A stretch of 44,213 bases of DNA, taken from assembly GCA_017396555.1 (NCBI GenBank), contig JAFQLS010000055.1, positions 1 to 44,213 on the forward strand, in the 5' to 3' direction. Shown here piece by piece: positions 1 through 44,213 of this stretch. Origin of the DNA: Lachnospiraceae bacterium (lineage in GTDB: Bacteria; Bacillota; Clostridia; Lachnospirales; Lachnospiraceae). Position 1 is the stretch's first letter. Each line of letters opens with the position of its first letter. The position numbers were made by a program, and so were the translations under genes. The notes under the pieces were generated by a model that saw nothing but the letters and a program-made list of their open reading frames with translations, ran no database searches and had not been told where the DNA came from.

Positions 1-1
1 G

Positions 2-502
2 GAGTGCTTTAATCCGGAATTACCAGATGATGATATAACCAGTGTGATGAAGGAATACATATCAGATTATAAGATAAATGTATTTGACATAGGAGATATG
101 TCACTTGAGGAGATAGAAGTATTTAAGAGTGACTTTAAAATGATAGCAGAACACTTTGTAAGACTTAGGAATAATGAGCAGGATTATGAACCTGATAAAA
201 GAAGTATTCAGCATGTAGACGAATTCCTAAAGCTTATGAATGTGCTGACAGGAGATGCAGAGTTTTTGGAACAGATGAATGTCTACAGTGATGAAGAAAA
301 GGAAGGTGGCGAAGTGGCTATGGATAGAATAATGGAATATAGATATAATAAAGGTGTTATGGCAGGTGAGACAAGAGGCGAGGATTTAATGTCTACATTG
401 ATTAATAAGTTATTGGAATCTAACAGAATGAAAGACTTAAAGAAAGTAACAAGTGACAAAGAATTAAGGGAACGATTATATAAGGAATATGGTATAAAGT
501 AG
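2..502 (+). CDS. Rpn/PD-(D/E)XK-type nuclease, C-terminal part (5' truncated by window edge)
   Basis: The reading frame is open from the first bases of the window to the TAG at 500-502, so this is the 3' end of a longer gene and the GTG/ATG at 44/47 should not be taken as the start. About 166 residues are visible. They are acidic and helical, and end in a segment (about residues 118-150 of the visible part, MEYRYNKG...GETRGEDLM...) that resembles the C-terminal tail of Lachnospiraceae Rpn-family recombination-promoting nucleases/putative transposases. The nuclease core would lie outside the window, so no catalytic residue can be checked. The family assignment rests on tail similarity alone. 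A fast-evolving selfish or defence-like gene would suit the unknown neighbour downstream. Alternative: an unrelated hypothetical protein. Confidence 0.5.
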   Translation, partial: ECFNPELPDDDITSVMKEYISDYKINVFDIGDMSLEEIEVFKSDFKMIAEHFVRLRNNEQDYEPDKRSIQHVDEFLKLMNVLTGDAEFLEQMNVYSDEEKEGGEVAMDRIMEYRYNKGVMAGETRGEDLMSTLINKLLESNRMKDLKKVTSDKELRERLYKEYGIK

Positions 503-537
503 TATACTGTAGAATGAGTTATTCAGGTTGCATAGTT

Positions 538-996
538 TTAAGGACCTGTTGAAGATAAAAATTTTCCATATTTATCATATTCCTTTGCATTCAGCTCTCT
601 AATAACGCACATAAAATCCTTCCTATAATCTTCAACCCAATCCATTTGTCCCATTAATATGCTCCTACATTTTGTTTTTAAACTTTTTTCATAAATTAAT
701 AGATAATCAATTAATTTATTTTCCAGATTCTTCGTTTCTTGCGTATTACACCTATCATCTTCATCAAGTTTCTTAATTACAAATCCTTGAATCCAATATT
801 TAATGATTTTATCATCTTCTTTTTTCATGAAATTCAAATCTACATAATCTCTATCCACAGACAATACAAAAGCATAGTTGTTTTTATAGAGTATTGATAC
901 CGTGGAATCCACTCTCATAAAATTAAAATTATACTGCCTTATTATTTCATCAAATATAACAGGAACCATATTATTAACTCTTACTAAAAATTCCAT
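538..996 (-). CDS. Hypothetical protein, 152 aa
   Basis: I do not recognise this protein. It is soluble, with no signal peptide or membrane segment. The N-terminal half alternates hydrophobic and polar residues, as in a beta-sheet (VDSTVSILYKNNYAFVLSVDRDYVDLNF). The C-terminal half is helical and charged. The ATG at 994-996 follows AGGAGAGG at about 5 nt, which supports this start, and a TATAAT-like box lies on the minus strand at 1016-1021. The gene is monocistronic and convergent with the nuclease-like gene to its left. Single small acidic proteins beside Rpn-like genes are often accessory or immunity-like, but nothing in the sequence proves such a role. Confidence 0.6.
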   Translation of the reverse strand: MEFLVRVNNMVPVIFDEIIRQYNFNFMRVDSTVSILYKNNYAFVLSVDRDYVDLNFMKKEDDKIIKYWIQGFVIKKLDEDDRCNTQETKNLENKLIDYLLIYEKSLKTKCRSILMGQMDWVEDYRKDFMCVIRELNAKEYDKYGKFLSSTGP

Positions 997-1060
997 AAAA
1001 CCTCTCCTATTTCTGATTATAAAATTTTTATCATTCCAACAGTCTAACCTGTATAAAGAA

Positions 1061-1090
1061 CGACCGCACGTTTTCGTGCGGCCGTTTATA
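1061..1090 (-). terminator. Rho-independent terminator of the Cro/CI regulator gene
   Basis: Arms 1061-1070 and 1075-1084 form a 10-bp GC-rich stem with one non-Watson-Crick pair and a TTTT loop. Read on the minus strand it is followed by TTCTTTATAC, directly downstream of the regulator gene at 1137-1463. A U-rich stretch on the other side (TTTATATT) may allow some plus-strand function. Confidence 0.7.
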
Positions 1091-1136
1091 TTAAAATGTA
1101 ACTTTTATTTCTAAACGATTATATAAAGCAAAAAGC

Positions 1137-1463
1137 TTATTCATACCAAACCTTAAGTGTATCAATAATCTTCTGCTTGTCACTATCATCAACCTTCTGA
1201 AGAAGTCTTGCAATCTCATTATCAAGAGCTGTGCTATGATAATCAGGATCAATATTTCCTACAAGGGCATCAAGAGAAGAATTGGTAAGTCTTGCATAAT
1301 AAATTAATACTCTGAGAGACATTGATATTCTTTCGTTCTCAACATTACTGATATAACCAGGTGTTACATTAAGTGCTTTAGCAACCTGATCCTGTGTAAG
1401 AGAGTGTGCCAAACGCAACTCCTTAACCTTTTTTCCAAGTGATAAATCGTCTTTTTCTAACAT
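1137..1463 (-). CDS. Cro/CI (XRE) family DNA-binding regulator, 108 aa
   Basis: Single-domain transcription regulator. The HTH covers about residues 11-66, with the pattern LTQDQVAKALNVTPGYISNVENERISMS typical of the XRE/Cro-CI fold. The C-terminal 40 residues are helical and end in a segment (DSDKQKIIDTLKVW) seen in many small clostridial XRE proteins. The ATG follows AAAGGAA at about 10 nt. It is transcribed from a convincing promoter at 1489-1517, divergent from galM, and has its own terminator, so it is a stand-alone gene. Its target is unknown. With only about 150 bp between its start and galM, regulation of galM or of itself is possible, but this is inference. Confidence 0.88.
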   Translation of the reverse strand: MLEKDDLSLGKKVKELRLAHSLTQDQVAKALNVTPGYISNVENERISMSLRVLIYYARLTNSSLDALVGNIDPDYHSTALDNEIARLLQKVDDSDKQKIIDTLKVWYE

Positions 1464-1488
1464 GTAATCACGTTCCTTTCATTATATA

Positions 1489-1517
1489 ACTATACATAAT
1501 ATACTATATATAGTCAA
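1489..1517 (-). promoter_or_regulatory. SigmaA-type promoter of the Cro/CI regulator gene
   Basis: On the minus strand TTGACT (plus 1512-1517) is followed after 17 bp by TATAGT (plus 1489-1494). Five of six bases match consensus in the -35, four to five in the -10, with ideal spacing, 26 bp upstream of the start codon. Confidence 0.7.
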
Positions 1518-1609
1518 CAAAAGCAAGCCTTTTTAAAAAAAACCTTTTACTTTATAGAATAATGTATTAAACTATAATAAAAGTAGTAAAATGCGCAGGA
1601 GGCGTCAGA

Positions 1610-2659
1610 TTGATAGAAGTAAAATCATTTGGTATCACTAGAAATGGTGATGAGACACAATTATATACATATACAGATAATAGTGGCGTGAAATTCAGCG
1701 TTACTAATTATGGTGCAAGCCTTGTATCGTTAATTGTTCCGGATAGGACGGGCAAGCTGCTGGATGTTGTTCTTGGATATGACGGAGTTGAAGGCTATGA
1801 GAGACAGTTTCAGTGTGTAGGCTCCGTAATTGGCAGATGTGCGAACAGAATTGAGCGTGGAAGATTTAACATAGATGGTGAAAAATATAAGGTAACCAAG
1901 AACTTTGGACCTCATCATATTCATGGAGGCTACAAGGGATTTCATAGAAATATATGGACGTTTAAAGAGCTCGATAATGGGATGGAATTTTCATATATAA
2001 GTCAGGATGGAGAAGAAGGCTATCCGGGAATGCTTAATATATCAATTAAATATATAATAGAGAATGGGAATACACTTGTTCTGGAATATGATGGAATAAG
2101 TGATAAGGATACTATTTGCAATATAACAAGCCATGCTTATTTTAATCTTAATGGGTATAATAGCGGAAATGTATATAGTCATTTTATGCAGATAAATTCA
2201 GATGAATATGCAGAGGCAAATAAATATGCATTTCCTAATGGCAAGTTAGTTGCTGTTGCAGGAACTCCAATGGATTTTAGAACTCCCAAGATGATTGGTA
2301 CAGATATAGATAGTAGTTTTAAGCAGATTAAATGGAATAATGGTTATGATACTAACTATGCTATAAAAGAATATGATGGAAGTGATATTCCGCAATTTTG
2401 TGCCTGCACATATTCAGAAAATAGTGGTATAAAAATGACTACAAAGACTACGATGCCAGGGGTACAGTTCTATACAGGTAATTGTCTTACAGGTGCTTAT
2501 GTAGGAAAAAATGGTCATATAATGAAAAATCATGATGGCTTTTGTCTTGAAACTCAGTACTATCCAAATGCTATGGCACATGACAACTTTATTAAGCCTA
2601 TTCTGAGGGCAGGAGAAAGATATCATCATATAACAAGATATGAATTTAGTACTATTTAA
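1610..2659 (+). CDS. galM: Aldose 1-epimerase (galactose mutarotase)
   Basis: Cytoplasmic enzyme that interconverts alpha and beta anomers of galactose/glucose, feeding the Leloir pathway. The 349-residue length is normal for the family. Expected catalytic positions are visible: H105 in PHHIHGG, H175 in the SHAYFNLNG motif, and the general base E314 in LETQYYPN. The start is TTG at 1610, preceded by AGGAGG at 1597-1602 with 7-nt spacing, which decides the start in the absence of a nearby in-frame ATG. A TATAAT box at 1573-1578 is a possible -10 element with a weak -35. No other galactose gene is adjacent. dacF follows after 26 bp and may be cotranscribed. Confidence 0.95.
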   Translation: MIEVKSFGITRNGDETQLYTYTDNSGVKFSVTNYGASLVSLIVPDRTGKLLDVVLGYDGVEGYERQFQCVGSVIGRCANRIERGRFNIDGEKYKVTKNFGPHHIHGGYKGFHRNIWTFKELDNGMEFSYISQDGEEGYPGMLNISIKYIIENGNTLVLEYDGISDKDTICNITSHAYFNLNGYNSGNVYSHFMQINSDEYAEANKYAFPNGKLVAVAGTPMDFRTPKMIGTDIDSSFKQIKWNNGYDTNYAIKEYDGSDIPQFCACTYSENSGIKMTTKTTMPGVQFYTGNCLTGAYVGKNGHIMKNHDGFCLETQYYPNAMAHDNFIKPILRAGERYHHITRYEFSTI

Positions 2660-2685
2660 AAGATACTTTAGAATGAGAGGAAAAT

Positions 2686-4191
2686 ATGAAAAAAGTAATT
2701 GGATATTTATTATCGTTAATTTTATTTATATGTTGCTTAAGCTGCGATACATTGCAGGTATATGCGGTAACAACGCTTGATAAAACCGCAGAGCCACCGG
2801 AAATATTTGCTGAAGCAGGAGTTTTGATAGAGGCATCTTCGGGAACTGTGTTATATAACAAAAAAATGGAAGATAAGATGTATCCTGCGAGTATAACTAA
2901 GATTTTGACAACTTTAATAACTCTTGAGGAAGCATCTCTAAGTGAGACAGTTACATTCAGCCATTATGATGTTTTTACTCTTGAGCCCGGAGCAGCACAT
3001 ATTGGTATGAAGGAAAATGAGCAAATATCAGTTAAGGATGCATTATATGGTGTAATGCTGGATTCAGCAAATGAATGTGCAAATGCTGTTGCAGAGCATG
3101 TTGGCAAGAAAACAGATGAGTATGCTGCAAAGATAGCTGAGCTAAAGAATAATGGCGAAACATATGATGAGTCAGAAGTAGCGATACAGTGTTTTACAGA
3201 TATGATGAATGCAAGAGCAAAAGAAGCAGGTGCAAAAAAAAGTAATTTTGTTAATCCTCATGGACTGTTTAATGAAAATCACTATACAACCTGTTATGAC
3301 ATGGCAATGATAGCAAGGGAGGCAATAAAGAACTCTAATTTCTTAAAGATAGAATCTAATACACGTTATACAATTGGAAAAACTAATTTAACTGATGAGG
3401 AGAGATATTGTAAGAATCGTCACGCAATGATGCGCGAGGATGAAGATGTGTATTATGAGGGAATTATAGCGGGTAAGACAGGATATGTTGATCAATCAGG
3501 AAATACACTTGTTACTGTTGCAAAAAGGGATGATATAACACTTATTTCTGTAGTAATGAAGTCTAATACATACAATGTATATAACGATACTAAGTTGTTA
3601 TTGGATTATGGATTTAACAATTATGAGTGCGTAAATATTGCACAAAATGAAACAAAGTTTTCATTATCAAACGATGGATTTTTCAGCTCAATAGGCTCTA
3701 TTTTTACAGAGGATACAGCCATACTTAAAATAAATCCGACAGGATATGTGGTACTTCCAAAGGGAGAAGATTTTTCTAAACTAACATCAGATATTATATT
3801 TGATCAGGAAAAGAAAGGTGGAAGCGAATCTGTTGCTACCATTAACTATTATTTAGACAAGCAGCTGGTTGGAAGTACGACACTTGATGTGGTGCAACAA
3901 AAGACCGAAGGTGGATTTGAATTTGGTCCGTCTAAGACTACAGAGAGTAAAGAAGAAAAGGAAGAAAGTAAGAAGTTAAAAATAGATGTCAGAATAATAT
4001 TTGCTGTTTTGATAATAGCCTTTCTCATATTTATTACTATTAAGTATATGAGATATTTGAAGAAACATGGAAAGAGCAGAAGACACATAAGACGCCAACG
4101 ATATGGAAGAAGTACGAGACGTTCTCATAGAAGCGAGTCAAAGACAAGATATAAAAAGAATATCCATAGAAGACACAGACACCGTTATTAA
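2686..4191 (+). CDS. dacF: D-alanyl-D-alanine carboxypeptidase (DacF/PBP5 type, serine peptidase S11) with very basic C-terminal tail
   Basis: Penicillin-binding protein that trims the terminal D-Ala from peptidoglycan stem peptides outside the membrane. It has a signal peptide (about residues 1-27) and the three S11 motifs: S69-I-T-K72 (nucleophile and base), S127-A-N129 and K264-T-G266. A long C-terminal region ends in one membrane segment (about 437-460). This is followed by about 40 residues very rich in Arg, His and Lys, which would lie in the cytoplasm. Most homologues end in a short amphipathic anchor, so a true transmembrane segment plus a basic tail is unusual. The ATG follows AGAGGAAA. 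The gene starts 26 bp after galM and its stop codon lies inside the terminator hairpin. Confidence 0.93.
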   Translation: MKKVIGYLLSLILFICCLSCDTLQVYAVTTLDKTAEPPEIFAEAGVLIEASSGTVLYNKKMEDKMYPASITKILTTLITLEEASLSETVTFSHYDVFTLEPGAAHIGMKENEQISVKDALYGVMLDSANECANAVAEHVGKKTDEYAAKIAELKNNGETYDESEVAIQCFTDMMNARAKEAGAKKSNFVNPHGLFNENHYTTCYDMAMIAREAIKNSNFLKIESNTRYTIGKTNLTDEERYCKNRHAMMREDEDVYYEGIIAGKTGYVDQSGNTLVTVAKRDDITLISVVMKSNTYNVYNDTKLLLDYGFNNYECVNIAQNETKFSLSNDGFFSSIGSIFTEDTAILKINPTGYVVLPKGEDFSKLTSDIIFDQEKKGGSESVATINYYLDKQLVGSTTLDVVQQKTEGGFEFGPSKTTESKEEKEESKKLKIDVRIIFAVLIIAFLIFITIKYMRYLKKHGKSRRHIRRQRYGRSTRRSHRSESKTRYKKNIHRRHRHRY

Positions 4192-4211
4192 AGCGGTGTC
4201 TTATCTTTTAT
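4178..4211 (+). terminator. Rho-independent terminator overlapping the dacF stop codon
   Basis: Arms GACACCG (4178-4184) and CGGTGTC (4194-4200) surround a 9-nt loop that contains the TAA of dacF, followed by TTATCTTTTAT. It separates dacF from the convergent V-ATPase operon. Confidence 0.7.
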
Positions 4212-4220
4212 AGATATTCT

Positions 4221-4838
4221 TTATCCGTGTTGTTTTTTTATTACTTTAAGTCTGCTGAATTCTTCACGTTCTTTTTCTTCAAGAGCATTAGTAATGCTTT
4301 TAACCATTTCTGTATACATTGGTATGGTTATATTTTGCAGGGCATTAGCTCGTTTCTGCGTTTTATTAATATTATTTGCAAGACGGTATGCAGAGTTCTC
4401 AACCATGGAAAGCTTAATGGATAAGTCCTTAACCTTGAGAAAATTCATTCGTGCTTTATCAATGGATTCCTTGGTGCTATAGAAACCATAAGATGGAAGG
4501 GATGAATTTACTGAATTATATTCAACTAAAGGAATTTCTGCGCCCATTATACTACGGGTTTTAATTGTAATCGAATCCTCAATTGGAGTGGCATGCGCAA
4601 ATGAATCCACAACATCAATGCCCATCTCAATATTAGCCTGCTGTAAAGCAGCATAGGCACTCGTAAAGTATTCATCAATCTGGCTCTGTATATCTTTTGC
4701 CTCTTCAATAAGGTTCATTAATTCTCTAATAAGAATATTTCGCTTTTTATCCATAAGCTCATAGCCTTGCTTTGCAAGAGCAAGGGAATTTTTGGCTGCT
4801 ATTAAATTTCCTTTTGTGGGAAACGTATTTGGGTTCAT
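4221..4838 (-). CDS. ntpD: V-type ATPase subunit D (central stalk)
   Basis: Rotor-axle subunit of the V1 head, linking the A3B3 hexamer to the membrane ring. The 205-residue length is typical. The N-terminus (NPNTFPTKGNLIAAKNSLALAKQGYELMDKKRN) is the conserved D-subunit helix, and the C-terminus forms the second long coiled-coil helix (NKTQKRANALQNITIPMY). It is the last gene of the operon, 10 bp after subunit B. No clear terminator of its own is seen beyond the hairpin it shares with dacF, whose minus-strand side lacks a U-run. Confidence 0.95.
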   Translation of the reverse strand: MNPNTFPTKGNLIAAKNSLALAKQGYELMDKKRNILIRELMNLIEEAKDIQSQIDEYFTSAYAALQQANIEMGIDVVDSFAHATPIEDSITIKTRSIMGAEIPLVEYNSVNSSLPSYGFYSTKESIDKARMNFLKVKDLSIKLSMVENSAYRLANNINKTQKRANALQNITIPMYTEMVKSITNALEEKEREEFSRLKVIKKQHG

Positions 4839-4848
4839 AGCTACCTCC

Positions 4849-6258
4849 CTATAAATCTACATTTATGTCGTCGTGCTTTCTATCGTAAAATTCATCAATA
4901 ATTTTTGTATCAATTCTGTCAAGGTCTTCTTTTGGTAAAATGTGTAGAAGCTTCCAGCCTAAATCAAGAGTATTAACGATATCTCTGTTATCTGATTCGG
5001 ATTGTCCGACAAATTCGCTTTCAAAAGCTTTACCAAATTCAAGATACTTTTTATCTGTGTAGGAAAGTTCATCTTCGCCAATAACTGAGGCAAGTGCTCT
5101 GACCTCACCAACCTTTGCATAGGATGAAAATAACTGGTTGGCAACCGCCTGATGATCAATTCGGGTATAACCTTCACCAATACCATCCTTCATAAGTCGG
5201 GAAAGAGAAGGTAAAACATTTATTGGAGGATATATAGACTGTCCATGTAATGTACGGTCAAGAACAATCTGTCCCTCTGTAATATATCCTGTCAGGTCAG
5301 GGATTGGATGAGTTATATCATCATTTGGCATAGTTAATATTGGTATCTGTGTTACAGAACCAGTAGAGCCGTGAACAATTCCTGCTCGTTCATATATAGT
5401 TGCAAGTTCGCTGTATAAATAACCAGGGTAGCCTTTTCTTGAAGGGATTTCACCTTTAGAAGAGGAAACCTCTCTCATAGCTTCTGCATAAGAAGTCATA
5501 TCAGTAAGTATAACGAGAACCTGTTTGTTTTCCTCAAAAGCAAGATATTCAGCAGCAGTGAGTGCAACCTTAGGTGTTACCAATCTTTCTACGACAGGGT
5601 CGCTTACAAGGTTTAAGAACATTACAACGTGGTCGGATACACCGCTTTCTGCAAATGTTGTCTTGAAAAATTCTGCAACGTCGTATTTTACTCCCATAGC
5701 AGCAAATACAATAATCAACTCATCGGAGTCGGAGTCACTAAGTGATGCCTGCTTAACAATCTGGGCTGCAAGTCTGTCATGTGGCAGACCGTTTCCGGAG
5801 AAAATAGGTAATTTCTGTCCCCTGATAAGTGTTGTAAGTCCGTCAATTGCAGAAATACCGGTTCTTATATAGTTTCTGGGATATTCTCTTGATACCGGGT
5901 TAAGAGGCTTACCATTAACGTCTCTTCTTATATTAGAATGAATTGGTTTCATGCCATCTATAGGACGACCAAGACCATCGAAAGTTCTTCCGAGTAAATC
6001 AAGAGAAAGGGAAATCTCAAGAGGGTGTCCGGTGAGTCTTGTATGTGTATTTACAAGGGACATATTTTCGGAGCCTTCAAATACCTGAATAATTGCTTTA
6101 TCGTCGTATATTTCTATTATTCTTCCAAGCTTTTTTTCCTTAATTCCCTGATTTTCAATAGTAAATTCAACTATTTCATCAAAGGCGGCGTCCTGAACAC
6201 CTTCTAAGGCGATAAGAGGACCATTTATTGAACTAAGACCTAAATATTCTATTGCCAT
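4849..6258 (-). CDS. ntpB: V-type ATPase subunit B (non-catalytic)
   Basis: Non-catalytic partner of subunit A in the A3B3 head of the rotary ATPase. The 469-residue length matches the family. The nucleotide-binding fold is recognisable ([19 protein letters not shown]), but the P-loop is replaced by FSGNGLPHD at about residues 153-161, as expected for B subunits. Strongly conserved blocks include [17 protein letters not shown] and the [12 protein letters not shown] segment. It sits 17 bp after subunit A and 10 bp before subunit D. Confidence 0.97.
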
Positions 6259-6275
6259 ATTAATAGCCCACCTTT

Positions 6276-8048
6276 CTACGCATTTTTCTTGATGACTTCT
6301 TCATAAAAGTTATCAATATAAGTTTTATAGTTACTAAATAATTCCAAATGATCATTTGGTATATCGTATTTCATAGATATAACCTTTTCAAAAATATCAA
6401 ATTCTTTAAGAATAGACATTGGCATACCGAGTGCGATTAATGCCTTCGCTTTTGTATTTAAATATAAAATGACCTCCATCATAAGAAGCTGTTTCTTGAG
6501 AGATACACAGGTATCGTCCTTATGAAATGCATTTTGTTGGAGAAATCCCAGACGAATAACTCTTGCTATTTCAAGAGTGAGCTTCTGATCGTCAGGAAGT
6601 ACGTCATTACCAATTAATTTTACAATTTCAACAAGACTGCTTTCCTGATTAAGAATAGCTAAAATCTGATTTCTGTATGAAACAAAATTTGAGTCAACAT
6701 GTTTGTTGTACCATGGTGCTAAATCATTCATATATTCGCTATAACTGGTAAGCCAATGAATAGCAGGGAAATGTCTTGCGTAAGCAAGGGACTTATCAAG
6801 TCCCCAGAAGCATCTGACAAAACGTTTGGTGTTTTGTGTAACCGGTTCTGAAAAATCTCCGCCTTGTGGAGAAACAGCACCAATTATTGATACAGATGCA
6901 GGAAGTCCGTTTAGAGTTTCAACATATCCTGCTCTTTCATAAAAAGCGGATAATCTGCTTGCAAGATATGCAGGGAAACCTTCTTCTGCCGGCATTTCTT
7001 CCAGTCGACCGGAAAGCTCTCTAAGAGCTTCTGCCCAACGTGATGTTGAGTCTGCCATAATTGCAACGTGATATCCCATATCCCTGTAATATTCTGCGAG
7101 GGTAATACCGGTATAAATACTTGCCTCTCTTGCTGCAACAGGCATATTTGAGGTGTTGGCAATAAGTGTTGTTCTTGCCATAAGAGGATTGCCCGACTTA
7201 GGGTCTACAAGCTTTGAAAAATCCTCAAGAACCTGAGTCATTTCGTTTCCTCTTTCACCGCAACCAATATATACAATAATATCTGCATCAGACCATTTAG
7301 CAATCTGGTGCTGGGTCATAGTCTTACCAGTTCCAAATCCTCCGGGAACGGCAGCAGTTCCACCTTTAGCAATTGGAAATAATGTATCTAATATTCTTTG
7401 TCCTGTAACCAATGGTTTGCTTGCAGGAAATCTCTTGCTTATTGGACGTGGAACTCGTATAGGCCATTTTTGTGCAAGTGTAACATTATATTCTAAGCCG
7501 TTCTTAAGTTCAAGTACGGCAATAGTATCATTGATAGTATATTTTCCATCAGGAGCCACTGATTTTACAACACCTTCAATATGAGGGGAAAGCATTGATT
7601 TGTGTACAATAGCTGAGGTTTCAGGAACTTCAGCGACAATGGTTCCGCCATAAATAGTTTGCCCCTCTGAGATAGTCATATGTACATCCCATTTTTTTTG
7701 TGTATCAAGTGAGTCAACGGATACGCCTCGATTTATGAATATGCCGGATTGCTCGGCAATTGAAGAAAGAGGTCTTTCGATTCCGTCAAAAATGTTATCC
7801 AAAATACCAGGTGCAAGTGTTACAAATATAGCACTGCCGGTAGAGTAGACAAGTTCACCCGGTTTTAAGCCGGAGGTTTCCTCATAAACCTGTATGGTAG
7901 TCTGTTCTGAGCTAAGGGCAATAACTTCGCCTACAAGCTTCTCTTCTCCTACATATACCATTTCTCCCATTTTAAAAGAGGTCTTTCCATTGATATATAT
8001 GACAGGACCGTTAATACCAAATATTTTTTCTGAATATGAAGTTTCCAT
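6276..8048 (-). CDS. ntpA: V-type ATPase subunit A (catalytic)
   Basis: Catalytic subunit that binds and hydrolyses (or makes) ATP in the V1 head. The 590 residues include the barrel domain, the A-type non-homologous region (about 110-190) and the Walker A loop G236-GFGTGKT243 with K242. The loop is followed by CGERGNEM with the catalytic E265. The P-loop reads GGFGTGKT, where many bacterial and archaeal A subunits have GPFGxGKT; from memory the former is common in clostridial enzymes. The start ATG (8046-8048) has an AGGAGG-like site, and subunit E ends 10 bp upstream. Confidence 0.97.
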
Positions 8049-8058
8049 GGTAGTCCTC

Positions 8059-8631
8059 CTACAAACTAATTACAAAATTTTCCTTTTTTAATTCTAGTTT
8101 TGATTCAAAAGAATTATCAATAATAATATTTTTGGAAGGAATAATTGCTTTCATTCCGCCCATAAATGACTGTTTATCTGCTTTAATCTGAACTCCGGTT
8201 TCTTTAGTTAAGTACTCCAGTTTATCAGAATCTTTAGGATCAATAAATATTTCGATTTCATTATCTCCGGCAATATGAAGAGAATCTTTAATATATTTAA
8301 CTAACAATTTATTATAGTCGTCAGTTTTTTTGTATTTTTCAAGAGCTTCAACGACCTCAGAAAATAATCTTTCCTTTAACTCTTCCTGTTTGTTTGTTAA
8401 TTGACGTCGTATATCATTCTGCTGTTTTGAAAAATCCTTGTATAAATTACGCTTCATAGCAGTTTTTTCGGTACGCATATATGTTTCCGCCAACACAAGT
8501 GCTTCGGCCTTGTGGTGTTCAAATGCTTTATCTATGCCGGCTTTGTATTCGTTAAACATTATCTGACTTTTTTCATAAGAGTCATTGACAGAAACTTTCA
8601 TAAAATAGTCAAGCTTTTCTTCAATCGTCAT
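8059..8631 (-). CDS. ntpE: V-type ATPase subunit E (peripheral stalk)
   Basis: Peripheral stalk subunit that, paired with the small G/H-type subunit encoded at the operon start, holds the head against rotation. It has 190 residues, a long charged N-terminal helix (about 1-110) and a small alpha/beta C-terminal domain (DNEIEIFIDPKDSDKLEYL...GGMKAIIPSKNIIIDNSFESKLE), the arrangement expected of subunit E. Residue identity in this family is low, so operon position adds much of the confidence. It lies between subunit F (22 bp) and subunit A (10 bp). Confidence 0.9.
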   Translation of the reverse strand: MTIEEKLDYFMKVSVNDSYEKSQIMFNEYKAGIDKAFEHHKAEALVLAETYMRTEKTAMKRNLYKDFSKQQNDIRRQLTNKQEELKERLFSEVVEALEKYKKTDDYNKLLVKYIKDSLHIAGDNEIEIFIDPKDSDKLEYLTKETGVQIKADKQSFMGGMKAIIPSKNIIIDNSFESKLELKKENFVISL

Positions 8632-8653
8632 GAAAACATCACCTTTCTGAAAT

Positions 8654-8962
8654 CTATAATTTTAAACCAATCGCCTCATTAACGTATGATGTAATAAAAT
8701 CAGGTTTACGTCCTGTACCATGTCTATCAGGAACTTCTACTATAAGAGGTAAACGATGGTTTAGCTTGATGTCATTAATAATATCGGGAAACTCATGGCT
8801 GAGCTTCTCGGTTATTAACAAAATGCCAATTTCCGGAGTGATTAAAACAGTTTCCAGGGCATTTCTAAGTTCCTCTTTTTCGTGAACAACTACACCGGGG
8901 ATTCCAGCAAGCCTCATTCCCGTATGTGTATCCACGTTATCGCTTATAAGATATATTTGCAT
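8654..8962 (-). CDS. ntpG: V-type ATPase subunit F (central stalk)
   Basis: Small central-stalk subunit that binds subunit D. It has 102 residues with the typical opening of a short beta-strand followed by DNVDTHTGMRLAGIPGVVV, then EIGILLITEKLSHEFPDII and LPLIVEVPDRHGTG, all hallmarks of the F subunit. The gene follows subunit K with one base between stop and start, suggesting translational coupling. It is named ntpG in Enterococcus hirae and atpF in archaea. Confidence 0.93.
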   Translation of the reverse strand: MQIYLISDNVDTHTGMRLAGIPGVVVHEKEELRNALETVLITPEIGILLITEKLSHEFPDIINDIKLNHRLPLIVEVPDRHGTGRKPDFITSYVNEAIGLKL

Positions 8963-8963
8963 A

Positions 8964-9395
8964 TTATAGTTTACCTAATATCATGAAGGAAATAATTAAT
9001 CCGTATAAGCACACACCTTCAGCAAGACCAACGAAGATAAGTGATTTACCGAGAATACTTCCATCTTCACTAATAGCACCAAGAGCAGCACTTGCAGCGC
9101 TCGCAACTGCAATACCACCACCAATACACGATGCACCGGTAGAAAGGGCTGCAGCGAGGTAGCCTAAACCAGTAGAAATACCACCGCTTGAAACAACAGC
9201 CTCAGCGGCTTGTGCATTAGTTGTAAAAATAAATATCTGACCAATAATTAAAATTGTAAAAAAGCTAATTACGTTAAAAGCAAGAGATTTCTTATATCTG
9301 CCTCTGCTTCTTTCTCCGAAATAAAAAGCACCAAAAGGAATAACGATACTAAGTAAAAGTGCAACAACAAGTGTAATTTGAATAATTAATGTCAT
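8964..9395 (-). CDS. ntpK: V-type ATPase proteolipid subunit K (c ring)
   Basis: Membrane rotor subunit that carries the transported ion. The 143 residues form four predicted membrane helices (about 3-24, 39-60, 75-105 and 113-141). Only the C-terminal hairpin looks like a classical proteolipid: a Gly/Ala-rich helix (GASCIGGGIAVASAASAALGAI) followed by a helix with one carboxylate, GLAEGVCLYG (Glu at about 126). The N-terminal hairpin has no Gly-rich pattern, carries the basic loop GERSRGRYKK and lacks an ion-binding carboxylate in a helix. One ion site per four-helix subunit is thus predicted, as in other V-type K subunits. Ion choice (H+ or Na+) cannot be read safely. Confidence 0.93.
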   Translation of the reverse strand: MTLIIQITLVVALLLSIVIPFGAFYFGERSRGRYKKSLAFNVISFFTILIIGQIFIFTTNAQAAEAVVSSGGISTGLGYLAAALSTGASCIGGGIAVASAASAALGAISEDGSILGKSLIFVGLAEGVCLYGLIISFMILGKL

Positions 9396-9414
9396 AATTA
9401 TGACCTCCTAAAAT

Positions 9415-11337
9415 TTATTTTTGTTTATATGGTTTAAATTCACGTCCTGTACCTTTGTAGAAGCGGCTGAACATTTCGTAATACTCCAGCCTTAGAACCT
9501 GTATTCCGACAATAAGTCCTTCAAGCAGCATTACGAAGAGATTGCCTATTACGATAACAGGAATGCTAGGTGAGCCATTTTCAGCACCGGCTAACATAAG
9601 TACAACTTCCATAATTGCGGCATGGCTGACAGCAAAAGCACCAATACGTACAAAGGATAAAGTATTTGAGAAATAACTTAACAATACTTCTATAAGTTCA
9701 AAAATTGCCTGTACAATAAACATTCCGATGCCACCCTCAATTAATGAAGACTTTCTTTTAACTAAGCGGGTTAGTGGTTCCTTAGCAGCAATTATTAATA
9801 ATGGAAGTATAAACATTATTATAAGGACAATTGCTCCCGGAAGCTTATTGCCTGTCATAAATAGCACAATGGTTGCTACGACGGCTCCAAAGAAAACAAG
9901 TCCGGCAATAGCATTGGTATCAAAGAAGATGTTTTCGACATCTTTATGTTTTATTCCATTGATTATATGAAGAATCATCGTAAAAATAATAATTCCCATA
10001 CCAAATGCAATAGCCACAATAAATACAGTGTTTAATTTGCCTACAAAAGGAATGGTAGTCATATGTGTCATAGGGTGAAGCCATACGGCGTCAATAATAT
10101 CTTCAAAGCCAAATATACTACCAAACATAAATCCCCAGAACATTGAGAAGAATCCGGCACATGATATTATTGCGGCAAGATTTATTTTCTTAACAAGGTA
10201 GAGTATAAGTCCGCCAAGAAATAGTAAAAATCCCTGTCCTACATCACCAAACATTGCTCCGAATATAAATGAATAGGTAAGAGCAACTAAAATCGTTGGG
10301 TCAATTTCGTTGTATGCCGGTAGTCCGTACATTCTGATAAACATTTCAAAAGGCTTAAAAATCTTTGGGTTTTTTAGCTTGGTAGGAGGTGTTTTTTTGC
10401 TATTTTCAGGTTTTTCTTCAACAAAACACATAACAAGCTCATCATTTTCAACTTCCTTTGTAAATGATATAGCATCTTTCTTTGACATCCAGCCACAAAT
10501 AATATAAAATTCAGTATCTTTATTTTGTGTTTTAGCTGCCATTTTTCTAACATCAAAATTATCATAGGCAGCTTTAATTCGCTCATATGCTATTATGATA
10601 TTTTCGTTGTCGTTAGCGATACATTCATCAATTTTTGATTGAATAAGTTCGATTTTTTCATTTAGGGTGTTTATCTTATTTTGTAACTCTTCACAGGTTT
10701 CTTTAGGTGTACCAACAGATTCACGGGGAATAAAGGTTTTTTCAAAGTGAAGAGAAGTATAAAGGGCATCTATTTTATCCTTTTCGGCTCTTGGGACAAA
10801 GTATATTCCCCATACATATTCATCATCTGTTGCGCATTTAAAAAATATTGATGAGGATTCATTTACCTTAAATGTTTCAAGTCTTTTCCATGATTCTTTT
10901 GGCATTCGACCAAATCTGAATTTTATATGTTTTAGATTAAGTATGCTTGCCATATCATATTCTAAATCATAGAAAGGAAAAATCTTATCATACTGTTCCT
11001 GATAAAGCTTCTTTTTTTCATTAAGCCCTTCTAGCTGGCTATTGAGCTTTGATACCTTACTCAGTATTCTTGAAATAATATTGTTCGATGCATCTATGTT
11101 GTATTTGTTTGGGGATGAAATAGGTTCCTTTTTTGTATACTTTACAAGTTCAGATGCCTTTTCATACATTACCCTATATGGATTGGAATCAACATAAGGT
11201 ATTAACTGACTGTCATTGCTATGTTCCAGCATAGCATTTTCCAAATGAATTTCATATTTGGAAAGATAGGTATTTATTACACGGTCAATATCGTCGGTTG
11301 GACCGGTGATACTTACAAATTGCATTTTAACAATCAA
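9415..11337 (-). CDS. ntpI: V-type ATPase subunit I (a subunit, ion channel half)
   Basis: Stator membrane subunit that provides the ion half-channels facing the K ring. Of 640 residues, about 1-335 form the soluble arm with two coiled-coil stretches (about 85-115 and 215-245). The rest contains about seven membrane helices starting near YSFIFGAMFGDVGQGFLLFLGGLIL, a highly conserved block. The functional arginine is expected in the block LLSYFSNTLSFVRIGAFAVSHA. The length is within the family range. It starts 15 bp after subunit C. Confidence 0.95.
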   Translation of the reverse strand: MIVKMQFVSITGPTDDIDRVINTYLSKYEIHLENAMLEHSNDSQLIPYVDSNPYRVMYEKASELVKYTKKEPISSPNKYNIDASNNIISRILSKVSKLNSQLEGLNEKKKLYQEQYDKIFPFYDLEYDMASILNLKHIKFRFGRMPKESWKRLETFKVNESSSIFFKCATDDEYVWGIYFVPRAEKDKIDALYTSLHFEKTFIPRESVGTPKETCEELQNKINTLNEKIELIQSKIDECIANDNENIIIAYERIKAAYDNFDVRKMAAKTQNKDTEFYIICGWMSKKDAISFTKEVENDELVMCFVEEKPENSKKTPPTKLKNPKIFKPFEMFIRMYGLPAYNEIDPTILVALTYSFIFGAMFGDVGQGFLLFLGGLILYLVKKINLAAIISCAGFFSMFWGFMFGSIFGFEDIIDAVWLHPMTHMTTIPFVGKLNTVFIVAIAFGMGIIIFTMILHIINGIKHKDVENIFFDTNAIAGLVFFGAVVATIVLFMTGNKLPGAIVLIIMFILPLLIIAAKEPLTRLVKRKSSLIEGGIGMFIVQAIFELIEVLLSYFSNTLSFVRIGAFAVSHAAIMEVVLMLAGAENGSPSIPVIVIGNLFVMLLEGLIVGIQVLRLEYYEMFSRFYKGTGREFKPYKQK

Positions 11338-11352
11338 CTGTGTTCACCTCCA

Positions 11353-12399
11353 TTATTTAATCATCTGCAAAATTTTATCTGCAGGATATGAATATCTTAT
11401 ACATTCAGTAATTGTAATAAGCTTTGATATTTCATTTTGTTTTTTATGCATATATGTATCAATACATGCATGTGAATAAGGGTTGTTACGAATGGATTTA
11501 TTATGAAAATCATCCATTACTGTTTTATATAAATGTTCAAGAGATATATTTTCTCCTGTTAGTTTATATTTTTTTCCATAAAAGGTGTTTTTAAATATTT
11601 CAAAAAATTCGGCAGGATTTTTTGAATTTATAAGTTCACGCATCTGGTTTTGTTTTATTTTGTGTCGGATAGGAATTAAAAATGATATTATTTCATTTTG
11701 TGTCAAATTGTAATAGGTTTTAAGTCGATATATCCATTGAATATTTATCAAATCAATTCTGTATCCATAATCATTGGTTATAAGTTCTAAATCCGTTCCG
11801 AATAAATATTTATTTTTATTTTTCCAAATAATTGTAAATTGTAAGACATCCAGACATAATTCATAGTCAAACAAGGAACAATTTCCTAAACTGTAAATCT
11901 TTTGCAGAGGTTCATAAAATAGAGTCCCTCGCAATATTTCAATAAACTCATTAATATTAATGTTTCCTTCGAATTTATCAATAGGAATGGTAGAAAACTT
12001 AATGAAATATGGTCCTAAAGTCGAAGTATCCACGGAAACAGTTTTGTTTTCAAATATTTGTCTTAAAACAGATTTTAATAATGCAATTTCATATTTCATA
12101 AAAAACAGTTTAAGATATTTTCGCTGAGTAATATTTGAAAAGTTATATAATTTTGCAAAATCTCTGTATTTTAACGTTGTAAGCATTTTTTCAAGATTGC
12201 TACGGTGTAGCTTTGAAATGTCGGCATTTTCAAATGTTTTTGAATAGCCGGGATGCTTTGCAAGATAGGCAATTACTTCGTTTACATTACTCAGATGGAT
12301 AATATTGTTAAAATCTTCATCGGAGAGTAAATTGCTTTGCATTGCTTTTACTTTGGTAGACAGACCACTATAAGTGAGTAATTTGCTCAAAATAATCAC
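11353..12399 (-). CDS. ntpC: V-type ATPase subunit C (d/AC39 type socket)
   Basis: Cap of the c ring that receives the central stalk. It has 348 residues, all helical, with the repeated FARTREK-like pattern of AC39 proteins seen in LKYRDFAKLYNF and NITQRKYLKLFFMKYEIALLKSVLRQI. Its ATG overlaps the stop of the upstream stalk gene (ATGA, 12396-12399), so the two are probably translated together. In many bacterial V-ATPase operons C lies between E and F/G; here it is the second gene. Confidence 0.9.
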   Translation of the reverse strand: MIILSKLLTYSGLSTKVKAMQSNLLSDEDFNNIIHLSNVNEVIAYLAKHPGYSKTFENADISKLHRSNLEKMLTTLKYRDFAKLYNFSNITQRKYLKLFFMKYEIALLKSVLRQIFENKTVSVDTSTLGPYFIKFSTIPIDKFEGNININEFIEILRGTLFYEPLQKIYSLGNCSLFDYELCLDVLQFTIIWKNKNKYLFGTDLELITNDYGYRIDLINIQWIYRLKTYYNLTQNEIISFLIPIRHKIKQNQMRELINSKNPAEFFEIFKNTFYGKKYKLTGENISLEHLYKTVMDDFHNKSIRNNPYSHACIDTYMHKKQNEISKLITITECIRYSYPADKILQMIK

Positions 12400-12728
12400 T
12401 CCTTTATTAATTCAGCAACAATTTCATCTGCCACTAAATTATGATTCTCATTGTACCACGCTTCAAGGTCGTTTATTGCCTGATCAGTTTCTCTACGAAT
12501 ATGATTTAACGAATTGGTCAGCTTGCTTTCTATATCGTTTTCATAGTCTGATAATTTTTTTCTGATATTTTCTTCAAGCTCTTTATCAAACTGTGCAGAT
12601 TCGGCATTTATCTTATCAGAATAAGCTTTTTTATCTGCTTCACTATTAATAAGTACTTTTTCGGCTACATCATCTATTCGTGATAATTCAGAAATTATTT
12701 TACTGAAATCGTTTTCTGTATTAGACAT
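12396..12728 (-). CDS. V-type ATPase G/H-type peripheral stalk subunit
   Basis: First gene of the operon. The product is about 110 residues, highly charged and almost wholly coiled coil (ELEENIRKKLSDYENDIESK...), fitting the small helical partner of subunit E (E. hirae NtpF, archaeal AtpH). Three ATG codons stand in a row (12732-12734, 12729-12731, 12726-12728). The AGGAGG (plus 12739-12744) lies 4, 7 and 10 nt from them. The second or third is therefore more likely used than the first, and the third is taken here. I saw no convincing promoter in the AT-rich 150 bp upstream. Confidence 0.85.
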   Translation of the reverse strand: MSNTENDFSKIISELSRIDDVAEKVLINSEADKKAYSDKINAESAQFDKELEENIRKKLSDYENDIESKLTNSLNHIRRETDQAINDLEAWYNENHNLVADEIVAELIKE

Positions 12729-12891
12729 CATCATAGAGCCTCCTATAGTAAAATTTAACCTACATTGTTAATAATACTACTTTTGTTAAAAAATACTAGA
12801 GTAAATATTAATATTTTTTCACTTTTTTTTTACAAATTTTTAGTGTATATTAAACTAGAAATAAAATTATGGAAAAAGGAAGTATTAGAAT

Positions 12892-13539
12892 ATGAGGCTT
12901 AGAAATGTTAGAGGCTCAAGAGAAGCCATTGCAGCAAGTGAATTTACAATAAATGTGCCGGAAGATTATAAAGGTAAATGGTGTGAGGTGTTTTCAAATA
13001 CTAATCCTATACATATAGAAATTGGTATGGGAAAGGGAAGGTTTATTACCGAGCTTGCGCTAAAGAATCCTGATATAAATTATGTTGGAATAGAGAAATA
13101 TTCAAGTGTTCTTATCAGAGCAATTGAAAAAAGAAGAGAACTTGATATATCGAATCTTGTATTTATAAGAATGGATGCGGAAAATATTGAAGATGTATTT
13201 GAAAAGGGTGAGGTAGATAGAATTTATCTTAATTTTTCAGATCCATGGCCAAAGGACAGACATGCGAAGAGAAGACTTACATCAAGACAATTTTTTGCAA
13301 GATACAACGATATTCTAAAAAATGATGGACAGGTTGAGTTTAAGACTGACAACAGACCGTTATTTGATTTTTCGGTAGAGGAGATTCCGGAGGCCGGATG
13401 GAACATTGTAGAGATTACATATGACCTTCACAACAGCGAAATGTGTGAGGGGAATGTTATGACAGAATATGAAGAAAAATTTTCATCAATGGGCAATCCA
13501 ATACATAAGTTAATAGCAAAGAGAAATATGGAAGTGTAG
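12892..13539 (+). CDS. trmB: tRNA (guanine-N7-)-methyltransferase
   Basis: SAM-dependent enzyme that methylates N7 of G46 in the variable loop of tRNAs. It has 215 residues. The SAM-binding glycine loop is IEIGMGKGRFI (about 42-52). The family signature follows at 114-131: LNFSDPWPKDRHAKRRLTS. The ATG follows AAAAGGAAG with 9-10 nt spacing. The gene is monocistronic, divergent from the V-ATPase operon over 157 bp of very AT-rich DNA. Confidence 0.96.
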   Translation: MRLRNVRGSREAIAASEFTINVPEDYKGKWCEVFSNTNPIHIEIGMGKGRFITELALKNPDINYVGIEKYSSVLIRAIEKRRELDISNLVFIRMDAENIEDVFEKGEVDRIYLNFSDPWPKDRHAKRRLTSRQFFARYNDILKNDGQVEFKTDNRPLFDFSVEEIPEAGWNIVEITYDLHNSEMCEGNVMTEYEEKFSSMGNPIHKLIAKRNMEV

Positions 13540-13662
13540 CTGTTAATGGCAAAATCATTTAAGACGAAGTTATGTCATTGTTTGTATAATCAGAGAAAAT
13601 TGAACCGATTTATAAACAGATTTATTAATTCATGTATGGAAATTAACTATATTTTAAATAAT

Positions 13663-13700
13663 AGACGTCGGGATTAGTTCTCGACGTCTTTCTTTTCCTT
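13663..13700 (+). terminator. Terminator of trmB, overlapping the end of the convergent permease gene
   Basis: Arms AGACGTCG (13663-13670) and CGACGTCT (13682-13689) are a perfect 8-bp stem followed on the plus strand by a long T-rich run (TTTCTTTTCC...). The right arm and T-run are also codons of the minus-strand permease tail, so one sequence encodes a Lys-rich C-terminus and ends trmB transcripts. The minus-strand side has a poorer U-run (ATTATTT). Confidence 0.65.
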
Positions 13701-14936
13701 CTTTTCTTTTTTTGTTTTTTTGTTTTTAATCTTTTCTTTGTCTATATAATAATCATCTTCAAGAAAATAGTCTTCAGCCAAAATATGATTCTTTTCAAGT
13801 CGTTTAGAAATTGCTTTATCAGTTAAAAATGCGATAACTGCAACACAAGGGACTCCAAGAAACATTCCAATTGGGCCGGCAACCCATCCGCCTACTGTAA
13901 TAGCAAAAATAATCCATACAGGACGAAGCCCGGTGCTGTCACCAAGAATATTTGGACCAAGATAAAGACCATCAAATTGTTGAAGTGCTAAAATCATAAT
14001 GGCAAAAACCAATGCATGGTTAAAGCCGACTGTTAAAAGTATAAGTACACCGGGAATGGCACCGATAAATGGTCCGAAGTACGGTATCATATTAGTTATA
14101 CCTACGATAACACTGATAAGAACCGCGTATTTTAAACCAAGTATACTCATAAATGCAAAGCACATAAATCCGATAATTGTTGAATCAATGGTTTTGCCAA
14201 TTATAAATCCACTAAATATCTTGTTACATTCTGACAATGTTTTAATTATGCTTGTAGCACGTTCTTTTTTAAATACAGCAAATAGAAAACGTCTACAATT
14301 ATTAATCATACGATTTCTATCTATTATCAGGTAAACAGATACGATTATGGATATTATTATGTCTATTGTCCATGAAACAACCGAAATGGATGTGTTGTAT
14401 AATAATGGAAGCAATGTATCAAGAGAACCTTTAACAAAATTAATAATACTTGAACTGTTATTTTGAAGTACAGTTGATAAGTATGAAAAGTCAAACTGAG
14501 GATATTTTTTGTTAAGTGTTTCGACATAATTAATCAATTTATCATATGATGTCTGAGTACCTAAATAAATGGTTTTTAAACTTTCATATATTTGTGGAAT
14601 AATAAATATTATACATACGACAATTATTCCAAAAACTACTATGTAAGAAAATAAAATAGAAAGAGCGGTACGCAAACCACGATGTGTGAGGTGTAGTTTT
14701 GTATATAGGAAGGAGTCAGTTTTCTTAACCAAAGGATTAATCAGGTATGCAATAAATACACCAATGATGTAAGGCATTAATACGTCTAAGATTTTTTTGC
14801 AGGTATCTAATGTACTGCTCCAGTTAAAGAATAATTTTATCAAAAGTGCAGAAATAACGATTACAGCGACTGCATAAACACTGATTGTATAGTAATTTCT
14901 ATTTTTTTCAAATTTGTTCTGCTTTAGATTGTCCAT
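13674..14936 (-). CDS. AI-2E/PerM family membrane permease
   Basis: Polytopic membrane protein of 420 residues with about seven to eight membrane segments. Family features are the large loop between about residues 95 and 190 and the motif GIPY/NMIPYFGPFIGAIPG (here at about 280-300). This is followed by the conserved WVAGPIGMFLGVPCVAVI block near residue 360. The family is called AI-2 exporters, but many members carry other substrates (the YtvI/PerM group), so the true substrate is open. The last 25 residues are nearly all Lys and Glu (KIKNKKTKKEKKEKKD). The promoter at 14985-15012 fits this gene. Confidence 0.88.
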   Translation of the reverse strand: MDNLKQNKFEKNRNYYTISVYAVAVIVISALLIKLFFNWSSTLDTCKKILDVLMPYIIGVFIAYLINPLVKKTDSFLYTKLHLTHRGLRTALSILFSYIVVFGIIVVCIIFIIPQIYESLKTIYLGTQTSYDKLINYVETLNKKYPQFDFSYLSTVLQNNSSSIINFVKGSLDTLLPLLYNTSISVVSWTIDIIISIIVSVYLIIDRNRMINNCRRFLFAVFKKERATSIIKTLSECNKIFSGFIIGKTIDSTIIGFMCFAFMSILGLKYAVLISVIVGITNMIPYFGPFIGAIPGVLILLTVGFNHALVFAIMILALQQFDGLYLGPNILGDSTGLRPVWIIFAITVGGWVAGPIGMFLGVPCVAVIAFLTDKAISKRLEKNHILAEDYFLEDDYYIDKEKIKNKKTKKEKKEKKDVEN

Positions 14937-14984
14937 ATATGTGCGAAGACCTCCTGTATTTATTGTGAAATCTCTTTACAAATT

Positions 14985-15012
14985 ATTTTAACACAATGAT
15001 ATGTAATGTCAA
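14985..15012 (-). promoter_or_regulatory. Promoter of the AI-2E family permease gene
   Basis: On the minus strand a perfect TTGACA (plus 15007-15012), 16 bp, then TAAAAT (plus 14985-14990), about 50 bp upstream of the permease start. Confidence 0.6.
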
Positions 15013-15048
15013 TTATTACAAAAATTAAAAAAAAAATAAAAAAAGTGC

Positions 15049-15077
15049 TTGCATTTATTTTTTATGTGGTATATAAT
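15049..15077 (+). promoter_or_regulatory. Promoter of tRNA-Lys
   Basis: TTGCAT (15049-15054), exactly 17 bp, then consensus TATAAT (15072-15077), placing the transcription start about 25 bp before the mature tRNA 5' end at 15110. Confidence 0.8.
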
Positions 15078-15109
15078 ATCCCTTGCGTTAAGAAAACAGA
15101 ATTGAATAA

Positions 15110-15182
15110 GCGCGACTAGCTCAGTTGGTAGAGCACCTGACTCTTAATCAGGGTGTCCAGGGTTCGAACCCCTGGTCGCGCA
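15110..15182 (+). tRNA. tRNA-Lys (anticodon CUU)
   Basis: A full cloverleaf can be drawn over 73 nt. The acceptor stem is GCGCGAC/GTCGCGC. The D arm GCTC...GAGC contains AGTTGGTA. The anticodon arm CCTGA-CTCTTAA-TCAGG has anticodon CTT, and the T arm is CAGGG-TTCGAAC-CCCTG. The discriminator base is A at 15182. The 3' CCA is not encoded, since TTC follows. CUU reads AAG lysine codons, frequent in the lysine-rich proteins of this window. It is a single gene with its own promoter. Confidence 0.97.
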
Positions 15183-15190
15183 TTCACAAA

Positions 15191-15236
15191 AGGTCCCAGA
15201 CTTAGCAATATGCGGGTTTGAGGCTTTTTTTTGTTC
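15191..15236 (+). terminator. Probable terminator of tRNA-Lys
   Basis: An imperfect hairpin (CAGAC with GTTTG at its core, extended by GGTC/GGCT-type pairs) ends in a run of eight T residues at about 15225-15233, followed by GTTCTTTT. The stem is weak but the U-run and position fit. Confidence 0.5.
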
Positions 15237-15286
15237 TTTTGCAGGAAGGGATAAATACTACGAAATAATTGGCATAAATAACGACA

Positions 15287-15314
15287 AACACTATGTGTGT
15301 TGGAAATAATTTCC
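15287..15314 (+). promoter_or_regulatory. Adjacent palindromes upstream of the double-HTH regulator, possible operator
   Basis: Two inverted repeats lie side by side: AACAC-TATGT-GTGTT (15287-15301) and GGAAAT-A-ATTTCC (15302-15314). They are about 40-55 bp before the start codon of the regulator gene. No consensus promoter with good spacing was found near them. An operator role, perhaps autoregulation, is inference. Confidence 0.35.
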
Positions 15315-15355
15315 TTGATACAATAAAGCTATACTATTTCTAAAGAGGATGCTTT

Positions 15356-16060
15356 ATGTTGATAAGATATGCTGATATCGGCAAGAGATTAAGAGAAATT
15401 AGAGAAGATGAATATAAAATCAAGTCAAAAAATAATATGGCAGAAATATTTAATATTACTGTTGAATATTATGATGCGATGGAGAGGGGAAAATATTTAC
15501 CCAACATTGAAATGTTAAGTAAAATGAGTAAAAATAAAACAGATATTGATTATTTGTTGACAGGGAAGAAAATAGGACAGAGTGTTTTTTCAGAGGTATT
15601 TCTTAATTTGAATGATAATGAGAAAAGTGAAGTGAGTAAACTTCTTTTATATAAATTAAGGCTTTTGAAGGAAGGGAATAGTAAGGAAGAGATTTTGGAG
15701 ACAAGGATTAGGACATACAAAAATAAGGAAATATCTTCTTACGATAGAATCAGAGATATTATTGAAATAGAAAATAATTGTAAAAAAATGAATGCCTGCG
15801 AGATTGCAGAAGAAATGGGTGTAAGTGAAAGAAAAGTAAATCGTCTGAATAAGAATCAGAGTTATTTAAAAACAGAAGAGATAATGAATATTTTTTATAA
15901 GTACAAATATTATCCATCATACATTTTATGTGGAGAAATAAATAGTAATTCAAAAATTGACCAGGCATATATTATGTTGGAAAAATCAGAAAAAGACACA
16001 ATAATGAGTTGCGCAAAGAAATTGGCGGCATATTGTGGTGCAGGTAAACAAAATGATTGA
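15356..16060 (+). CDS. XRE-type regulator with duplicated HTH domain, agr-linked
   Basis: 234-residue soluble protein. An N-terminal Cro/CI-like domain (about 7-70) ends in the phrase DIDYLLTGK, and is followed by a helix LNLNDNEKSEVSKLLLYKLRLL (82-103). The same plan recurs in the C-terminal half. A second HTH (about 130-193, NACEIAEEMGVSERKVNRLNKNQ) ends in PSYILCGE, followed by a matching helix LEKSEKDTIMSCAKKLAAY (208-226). This suggests an ancient internal duplication. The start ATG follows AAAGAGG at about 7 nt. The 3' end overlaps the predicted agrC start by 8 bp, so the two are probably coupled. A role as regulator of the peptide-signalling locus is inferred from position only. Confidence 0.75.
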   Translation: MLIRYADIGKRLREIREDEYKIKSKNNMAEIFNITVEYYDAMERGKYLPNIEMLSKMSKNKTDIDYLLTGKKIGQSVFSEVFLNLNDNEKSEVSKLLLYKLRLLKEGNSKEEILETRIRTYKNKEISSYDRIRDIIEIENNCKKMNACEIAEEMGVSERKVNRLNKNQSYLKTEEIMNIFYKYKYYPSYILCGEINSNSKIDQAYIMLEKSEKDTIMSCAKKLAAYCGAGKQND

Positions 16061-17312
16061 AATGTTTTTTATGTGTTCAGAGTTGTTTCAGTTGCTAATA
16101 ATTTATGCATTTGCAGATAAAATGATAAAAAGGAGATATAGTCAGCCGGTTACATTTATTGGCTGGCTACTTTTATTTATTTTAGATGGGGTTATTGTAT
16201 TAAAGGTTAATAATGGAATACTTAATATGGTGATGTATTATGTTCTAATGTTAATAATACTTAGTTTTTTATATTGTTCGGATTTTCAAAATAAAATCAT
16301 GCTGGTAATCCACATTTTTGTCTATGGTGTTTTAGCTGAATTTGTTGTGTACATTTTAATGAGTTTTTTGGGAGAGATTAAGGAGGATATGTATTTTTTG
16401 ACATCTGCGTTGTCAAAGATTGTATTTAGCCTGATTGTAAGAATTACAATTATTTTAAGAAAGAAAAAGGATACAATGAATATTAGCTTAAAGCTTCTTT
16501 TGTGTGTTTTTGCTATGCCGGTTGGAACATGCACAGGCTGTATTATCCAGTATTTTATAAATAATGGATTTAATGATACATATTTGGAAATTGTATTTTA
16601 TTTGATATTTATCATCGTAAATTATGTTTCTTTTATAATGTTTGATACTATGCAGCAATATGTAATTATCAGTGCGGAAAATAGTATTTTAGAAAAAGAG
16701 TCAGAGTTTTATTATAAGCAATGCGAAAATGTACAGAATATGTGGGAGGGCTTAAGAAATTTAAAGCATGATATAAGTAACCAGTATGTATGTGAAAAGC
16801 TTATGTTACAAAAGGGAGAGTATGAAGAGCTTGAAAAGCATTATGATGATATGATAGGTAAATTAAGGTTTGATGAGATATATTCAAAGACCGGAAATAT
16901 AAAAATAGATTCGATAATTAACTACAAGCTCACAAAGATAGCAGAGCTTGGAGCACATATAATATGTAATATTAAAATACCGAAAGAAATGAAATTCGAT
17001 AATATGGATATGGTTATTATAATCGGAAATTTATTAGATAATGCTATGGACGCACTTAAGGAAGTACAGGATGGTAAGGTGGAACTTAATATAAGATATA
17101 TGGAGTCCAATTTATTGCTTAAGGTAAGTAATTCTTATGCCGGTAATAGAAGAAAATCGGCAAAAGGTGAATATATAACGACGAAAAATGATAAAAAAAT
17201 TCATGGGATGGGACTTAAAAGTGTGAAAAGGACTTTGGAAAAATATAATGGGAAATTATGCATTACGGAAGAAAAAAATGTTTTCTCAGTAAAATTACAT
17301 ATGTGTATTTGA
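16053..17312 (+). CDS. agrC: AgrC-type sensor histidine kinase (HPK10, GHKL ATPase)
   Basis: Predicted receptor for the locus's cyclic peptide. Residues 1-205 form about six membrane helices. They are followed by a coiled linker and the phosphoacceptor motif NLKHDISNQ with H239. The GHKL ATPase domain has the N-box G325-NLLDNAMDA and the G-box HGMGLKS (384-390), as in AgrC/ComD-like HPK10 kinases. The ATG at 16053 overlaps the upstream stop codon, with a weak CAGGT site about 10 nt before it. In-frame GTG codons at 16035/16038 would add six residues but have no better ribosome site. The response regulator follows after 20 bp. Confidence 0.9.
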   Translation: MIEMFFMCSELFQLLIIYAFADKMIKRRYSQPVTFIGWLLLFILDGVIVLKVNNGILNMVMYYVLMLIILSFLYCSDFQNKIMLVIHIFVYGVLAEFVVYILMSFLGEIKEDMYFLTSALSKIVFSLIVRITIILRKKKDTMNISLKLLLCVFAMPVGTCTGCIIQYFINNGFNDTYLEIVFYLIFIIVNYVSFIMFDTMQQYVIISAENSILEKESEFYYKQCENVQNMWEGLRNLKHDISNQYVCEKLMLQKGEYEELEKHYDDMIGKLRFDEIYSKTGNIKIDSIINYKLTKIAELGAHIICNIKIPKEMKFDNMDMVIIIGNLLDNAMDALKEVQDGKVELNIRYMESNLLLKVSNSYAGNRRKSAKGEYITTKNDKKIHGMGLKSVKRTLEKYNGKLCITEEKNVFSVKLHMCI

Positions 17313-17332
17313 GACAGAGAAAGGTGATACTT

Positions 17333-18043
17333 ATGAGAATTGCAATATGCGATGATGAAAACTATATAGTAGAAAGCTTAAAAGAAAAGCTTGATAAAAT
17401 ATTAAGAAAATGGTGTCTTGAATATGAGATAGTATGTTTTAATACAGGAATTGATATGCTTATTGATATAGAGATAGGTGGAATGTTTGACATAATATTT
17501 CTTGATATAGAGCTTGGAACTTATAATGGGATAAATATTGCGAAAAAACTTAGAGAGAATTATGAGATATTTGAATTGATTATTATTTCACAGTATCAAG
17601 ATTATTATAGAGATATATTTGAAGTTGATGCAAAATGGTTTTTGGATAAGCCATTTTCTGATGAGATATTAGAGAAGGCTCTGAAAAAGGTTGTTGCTAA
17701 TATATCCAAAGCCGAGGATATTATTGAATTTGCATTTAAGAAAACATTATACAGACTTAGTTTGAGGGAGATTATGTATATTGAAAGTGATAGGAGAAAG
17801 GTGCATATTTATTGTAATGATAACCACATATATGAATATTATGAAAAACTTGACAAATTGGAAGAAAAGTTTAGCAAAGGGAATTTGAAATATATAAGAA
17901 TTAGCAAGTCATATCTTATAAATGTATTATATGTTAAGAGATATTCATATGAAAATATTGAGTTAAGAAATGGAGAGATTTTCAGGATAAGTCAAGGGAA
18001 AAGAGAGTGTATCAGAGACATATTTATGGAAAAAGCCTTTTAA
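17333..18043 (+). CDS. agrA: AgrA-type response regulator (receiver plus LytTR DNA-binding domain)
   Basis: 236 residues. The receiver domain (1-125) has the acidic pair D7-D8, phosphoacceptor D58 in IIFLDIELG, S86 and K106 in DKPF. The LytTR DNA-binding domain (about 133-236) has the typical IMYIESDRRKVHIYC and YIRISKSYLINVLYVKRY blocks. The ATG at 17333 follows AAAGGTGA at about 7 nt; a longer in-frame extension to 17258 would run back into agrC and lacks a ribosome site. It presumably binds paired direct repeats, and such a pair lies 2 bp beyond its stop codon, before agrD. Cognate kinase: the gene immediately upstream. Confidence 0.93.
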   Translation: MRIAICDDENYIVESLKEKLDKILRKWCLEYEIVCFNTGIDMLIDIEIGGMFDIIFLDIELGTYNGINIAKKLRENYEIFELIIISQYQDYYRDIFEVDAKWFLDKPFSDEILEKALKKVVANISKAEDIIEFAFKKTLYRLSLREIMYIESDRRKVHIYCNDNHIYEYYEKLDKLEEKFSKGNLKYIRISKSYLINVLYVKRYSYENIELRNGEIFRISQGKRECIRDIFMEKAF

Positions 18044-18044
18044 A

Positions 18045-18075
18045 TATTACATGGTGACATGTATTTTATTACATA
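18045..18075 (+). promoter_or_regulatory. Candidate LytTR (AgrA) binding site upstream of agrD
   Basis: Two nearly identical 9-mers, TATTACATG (18045-18053) and TATTACATA (18067-18075), are spaced 22 bp start to start, two helical turns on the same DNA face. That is the layout known for LytTR-family sites. The first overlaps a small inverted repeat ACATG-GTGA-CATGT (18049-18062). A -10-like CATAAT follows at 18081-18086. Confidence 0.5.
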
Positions 18076-18109
18076 TGAAACATAATAGTTAAATAGCATG
18101 TTAATCTTG

Positions 18110-18124
18110 CCTCCGAAATGGAGG
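18110..18124 (+). promoter_or_regulatory. Hairpin covering the agrD ribosome-binding site
   Basis: CCTCC (18110-18114), a 5-nt loop, then GGAGG (18120-18124). The right arm is the core of the Shine-Dalgarno sequence GGAGGTGA of agrD, whose ATG is at 18133. The stem would hide the site until opened. Confidence 0.5.
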
Positions 18125-18132
18125 TGAGGGAA

Positions 18133-18270
18133 ATGCAGAATTATGAAAAAAATATTTTAAAAAAGATAACAGAAAAAAGCATTGAGAAATCAGCTGATTC
18201 TATATGTTTCTTTTTGTTGCACCAGCCAAAGGCGCCAACAAAACTAAGCGAGTATGCTAAGAAAAAATAA
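18133..18270 (+). CDS. agrD: AgrD-like autoinducing peptide precursor, 45 aa
   Basis: Small gene between the response regulator and agrB. The product has a charged amphipathic N-terminal leader (about residues 1-22). The core is C25-F26-F27-L28-L29, followed by the recognition tail HQPKAPTKLSEYAKKK. The layout closely matches clostridial AgrD peptides, where Cys plus four residues form the thiolactone ring and the next residues are HQP followed by a Pro/Leu-containing acidic or charged tail. By that analogy AgrB would cut after L29 to give a five-membered C-F-F-L-L ring with an N-terminal extension of unknown length. The strong GGAGGTGA site and the position upstream of agrB support translation. 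Ring boundaries are inference. Confidence 0.88.
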   Translation: MQNYEKNILKKITEKSIEKSADSICFFLLHQPKAPTKLSEYAKKK

Positions 18271-18284
18271 AATATTAAAGATTA

Positions 18285-18320
18285 AAAGATCATTTCATTT
18301 TCATTGGAATGGTCTTTTTG
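18285..18320 (+). terminator. Terminator or attenuator between agrD and agrB
   Basis: A stem of about 13 bp (18285-18297 with 18305-18317, including three G-T wobbles) and a 7-nt loop run into TTTTTG. It lies in the 70-bp gap between agrD and agrB. Partial read-through would give more propeptide than protease message. Confidence 0.7.
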
Positions 18321-18340
18321 TTTTGGAAAGGATATAAATT

Positions 18341-18892
18341 ATGTTAGATAAGATTTCTGCTAAAATAGCAAATAATTGGATAGAGAAAAAAATTATAGAT
18401 ATTAATGATAAAGAGATATACGAATATGGAATTATATTGACAATGGAATATTTGTTAAGCCTGATAACGACGGCGTTAATTGCGGTATTTACCGGGGAGG
18501 CGGTCGCAAGTGTAACATTTTATACAGGCTTTAAATATTTACGAAGTTACACAGGAGGAATTCATGCAAAGACTTTTGCAAAATGCTATGTAAGTTCATC
18601 GCTAATTATTTTGATATCTGTATTATTTATCAAATATAATATTATCAGTATTGTTGTATATAGAATGTGTGGATTGCCGGCAATTATTTATTTAGTAAAT
18701 ATTACCCCTATTGACTGTGAAAATAAAAGGGTGTCGAAGGAAGAAAAGAGAAGGTTTTGTGTGCATAAAAATAAAGTGGTAGCGGTAATTTGTTTTATAA
18801 TAGTACTAGCCGGTTTATGTGACATATCAATTATTGAGAAATCATTAGAAGCCGTGGTTATTATTGTGAGCCTGTGTTGTATATTTGCTTAA
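18341..18892 (+). CDS. agrB: AgrB-type accessory gene regulator protease
   Basis: Membrane cysteine endopeptidase that cleaves the C-terminal tail of AgrD and forms the thiolactone. It has 183 residues and about five to six membrane segments. The catalytic pair H75 and C82 sits in RSYTGGIHAKTFAKCY with the seven-residue spacing of the S. aureus enzyme (H77/C84). The conserved loop PIDCENKRVSKEEKRRF follows near residues 127-143. The ATG has AAAGGA at about 9 nt. The protein is close to the usual length. No terminator was found between it and the next operon, which has its own promoter. Confidence 0.95.
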   Translation: MLDKISAKIANNWIEKKIIDINDKEIYEYGIILTMEYLLSLITTALIAVFTGEAVASVTFYTGFKYLRSYTGGIHAKTFAKCYVSSSLIILISVLFIKYNIISIVVYRMCGLPAIIYLVNITPIDCENKRVSKEEKRRFCVHKNKVVAVICFIIVLAGLCDISIIEKSLEAVVIIVSLCCIFA

Positions 18893-18935
18893 TTTGTAAA
18901 GTTGTATAAATATGCGGACACAAATGGTTTTTTGG

Positions 18936-18964
18936 TTGAATATATAAGGCTTTTGGTGTATTAT
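18936..18964 (+). promoter_or_regulatory. Promoter of the ior operon
   Basis: TTGAAT (18936-18941), 17 bp, TATTAT (18959-18964), 33 bp upstream of the ATG at 18998 that follows AAGGAGG. Confidence 0.55.
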
Positions 18965-18997
18965 TATACAAGGATATTATTAAGGAGGGATGGTAGT

Positions 18998-19639
18998 ATG
19001 GAGTCAAGAGCAATCAAATTTCCGGCACCAAGCAATAATAAAATTAATTTGAAAGTTATTCCGGGGCATTTTGCGACGAATCACTCCCACATTAATTATT
19101 TTATTGATTTAACAACCATGAAATCAAGAGCTAATGAGGCGAGAGATATTGCAAAGACATTGGTAATGAAATATGTGAATAATACAGTGGTTGATACTAT
19201 TGTTTGTATGGATGGATGTGAAGTAATAGGAGCATATATTGCGGATGAGCTTACTGCATCAGGATTTATGTCAAGAAATGAACATAAGACCATATATGTT
19301 GTATCACCGGAATTTAACACAAATGGACAGATGATATTCAGAGATAATCTGCAGAGTACTATTGAGGGCAAGAATATTATCTTGTTACTGGCATCAGCTA
19401 CAACAGGCCAGACAATTACCAGAGCACTTGAATGTATAAATTATTATGGTGGCAGTGTTCAGGGAATATCAGCAATTTTCAGTGCTGTATCCAGTGTTAA
19501 TGGAATTGCAGTTGATACAGTATTTAGGGCAAAGGACATACCAAATTATGAAACATATCCTATGGTAGATTGTCCATTTTGTAAGAAGGGTATGAAAATT
19601 GAAGCCATTGTAAACAGTTATGGCTATTCAAAATTATAA
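18998..19639 (+). CDS. Orotate phosphoribosyltransferase-like protein with degenerate PRPP loop and CPxC motif
   Basis: 213 residues with a type I phosphoribosyltransferase fold pattern. The expected PRPP loop is present in position (NIILLLASATTGQT, about 126-139), but the acidic pair that normally precedes TTG (as in DDVxTTG) is replaced by ASA. Catalysis as a normal transferase is therefore doubtful. Near the C-terminus, C192-PFC195 followed by KKG could bind a metal. The start is taken at the ATG at 18998 because AAGGAGG lies 7 nt before it; an in-frame GTG at 18902 has no ribosome site. It heads the operon 16 bp before iorA. Its role may be regulatory or substrate binding; this is not known. 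Confidence 0.7.
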   Translation: MESRAIKFPAPSNNKINLKVIPGHFATNHSHINYFIDLTTMKSRANEARDIAKTLVMKYVNNTVVDTIVCMDGCEVIGAYIADELTASGFMSRNEHKTIYVVSPEFNTNGQMIFRDNLQSTIEGKNIILLLASATTGQTITRALECINYYGGSVQGISAIFSAVSSVNGIAVDTVFRAKDIPNYETYPMVDCPFCKKGMKIEAIVNSYGYSKL

Positions 19640-19655
19640 ACAGTTGGAGGAAATT

Positions 19656-21395
19656 ATGGCAGAGAAGAAAATTATGCTAGGCAATGAGGCTATTGCCAGA
19701 GGAGCATATGAAGCAGGTGTAAAGGTGTCTTCAGCATATCCGGGAACACCAAGTACAGAAATTAGTGAAAATATTGTTAAGTACAAAGAGATTTACTCAG
19801 AGTGGGCACCAAATGAAAAGGTTGCAACGGAGGTTGCAATTGGTGCATCTATGAGTGGTGTAAGATCATTGGTTTCAATGAAGCACGTAGGTGTAAATGT
19901 TGCATCTGACCCATTATATACAGTTGCTTACATTGGTGTAAATGGCGGACTTGTAATGGTTGCAGCAGATGATCCCGGTATGTATAGCTCACAGAATGAA
20001 CAGGATACAAGAGCAGTTGCAAGAGCAGCACAGGTTCCTGTGTTAGAGCCTTCTGATAGCTATGAAGCAAAGGAATTTGTTAAATTTGCATACGAGATTA
20101 GTGAAAAGTATGATACTCCTGTTATTGTGAGAACTACTACAAGACTTGCACATTCACAGGGAATTGTGGAACTCAATGACAGAGCAGAGGTTGATGACAA
20201 GCCATATGAGAGAAATATTCGTAAAAATGTTATGATGCCGGGTAATGCTATACTTCGTCACATTGAGGTTGAGAAGAGAATGAATGCTCTTATTGAAGAC
20301 GGAGCAACATTTCCAATTAACAAAGTTGAATATAATGATACATCTGTTGGTTTTATCACAAGTGGTATTCCATATCAGTATGTTAAGGAAGCAATGCCAA
20401 ATGCATCTGTATTAAAGCTTGGTATGGTTCATCCGCTTCCTAAGAAATTGATCGAAGAATTTGCGTCAAAGGTTGACACATTGTACATATTTGAAGAACT
20501 TGAACCGGTTATAGAGGAACAGGTTAAATCATGGGGAATAAAGGCTATTGGAAAAGAAATATTCACAGTTCAGGGTGAATACAGTGCCGCACTTCTTAAG
20601 AAGGCAGTTCTTAAGGAAGATTTAGATGTAAAGGCAGCAGCAGAGGTTCCTGCAAGACCACCTATTCTTTGTCCGGGATGTCCTCATAGAAGTGTGTATT
20701 CAGTGCTTAATAAGCTGAAAATTCATGCAGCAGGTGATATCGGATGTTATACATTGGGTGCAGTAGCTCCGCTTAGTGTTGTTGACACTACGGTTTGTAT
20801 GGGTGCAAGTATTAGTACTCTTCATGGTATGGAAAAGGCTAAGGGCAAGGATTATGTTAAGAACTGGGTGGCAGTTATTGGCGATTCTACTTTCCTTCAT
20901 ACAGGTGTTAATTCACTTATGAATATGGTTTATAACAAGGGTACAGGAACAGTTATGATTCTTGATAATTCTACTACCGGTATGACTGGTCATCAGGATC
21001 ATGCAGCTACCGGTAAGACTCTTATGGGAGAGCCTACATATGCTATTAACATTTATAATCTTGTTAAGGCTCTTGGTATTGAGCATGTATATGAAGTAAA
21101 TGCATTTGACATACAGGAATTAGAGGCAATTGTTAAGAGAGAGACACAGAGAGAAGAAGTATCTGTTATTATTACAAAATCACCTTGTGTTCTTCTTAAG
21201 GGAAATGTATTTAAGACAAAGTGCAAGCCTGTTTCTGATAAATGTAAGAAATGTGGTATGTGTTTAAAGCCTGGTTGTCCGGCACTTACTAAGAATGATG
21301 ACGGAACAATTTCCATTGATGAGACAATGTGTAACGGCTGTGGACTTTGTAAGGGACTTTGTAAGTTTGATGCTATTGAGGAGGTAGAAGTATAA
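19656..21395 (+). CDS. iorA: Indolepyruvate:ferredoxin oxidoreductase, alpha subunit
   Basis: Oxygen-sensitive enzyme that oxidatively decarboxylates aryl-pyruvates (from Trp, Phe, Tyr transamination) to aryl-acetyl-CoA with reduction of ferredoxin. 579 residues. The pyrimidine-binding domain has YPGTPSTEI (28-36) and the TPP-activating E59. CPGCPHRSVYSVL and the TPP pyrophosphate motif GDSTFLHTG...LDNSTTGMTG lie in the middle. The C-terminal ferredoxin domain has two cysteine sets, C530/C533/C536/C541 and C559/C562/C565/C569, giving two [4Fe-4S] clusters (the second is canonical). The ATG at 19656 follows GGAGG; upstream in-frame codons overlap the previous gene. It shares the bases TAATG with iorB. 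Confidence 0.96.
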   Translation: MAEKKIMLGNEAIARGAYEAGVKVSSAYPGTPSTEISENIVKYKEIYSEWAPNEKVATEVAIGASMSGVRSLVSMKHVGVNVASDPLYTVAYIGVNGGLVMVAADDPGMYSSQNEQDTRAVARAAQVPVLEPSDSYEAKEFVKFAYEISEKYDTPVIVRTTTRLAHSQGIVELNDRAEVDDKPYERNIRKNVMMPGNAILRHIEVEKRMNALIEDGATFPINKVEYNDTSVGFITSGIPYQYVKEAMPNASVLKLGMVHPLPKKLIEEFASKVDTLYIFEELEPVIEEQVKSWGIKAIGKEIFTVQGEYSAALLKKAVLKEDLDVKAAAEVPARPPILCPGCPHRSVYSVLNKLKIHAAGDIGCYTLGAVAPLSVVDTTVCMGASISTLHGMEKAKGKDYVKNWVAVIGDSTFLHTGVNSLMNMVYNKGTGTVMILDNSTTGMTGHQDHAATGKTLMGEPTYAINIYNLVKALGIEHVYEVNAFDIQELEAIVKRETQREEVSVIITKSPCVLLKGNVFKTKCKPVSDKCKKCGMCLKPGCPALTKNDDGTISIDETMCNGCGLCKGLCKFDAIEEVEV

Positions 21396-21970
21396 TGGAA
21401 ACTAAGAATATTATGATCGTCGGTGTAGGCGGACAGGGAACACTCCTCACAAGCAGAATCCTTGGAGGTATTGCCATAGATGGCGGATATGATGTTAAAT
21501 TATCAGAGGTTCATGGTATGGCACAGAGAGGTGGCAGCGTTGTAACATTTGTAAGATATGGTGAAAAGGTTGCAGAGCCTATCGTAGAAGTAGGTCAGGC
21601 AGATGTGCTTATAGCATTTGAAAGACTTGAGGCATTAAGATATATTCACTATCTCAAAAAGGATGGAGTACTTATCGTAAATGACCAGAGAATTGACCCG
21701 ATAACAGTAGTTACAGGTGTGGCAGAATATCCTGAAAATATTATAGAAAATCTTGAGAAAGAGAATAAAGTTCTCAAGGTAGACGCAGCTACAGAAGCTA
21801 AGAACCTTGGAAATCCAAAGGTATTCAATATTATTGTTCTTGGACTTGCAGGAGCTCATATGGATTTTTCAAAAGAACAGTGGCTTAGTGTAATAGAAAA
21901 AACAGTTCCACCAAAGACAGTGGAAATAAATAAGAAGGCATTTGAATTAGGTTGGAGGTTAGCACAGTAA
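21395..21970 (+). CDS. iorB: Indolepyruvate:ferredoxin oxidoreductase, beta subunit
   Basis: 191 residues, the gamma-domain-like partner of IorA that contributes CoA binding. The N-terminal glycine-rich stretch [20 protein letters not shown] and the following [19 protein letters not shown] are diagnostic of 2-oxoacid:ferredoxin oxidoreductase beta/gamma subunits. Start and stop both overlap neighbours by one base (TAATG on each side), indicating translational coupling from iorA through iorB to the ligase gene. Confidence 0.95.
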
Positions 21971-23268
21971 TGATTTGGAATGAAACTAAAGAATGTATGA
22001 GTCGAGACGAAATGTCAGCACTTCAGAGTGCAAGATTGGTCAAGACAGTGAACAGGGTTTATCACAATGTAGAATTCTACAGAAAGAAGATGCAGGCAGT
22101 AGGTATTGAGCCGGGTGATATTAAAGGAATTGAAGATATTTCTAAGCTTCCTTATACTACAAAGGATGATTTAAGAGATAATTATCCATTTGGATTATTT
22201 GCGGTACCTCAGTCAGAGATAGTAAGAATACATGCTTCGAGCGGAACTACGGGTAAGGCAACAGTAGTTGGATATACAAGAAAAGACATTGATATCTGGT
22301 CAGAATGTGTAAGCCGAGCACTTTCTACAGCAGGAGTAGGAAAAGATGACATTATTCAGGTAGCATACGGATACGGATTATTTACAGGTGGATTAGGACT
22401 ACATTATGGTGCTGAGAATACAGGTGCAACTGTAGTACCTATGTCAACAGGTAATACAAAGAAGCTTATAACAATGATGGAAGACTTTGGAGCAACTGCA
22501 ATTGCATGTACGCCTTCGTATCTCCTACATATTGCAGAAACCATTAAAGAAATGGGTGTAAAGGATAAAATCAAATTAAAAGCAGCAGTATGTGGTGCAG
22601 AACCATGGACAGAGCAGATGAGAATCCAAATAGAAGAAGAATTGGGAATTAATGCATTTGATATTTATGGATTAAGCGAAATAATGGGACCAGGTGTGGC
22701 CATGGATTGTAAATTCCATAAGGGACTTCATGTATATGAGGATCATTTCCTTCCGGAAATAATTACGCCGGATACACTCGAACCAGCTGCTCCGGGAGAA
22801 GTTGGAGAGTTAGTATTTACAACTCTTACGAAGGAAGGTTTACCACTTATAAGATACAGAACAAAGGATTTAACAAGTATTGATTATTCAACTTGTGAAT
22901 GTGGTAGAACACTTGCAAGAATCAGTAGATTTAAGGGACGTTCTGATGATATGCTCATTATCAGAGGTGTTAATGTATTCCCTTCACAGATTGAAGCAGC
23001 ATTATTAGAAATGGGCGAAACAAGTCCACATTATATGATGATAGTTGATAGAGAAAACAATCTTGATACCCTTGAGATTCAGGTTGAGGTAGAGGAAAGA
23101 TTCTTTACTGATGAAATCAGACAATTAGAACAGCTTTCAAAGAAGATAGGAAATGCTATTCATCAGGCACTTGGTATTTCAGCAAAAATTAAACTTGTTG
23201 AGCCAAAAACAATTGAGAGAAGTATGGGTAAGGCTAAACATGTTATTGATAATCGTAAGTTAGTATAA
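21970..23268 (+). CDS. paaK: Phenylacetate-CoA ligase family enzyme
   Basis: ANL-superfamily ligase of 432 residues that joins an aryl acid to CoA with ATP cleavage to AMP. Visible motifs are the AMP loop [11 protein letters not shown] (89-99), the [12 protein letters not shown] block (about 230-241), and the hinge and C-terminal lid [23 protein letters not shown], which is highly specific for PaaK-type enzymes. The ATG at 21970 overlaps the iorB stop. Beside ior genes it may run in either direction: activating scavenged aryl-acetate, or releasing aryl-acetate from the IorAB product with ATP gain. The latter is known for archaeal acyl-CoA synthetases of another family, so direction here is inference. 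Confidence 0.93.
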
Positions 23269-23284
23269 GAAAGGATGGTTACAT

Positions 23285-23716
23285 ATGTACGTTAAACAGA
23301 TTTCAATATTTGTAGAAAATAGAAAAGGCAGACTTGAGGATGTATGTACCTGTCTTGATGAAAATGGAATTAACATTAAATCCATTATACTTGCAGATAC
23401 TAATGAATACGGATTAATCAGAATGATAGTTTCGGATGTTGACAAGGCAAAGCTTGTACTTAAGGAAGCAGGTTTTTCAACAATTATAACAAATGTTGTT
23501 GCTATTAAATTTCCACATACAAAGGGTATGCTTAAGAAATTGCTTGAAATTTTTTCAGAGGAAGAGCTCAACATTGAATATATGTATGGATTATCAACAA
23601 CAACAGAGGAAGCTATTATTGTGTTCAAGACATCAGATAACGAAAAGGCTGTAAACTTAATCGAAAATAAAGGTGGAGAATACGGGATAGCTATAATAGA
23701 AGAAAGTAATATATAG
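23285..23716 (+). CDS. ACT-domain protein (tandem ACT)
   Basis: 143-residue cytoplasmic protein made of two ACT modules. The first (about 1-68) opens with KQISIFVENRKGRLEDVCTCLDENGINI. The second (about 70-141) opens with AIKFPHTKGMLKKLLEIFSEEELNIEYMYG. ACT domains bind small ligands, mostly amino acids. Stand-alone double-ACT proteins are regularly found next to paaK and ior genes, so sensing an aromatic amino acid or aryl acid is a fair guess. It starts 16 bp after paaK with an AAGGA site. Confidence 0.88.
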   Translation: MYVKQISIFVENRKGRLEDVCTCLDENGINIKSIILADTNEYGLIRMIVSDVDKAKLVLKEAGFSTIITNVVAIKFPHTKGMLKKLLEIFSEEELNIEYMYGLSTTTEEAIIVFKTSDNEKAVNLIENKGGEYGIAIIEESNI

Positions 23717-23726
23717 GTGAGTGAAA

Positions 23727-24524
23727 ATGATAATTGATTTTCACACACATATTTTTCCGGACAGGGTGGCCGAGAAGGCCATCCCTCAGATGGAAAAAAA
23801 TGCAGATATTAAGGCGCATCATAATGGAACGCTTAGTGGTCTGCTCGAATCTATGAATTATGCAAATATAGACTATTCAGTAGTTCTGCCTGTGGTAACT
23901 GCACCAAGGCAATTTGAAAGTGTTAATAAATTTGCTTATGAAGTGAATAATTTGGATAGAATTATATCGTTTGGCGGAATTCATCCGGATACAGAGAACT
24001 ATAAAAAAGAAATAGACACTATTAAGAATTATGGATTAAAAGGAATTAAACTTCATCCGGAATATCAGTCAACATATATAAATGACGATAAGTATTTGAG
24101 AATTATGGATTATGCAACAGAGCTTGGGTTGATAATTACTGTACATGCGGGCTTTGATGGGGCATATCCGCAGGAGAAGCATTGTACGCCTAAGAGAATA
24201 GCAGAAGCTTTAAGATATGTCAGTCCGGACAAATTAGTTCTTGCACATATGGGAAGTTTGTATATGTGGGATGAAGTAGAGGAATATATTGTAGGGAAAA
24301 ATGTTTTTCTCGACACAGCATTTTCAATAGGAGAGATTGAAGATGAGCAGCTTCTAAGAATGGTTAGAAACCATGGAGCCGATAAGGTATTATTTTCAAC
24401 AGATTCGCCATGGAAAAATCAGAAAGAAGCAGTTAGCCATATAAGTAAAATACCATTTACAGAGGAAGAGCTGGATAAGATTTTATATAAAAACGCTATA
24501 GATTTACTTGGAGGAGATATTTAA
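23727..24524 (+). CDS. Amidohydrolase superfamily protein (TIM-barrel metal hydrolase or decarboxylase)
   Basis: 265 residues. The metal ligands of the superfamily can be followed along the barrel: H6-x-H8 in DFHTHIFP, the GIKLHPEY strand (K108, H110), H140 in TVHAGFDG, H174 in LAHMGS and D226 in FSTDSPW. This resembles the amidohydrolase_2/ACMSD-like group, which includes hydrolases and decarboxylases of aromatic acids. The substrate cannot be told. The start is at ATG 23727 because AGGTGA ends 6 nt upstream; the in-frame GTG at 23721 would have no room for that site. It is 10 bp after the ACT gene. Confidence 0.88.
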   Translation: MIIDFHTHIFPDRVAEKAIPQMEKNADIKAHHNGTLSGLLESMNYANIDYSVVLPVVTAPRQFESVNKFAYEVNNLDRIISFGGIHPDTENYKKEIDTIKNYGLKGIKLHPEYQSTYINDDKYLRIMDYATELGLIITVHAGFDGAYPQEKHCTPKRIAEALRYVSPDKLVLAHMGSLYMWDEVEEYIVGKNVFLDTAFSIGEIEDEQLLRMVRNHGADKVLFSTDSPWKNQKEAVSHISKIPFTEEELDKILYKNAIDLLGGDI

Positions 24525-24526
24525 AA

Positions 24527-25048
24527 ATGGCAGAGAATTTATTTGACATATTAATGCAGATGGAACTGCAGGTATCAGCAGGTTTAAATTTTGAACTTGA
24601 GAAAATAGAGGTTATTCCTGAACTTAATGAGGTGGGAGCATTATATAATCAGAATTGCTGTAATTATATACTTGGAGATGAGGGATTAAAGGAAGATTGG
24701 CCAATTGCCATACAGGAAATGGCATTCCTTGCAGGAACAGTAGCATACTATCATTATACTGAGAATAAAGATAAGCTTCTCAAGGATGGAATTTTACAGA
24801 CGTATATAGGGAAATACAGAAATATTTATAAGATTGATAAGTATTTTCAGGAGCTTTATAATATGGATGATACCAGTCTTGAGGCTATGCGTGTATCCTT
24901 CACAATTCTTGCAGGAACGATGTGTAGTCAGGTTACGGAGCTTATAAAAAACAAAAATATTCCGGGTATTCAGGAAGCGATTCCGGATTTGATGATGGCA
25001 AATTATCAGTTTGGTATTAATTACGGAAGACATTTATTAGAGGATTAA
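24527..25048 (+). CDS. Hypothetical protein, 173 aa, in the ior-relQ operon
   Basis: I do not recognise the family. The product is soluble and mostly helical, with no signal peptide. Conserved-looking features are a Cys pair (C47-C48 in YNQNCCNYILGDEG), an AFLAGTVAYYHYTENKDKL segment and a second repeat-like segment SFTILAGTMCSQVTEL. The two LAGT phrases about 56 residues apart suggest two similar helical halves. The ATG is 2 bp after the amidohydrolase stop, with GGAGGAG 8-15 nt before it, and relQ follows after 2 bp, so it is cotranslated with both. Confidence 0.7.
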   Translation: MAENLFDILMQMELQVSAGLNFELEKIEVIPELNEVGALYNQNCCNYILGDEGLKEDWPIAIQEMAFLAGTVAYYHYTENKDKLLKDGILQTYIGKYRNIYKIDKYFQELYNMDDTSLEAMRVSFTILAGTMCSQVTELIKNKNIPGIQEAIPDLMMANYQFGINYGRHLLED

Positions 25049-25050
25049 TT

Positions 25051-25731
25051 ATGAACAGTAAATTAAACTATGACTTTTTTAACGCATTAATGACAGATTC
25101 TACACCAGAAAAATTTGAGGAACAGACAAGAAAATTCCAAGAGATAATGATGTGGTATGGTTGTGCGATTAGAGAAGTTAAGACAAAGCTTGAAGTGTTG
25201 AACGATGAATTTCAGATTACAAGGAACAGAAATCCTATTGCTTCAATTAAAAGTAGAATTAAGAAACCTATTAGCATTTTTGAGAAGATGGAAAGAAGAG
25301 GTTATACAATGACTCTTGATTCTATTGTTGAGGAAATGCACGATATAGCAGGTGTGAGAGTAATATGTCCTTTTATAGAAGATATTTACGAAGTGGCGGA
25401 TATGATTACTGAGCAAGATGATATAAAGGTTTTGGCGAGGAAGGATTATATCAAATATCCAAAACCAAATGGTTATAGAAGCCTTCATTTGGTCGTTGAG
25501 GTTCCTATATTTTTATCTAATCAAAAGAAGCCAATGAGGGTAGAAGTTCAGATTAGAACTATGGCAATGGATTTTTGGGCAAGTCTTGAACATCAGATTC
25601 ATTACAAAAAATTTGATGCAGGTGAGGACATTGTAAAAGATCTTACGGATTGCGCAAATGTTATTTACGAGACAGATGTCAAGATGCAACAGATTAGGAA
25701 AGAAATTGTAAAAATGGCAGGTAGTGAATAA
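25051..25731 (+). CDS. relQ: Small alarmone synthetase, RelQ/YjbM type (GTP pyrophosphokinase)
   Basis: 226-residue single-domain (p)ppGpp synthetase. The RelA/SpoT synthetase motifs are present: SIxxRxKKPISIFEKMER (66-83), D98-IAGVRVICPF, YPKPNGYRSLHLVVEVP (136-152) and VEVQIRTMAMDFWASLEHQIHYK (164-186), with the catalytic Glu in the EVQIRT strand. No HD hydrolase, TGS or ACT domain follows, so it can make but not degrade the alarmone. It is the eighth gene of the operon, 2 bp after the unknown gene. Linking alarmone synthesis to amino-acid fermentation genes may be functional or accidental. Confidence 0.93.
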   Translation: MNSKLNYDFFNALMTDSTPEKFEEQTRKFQEIMMWYGCAIREVKTKLEVLNDEFQITRNRNPIASIKSRIKKPISIFEKMERRGYTMTLDSIVEEMHDIAGVRVICPFIEDIYEVADMITEQDDIKVLARKDYIKYPKPNGYRSLHLVVEVPIFLSNQKKPMRVEVQIRTMAMDFWASLEHQIHYKKFDAGEDIVKDLTDCANVIYETDVKMQQIRKEIVKMAGSE

Positions 25732-25790
25732 AGATTTGGAAACTAACATATAATGAAAATAATATTTAAAGAATTGAGGGTGTGAAAAAT

Positions 25791-26771
25791 ATGAAAATTG
25801 CATTCTTTGGAACGAAGCCATATGATAAAATATGGTTTGAAAGCAAGTCTAAAGATTATGAAGTTGATATTAGCTTCTTTGAAGCATCATTAAATATAGA
25901 TACAGCGCCACTTGCAGCAGGACATGAGGGTGTATGTGCATTTGTAAATGATGATGTATCGGAACCGGTAGTGGATAAACTTGCAGAGCTTGGTGTAAAG
26001 ATGATTCTTATGCGTTGTGCAGGCTACAACAATGTGGACATAAAAGCTGCAGAGAGACATAATATACCTGTAATGAGGGTACCTAGCTATTCTCCGCAGG
26101 CAGTTGCAGAGTTTGCCATGGCGTTACTGTTATCTGTAAATCGAAAGACATATAAAGCATATGTTAGAACCAGAGATTTTAATATGAATATTAATGGACT
26201 TATGGGACATGATTTGTATGGTAAGACTGCAGGCGTTATAGGTACCGGTAAAATTGGTCAGGCAATGATTAGTATTCTTAAAGGCTTTGGTATGAAAATA
26301 CTTGCATATGATAAATATCCAAATAAAGATTTGGATGTCGAATACGTGGAGCTTGACAGATTGTTTAGTGAATCAGATATAATCTCGCTTCACTGTCCTC
26401 TAACGCATGAAACAAAATATATTATAGACAGGAAATCCCTTGATATTATGAAAAAGGGCGTGTATATCATCAACACATCAAGAGGTCAGCTTATTCGTAC
26501 AGAAGATTTGTTGGAAGCATTGCTTGCAAACAAAATCGGTGGAGTTGGTCTTGATGTATATGAGGAAGAAGACGGAGTGTTCTATGAAGATAATTCGAAT
26601 GAAATTATGCAGGATGAGATTCTTGCAAGATTAGTTTCACTCCCAAATGTGCTTGTTACATCTCATCAGGGATATTTTACAGAGGAAGCTATGAAAGCTA
26701 TAGCAATAACAACTCTTGAGAACGTTAAGATGTATGAAGAGGGAAAAGAATTAGTTAATCAGGTTAAATAG
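25791..26771 (+). CDS. D-2-hydroxyacid dehydrogenase (D-lactate dehydrogenase family)
   Basis: NAD-dependent reductase of 2-oxoacids, 326 residues. Visible are the Rossmann loop G151-TGKIG156 and D174 at the end of the second strand, which favours NADH. The catalytic set is R231 (NTSRGQ), Glu in LDVYEEE near 260, and H292 in SHQGYFT. The long insert YEEEDGVFYEDNSN is typical of LdhA-type D-lactate dehydrogenases. Substrates may be pyruvate, or phenyl- or indole-pyruvate as for aryl-lactate dehydrogenases; the neighbouring ior genes make the latter worth considering. The ATG at 25791 follows GAGGG at 10 nt. A 60-bp gap from relQ could hold its own promoter (TATAAT at about 25750). Confidence 0.93.
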   Translation: MKIAFFGTKPYDKIWFESKSKDYEVDISFFEASLNIDTAPLAAGHEGVCAFVNDDVSEPVVDKLAELGVKMILMRCAGYNNVDIKAAERHNIPVMRVPSYSPQAVAEFAMALLLSVNRKTYKAYVRTRDFNMNINGLMGHDLYGKTAGVIGTGKIGQAMISILKGFGMKILAYDKYPNKDLDVEYVELDRLFSESDIISLHCPLTHETKYIIDRKSLDIMKKGVYIINTSRGQLIRTEDLLEALLANKIGGVGLDVYEEEDGVFYEDNSNEIMQDEILARLVSLPNVLVTSHQGYFTEEAMKAIAITTLENVKMYEEGKELVNQVK

Positions 26772-26776
26772 AGAAT

Positions 26777-26824
26777 AAAAAGTTGTTATAACTCAGTTAT
26801 TTGAGTTGTAACAACTTTTTTAAC
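26777..26824 (+). terminator. Strong bidirectional terminator
   Basis: A 19-bp stem (26777-26795 with 26802-26820), one G-T pair and a 6-nt loop, flanked by A5 on one side and T6 on the other. It ends the plus-strand ior/relQ/dehydrogenase transcript and can also serve the minus-strand regulator at 26861. Confidence 0.9.
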
Positions 26825-26860
26825 ATAAATATTCAAAATATTATAAATAAAACTTATATA

Positions 26861-27169
26861 TCATAATATGTCTAAGAACTTGAGTAAAGCATCCATCTGC
26901 TCAGGTTCCAGCTTGGCTGAATATGCCAATAATCTTTTTTGCTGAGGAGTTATAGTAGTTGTCATATCTGAATCTTCTATAAAAAATTGCGACATAGTAA
27001 TGTCAAATGCATTGCATATTTTTTGAATAGAAGGGATTGATGGTAACATATTTTTGCGATACCATGATGAAATTGTAGATTGAGTTATATCGGCTTTAAC
27101 TGATAACTGATATTCAGACCAGCCACGCTCTACTCTTAATTGATTTATTCTTTTTAATATATCAATCAC
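26861..27169 (-). CDS. Cro/CI (XRE) family regulator, 102 aa
   Basis: Single HTH domain (about 6-62: GWSEYQLSVKADITQSTISSWYRKNMLPSIPSIQKICNAFDITMSQFF). The short helical tail (PQQKRLLAYSAKLEPEQMDALLKFLDIL) is typical of clostridial XRE regulators. The start is GTG at plus 27167-27169, with GGAGG at 27177-27181 and 7-nt spacing. It is a stand-alone gene with a probable promoter at 27191-27219. The target is unknown; the acyl-CoA ligase gene upstream is on the same strand but ends in its own terminator. Confidence 0.9.
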   Translation of the reverse strand: MIDILKRINQLRVERGWSEYQLSVKADITQSTISSWYRKNMLPSIPSIQKICNAFDITMSQFFIEDSDMTTTITPQQKRLLAYSAKLEPEQMDALLKFLDIL

Positions 27170-27190
27170 CTAATCGCCTCCATAATGTTA

Positions 27191-27219
27191 CTATTACAAT
27201 TATAAAAAAATTTATTCAA
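27191..27219 (-). promoter_or_regulatory. Probable promoter of the Cro/CI regulator gene
   Basis: On the minus strand TTGAAT (plus 27214-27219), 17 bp, TAATAG (plus 27191-27196), ending 21 bp before the start codon. Confidence 0.45.
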
Positions 27220-27294
27220 ATATTTAGTTTTAAAAGGCGTATATTTATTACGATTTATTGAAGTAGACTAAGCGGAATATAGCAGAAAAAGGAT

Positions 27295-27334
27295 AAAAAA
27301 GTCGGTCTAACAATCTTTAAATCGTTAGACCGAC
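27295..27334 (-). terminator. Terminator of the acyl-CoA ligase gene
   Basis: A perfect 11-bp stem GTCGGTCTAAC/GTTAGACCGAC (27301-27311, 27324-27334). Read on the minus strand it is followed by TTTTTT (plus 27295-27300). It lies 26 bp after the ligase stop. Confidence 0.9.
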
Positions 27335-27359
27335 AGTCTCTAAAATCAGAATTATAATT

Positions 27360-29000
27360 TTATATGTTAACTTCATTTTGTGCAGCTACAAGGCTTCCGC
27401 CACAATATTTCTGACGAAGCTTTGGCTTTTCGATTTTTCCTGTAGGATTACGAGGAATATCATCAAAAATAATTTTGTGAGGACGTTTGTATCTTGGAAG
27501 CTTAAGACAGAATTCGTTAATTTCTTCCTCGGTACAGGTAACACCTTCTTTTAATTCGATAATCGCTGCTGCAATTTCTCCAAGTCTCTTTGAAGGAAGA
27601 CCTATAACAGCTACATCATGAACGGCATTGTGTGTACGGATAAAATCTTCTATCTGAACCGGATAAAGATTTTCACCACCGCTGATAATTACATCTTTTT
27701 TTCTATCAACAAGGAAAATAAATCCATCTTCATCTTCCTGAGCCATATCTCCTGTAAATAACCAGCCGTCTTCAAGAACTTCTTTAGTTGCATTTTCATC
27801 TTTGTAATAGCATGTCATAACGCCAGGACCGAATACAGCAAGCTCTCCGACAGAACCCTTAGGTACTTCCTGTCTGTTCTCGTCTACAATTTTAAGAGTC
27901 CAACCATAACCAGCTTTACCGATTGCTCCAACCTTATGAGTGTTCTCCACACCAAGGTGAACACAACCAGGTCCGATAGACTCGCTAAGTCCGTAGTTAG
28001 TATCATACTGATGATTTGGGAAATATTCCTTCCATTTAGCAACAAGGCTTGGAGGAATAGGCTGCGCACCCATATGCATAAGTCTCCACTGGGATAATTC
28101 GTAATCATCAAGATTAACATCACCACGCTCAATTGCTTCGAGTATGTCTTGTGCCCAAGGTACGAGTAACCAAACAATAGTACATTTTTCAGCAGAGATA
28201 GCTTCCATAACAGCCTTTGGCTTAGTTCCTTTTAAAAGAACAGCTTTGCTTCCGGCTAAAAGACTTCCGAACCAATGCATCTTTGCACCTGTATGATAAA
28301 GAGGAGGTATACAAAGAAATACATCATTTCTACTTTGACCATGATGATTCTGCTCAACCTTACAAGAGTGCATAAGACTCTCGTGGTTATGTAAAATAGC
28401 CTTAGGGAATCCGGTTGTTCCTGATGAGAAATATATAGCAGCATCATCGGTATCTGTTAAAGCAACATCAGGTGATTGGCTTGAACAGTCAGCAGTCATG
28501 CTATTATAGTCTTCAGCGAACGAAGGACAGTTATCTCCAACATATATTAATAATCTGTTTTTTGAAATTTTTTCAGCAATTTCTTCCACACGACCAATAA
28601 ATTCAGGACCAAAAACCAAGATATCTACATCTGCAAGATTAACACAGTATTCAATCTCATCAGAAGAATATCTGAAGTTAAGAGGTACAGCTAAGGCACC
28701 TGTTTTAAGAATACCAAAATATATTGGTAACCATTCAAGGCAATTCATAAGAAGAATACCAACCTTATCGCCTTTTACCACTCCGCGATTGAGCAAAAGG
28801 TTTGCAAAACGATTAGCCTTCTCGTTGAATACATTCCAGGTGATTTCTCTTCTGTAATGAGTTGTCGGATTAGGTTCCATTAACTCATATTCTTTCCACG
28901 TTACACGTCTTGTCTCTGTAACCTCTGGGTTAATCTCTACGAGACAGACGTCATTTCCATATAGCTTGCAATTTTGTTCAAGCAATTCTGTTATAGGCAT
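27360..29000 (-). CDS. Acyl-CoA synthetase (AMP-forming, long/medium-chain type)
   Basis: ANL-superfamily ligase that activates a carboxylic acid with ATP and CoA. About 546 residues. Motifs: AMP loop IYFSSGTTGFPKA, YGLSESIGPGC, DGWLFTGDM, DRKKDVIISGGENLYPVQIED and the C-terminal catalytic lysine in PRNPTGKIEKPKL. The organisation matches fatty-acid or short-to-medium acyl ligases; the substrate is not deducible. The GGAGGA site (plus 29008-29013) lies only 1 nt from the ATG at 29004-29006, but 7 nt from the next in-frame ATG at 28998-29000, which is therefore taken as start. The single-gene unit has its own promoter and terminator. Confidence 0.9.
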   Translation of the reverse strand: MPITELLEQNCKLYGNDVCLVEINPEVTETRRVTWKEYELMEPNPTTHYRREITWNVFNEKANRFANLLLNRGVVKGDKVGILLMNCLEWLPIYFGILKTGALAVPLNFRYSSDEIEYCVNLADVDILVFGPEFIGRVEEIAEKISKNRLLIYVGDNCPSFAEDYNSMTADCSSQSPDVALTDTDDAAIYFSSGTTGFPKAILHNHESLMHSCKVEQNHHGQSRNDVFLCIPPLYHTGAKMHWFGSLLAGSKAVLLKGTKPKAVMEAISAEKCTIVWLLVPWAQDILEAIERGDVNLDDYELSQWRLMHMGAQPIPPSLVAKWKEYFPNHQYDTNYGLSESIGPGCVHLGVENTHKVGAIGKAGYGWTLKIVDENRQEVPKGSVGELAVFGPGVMTCYYKDENATKEVLEDGWLFTGDMAQEDEDGFIFLVDRKKDVIISGGENLYPVQIEDFIRTHNAVHDVAVIGLPSKRLGEIAAAIIELKEGVTCTEEEINEFCLKLPRYKRPHKIIFDDIPRNPTGKIEKPKLRQKYCGGSLVAAQNEVNI

Positions 29001-29061
29001 TTTCATTTCCTCCGAAGTACATAATAATTGTACGCTTTAAAGCTTTTGTTTGCTAAAGTAA

Positions 29062-29091
29062 ATAATACTATACTTTGGTATGCTAAGTCAA
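29062..29091 (-). promoter_or_regulatory. Promoter of the acyl-CoA ligase gene, overlapped by an inverted repeat
   Basis: On the minus strand TTGACT (plus 29086-29091), 18 bp, TATTAT (plus 29062-29067). An imperfect inverted repeat (GCTAAAGTA at 29052-29060 with TACTTTGGT at 29071-29079, seven of nine positions matching) straddles the -10 and is a candidate operator. Confidence 0.5.
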
Positions 29092-29092
29092 T

Positions 29093-29125
29093 AAAAAAAG
29101 ACTGAACCTTTGGCAAGATTCAGTC
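29093..29125 (-). terminator. Terminator of the hflK-hflC operon
   Basis: Stem GACTGAA (29100-29106) with TTCAGTC (29119-29125). On the minus strand it is followed by seven U residues (plus 29093-29099), just after the hflC stop. Confidence 0.85.
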
Positions 29126-29133
29126 ATAAATAT

Positions 29134-29994
29134 TTATTTGCCTAAAAATATCTGAGCTATAGGAGAATCTTCTGATAATATAAGTGTGTTATTATCTCCT
29201 GTTAACGAAGCTTTTGCGGCATCAAGTGAACGTACAAATGAATAGAACTCGCTCTTTTCTTTACTTGCATATGCCTTGGATAAGGTTTTCATGTATTCAG
29301 CTTCTCCTTCGGCAATAGTTGCTTCTGCTGTTGCTTCAGCTTCGGATAGCATAATAGATACTTCCTTGTCTGTTTGATTCTTAATAATCTGTGACTTTGA
29401 ATCGCCCTCGGCTTTATATTGGGCAGCCATTTGTTCTCTCTCTGAAATCATTCTCTCATAAACAGCAGTCTTGTTATCGCTTGGTAGGTCAAGTCTCTTG
29501 GTTTCAACGGATACAAGCTCAATACCATAAGATTTCATAGAGTTATTAATACTTTCCATAATTGTTTCGCCTAAGTCTCCGTCTCTGGCACTAATAACCT
29601 CTGCTTGTGTCATACTACCTATAACTGTTTTTAGCGAGTTATAAATAGATGTGTTAATTCTGCTTTCGGCATTTGAAGTTGAATTACTAAGAGTTTTGGC
29701 AAATTTAAGTGGATCTGTAATTTTCCATAAAGCATAAGTATCTGCCACCATTGTTTTTTTATCCTTAGTAATTACTTCTGATGAAGGAAGGTCATATAAA
29801 AGAATATTTCTAGGTACAGTATCAACGGCTTCTATGAATGGAATTTTAAAAGATATACCGGATTCGGAAATAACTCGGTCGATTTTACCAAACTGTCGAA
29901 TCAACTTATATTCATTGTCATATGTTACAACAATAGAAGAAAAACCGGTAATGAGCAAAAATAAAATAATAACTGATATTATAGCTTTTTTCAT
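29134..29994 (-). CDS. hflC: HflC-like SPFH/prohibitin-family membrane protein
   Basis: 286 residues. One N-terminal membrane anchor (about 3-22) is followed by a SPFH/band-7 domain (about 23-190: NEYKLIRQFGKIDRV...GISFKIPFIEAVDTVPR). A helical region follows (YKAEGDSKSQIIKNQTDKEVSIMLSEAEATAEATIAEGEAEYMK), whose Ala/Glu-rich repeats are typical of HflC. In E. coli HflK/HflC form a large cage around the FtsH protease. No ftsH is nearby here. The gene starts 2 bp after hflK. Confidence 0.93.
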   Translation of the reverse strand: MKKAIISVIILFLLITGFSSIVVTYDNEYKLIRQFGKIDRVISESGISFKIPFIEAVDTVPRNILLYDLPSSEVITKDKKTMVADTYALWKITDPLKFAKTLSNSTSNAESRINTSIYNSLKTVIGSMTQAEVISARDGDLGETIMESINNSMKSYGIELVSVETKRLDLPSDNKTAVYERMISEREQMAAQYKAEGDSKSQIIKNQTDKEVSIMLSEAEATAEATIAEGEAEYMKTLSKAYASKEKSEFYSFVRSLDAAKASLTGDNNTLILSEDSPIAQIFLGK

Positions 29995-29996
29995 AA

Positions 29997-30968
29997 TTAA
30001 TTCTCTCCTTCCTGTGTAGTAGTCGTCGTATTATTCGTTGTAAAAGAATCAATTGGAAGTAGTTCCTGAACAGTTGTGTTGCCACTGTTGATTATTATCT
30101 TAAGGTTAGGAAGTACTTCTTCCATCGTTTCGTAAAACATTCTTTCCTTGGTTACTTCCGGAAATTTTTTGTATTCTTCATACATCTTGTTAAAACGTGC
30201 AACCTGACCGGTAGCTTCATTTATACGTTCCTGTTTGTCAGCTTCAGCTTTCTGTAAAATCTTATCGACTTCTGCTTCGGCAGCAGGAATTTTTTCATTA
30301 CGATATTTGTTAGCATTGTTAAGAGCAGTTTCCTTACCCTGTTTAGCTGTCTCTACAGCCTTGAATGCTTCCATTACTTCTTCTGTCGGAGGTTCAGCAT
30401 CCTGAATTGTAATATTTATAAGAGAAATACCTATGTCGTCCTTTTCGAGACGTGTATCAATCATTTCTTTGATTTTTGATTGAATTTCATATTTTCCTGT
30501 TGTTAAGACACTATCCACATTATAGCTGCCAATAACTGTTCTGATGCAGCTCTGAGATATATTTTTCAGGATATCAACCGGATTTCTGGATGCATATACA
30601 GCCTTGATAGGATCTGAAACCTTATATTCGATAAAAAAATCTACATTTACAAAGTTGTAATCAGAAGTAATCATAAGGGATTCTTCTTCAATGGTTTCTC
30701 CTGTGTTAATATCGTAACCAATAGAAATTCCCTGAATAGTTGTATCAACCTTCTTAACCGATTGAATGAATGGAATTTTAAAATGCAATCCCGAATCAGA
30801 TACGGTTGAAGCTTTTCCCAGTGTTAATAGTACTGCCTGCTCCTGTTCCTTGACTTCGTAGGTAGAATTTGCAATCAAAATTATAAGTACAACAATAATT
30901 GAACAAATAATGCCTGATTTTTTTAAGGTTGAAGGTGAAATATTAGTTGTTTTAAAATTCTTTTCCAT
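29997..30968 (-). CDS. hflK: HflK-like SPFH/prohibitin-family membrane protein
   Basis: 323 residues. A short cytoplasmic start and one membrane helix (about 19-34) are followed by a SPFH domain (about 38-220, beginning STYEVKEQEQAVLLTLGKAS). A charged coiled region (KQGKETALNNANKYRNEKIPAAEAEVDKILQKAEADKQERINEATGQVARF) and a Thr-rich C-terminal tail complete it. The coiled region is the part that packs into the HflKC cage in other bacteria. The ATG follows AAGGAGGA. It is the partner of the next gene and lies 60 bp after the small membrane protein gene. Confidence 0.93.
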   Translation of the reverse strand: MEKNFKTTNISPSTLKKSGIICSIIVVLIILIANSTYEVKEQEQAVLLTLGKASTVSDSGLHFKIPFIQSVKKVDTTIQGISIGYDINTGETIEEESLMITSDYNFVNVDFFIEYKVSDPIKAVYASRNPVDILKNISQSCIRTVIGSYNVDSVLTTGKYEIQSKIKEMIDTRLEKDDIGISLINITIQDAEPPTEEVMEAFKAVETAKQGKETALNNANKYRNEKIPAAEAEVDKILQKAEADKQERINEATGQVARFNKMYEEYKKFPEVTKERMFYETMEEVLPNLKIIINSGNTTVQELLPIDSFTTNNTTTTTQEGEN

Positions 30969-31028
30969 TAATGTATCCTCCTTAAACTTAGATAATCTCT
31001 CGAAATTATGAGAGTAAATTAATTGATA

Positions 31029-31514
31029 CTAATCATTTTTCATTGCAATATAATATATTTCAGAGTTCTTCTCGCCAACATAAATACGAAGTAATTCGCC
31101 TGATTGAAGAACATGCCCTCCGACATCTACTCTATCAATATTCATTTTTGTTTTCTTGAAAATTCCATAATCCCTATCGTAATAGGACACAAGCATACGA
31201 TTAGCTTTGTTAACATATAATGATGATTCGACATAAACATATGTACTATAAATTTTTTGATAAGACCTTATTTTTATCTTATCTTTCATATCAAGTATGA
31301 AAACAACAATAGCAACGAAGCCAAGAAAAACTCCTATAAAACCTAAATCTTCTGTATGTGCTCCTTCTTTTATCCAGAAAAACATCATAACAATGCCTAA
31401 AATAAGCAAAAAATAAATTCCTTTTTTGCTCACTTTCATTAGGGCTGCTTTTTCTTCCTGTGTTGCCGGTACTGGTTCATTTGCTTTCAAAAATTCTTTT
31501 GCATCTTTGTTCAA
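31029..31514 (-). CDS. Hypothetical two-helix membrane protein, 161 aa
   Basis: I do not recognise a named family. A charged N-terminus (1-30) is followed by two membrane helices (about 32-48 and 57-75). A cytoplasmic-side beta-rich domain of about 85 residues then has the pattern STYVYVESSLYVNKANRMLVSYYDRD, as in PH-like folds. The start is TTG at plus 31512-31514, with a GGAGGGGG stretch about 6-10 nt upstream; the first in-frame ATG would cost 25 residues and has no such site. It has a good promoter and precedes hflK by 60 bp, so it may belong to the same membrane-quality operon. Confidence 0.72.
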   Translation of the reverse strand: MNKDAKEFLKANEPVPATQEEKAALMKVSKKGIYFLLILGIVMMFFWIKEGAHTEDLGFIGVFLGFVAIVVFILDMKDKIKIRSYQKIYSTYVYVESSLYVNKANRMLVSYYDRDYGIFKKTKMNIDRVDVGGHVLQSGELLRIYVGEKNSEIYYIAMKND

Positions 31515-31551
31515 ATGTCTTCCCCCTCCTTGTCTATAAATGTACTCTGTT

Positions 31552-31580
31552 AGAATAGCAAAATTTATTTAATAATTCAA
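31552..31580 (-). promoter_or_regulatory. Promoter of the membrane protein-hflK-hflC operon
   Basis: On the minus strand TTGAAT (plus 31575-31580), 17 bp, TATTCT (plus 31552-31557), 37 bp before the TTG start codon. Confidence 0.55.
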
Positions 31581-31658
31581 CTTAAGAATTTATAAAATAA
31601 TTGGTTTAAAGACAGCTATTTTGCACAATAACTATGGTATTACGAATTTATATTTGTA

Positions 31659-31712
31659 GCGCTCAAAGAAAAAGGAAGCACTTGCGAAGCAAGTATTTAC
31701 TTTTTCTGGCGC
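31659..31712. repeat. Long interrupted hairpin at the left end of a composite non-coding element
   Basis: Nested inverted arms: GCGC (31659-31662) with GCGC (31709-31712), AGAAAAAG (31667-31674) with CTTTTTCT (31700-31707), and ACTTGC (31680-31685) with GCAAGT (31689-31694) around a GAA loop. The three arm pairs are concentric, so the whole 54 nt can fold as one stem with internal loops on either strand. It is part of the 700-bp stretch between the membrane protein gene and the aconitase-family gene, which contains no gene I can support. Confidence 0.6.
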
Positions 31713-31749
31713 GATACCGACAAAATCACAAGTGCGCAGCACGTCAGAC

Positions 31750-32085
31750 GCGAAGCGGGTGGATTTTGGAGGTGGATGATGTTCTTCTGTACCTCGCATA
31801 AAGTTGTCGAGGGGTATAGATGCTAATAAATCATTCTTCCATACCCCGCCGGCGACTTTTGGCAGGGGTACATGTGCTAACAAATGCTCTCCTATACCCC
31901 ATAGCGACTTCTAATTTGGTATGACCATCTGAATATTCTTCTATATACCCAACCACTGTACTTGCTACGGGCATAGAACTCACATACAAGTGTATATACC
32001 CACCACCCCGACTTGCATTAGGCATAGAGCCAAACTTACAAGTATCTATACCCACAACGCACCCTCCAAAATCCATCCGCTTCGC
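31750..32085. repeat. Element bounded by a 23-bp inverted repeat and filled with degenerate 51-54 bp tandem units
   Basis: The terminal arms 31750-31772 and 32063-32085 match at 22 of 23 positions as inverted repeats (outer bases GCGAAGCGG, inner bases GGATTTTGGAGG). Between them five units start at 31811, 31865, 31918, 31969 and 32020, plus a partial one near 31771. Each unit begins with about GGG(T/C)ATA and contains TATACCC some 25 nt later, followed by a CGACTT-like stretch, so each can form its own short hairpin. Base composition is clearly richer in G+C than the surroundings. Two minus-strand reading frames cross it but have no ribosome sites of note; I regard the element as non-coding. 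Confidence 0.65.
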
Positions 32086-32125
32086 AACTGACTGCGATAA
32101 ATTATAAATTTATCGCATAACAGTT
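32086..32125. repeat. Palindromic hairpin at the right end of the composite element
   Basis: TGCGATAAATT (32093-32103), ATA, AATTTATCGCA (32107-32117) is a perfect 11-bp palindrome with a 3-nt loop, extended by AACTG (32086-32090) and CAGTT (32121-32125). It directly abuts the 23-bp inverted repeat. No U-run follows, so it is not a typical terminator. Confidence 0.65.
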
Positions 32126-32162
32126 AAAAAGAAGAAGTTTAGTAAAAAATACCCTAAAAACA

Positions 32163-32191
32163 TTGCATAAAACCTTAAAAAAAAGTATAAT
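32163..32191 (+). promoter_or_regulatory. Promoter of the aconitase-family hydratase gene
   Basis: TTGCAT (32163-32168), exactly 17 bp, consensus TATAAT (32186-32191), 35 bp upstream of the ATG. The same pair of boxes is found before tRNA-Lys. Confidence 0.8.
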
Positions 32192-32226
32192 AGTTATCAT
32201 CTATATTTATATTTAGGAGGCACAAA

Positions 32227-34515
32227 ATGATAACATTAAGCAAAGCTGGTGCATATTTAGTTAACGGTACAGAAGTTATCGAGGCAACTAATGATGCAGA
32301 GGCTATTCTTAAAAGCAAAGTAGGTAATGATTTCATATCTCAAGAAGAGGCTGCTAAGAATACTATGGCATATTCTATTCTTGAGAATCACAATACATCA
32401 GGTAATATGGAGAAGTTACAGATTAAGTTTGATAAGCTTACTTCTCACGATATTACATTTGTAGGTATTATTCAGACAGCAAGAGCTTCTGGTCTTGAGA
32501 AGTTCCCTGTTCCATATGTTCTTACAAACTGTCATAACAGCTTATGTGCAGTTGGAGGAACTATTAATGAGGATGACCATATGTTTGGTCTTACCTGTGC
32601 TAAAAAGTATGGTGGTGTATATGTTCCACCTCATCAGGCAGTTATTCATCAGTTTGCAAGAGAAATGCTTGCAGGTGGTGGCAAGATGATACTTGGTTCT
32701 GATTCGCATACACGTTATGGTGCTCTTGGTACTATGGCAATGGGTGAAGGCGGACCGGAGTTAGTTAAGCAATTATTATCTAAGACATATGACATTAATA
32801 TGCCGGGAGTTGTTGGTGTATATATGACTGGCGAGCCTATGAAGGGTGTTGGTCCTCAGGACGTTGCACTTGCAATTATTGGTGCAGTGTTTGCAAACGG
32901 ATATGTTAATAACAAGGTTATGGAGTTCGTAGGACCTGGCGTAAGCAGTCTTAGTGCAGATTTCAGAATTGGTGTCGATGTTATGACAACAGAGACAACT
33001 TGTCTTTCATCTATTTGGAGAACAGACGATAAGATCAAGGAATTCTATGAGACTCATGGAAGAGTAGAAGATTATAAAGAACTTAATCCTGGTAAGGTAG
33101 CTTACTATGATGGAATGATTTATGTAGATTTAAGCAAGGTTAAACCTATGATTGCTATGCCATTCCATCCAAGTAACACATATACGATTGAAGAACTCAA
33201 TGCAAATCTTATGGACATTTTGCATGACTGCGAGAAGAAGGCGCTTGTAAGTCTTGATGGACAGGTTGACTTCAAGCTTGTTGATAAGGTTCGTAATGGC
33301 AAATTATATGTAGACCAGGGTATTATCGCTGGTTGTGCAGGTGGTGGATATGAAAATATTTGTGCAGCTGCTGATATTCTTAAGAACAAGAGCATTGGTG
33401 CTGATGAATTTACACTTAGTGTATATCCGGCAAGTACACCAATTTATGTAGAATTAGCTAGAAATGGCAGACTTGCAGACCTTATGGCAACAGGTGCAAT
33501 CGTTAAGACAGCATTCTGTGGACCATGCTTTGGTGCTGGAGATACACCTGCTAATAACGCATTTAGTATTCGTCATTCTACAAGAAACTTCCCTAACAGA
33601 GAAGGTTCTAAGTTACAGAATGGTCAGATTTCATCAGTTGCACTTATGGATGCTCGTTCTATTGCAGCAACAGCCGCTAATAAGGGTTATTTAACAGCAG
33701 CAACAGATATGGATGTTGAATATACTAATCCAACATATCATTTTGATGAAACAATCTATGCAAACAGAGTATTTGACAGCAAGGGTGTTGCTGAGCCGGA
33801 TACAGAGATTAAGTTTGGTCCTAATATTAAGGATTGGCCTGCAATGCCGGAACTTACAGACAACCTTGTATTAAAGGTAGTATCAGAGATTCATGACCCT
33901 GTTACAACTACAGATGAATTAATTCCATCTGGTGAGACTTCTTCATATCGTTCAAATCCTCTTGGACTTGCAGAGTTTGCATTATCAAGAAAAGACCCTG
34001 CATATGTAGGACGTGCAAAGGAAGTTCAGGTAGCAGAAAAGGCAAGAGAAGCAGGTAATTGCCCAGCAGAAGCATTCCCTGAAATCAAGCCTATTATGGA
34101 TGCAATTAAGGCTATTTATCCAGAAGTAAATAAGACAAACACAGGAATTGGAACTACTATCTATGCAGTTAAGCCGGGTGATGGTTCAGCAAGAGAGCAG
34201 GCTGCTTCATGTCAGAAGGTTCTTGGTGGATGGGCTAATATTGCTAAGGGTTATGCAACTAAGAGATATCGTTCTAACCTTATTAACTGGGGAATGTTAC
34301 CATTCCTTTATGAAAATGATGAGTTACCATTTAAGAATGGTGATTATATATTTGTACCGGGAATTGCACAGGCAATTAAGGATAAATCTTTAACAATCAA
34401 GGCATTTGTTGTAAGAGATGAGCTTGAAGAGTTCGAGCTTAAGCTTGGTGAAATGACAGATGATGAAAGAGAAATTATTCTTGATGGATGCTTAATTAAC
34501 TATAACAGAGCATAA
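32227..34515 (+). CDS. Aconitase-family hydratase
   Basis: [4Fe-4S] hydro-lyase of 762 residues, with the two-part aconitase plan (catalytic domains 1-3, a linker near 520-560, swivelling domain 4). Cluster ligands are visible: C370 in [12 protein letters not shown], and C431 and C434 in CGPCFGAGD. The substrate loop [12 protein letters not shown] (451-462) corresponds to the SxRNFxxR motif, and [22 protein letters not shown] (158-178) to the conserved GTDSHT block. It most probably converts citrate to isocitrate, but homoaconitase or other hydratase specificities cannot be excluded. AGGAGG lies 6 nt before the ATG. It has many codons ending in T or A, as in highly expressed genes of such genomes. 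Confidence 0.9.
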
Positions 34516-34566
34516 TTTCAAGAATTGTAATCGGGTGTACAAAAATAAAATGAAAGGATGTTTGCT

Positions 34567-36513
34567 ATGTGTTTTTTAACTGAAACAGACAGATATTTAT
34601 TTGGTAATGGTGCTCATTACGAAATATATGAGAAGCTTGGCGCACATGTAACAGAAGTAAATGGCGAAAGAGGAACTTATTTTGCAGTGTGGGCGCCACA
34701 TGCCGTTGCTGTAAGTGTTGTGGGGAATTTTAATAATTGGGACAGATACAGACACTTTATGACTTGTATTGATACATCAGGAATATGGGATATATTTATT
34801 CCGGGTGTTGTAGAAGGTGAAATATACAAGTTTGCCGTAGAAGGAAGAGACCATCAGGTACATTTAAAAGCCGATCCGTTTGGTAATTACAGTGAAATGC
34901 GTCCGGGAAATGCCTCTCGTGTTACAAGCTTGAAGGGCTATGAATGGAACGATGCTGCATGGATTGAAGAGAAGAACGAAGCTAATAAGATCGACACAGC
35001 TATGTCGATTTACGAGGTTCATCTTGGTTCATGGAAAAAGGACTATTCATATAGTGTAGATGGTTATTGTGGTTACAAACAGTTGGCCCATGAGTTAGCT
35101 GAATATGTAAAATACATGGGATATACACACGTTGAATTAATGGGTATAGCTGAACATCCTTTTGATGGTTCATGGGGATATCAGGTAACTGGTTATTATG
35201 CTCCAACATCGAGACATGGAGAGCCAAAGGATTTTATGTATTTTGTTGATTATATGCACCAGCAGGGAATAGGAGTTATTCTTGACTGGGTTCCTGCACA
35301 TTTCCCAAGAGATGAGCATGGTTTGGCAATGTTTGACGGAACACCTACTTATGAATATGCAGATCCTAGAAAGGGTGAGCATCCTGACTGGGGAACAAAG
35401 ATATTTGACTACGAGAAGAGTGAGGTTAAGAACTTCCTTATTGCAAATGCTTTGTTCTGGATTGAGAAGTTCCATGTCGACGGTCTTAGAGTAGATGCAG
35501 TTGCATCAATGTTATATCTTGATTATGGACGTAGAGATGGTCAGTGGGTGCCTAACAAATATGGTGGAAATGGTAACCTTGAAGCTATGGAATTCTTTAG
35601 ACATTTGAACAGTATTATAAGTAAGAGAGCTCCAAGAGCATATGTTATTGCTGAAGAGTCTACAGCATGGCCAAAGGTAACTAAGCCTGCGGAAGAAGAA
35701 GGACTTGGATTTACATTTAAGTGGAATATGGGCTGGATGCATGACTTCCTTGAGTATGTTAAGTTAGACCCATATTTCAAGAAATATAATCACAACAAGA
35801 TGACATTTAATATGACATACACATTTAGTGAGAACTTTATCTTAGTATTATCCCATGATGAGGTTGTACATCTTAAATGCTCAATGCTCCAGAAAATGCC
35901 TGGTATATATGAAGATAAGTTTGCAAACCTTAAGACTGCATATACATTTATGATAGGTCAGCCAGGTAAGAAGCTGTTATTTATGGGACAGGATTTTGGA
36001 CAATGGGAAGAATGGACAGAAACAAAGAGTCTTGATTGGCACTTATGTAACGAACCACTTCATAAAGACCTTCAGGATTATATGAAGAAATTACTTCATT
36101 TATATAAAGAGAATCCGGTAATGCATGCTTATGAGTCATCTGAGTATGGATGCTTCGAGTGGATTAACTGTGATGATGGCGAGAACAGTGTGTTTAGCTT
36201 TATCCGTAAGGAGCCTGATACATTTAATAACAGCCTTGCATTTGTATGTAACTTTACTCCAATGGAAAGAAAGGAATATACGATTGGTGTTCCTAACTTT
36301 GGAACATATGAGGTAATTCTTAGTTCGTCAAATGTTAACGGTGAAGGCGAAGTTGTTAAGTATAAGGCGGTTAAAGATCCATGTGATAACTTCCCATATT
36401 CAATAAAGGTTGATTTAAGACCATTTGAGTCAATCGTTATGAAGACACCTTATATGGCACCTAAGAAGAAGGATGCTAAGAAGAAGGCTGAAAGTAAAAA
36501 AGAAGAAAAATAA
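34567..36513 (+). CDS. glgB: 1,4-alpha-glucan branching enzyme
   Basis: GH13 enzyme that makes alpha-1,6 branches in glycogen. About 648 residues. An N-terminal CBM48 (about 35-125: TYFAVWAPHAVAVSVVGNFNNWD) precedes the catalytic barrel. Barrel motifs are IYEVHLGSW, GYYAPTSRHG, VILDWVPAHFPRDEHGL, the nucleophile D310 in HVDGLRVDAVASML, the acid E363/E364 in IAEESTAWP, and LSHDEVVH. A Lys/Glu-rich tail of about 17 residues follows the beta domain. The start is put at ATG 34567, since the AAAGGA site lies 8 nt upstream of it and abuts the earlier in-frame ATG at 34558. It is 51 bp after the hydratase and possibly cotranscribed. Confidence 0.95.
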   Translation: MCFLTETDRYLFGNGAHYEIYEKLGAHVTEVNGERGTYFAVWAPHAVAVSVVGNFNNWDRYRHFMTCIDTSGIWDIFIPGVVEGEIYKFAVEGRDHQVHLKADPFGNYSEMRPGNASRVTSLKGYEWNDAAWIEEKNEANKIDTAMSIYEVHLGSWKKDYSYSVDGYCGYKQLAHELAEYVKYMGYTHVELMGIAEHPFDGSWGYQVTGYYAPTSRHGEPKDFMYFVDYMHQQGIGVILDWVPAHFPRDEHGLAMFDGTPTYEYADPRKGEHPDWGTKIFDYEKSEVKNFLIANALFWIEKFHVDGLRVDAVASMLYLDYGRRDGQWVPNKYGGNGNLEAMEFFRHLNSIISKRAPRAYVIAEESTAWPKVTKPAEEEGLGFTFKWNMGWMHDFLEYVKLDPYFKKYNHNKMTFNMTYTFSENFILVLSHDEVVHLKCSMLQKMPGIYEDKFANLKTAYTFMIGQPGKKLLFMGQDFGQWEEWTETKSLDWHLCNEPLHKDLQDYMKKLLHLYKENPVMHAYESSEYGCFEWINCDDGENSVFSFIRKEPDTFNNSLAFVCNFTPMERKEYTIGVPNFGTYEVILSSSNVNGEGEVVKYKAVKDPCDNFPYSIKVDLRPFESIVMKTPYMAPKKKDAKKKAESKKEEK

Positions 36514-36522
36514 ATAAGATGA

Positions 36523-36560
36523 AAAAGCCATTTGCTAAGTGATAGCAAGTGGCTTTTATA
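36523..36560 (+). terminator. Terminator of glgB
   Basis: A 15-bp stem (36523-36537 with 36543-36557, one G-T pair) with a 5-nt loop. The right arm ends in TTTT and the left begins with AAAA, giving the U-run within the stem base. Confidence 0.85.
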
Positions 36561-36580
36561 AGTATAAGGTAAAATTTTGC

Positions 36581-36609
36581 TTGATAAATTGATAGCAAAG
36601 TATTATTAT
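36581..36609 (+). promoter_or_regulatory. Promoter of the secreted-protein cluster
   Basis: TTGATA (36581-36586), 17 bp, TATTAT (36604-36609), about 67 bp before the first of three consecutive genes for exported proteins. Confidence 0.5.
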
Positions 36610-36675
36610 CTATTTGATAAAATTCACAATATTCGTCAAATAAACTAAATAAATTTAAATGAGGAGGATAAATGA

Positions 36676-38364
36676 ATGAAAAAGAAGAGTTTGCTATTAT
36701 CATTGATAATAACATTTGTGGTTAGCGTTGTAGGTATAAATATTACAGAAATAGAAGCAATGGCAAGTGAGGAATACACTTGTGTATGTAATGGAGAGTA
36801 CTATACCTCTTGGGTTAATGCGGCAGAGGAATTAGATGATAACGGAATAAGCGGAATAATTCAGATGATTGCTGATGAGACAATGACTGAACATGCTAAT
36901 CTTGCCGCAGAGGGAGTGACAATTACTTTAGACCTTAATGGTAAAAATGTTAATTATCCTGATTGCGATGAATATACAGGAGTTCAGATTAATCCGGGAG
37001 TAACATTTGTTCTTGATGATTCAGTGGGAACAGGAACCTACTCGGTAGGTAATGATAATTATGGTATGATATTCGTTGCCGGCGGTAGTTTTATAATGAA
37101 TAGTGGCTCTATTATCTCTAATGAGAATAAGGCTTCCAATGAACATGGTATATATTCTTTTAAAGGTAGTACAACTATTGCAGGAGGTAAAATAAAAACA
37201 CGTTTTCCATTTTATATAGCTGGAAAACATGATACGGCATATCTGACTATGACGGGTGGCGAGTTAATTGGTGAGATTAATTCAGTAGTAGAAGGGGATG
37301 CAGAAGTGAATATAAGTGGAGGCAGTATTTATTGCGAAGATGATTATTCTCCGGCATTGGCCTTAGGTATGTGGGATTATAATGATAATGGTCTATATCC
37401 AAGAGTAAAAATAAGTGGTGGAGAATTTCATAATCCTAATTATGCAGGAATCAAGATTTTTAGCTATGAAAATGATAGTACGGGTTTAAGTAACTTTGAT
37501 AACTTTCTGACATATGGTTATGAATTCTCTAATACGGAGATCACAGATGATGGAAGCAGCTATTTAACAGCGCCATATGTAAAGGTAGCTCTAATAGAAT
37601 CAAAAATATTATTTGATGCAAATGGTGGACAGGTTAGTCAAGGAAGCAAAAAGGTATTATATAGTGAAACCTATGGGGAACTTCCAACACCAACAAGAAC
37701 AGGATATTCATTTGAAGGTTGGTATACAGGTAAGACTGACGGCATAAAGATAACAGAACAGTCTAAGGTAGATATAGTTGCAGATAGCACATTGTATGCT
37801 CGTTGGAAAAAAGAACCGGAAGATATAAAACCGGTGGAAAAAGAAAAGATAAAGGCAAATAAATCTAATACTAAGATTACAGGAATAAGTGATAAGGTAT
37901 ATACAGGAAAAAAGTTAGAGCTTAAGATAAAAGTGGTATGCCATAGTAAGACCTTAATAAATAAAAAGGATTATACGGTAAAATATTCGTCAAATAAAAA
38001 CGTAGGAACAGCTAGTGTTAAGATAACTTTTAAAGGAGACTATACAGGAACTATAACAAAGACCTTTAAGATAAATCCAAAGGCTAGCAGTATAACAAAG
38101 ATAACAACTGGTAAGAAGAATATGCAGATAAGGTGGACTAAGAGAAAAGTTCAGGTTGACGGTTATCAGATGTATTATTCAACATCAAAGATTTTCAAAT
38201 CAAAGAAAGTAGTAAATATCAAAAATGCTAATATAACAAAAACAACCATTAAGAAGCTTAAATCTAATAAAAAATATTACGTAAAAATAAGAACGTATAA
38301 AGTGGTTAAAGGAAAGACATATTATTCGACCTGGAGTCAGGTTAAGAATATAAAAGTTAAGTAA
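36676..38364 (+). CDS. Secreted multidomain protein (beta-helix-like, InlB-type repeat, fibronectin III-like)
   Basis: 562 residues, exported by a signal peptide (about 1-30). About residues 35-300 contain many short Gly/Ser-rich strands (GSFIMNSGSIIS, GSTTIAGGKI, YLTMTGGELIG, EVNISGGSIY, RVKISGGEF), as in a right-handed beta-helix. Residues about 308-375 form one Listeria-Bacteroides (InlB B-type) repeat (KILFDANGGQV...GYSFEGWYTG...TLYARWK). About 395-470 is a beta domain with Lys-rich YTGKKLELKIKV, common in Lachnospiraceae surface proteins, and about 472-562 is fibronectin III-like. There is no LPXTG or other clear anchor. The ATG at 36676 follows GAGGAGG at 8 nt. Adhesion or polysaccharide contact is likely; the ligand is unknown. 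Confidence 0.8.
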   Translation: MKKKSLLLSLIITFVVSVVGINITEIEAMASEEYTCVCNGEYYTSWVNAAEELDDNGISGIIQMIADETMTEHANLAAEGVTITLDLNGKNVNYPDCDEYTGVQINPGVTFVLDDSVGTGTYSVGNDNYGMIFVAGGSFIMNSGSIISNENKASNEHGIYSFKGSTTIAGGKIKTRFPFYIAGKHDTAYLTMTGGELIGEINSVVEGDAEVNISGGSIYCEDDYSPALALGMWDYNDNGLYPRVKISGGEFHNPNYAGIKIFSYENDSTGLSNFDNFLTYGYEFSNTEITDDGSSYLTAPYVKVALIESKILFDANGGQVSQGSKKVLYSETYGELPTPTRTGYSFEGWYTGKTDGIKITEQSKVDIVADSTLYARWKKEPEDIKPVEKEKIKANKSNTKITGISDKVYTGKKLELKIKVVCHSKTLINKKDYTVKYSSNKNVGTASVKITFKGDYTGTITKTFKINPKASSITKITTGKKNMQIRWTKRKVQVDGYQMYYSTSKIFKSKKVVNIKNANITKTTIKKLKSNKKYYVKIRTYKVVKGKTYYSTWSQVKNIKVK

Positions 38365-38388
38365 CAAAAATAAAGGGAGGATGTTCAA

Positions 38389-40665
38389 ATGAGAAACAAT
38401 TTGAAAAGAGTTTTGGCAGTAGTGTTGTCATTTGTATTAATGTTATCATTTTTAATCGCTAATGATGTAAATGTATATGCTGCTACCAAAAAAGTAACAA
38501 AGGTAGAAGTCACAAATCTAAAGAAAAAGACTTTAACAATTAATAAGGGACAGAAAAAGACCTTAAGCGTTAAGGTAACAACTACAGGGAAAAAGATTTC
38601 GACGGACTTTACAGTAAAATCAAGCAATACAAAGGTGGCAACGGTTAAAAAGTCTGGTAAAAAGGTAATCATTTCAGCAAAGAAAAATGGTAAAGCAAAT
38701 ATTACCATAACATCTAAGGCTGATAAGAAGAAAAAGACAGTAGTTAAGGTTACGGTAGTAACACCGGTTAAAAAGGTTACAATGAATACTTCAAAAGCAA
38801 CGGTTAAGTTGGGAAAAACCTTGCAGTTAAAGGCTACTGTATCAAGTGATGCAAGTAATAAAAGCTTAAAATGGACATCTTCTAATTCAGGTGTTGCAAC
38901 TGTAAATAGTAAGGGACTTGTTACAGCTAAGAAGGCAGGAAAGGCAACTATTACAGCTATGGCACAGGACGGCTCAAAGAAGAAAGCGACTTGTGTGATA
39001 ACAGTTAATGATACAAATTCGATTAAATCGGTAAAAGTGATTGAATCCCTGATAGTAGAGGTTGAACTTGAATATCCACAAAAGCTGACAAAGGCAAACT
39101 TTGCGGTACATAACAAATTAATGAGTAAAGGAAATTATGTCGCAGGCTGTGACATAGAAGCTATAGAAACAAGCGATAATAAAAAATATTATATTTATTT
39201 ATATGAATGGATTGCACTTGATAGTTTTGTGCGCGTATCAATATCAGGATTAAAAGGAGTTAGCACGCAGGCGACTAAGGAAATAACATATACAAGGGAG
39301 ACAAAAGTATTAACAGATGAAATATATGTTAAATTGGCTAGTGGAAGTGAATGTGAATACTCAATTGTACCTGAATATAATGAATATGGATACTGGACTT
39401 TTACCAATACTGCACTTCCAGCAGGGTTAAAAGTAGAGGCAAAAGGTGCTTATACAGCATTTGTATCAGGAACACCATCTAAATCAGGAATATATAATAC
39501 AACTTTTACATTTACAGATGAGGTTGGAAATGTAGAGAAAATAAAAGTAAATTTTGTAATTGGTGATACAAATACACTTACTGCAACAACTGCTCCTATG
39601 TATGGCGTTACACAAGCAAATGGTGTGTATAATTTAGACCGTTCTATTTCTAAAATAGTTTATGTTACAGGTGGAAGTGGAAATTATTCCTATGAGATTG
39701 TTGGAAATAAATACGGACTTGCATTTGATTCAAGCAATTATTTAGAAGGTACTTTTTATAATCCGGGAACTTATAAAATTAATATTAAAATAACGGATAA
39801 AAATAATACAAATCTTACCAAGACTGTGGTATGGACAGTAAATTTAAAACAAGGTATCACAGTCAGCGGAATTGTTAAGGATGCAACCGGACAGGGTATG
39901 ACAGGTGTATATGTGAAATTTATTAATGTAGATGACAATAATATGTATTATGGTTATGTTTATGATTATGGTTATTCTGATAGTACAGGAGCTTATGCCG
40001 CAGTAGTTCCGGCTGGAACATATGATGTTATAGTGTACAACGAATATATGCAGACAAAATATGCCGGAAGAAAGACGGTAACAACATCTGAATCAGGATT
40101 TGATATAGTAATGCCACTTTATAAAGTGGTTGTTTATCCGGATAATACCAAAATATCTAAATTTGGTACATGGTATGATGGTGCTGGTCAGCCTGTTGGA
40201 AGCGGAGCTTACTTATATCTTAGAGCGGGAACACATACACTTAAAACAGAAGGTACCTGTTTTGAAGGAAAATATACAGCAGTATTAAATGTAACCGTAG
40301 CAGGTAATAAGGATGCAACTGCTAAGGTAAAAATACAGCAGGTACAGCGAGAAACTATTACATTAGGGCAGACAATAAGTACTAAAATAAATAATGAATA
40401 TACTTATTACAAATTTGTTCCAACTGAGACAGGAACATATTATTTCTATTCAACATCATCATATGATACATATGGAGCTATATATGATAAGAACGGAACA
40501 ATGATTACATCAAAAGATGGTGGCGGAAAGGGTAGTAATTTTGAAATTTCCTATAAGTTTATAGCAGGAGAAACATACTATTTAGCGGCAAGAAAATATA
40601 GTGGTAGTTATTTTTCAACGGTAAGTGTTACTGTTTCAACAACATCATCAACAGCAACGAGTTAA
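38389..40665 (+). CDS. Secreted Ig-like multidomain protein, paralogue 1
   Basis: 758 residues with a signal peptide (about 1-31) and several beta domains. A Lys-rich Ig-like domain (about 33-122) and a BIG_2-type domain (about 124-205, ending VATVNSKGLVTAKKAGKATITA) come first. These are followed by a segment SVKVIESLIVEVELEYPQKLTKANF resembling SbsA-type Ig folds, and a putative He_PIG domain with LPAGLKVEAKG...SGTPSKSGIY. A carboxypeptidase-regulatory-like domain (about 490-575, ITVSGIVKDATGQGMTGV...VVPAGTYDVIVY) and a C-terminal PPC-like domain (about 655-755, YYKFVPTETGTYYFYSTSSYDTYG) complete it. No enzyme domain and no wall anchor were seen. AGGGAGGAT precedes the ATG, 24 bp after the previous gene. 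A scaffold or adhesin role is inference. Confidence 0.82.
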   Translation: MRNNLKRVLAVVLSFVLMLSFLIANDVNVYAATKKVTKVEVTNLKKKTLTINKGQKKTLSVKVTTTGKKISTDFTVKSSNTKVATVKKSGKKVIISAKKNGKANITITSKADKKKKTVVKVTVVTPVKKVTMNTSKATVKLGKTLQLKATVSSDASNKSLKWTSSNSGVATVNSKGLVTAKKAGKATITAMAQDGSKKKATCVITVNDTNSIKSVKVIESLIVEVELEYPQKLTKANFAVHNKLMSKGNYVAGCDIEAIETSDNKKYYIYLYEWIALDSFVRVSISGLKGVSTQATKEITYTRETKVLTDEIYVKLASGSECEYSIVPEYNEYGYWTFTNTALPAGLKVEAKGAYTAFVSGTPSKSGIYNTTFTFTDEVGNVEKIKVNFVIGDTNTLTATTAPMYGVTQANGVYNLDRSISKIVYVTGGSGNYSYEIVGNKYGLAFDSSNYLEGTFYNPGTYKINIKITDKNNTNLTKTVVWTVNLKQGITVSGIVKDATGQGMTGVYVKFINVDDNNMYYGYVYDYGYSDSTGAYAAVVPAGTYDVIVYNEYMQTKYAGRKTVTTSESGFDIVMPLYKVVVYPDNTKISKFGTWYDGAGQPVGSGAYLYLRAGTHTLKTEGTCFEGKYTAVLNVTVAGNKDATAKVKIQQVQRETITLGQTISTKINNEYTYYKFVPTETGTYYFYSTSSYDTYGAIYDKNGTMITSKDGGGKGSNFEISYKFIAGETYYLAARKYSGSYFSTVSVTVSTTSSTATS

Positions 40666-40691
40666 TATGCTTCAGGAAGGGAGGATTCCAA

Positions 40692-42959
40692 ATGAGAGCT
40701 AATTTGAAAAAGGTATCAGCATTGGTATTATCATTAATTTTGGTATTATCTTTTATAACAGTTAATGATGTAAATGCATATGCTGCTACTAAAAAGGTAT
40801 CAAGTATAAAAGTTACAAATTTAAAGAAAAAGACTTTAACACTTAATAAGGGACAGAAAAAGACCTTAAATGTTAAAGTAACAACAATAGGAAAAAAGAC
40901 CTCAAAGGATTTTACGGTAAAATCCAGCAATAAAAAAGTAGCAACCGTTAAAAAGTCGGGAAAAAAGGTTGTAATTACAGCAAAGAAGGATGGTAAAGCT
41001 AATATTACCATAACCTCAAAGGCTGATAAGAAGAAAAAAACAGTAATTAAGGTTACTGTAAAGACTCCGGTTAAGAAAGTTACAATGAGTTCTTCTAATG
41101 CTACCGTTAAGCTTGGTACAACATTACAGTTAAAAGCTACTGTATCAAGTGATGCAAGTAACAAAAAATTAACATGGACATCTTCAGATACAAGTGTAGC
41201 AACTGTAAGCAGTACAGGACTTGTTACGGCTAAAAAGGTGGGAAAAGCAACAATTACAGCAACAGCACAGGATGGCTCAGGGAAGAAGGCAACCTGTGTA
41301 GTAACAGTAATTAATCCTAATTCCATAGCAGGTGTAAAAGTAATAAATTCGGAAATAGTAGAGGTGACTCTTGCATATTCTCAGAAATTATCAAAAGCAA
41401 ATTTTGCTGTACATAAAAAATTCTTTGATAGAGGTAACTATCTCTCAAGTAGTGAAATAGATTATGTAGAGACAAGTGATAATAAAACATATGTAATATA
41501 TTTGAAAGACAGAATTACATATCAGGATTATGTAAGAGTATCGATATCAGGTTTATCAGGAGTTAATGGAAAGACTACTAAGGAAACATGGTTTTCTGAT
41601 AATAAAAAAGCAAAGACAAGTGAAATGTGTGTAGAACTTACTTGCGGTACTAGTTATCAAAAGCAGATTTCTCCGGAGTATATGTATGGAAGCTTTACTT
41701 TTACCAATACAACACTTCCACCTGGTATGAAGATTAATAAAGATATGGGTGGAATCTACAGTAATTATATTGAAATTGGCGGAACTCCTTCAAAGGCAGG
41801 AGTTTATAAAACAACATTTACCTGTACGGACGAAATGGGAACCGTAGAAACTATGAACGTAACTTTTTTAGTTGGAGATGAAAATAATATAGCGGCATAT
41901 GCAATACCAAAATACGGAATTACAGATGCGGAAGGTGTATATAAATCGGGTAATATGTCGTTTTCTAGCATAGTAGAGGTTAATGGAGGAAGCGGAAGTT
42001 ATAAGTATGAATTAGTAGGACAAACGGAAGGATTTTCAATTAATTCAAGTGGTTATATAAATGCTACATTAGAACCTGGAACATATAAAGTTAATATTAA
42101 GGTTACGGATAAAAATAATGAAAATATTACAACAACTACAGTATGGACAGTTAATATTAAAAAAAGCCTGGTAATTGAGGGTATTGTTAAGGATGCAGCA
42201 GGACAAAATGTAGAGTACGCAACAATGTATTTTTATAATGTAGATACAAATGACAAATATATTTATGAAAGCGATTTTTATGTAAATGCAGATGGAACAT
42301 ATAAAGCCGTATTGCCTGCAGGAACCTATGACGTTATGATATATTGTGGAAATGTAATGAAATATGTTGGCAGAAGGAATATAACTGCTAATCAATCTAA
42401 TGTGAATTATACAGTGCCTGCATATAAGATAAGCATAACATCCAATAATACAGTAATGACTTCATTTGATTATTGGTATGATAGCGAAGGCAATAGACTT
42501 GGAAGTGGAAATATATTGTATCTTAGAGCAGGAACGTATAGTTTGAAATCCGAAAAAAGTGTATTTATATCAGATTATACAGCAGTACTAAATATTACGG
42601 TAAATAAAAATGCAACAGTGACTGCAAATGTAACGGCAAAACAAAAACAGATAGCAACTATTACTGTAGGACAGACTATAGATGTTACATTGACGAATAG
42701 CGAGACATTTTTTAGGTTTACTCCAACTGTGACTGGTACATATTATTTCTATAGTACATCATCTTATGATACATATGGATATGTGTATAGTGAAACAGGA
42801 ACTAGGCTTAAGAATGATGATGATAGCGGAGAGAGTAGTAATTTTGAAATATCGTATGAATTTAAGGCTGGAACTACTTACTATCTGGCAGCAAGAAGAT
42901 ATAGTAATAGTACTCCTTTATCAGCTAGCGTTACGGTATCAACCACAACATCAGATTAA
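40692..42959 (+). CDS. Secreted Ig-like multidomain protein, paralogue 2
   Basis: 755 residues with the same domain order as the gene just upstream. The first 200 residues are nearly identical between the two, both having LKKKTL, NKGQKKTL, SKADKKKKTV and VTAKK blocks. The middle Ig-like domains have diverged, and the C-terminal PPC-like domain is again similar (TYYFYSTSSYDTYGYVYSETG). The similarity extends to the leader (GGGAGGATnTTCnAAATGAGA-like in both), so the duplication included the ribosome site. It is the last gene of the cluster, 26 bp after its sister, and is followed by a hairpin. Same predicted location and uncertain function. Confidence 0.82.
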   Translation: MRANLKKVSALVLSLILVLSFITVNDVNAYAATKKVSSIKVTNLKKKTLTLNKGQKKTLNVKVTTIGKKTSKDFTVKSSNKKVATVKKSGKKVVITAKKDGKANITITSKADKKKKTVIKVTVKTPVKKVTMSSSNATVKLGTTLQLKATVSSDASNKKLTWTSSDTSVATVSSTGLVTAKKVGKATITATAQDGSGKKATCVVTVINPNSIAGVKVINSEIVEVTLAYSQKLSKANFAVHKKFFDRGNYLSSSEIDYVETSDNKTYVIYLKDRITYQDYVRVSISGLSGVNGKTTKETWFSDNKKAKTSEMCVELTCGTSYQKQISPEYMYGSFTFTNTTLPPGMKINKDMGGIYSNYIEIGGTPSKAGVYKTTFTCTDEMGTVETMNVTFLVGDENNIAAYAIPKYGITDAEGVYKSGNMSFSSIVEVNGGSGSYKYELVGQTEGFSINSSGYINATLEPGTYKVNIKVTDKNNENITTTTVWTVNIKKSLVIEGIVKDAAGQNVEYATMYFYNVDTNDKYIYESDFYVNADGTYKAVLPAGTYDVMIYCGNVMKYVGRRNITANQSNVNYTVPAYKISITSNNTVMTSFDYWYDSEGNRLGSGNILYLRAGTYSLKSEKSVFISDYTAVLNITVNKNATVTANVTAKQKQIATITVGQTIDVTLTNSETFFRFTPTVTGTYYFYSTSSYDTYGYVYSETGTRLKNDDDSGESSNFEISYEFKAGTTYYLAARRYSNSTPLSASVTVSTTTSD

Positions 42960-42984
42960 TAGAATAATAAATATAAAGACAAGG

Positions 42985-43012
42985 CGGCTGTGACATTGAT
43001 TGTTCACAGCCG
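42985..43012. terminator. Bidirectional terminator hairpin between convergent genes
   Basis: A perfect 9-bp stem CGGCTGTGA/TCACAGCCG (42985-42993, 43004-43012) with a 10-nt loop lies between the convergent paralogue 2 and lipoprotein genes. Both sides have only modest U-content (TCAAATTGT and CCTTGTCTTTAT). Confidence 0.65.
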
Positions 43013-43043
43013 TCAAATTGTATATAAGTTCTTGTTTGTAAGT

Positions 43044-43931
43044 TTATTCTTCAACTATAAGATTATCCGTTGCACCATGTTCAATAAAATACTTGTGAGC
43101 ATAGGAATCTTTTTTGACATATATTTTAGTCTCATTAATTGTTGATTCATCCTCAATATTAGTAATTAATCTTTCACCCATTTTTTTTACTGATTTTGGA
43201 AAATGAATCTCGCTTACGCCTGTTAAATCAAAAGCACCATCACCTATTTCTTCAACCCCCTCTTCTATATACATACAATCCATTAATTCGCCGGAAAAAG
43301 CATATTCATCTATTTTTTTGAATGTACCAGGAATAGTTATTTTTTTAATTTCTTGAAAGCCGTTGAATGATATTAACACTTTTAAATCAGATGGAAGAGT
43401 TATTTCATCGTCATATCCCACATATATTATTGTTCCATCCTCTTCAACAACATAACCATCCTCATCGGCTATAGTTCTATAGTAAGAAGGCGTATTATAA
43501 TAGTCTTCGCTAGACTCTAGAACCTGCTGTCTGCTTTCGTATAACTCGCGAGGTTTTCCGGCTCTATCAGCATACATAAATTTTACACCGTAGTCAGTAT
43601 ATTTGATTCTGTATTTGCCTTTGACAACTCCGTCACTATCTGTCATTGTTACTACGTTATTTTCAACCGTATAGCTTCCGCTATGATCATACATATTGTC
43701 TTCCCTGCTTTCTTCAATATATTTATAACAGCCATTTTCTTTAAAGCTCCAGACATTAAATCTATCATCATTTCTCAGTTCATACCATGTGCCTACTATG
43801 GAATTAGCAGTTCTGGTAGACCTTTCGGTTGTAGTTTCTGTTGGTGAGTTAGTCTGAGTTTCAGTTGTTTCCTCACTATTACAAGCAGTTAATAATATTA
43901 GGCACATTATTATTACAATAAAATTTTTCAT
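43044..43931 (-). CDS. Lipoprotein with lipocalin-like and BspA-type leucine-rich repeat regions
   Basis: 295 residues. A lipoprotein signal peptide ends in the lipobox LLTAC with C17 as the lipidated residue, followed by a Thr/Glu-rich linker (18-42). About 45-125 begins with SIVGTWYELRNDD, a pattern of lipocalin-like/DUF5640-type small beta domains. About 160-275 contains BspA-type LRR_5 repeats (EITLPSDLKVLISFNGFQEIKKITIPGTFKKIDEYAFSG). The ATG has AAGGAGAC upstream, and that site overlaps the stop codon of the gene before it. The protein should face the outside of the cell membrane; its ligand is unknown. Confidence 0.82.
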   Translation of the reverse strand: MKNFIVIIMCLILLTACNSEETTETQTNSPTETTTERSTRTANSIVGTWYELRNDDRFNVWSFKENGCYKYIEESREDNMYDHSGSYTVENNVVTMTDSDGVVKGKYRIKYTDYGVKFMYADRAGKPRELYESRQQVLESSEDYYNTPSYYRTIADEDGYVVEEDGTIIYVGYDDEITLPSDLKVLISFNGFQEIKKITIPGTFKKIDEYAFSGELMDCMYIEEGVEEIGDGAFDLTGVSEIHFPKSVKKMGERLITNIEDESTINETKIYVKKDSYAHKYFIEHGATDNLIVEE

Positions 43932-43945
43932 AAATTTTAGTCTCC

Positions 43946-44212
43946 TTATTTAAATATCAGAGCTACATCAAATATGCAATAGTAGCCGATTGGTTCATCG
44001 CAACTAGTTTTTTTCACATTATCGCTACCATCCACATATGGTCTTGCTCCAGATTCAAATATACCATATAGAAATACTCCATTCAAACTTATCTGTTCTA
44101 TCATAGGTGGAAAAGTTATAGTTTTATATGGGTCTTCTCTTATTATTTCTAATGTACCATAAAATCTTTCTGTTGCAGTATAATAATCTGTAAGGTTATA
44201 ACAATATATTTT
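43946..44212 (-). CDS. Hypothetical protein, C-terminal 88 residues only (cut by window edge)
   Basis: An open minus-strand frame runs from the right edge of the window to TAA at 43946-43948. The visible part has alternating aromatic and polar residues (FYGTLEIIREDPYKTITFPPMIEQISLNGVFLYGIFESGARPYVDGS) and two cysteines (the TSCDEPIGYYC stretch), suggesting a beta-rich exported protein. Its stop overlaps the ribosome site of the lipoprotein gene, so the two form one operon with this gene first. The family is not recognisable from the fragment, and no start codon is visible in the window. Confidence 0.65.
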   Translation of the reverse strand, partial: KIYCYNLTDYYTATERFYGTLEIIREDPYKTITFPPMIEQISLNGVFLYGIFESGARPYVDGSDNVKKTSCDEPIGYYCIFDVALIFK

Positions 44213-44213
44213 A

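Follow-up and report, generated by a model that had tools for sequence, protein, structure and literature searches.

Does the run of five genes at positions 15356–18892 of the stretch analysed here (44,213 nt of a Lachnospiraceae genome, hereafter the window) represent a peptide quorum-sensing system of a new kind, or a further member of a known one? The initial annotation had described a five-gene agr run on one strand, and both the reading frames and the family matches agree with this description: within 3.5 kb of the + strand lie, in this order, genes for an XRE regulator, AgrC, AgrA, a 45-aa AgrD and AgrB. Every one of them gave a family-profile match, the five frames are intact and the catalytic residues are all kept. 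We consider it highly probable that the locus is a complete but ordinary agr-type peptide quorum-sensing system with a closed positive loop and C25-F-F-L-L as its signal. Its locally unusual features are the placement of C-A before D-B, a 22-bp-spaced repeat with a weak −10, a hairpin in the agrD leader and a second hairpin in the agrD-agrB gap.

The first gene (15356–16060, + strand) encodes a 234-aa XRE-type regulator with an N-terminal HTH_3 match (Pfam, 2.9e-5) and a second HTH near residues 131–166, detected only below the cut-off. Its stop is overlapped by 8 bp by the start of the gene for the AgrC-like sensor kinase (419 aa; 16053–17312, +; GHKL ATPase PF14501, 4.1e-23), a polytopic kinase with the phospho-acceptor H239 (numbered from ATG 16053) and seven hydrophobic segments, which matched the S. 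aureus AgrC kinase module in the PDB (6e52, 4bxi; E=2e-4). The AgrA-like response regulator (236 aa; 17333–18043, +) combines a receiver (Response_reg, 4.5e-11) containing D58 (numbered from ATG 17333) with a LytTR domain (1.2e-12). The AgrD pro-peptide (45 aa; 18133–18270, +) starts at ATG 18133, with GGAGG upstream at 8 nt spacing; for a 50-aa reading from 18118 no ribosome-binding site is visible in the sequence. The peptide gave no match in Pfam, and it was recognized by the NCBI AgrD model TIGR04223 (3.8e-8), scoring 33.3 bits where 19 is the cut-off, so it is a normal member of this family and not the divergent pro-peptide initially described. The last gene encodes the AgrB peptidase/exporter (183 aa; 18341–18892, +; PF04647, 1.2e-28), whose catalytic pair H75 and C82 is kept in all 102 unique AgrBs aligned. 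Each of the residues named at the outset (AgrC H239, AgrA D58, AgrB H75/C82, and AgrD C25 followed by FFLL and HQPKAP) was verified.

AgrB and AgrD were each found as a single copy in the host genome (85% complete), in which TIGR04223 gave one match, i.e. the AgrD of the window. In the search for a second signal gene, three further AgrC/AgrA-like pairs lacked an adjoining AgrD in the stretches read. Across the taxonomic family, this model matched 93 of 397 genomes. Conservation of the small frame beside agrB in relatives had been set beforehand as a test of the annotation, and AgrD-family frames adjoin agrB in many of them. Among the 125 AgrD loci read, the commonest gene order was A-C-D-B and C-A before D-B was rare; XRE genes on the agrD strand within the agr gene chain occurred in 21 of these loci, the window included. 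No close orthologue of the window AgrB was detected in sets of 61 and 397 genomes, both of which include its own genome (best identity, self excluded, 34% and 33%, respectively). A comparison with wider genome contigs gave a single match (30% identity), and none was obtained in viral contigs and phages, where records near the host genome were possibly left out.

The S. aureus agrBDCA locus contains the same four components in a different gene order, and the staphylococcal ring sequence is unlike CFFLL. The stress placed on gene order in the initial annotation is weakened: a non-staphylococcal order is not new in itself, and in C. difficile 027 agrACDB (agr2), AgrA, AgrC, AgrD and AgrB also form one run with B last (PMC3754575). 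Unlike agr2, the window locus has C ahead of A and begins with an XRE gene, and its D and B are split by 70 nt and a terminator-like hairpin. TIGR04223 AgrDs of the same family resemble that of the window in their leader, Cys plus four residues, [HY]QP and basic tail, whereas the commonest order in their loci is A-C-D-B, with hardly any gap between D and B. To our knowledge, an RNAIII-like effector is not general in clostridial agr systems.

In GC content, the agr run ranks about lowest among 3.5-kb segments of the window (28.6% versus 34.2%; 2 of 204 stepped windows were as low). A horizontal island at tRNA-Lys was considered, and foreign origin is not claimed, because the third-position GC of the five agr genes (0.25–0.33) is not below that of nine other genes (0.21–0.27). 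Among the matches listed for 29 loci of relatives, no agr genes lay within about 1.5 kb of the downstream phosphoribosyltransferase-like gene; nor did the indolepyruvate oxidoreductase gene adjoin it in any of the 29, and the flank therefore cannot be used as an empty site.

Upstream of agrD, a direct repeat TATTACAT-N14-TATTACAT with a 22-bp period (18045–18074, +) constitutes a predicted AgrA box. An exact repeat of 8 nt at 22 bp was equalled in length in 7 of 5000 shuffles. Across 119 agrD leaders, periods of 21 and 22 bp were enriched: at least 9/10 matches were seen in 16 and 7 of them, respectively, all other periods from 12 to 40 giving 0–5; the best 10-mer repeat of the window leader at period 22 scored 8/10, the same as at period 29. 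In this leader, the de novo family motif ATTTTTACAAAAaA scores best at the second repeat (8.0 bits). The paired-box score of the window (6.6 bits) is not exceptional: counting the site itself, 47 of the 176,714 positions in the window equal or exceed it. A weak extended −10 (TG-T-TAATCT; 18099–18107, +) is predicted at a distance of 33 nt from the core of the second repeat; no more than three of the six positions of its hexamer agree with TATAAT (1.6 bits to the top motif). A TAxxxT hexamer occurs at this offset in 13 of the 25 leaders with strong box pairs, and the remaining offsets between 15 and 55 gave 0–3 each. As a rule, transcription starts 6–8 nt downstream of a −10, which places the predicted agrD transcript start at about 18113–18115. 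AgrA of S. aureus likewise binds a pair of direct repeats that lie upstream of its promoters (PMC4227749). An AgrA regulon could not be read from the motif, because the 18 genomic sites of the 22-bp repeat with at most two mismatches (that of the window included) compare with 13 for a reversed control.

Folding predicts a 10-bp hairpin (18105–18129, +; arms 18105–18114 and 18120–18129) over the agrD Shine-Dalgarno sequence (18120–18124). Its 29 nt have a folding energy of −14.1 kcal/mol (1 of 200 shuffles as good), and in a 56-nt context the value is −19.2 (0 of 200). The agrD ribosome-binding site of the window is the most hidden among 120 leaders, its leader has the lowest folding energy of those scored, and 68 other gene starts, taken from stretches of the host genome, are all less hidden. 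A second, terminator-like hairpin with a 14-bp stem and a T-rich tail (18284–18318, +; z −4.6 for the fold of 18280–18322) lies in the agrD-agrB gap, which spans 70 nt as against a median of 1 nt (n=64), and the ribosome-binding site of agrB is also predicted to be hidden (0.009).

The ranks of the window leader and the rarity of equally well-folding shuffles speak against the explanation that we nevertheless regard as rather probable, namely that both hairpins arose by chance or are simple tuning elements and form no switch. Strongly hidden sites (below 0.05 unpaired) were equally rare at agrD (4 of 120 leaders) and at neighbouring agr and XRE gene starts (4 of 123), with 5 and 6 sites, respectively, below 0.1; agrD is not enriched, and at a median of 0.68 unpaired a family-wide hidden agrD ribosome-binding site was rejected. 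Moreover, the leader hairpin was spotted post hoc, and Rfam yielded only the tRNA above the gathering score in 14900–19100 and, with E up to 1, nothing else besides one sub-threshold match on the opposite strand of this tRNA.

The layout would also fit a tentative and on the whole unlikely proposal, in which agrD is gated by the start of its RNA: read-through RNA would give no AgrD, and translation would be confined to RNA started at the AgrA promoter. Read-through RNA from the XRE-agrC-agrA operon would carry the entire hairpin, and the Shine-Dalgarno sequence would be hidden; RNA from the AgrA-driven promoter would start at the end of the left arm and leave it free. Signal would then be made only with active AgrA, so that the loop would stay off at low density. 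Our estimate for such a gate was raised slightly from a still lower level because the −10 position is fixed by the 33-nt offset of the family. In three relatives (G014, G246 and G362), different hairpins share this arrangement: the −10 lies 33 nt from the box core, and the anti-Shine-Dalgarno arm covers or precedes the predicted start. Among the best matches in the open literature we found no account of an agrD with a hidden ribosome-binding site, a hairpin and read-through.

A locus of the agr type whose product is a hydrophobic ring of five residues, as initially proposed, is the best reading and is supported by the family comparison. The predicted signal core C25-F-F-L-L29 (18205–18219, +) directly precedes HQPKAP. 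YQP or HQP follows the ring in 83 of the 125 AgrD loci read, and a cut before [HYFN]Q[PED] would give a five-residue ring in 72 of the 87 AgrDs with a readable simple motif. In C. thermocellum, LC-MS/MS confirmed a mature AgrD-type pentapeptide that comprises residues 25–29, with Y30 and a conserved P35 behind it (PMC5322536); the window AgrD has C25–L29, H30 and P35. The C. thermocellum peptide, Clo1313_2818, shares the five-residue ring at 25–29 and P35, but is a serine lactone with no apparent agr operon around it (PMC5322536), whereas the window has a cysteine and a full operon.

From the genes, catalytic residues, peptide family and repeats with their spacing to a predicted −10, all seen here, we infer the following loop. 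AgrB would cut AgrD after L29 and close C25-F-F-L-L as a thiolactone, a second cut would release the ring from the leader, and the secreted ring would be sensed at the membrane by AgrC, which would phosphorylate AgrA at D58. AgrA would then bind the repeats with 22-bp spacing that immediately precede agrD, raising agrD(B) transcription and completing a positive loop. A probable role of the XRE regulator encoded upstream is control of the sensor operon.

The chance that the signal is something other than a bare thiolactone of five residues is considerable, if somewhat short of even: it may keep an N-terminal tail (e.g. from S20-I24) or, as a tail-less thiolactone, rearrange to a head-to-tail amide ring. 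The N-terminal cleavage site of AgrD is unreadable from the sequence, and pentameric AIPs that lack a tail undergo spontaneous rearrangement through an S-to-N acyl shift (PMC11297923); nothing in the sequence speaks against either form, and product chemistry would be altered while the identity of the locus stayed the same. It is very improbable that the locus is decayed or cheating, with a functional sensor and too little signal made, since the predicted occlusion of the agrD site, which could mean poor expression, and the position of agrB behind the terminator-like hairpin with its own site hidden are set against five intact frames, conserved catalytic residues and an AgrD above the family cut-off.

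The ordinary agr-type system favoured here thus enlarges a known class by one member, and its contribution is one signal core, C25-F-F-L-L, predicted from sequence. The start-site gate, if true, would give agr loops further protection from leaky signalling. The predicted CFFLL ring and its own receptor join a set of agr systems that is common in Lachnospiraceae (93/397 genomes).

The run at window positions 15356–18892 is confirmed as an ordinary agr-type locus. All five plus-strand genes named in the initial annotation were present and matched by Pfam or NCBIfam models: an XRE-type regulator (15356–16060; HTH_3, 2.9e-5), an AgrC-like kinase whose gene overlaps that of the regulator by 8 bp (16053–17312; PF14501, 4.1e-23), an AgrA-like LytTR regulator (17333–18043; Response_reg, 4.5e-11, and LytTR, 1.2e-12), the 45-aa AgrD (18133–18270; TIGR04223, 3.8e-8, 33.3 bits, curated cut-off 19) and AgrB (18341–18892; PF04647, 1.2e-28). 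The residues claimed for them (AgrC H239, AgrA D58, AgrB H75 and C82, AgrD C25) were all correct. One AgrB and one AgrD, those of the window, were found in the genome (85% complete). The same genome carries three further AgrC/AgrA-like pairs without AgrB or AgrD; with neighbours judged by eye from translations, a YD-repeat-like gene follows one pair, and ABC transporter genes adjoin a second and lie near the third.

No close orthologue of the window AgrB was found: the best non-self identity was 34% among 61 genomes and 33% among 397 from its own taxonomic family, and a genome_contigs scan gave a single match (30% identity). TIGR04223 matches were present in 93 of the 397 genomes, the window's own included. 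Of at least 150 TIGR04223 matches, the 125 AgrD loci with fetched DNA (window counted) were examined; this set contains a few near-identical pairs. When cut before [HYFN]Q[PED], the ring has five residues in 72 of the 87 ring-readable AgrDs; the others have rings of four (8 AgrDs), three (6) or seven residues (1). HQP follows the ring in 40/125 AgrDs and YQP in 43; Q[PED], in the pattern used here, had no match in 21/125. AgrB H75 and C82 were kept in all 102 unique AgrBs aligned. The window AgrD is thus a regular member of a common family, and the earlier label "divergent" does not hold. The predicted core, C25-F-F-L-L29, with H30 and P35, fits the AgrD-type pentapeptide of C. thermocellum (residues 25–29, then Y30 and P35), which LC-MS/MS has confirmed (PMC5322536). 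Should the product retain no N-terminal tail, its thiolactone may rearrange to an amide ring, as described for pentameric AIPs (PMC11297923).

The order C, A, D, B had been singled out as differing from the staphylococcal one. It is rare among the 125 loci; a non-staphylococcal order is itself already published (agrACDB of Clostridioides difficile; PMC3754575), as are agr genes of rumen Firmicutes (PMC10838665). A-C-D-B was the commonest chain (30/125; a further 7 have XRE ahead of it). Reading along the agrD strand, A and C were adjacent in that order in 76 loci, and C-A without A-C occurred in 11. C-A followed directly by D, with no A ahead, was seen in the window and at nine loci of relatives, of which the single genome G078 accounts for eight; among these, the window alone had B next. 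One further locus read A-C-A-D-B and one C-X-A-D-B. The eight G078 cassettes lack an adjacent agrB, and this genome holds 13 AgrD-family matches versus 2 AgrB matches, as would be expected if many signal-receptor sets shared one or two processing enzymes.

An XRE gene lay on the agrD strand within the agr chain in 21/125 loci. Among seven opened loci of relatives that hold a long relative of the XRE protein, AgrA adjoins it in four, and three of these four additionally have AgrC plus an AgrB-like gene. At L151, L152 and L153, an XRE-AgrA-AgrC run faces a convergent agrB-like gene (181–230 aa), and the pattern used here found no AgrD motif; these may be agr loci with another substrate.

Downstream of agrD, the 70-nt gap to agrB holds a terminator-like 14-bp hairpin, which may lower AgrB relative to AgrD. 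The median gap was 1 nt in the 64 loci with B after D, and six, the window included, had at least 60 nt. Beyond agrB, a phosphoribosyltransferase-like gene (18998–19639; matching orotate PRTase models below their cut-off) stands immediately before an indolepyruvate ferredoxin oxidoreductase alpha gene, a pairing not observed within ~1.5 kb at 29 relatives' loci. At 38389–42959 lie two adjacent large proteins (758 and 755 aa), each with a Big_2 Ig-like domain at residues 126–200, which are probably a tandem duplicate.

Upstream of agrD lies a direct repeat, TATTACAT-N14-TATTACAT (18045–18074; 22-bp period), the predicted AgrA boxes. S. aureus AgrA binds two direct repeats (PMC4227749), and in LytTR regulatory-system operons the repeat spacing is mostly 12 bp, with a minority of 11 or 13 (PMC6193735). 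When the bases of the gap ahead of agrD were shuffled 5000 times, an equally long exact repeat arose at period 22 in 7 cases (17 at 21 or 22). Among 119 unique agrD leaders, at least 9/10 matches were found in 16 at period 21 and 7 at period 22, against 0–5 leaders for any other period in the range 12–40; the window's top 10-mer score was 8 at period 22 and equally at 29. The de novo leader motif, ATTTTTACAAAAaA, has its top site within the window's agrD leader at the second repeat, yet the window pair scores 6.6 bits, below the 12-bit line for a strong pair, and 46 other places on both strands of the window are at least as good. Of the 25 leaders whose box pairs reach that line, 13 carry a TAxxxT hexamer at 33 nt from the core of the second box; any other offset between 15 and 55 has one in 0–3 leaders. 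The window TG-T-TAATCT sits at exactly this distance, as do the hexamers of G014, G246 and G362, the relatives with the other three most hidden agrD leaders. Weighing against the prediction, the window hexamer matches 3/6 positions, a consensus scan called no plus-strand promoter at the site, and the -10-like motif GTGaTAtaAT was one of the lower-scoring motif-search solutions.

A 10-bp hairpin (18105–18129; -14.1 kcal/mol) is predicted to bury the agrD GGAGG. Predicted accessibility of the site was 0.000, the lowest among 120 agrD leaders; the 68 further gene starts examined in parts of this genome were all more accessible, the next lowest being agrB (0.009). Strong hiding of the agrD site is not the rule in the family: values below 0.05 occurred in 4/120 agrD leaders versus 4/123 starts of agr and XRE genes nearby. 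In the window, RNAs starting at 18110 or earlier are predicted to hide the site (at most 0.01), with accessibility rising to 0.19 for a start at 18111, 0.67 at 18112 and 0.75–0.87 at 18113–18116; the -10 at 18102–18107 predicts a start at about 18113–18115. The leaders of G014, G246 and G362 are likewise hidden on long RNA and 0.6–0.9 unpaired from the start predicted by their -10. With so little room between promoter and agrD, geometry in part dictates that a partner arm falls upstream of the start. Given the predicted start sites, the hairpin layout would keep agrD silent when its RNA comes from read-through and permit translation when the RNA starts at the AgrA promoter. The locus adds a new predicted signal to a known type of system, and this start-site control of agrD translation is the sole reading that would raise its interest.
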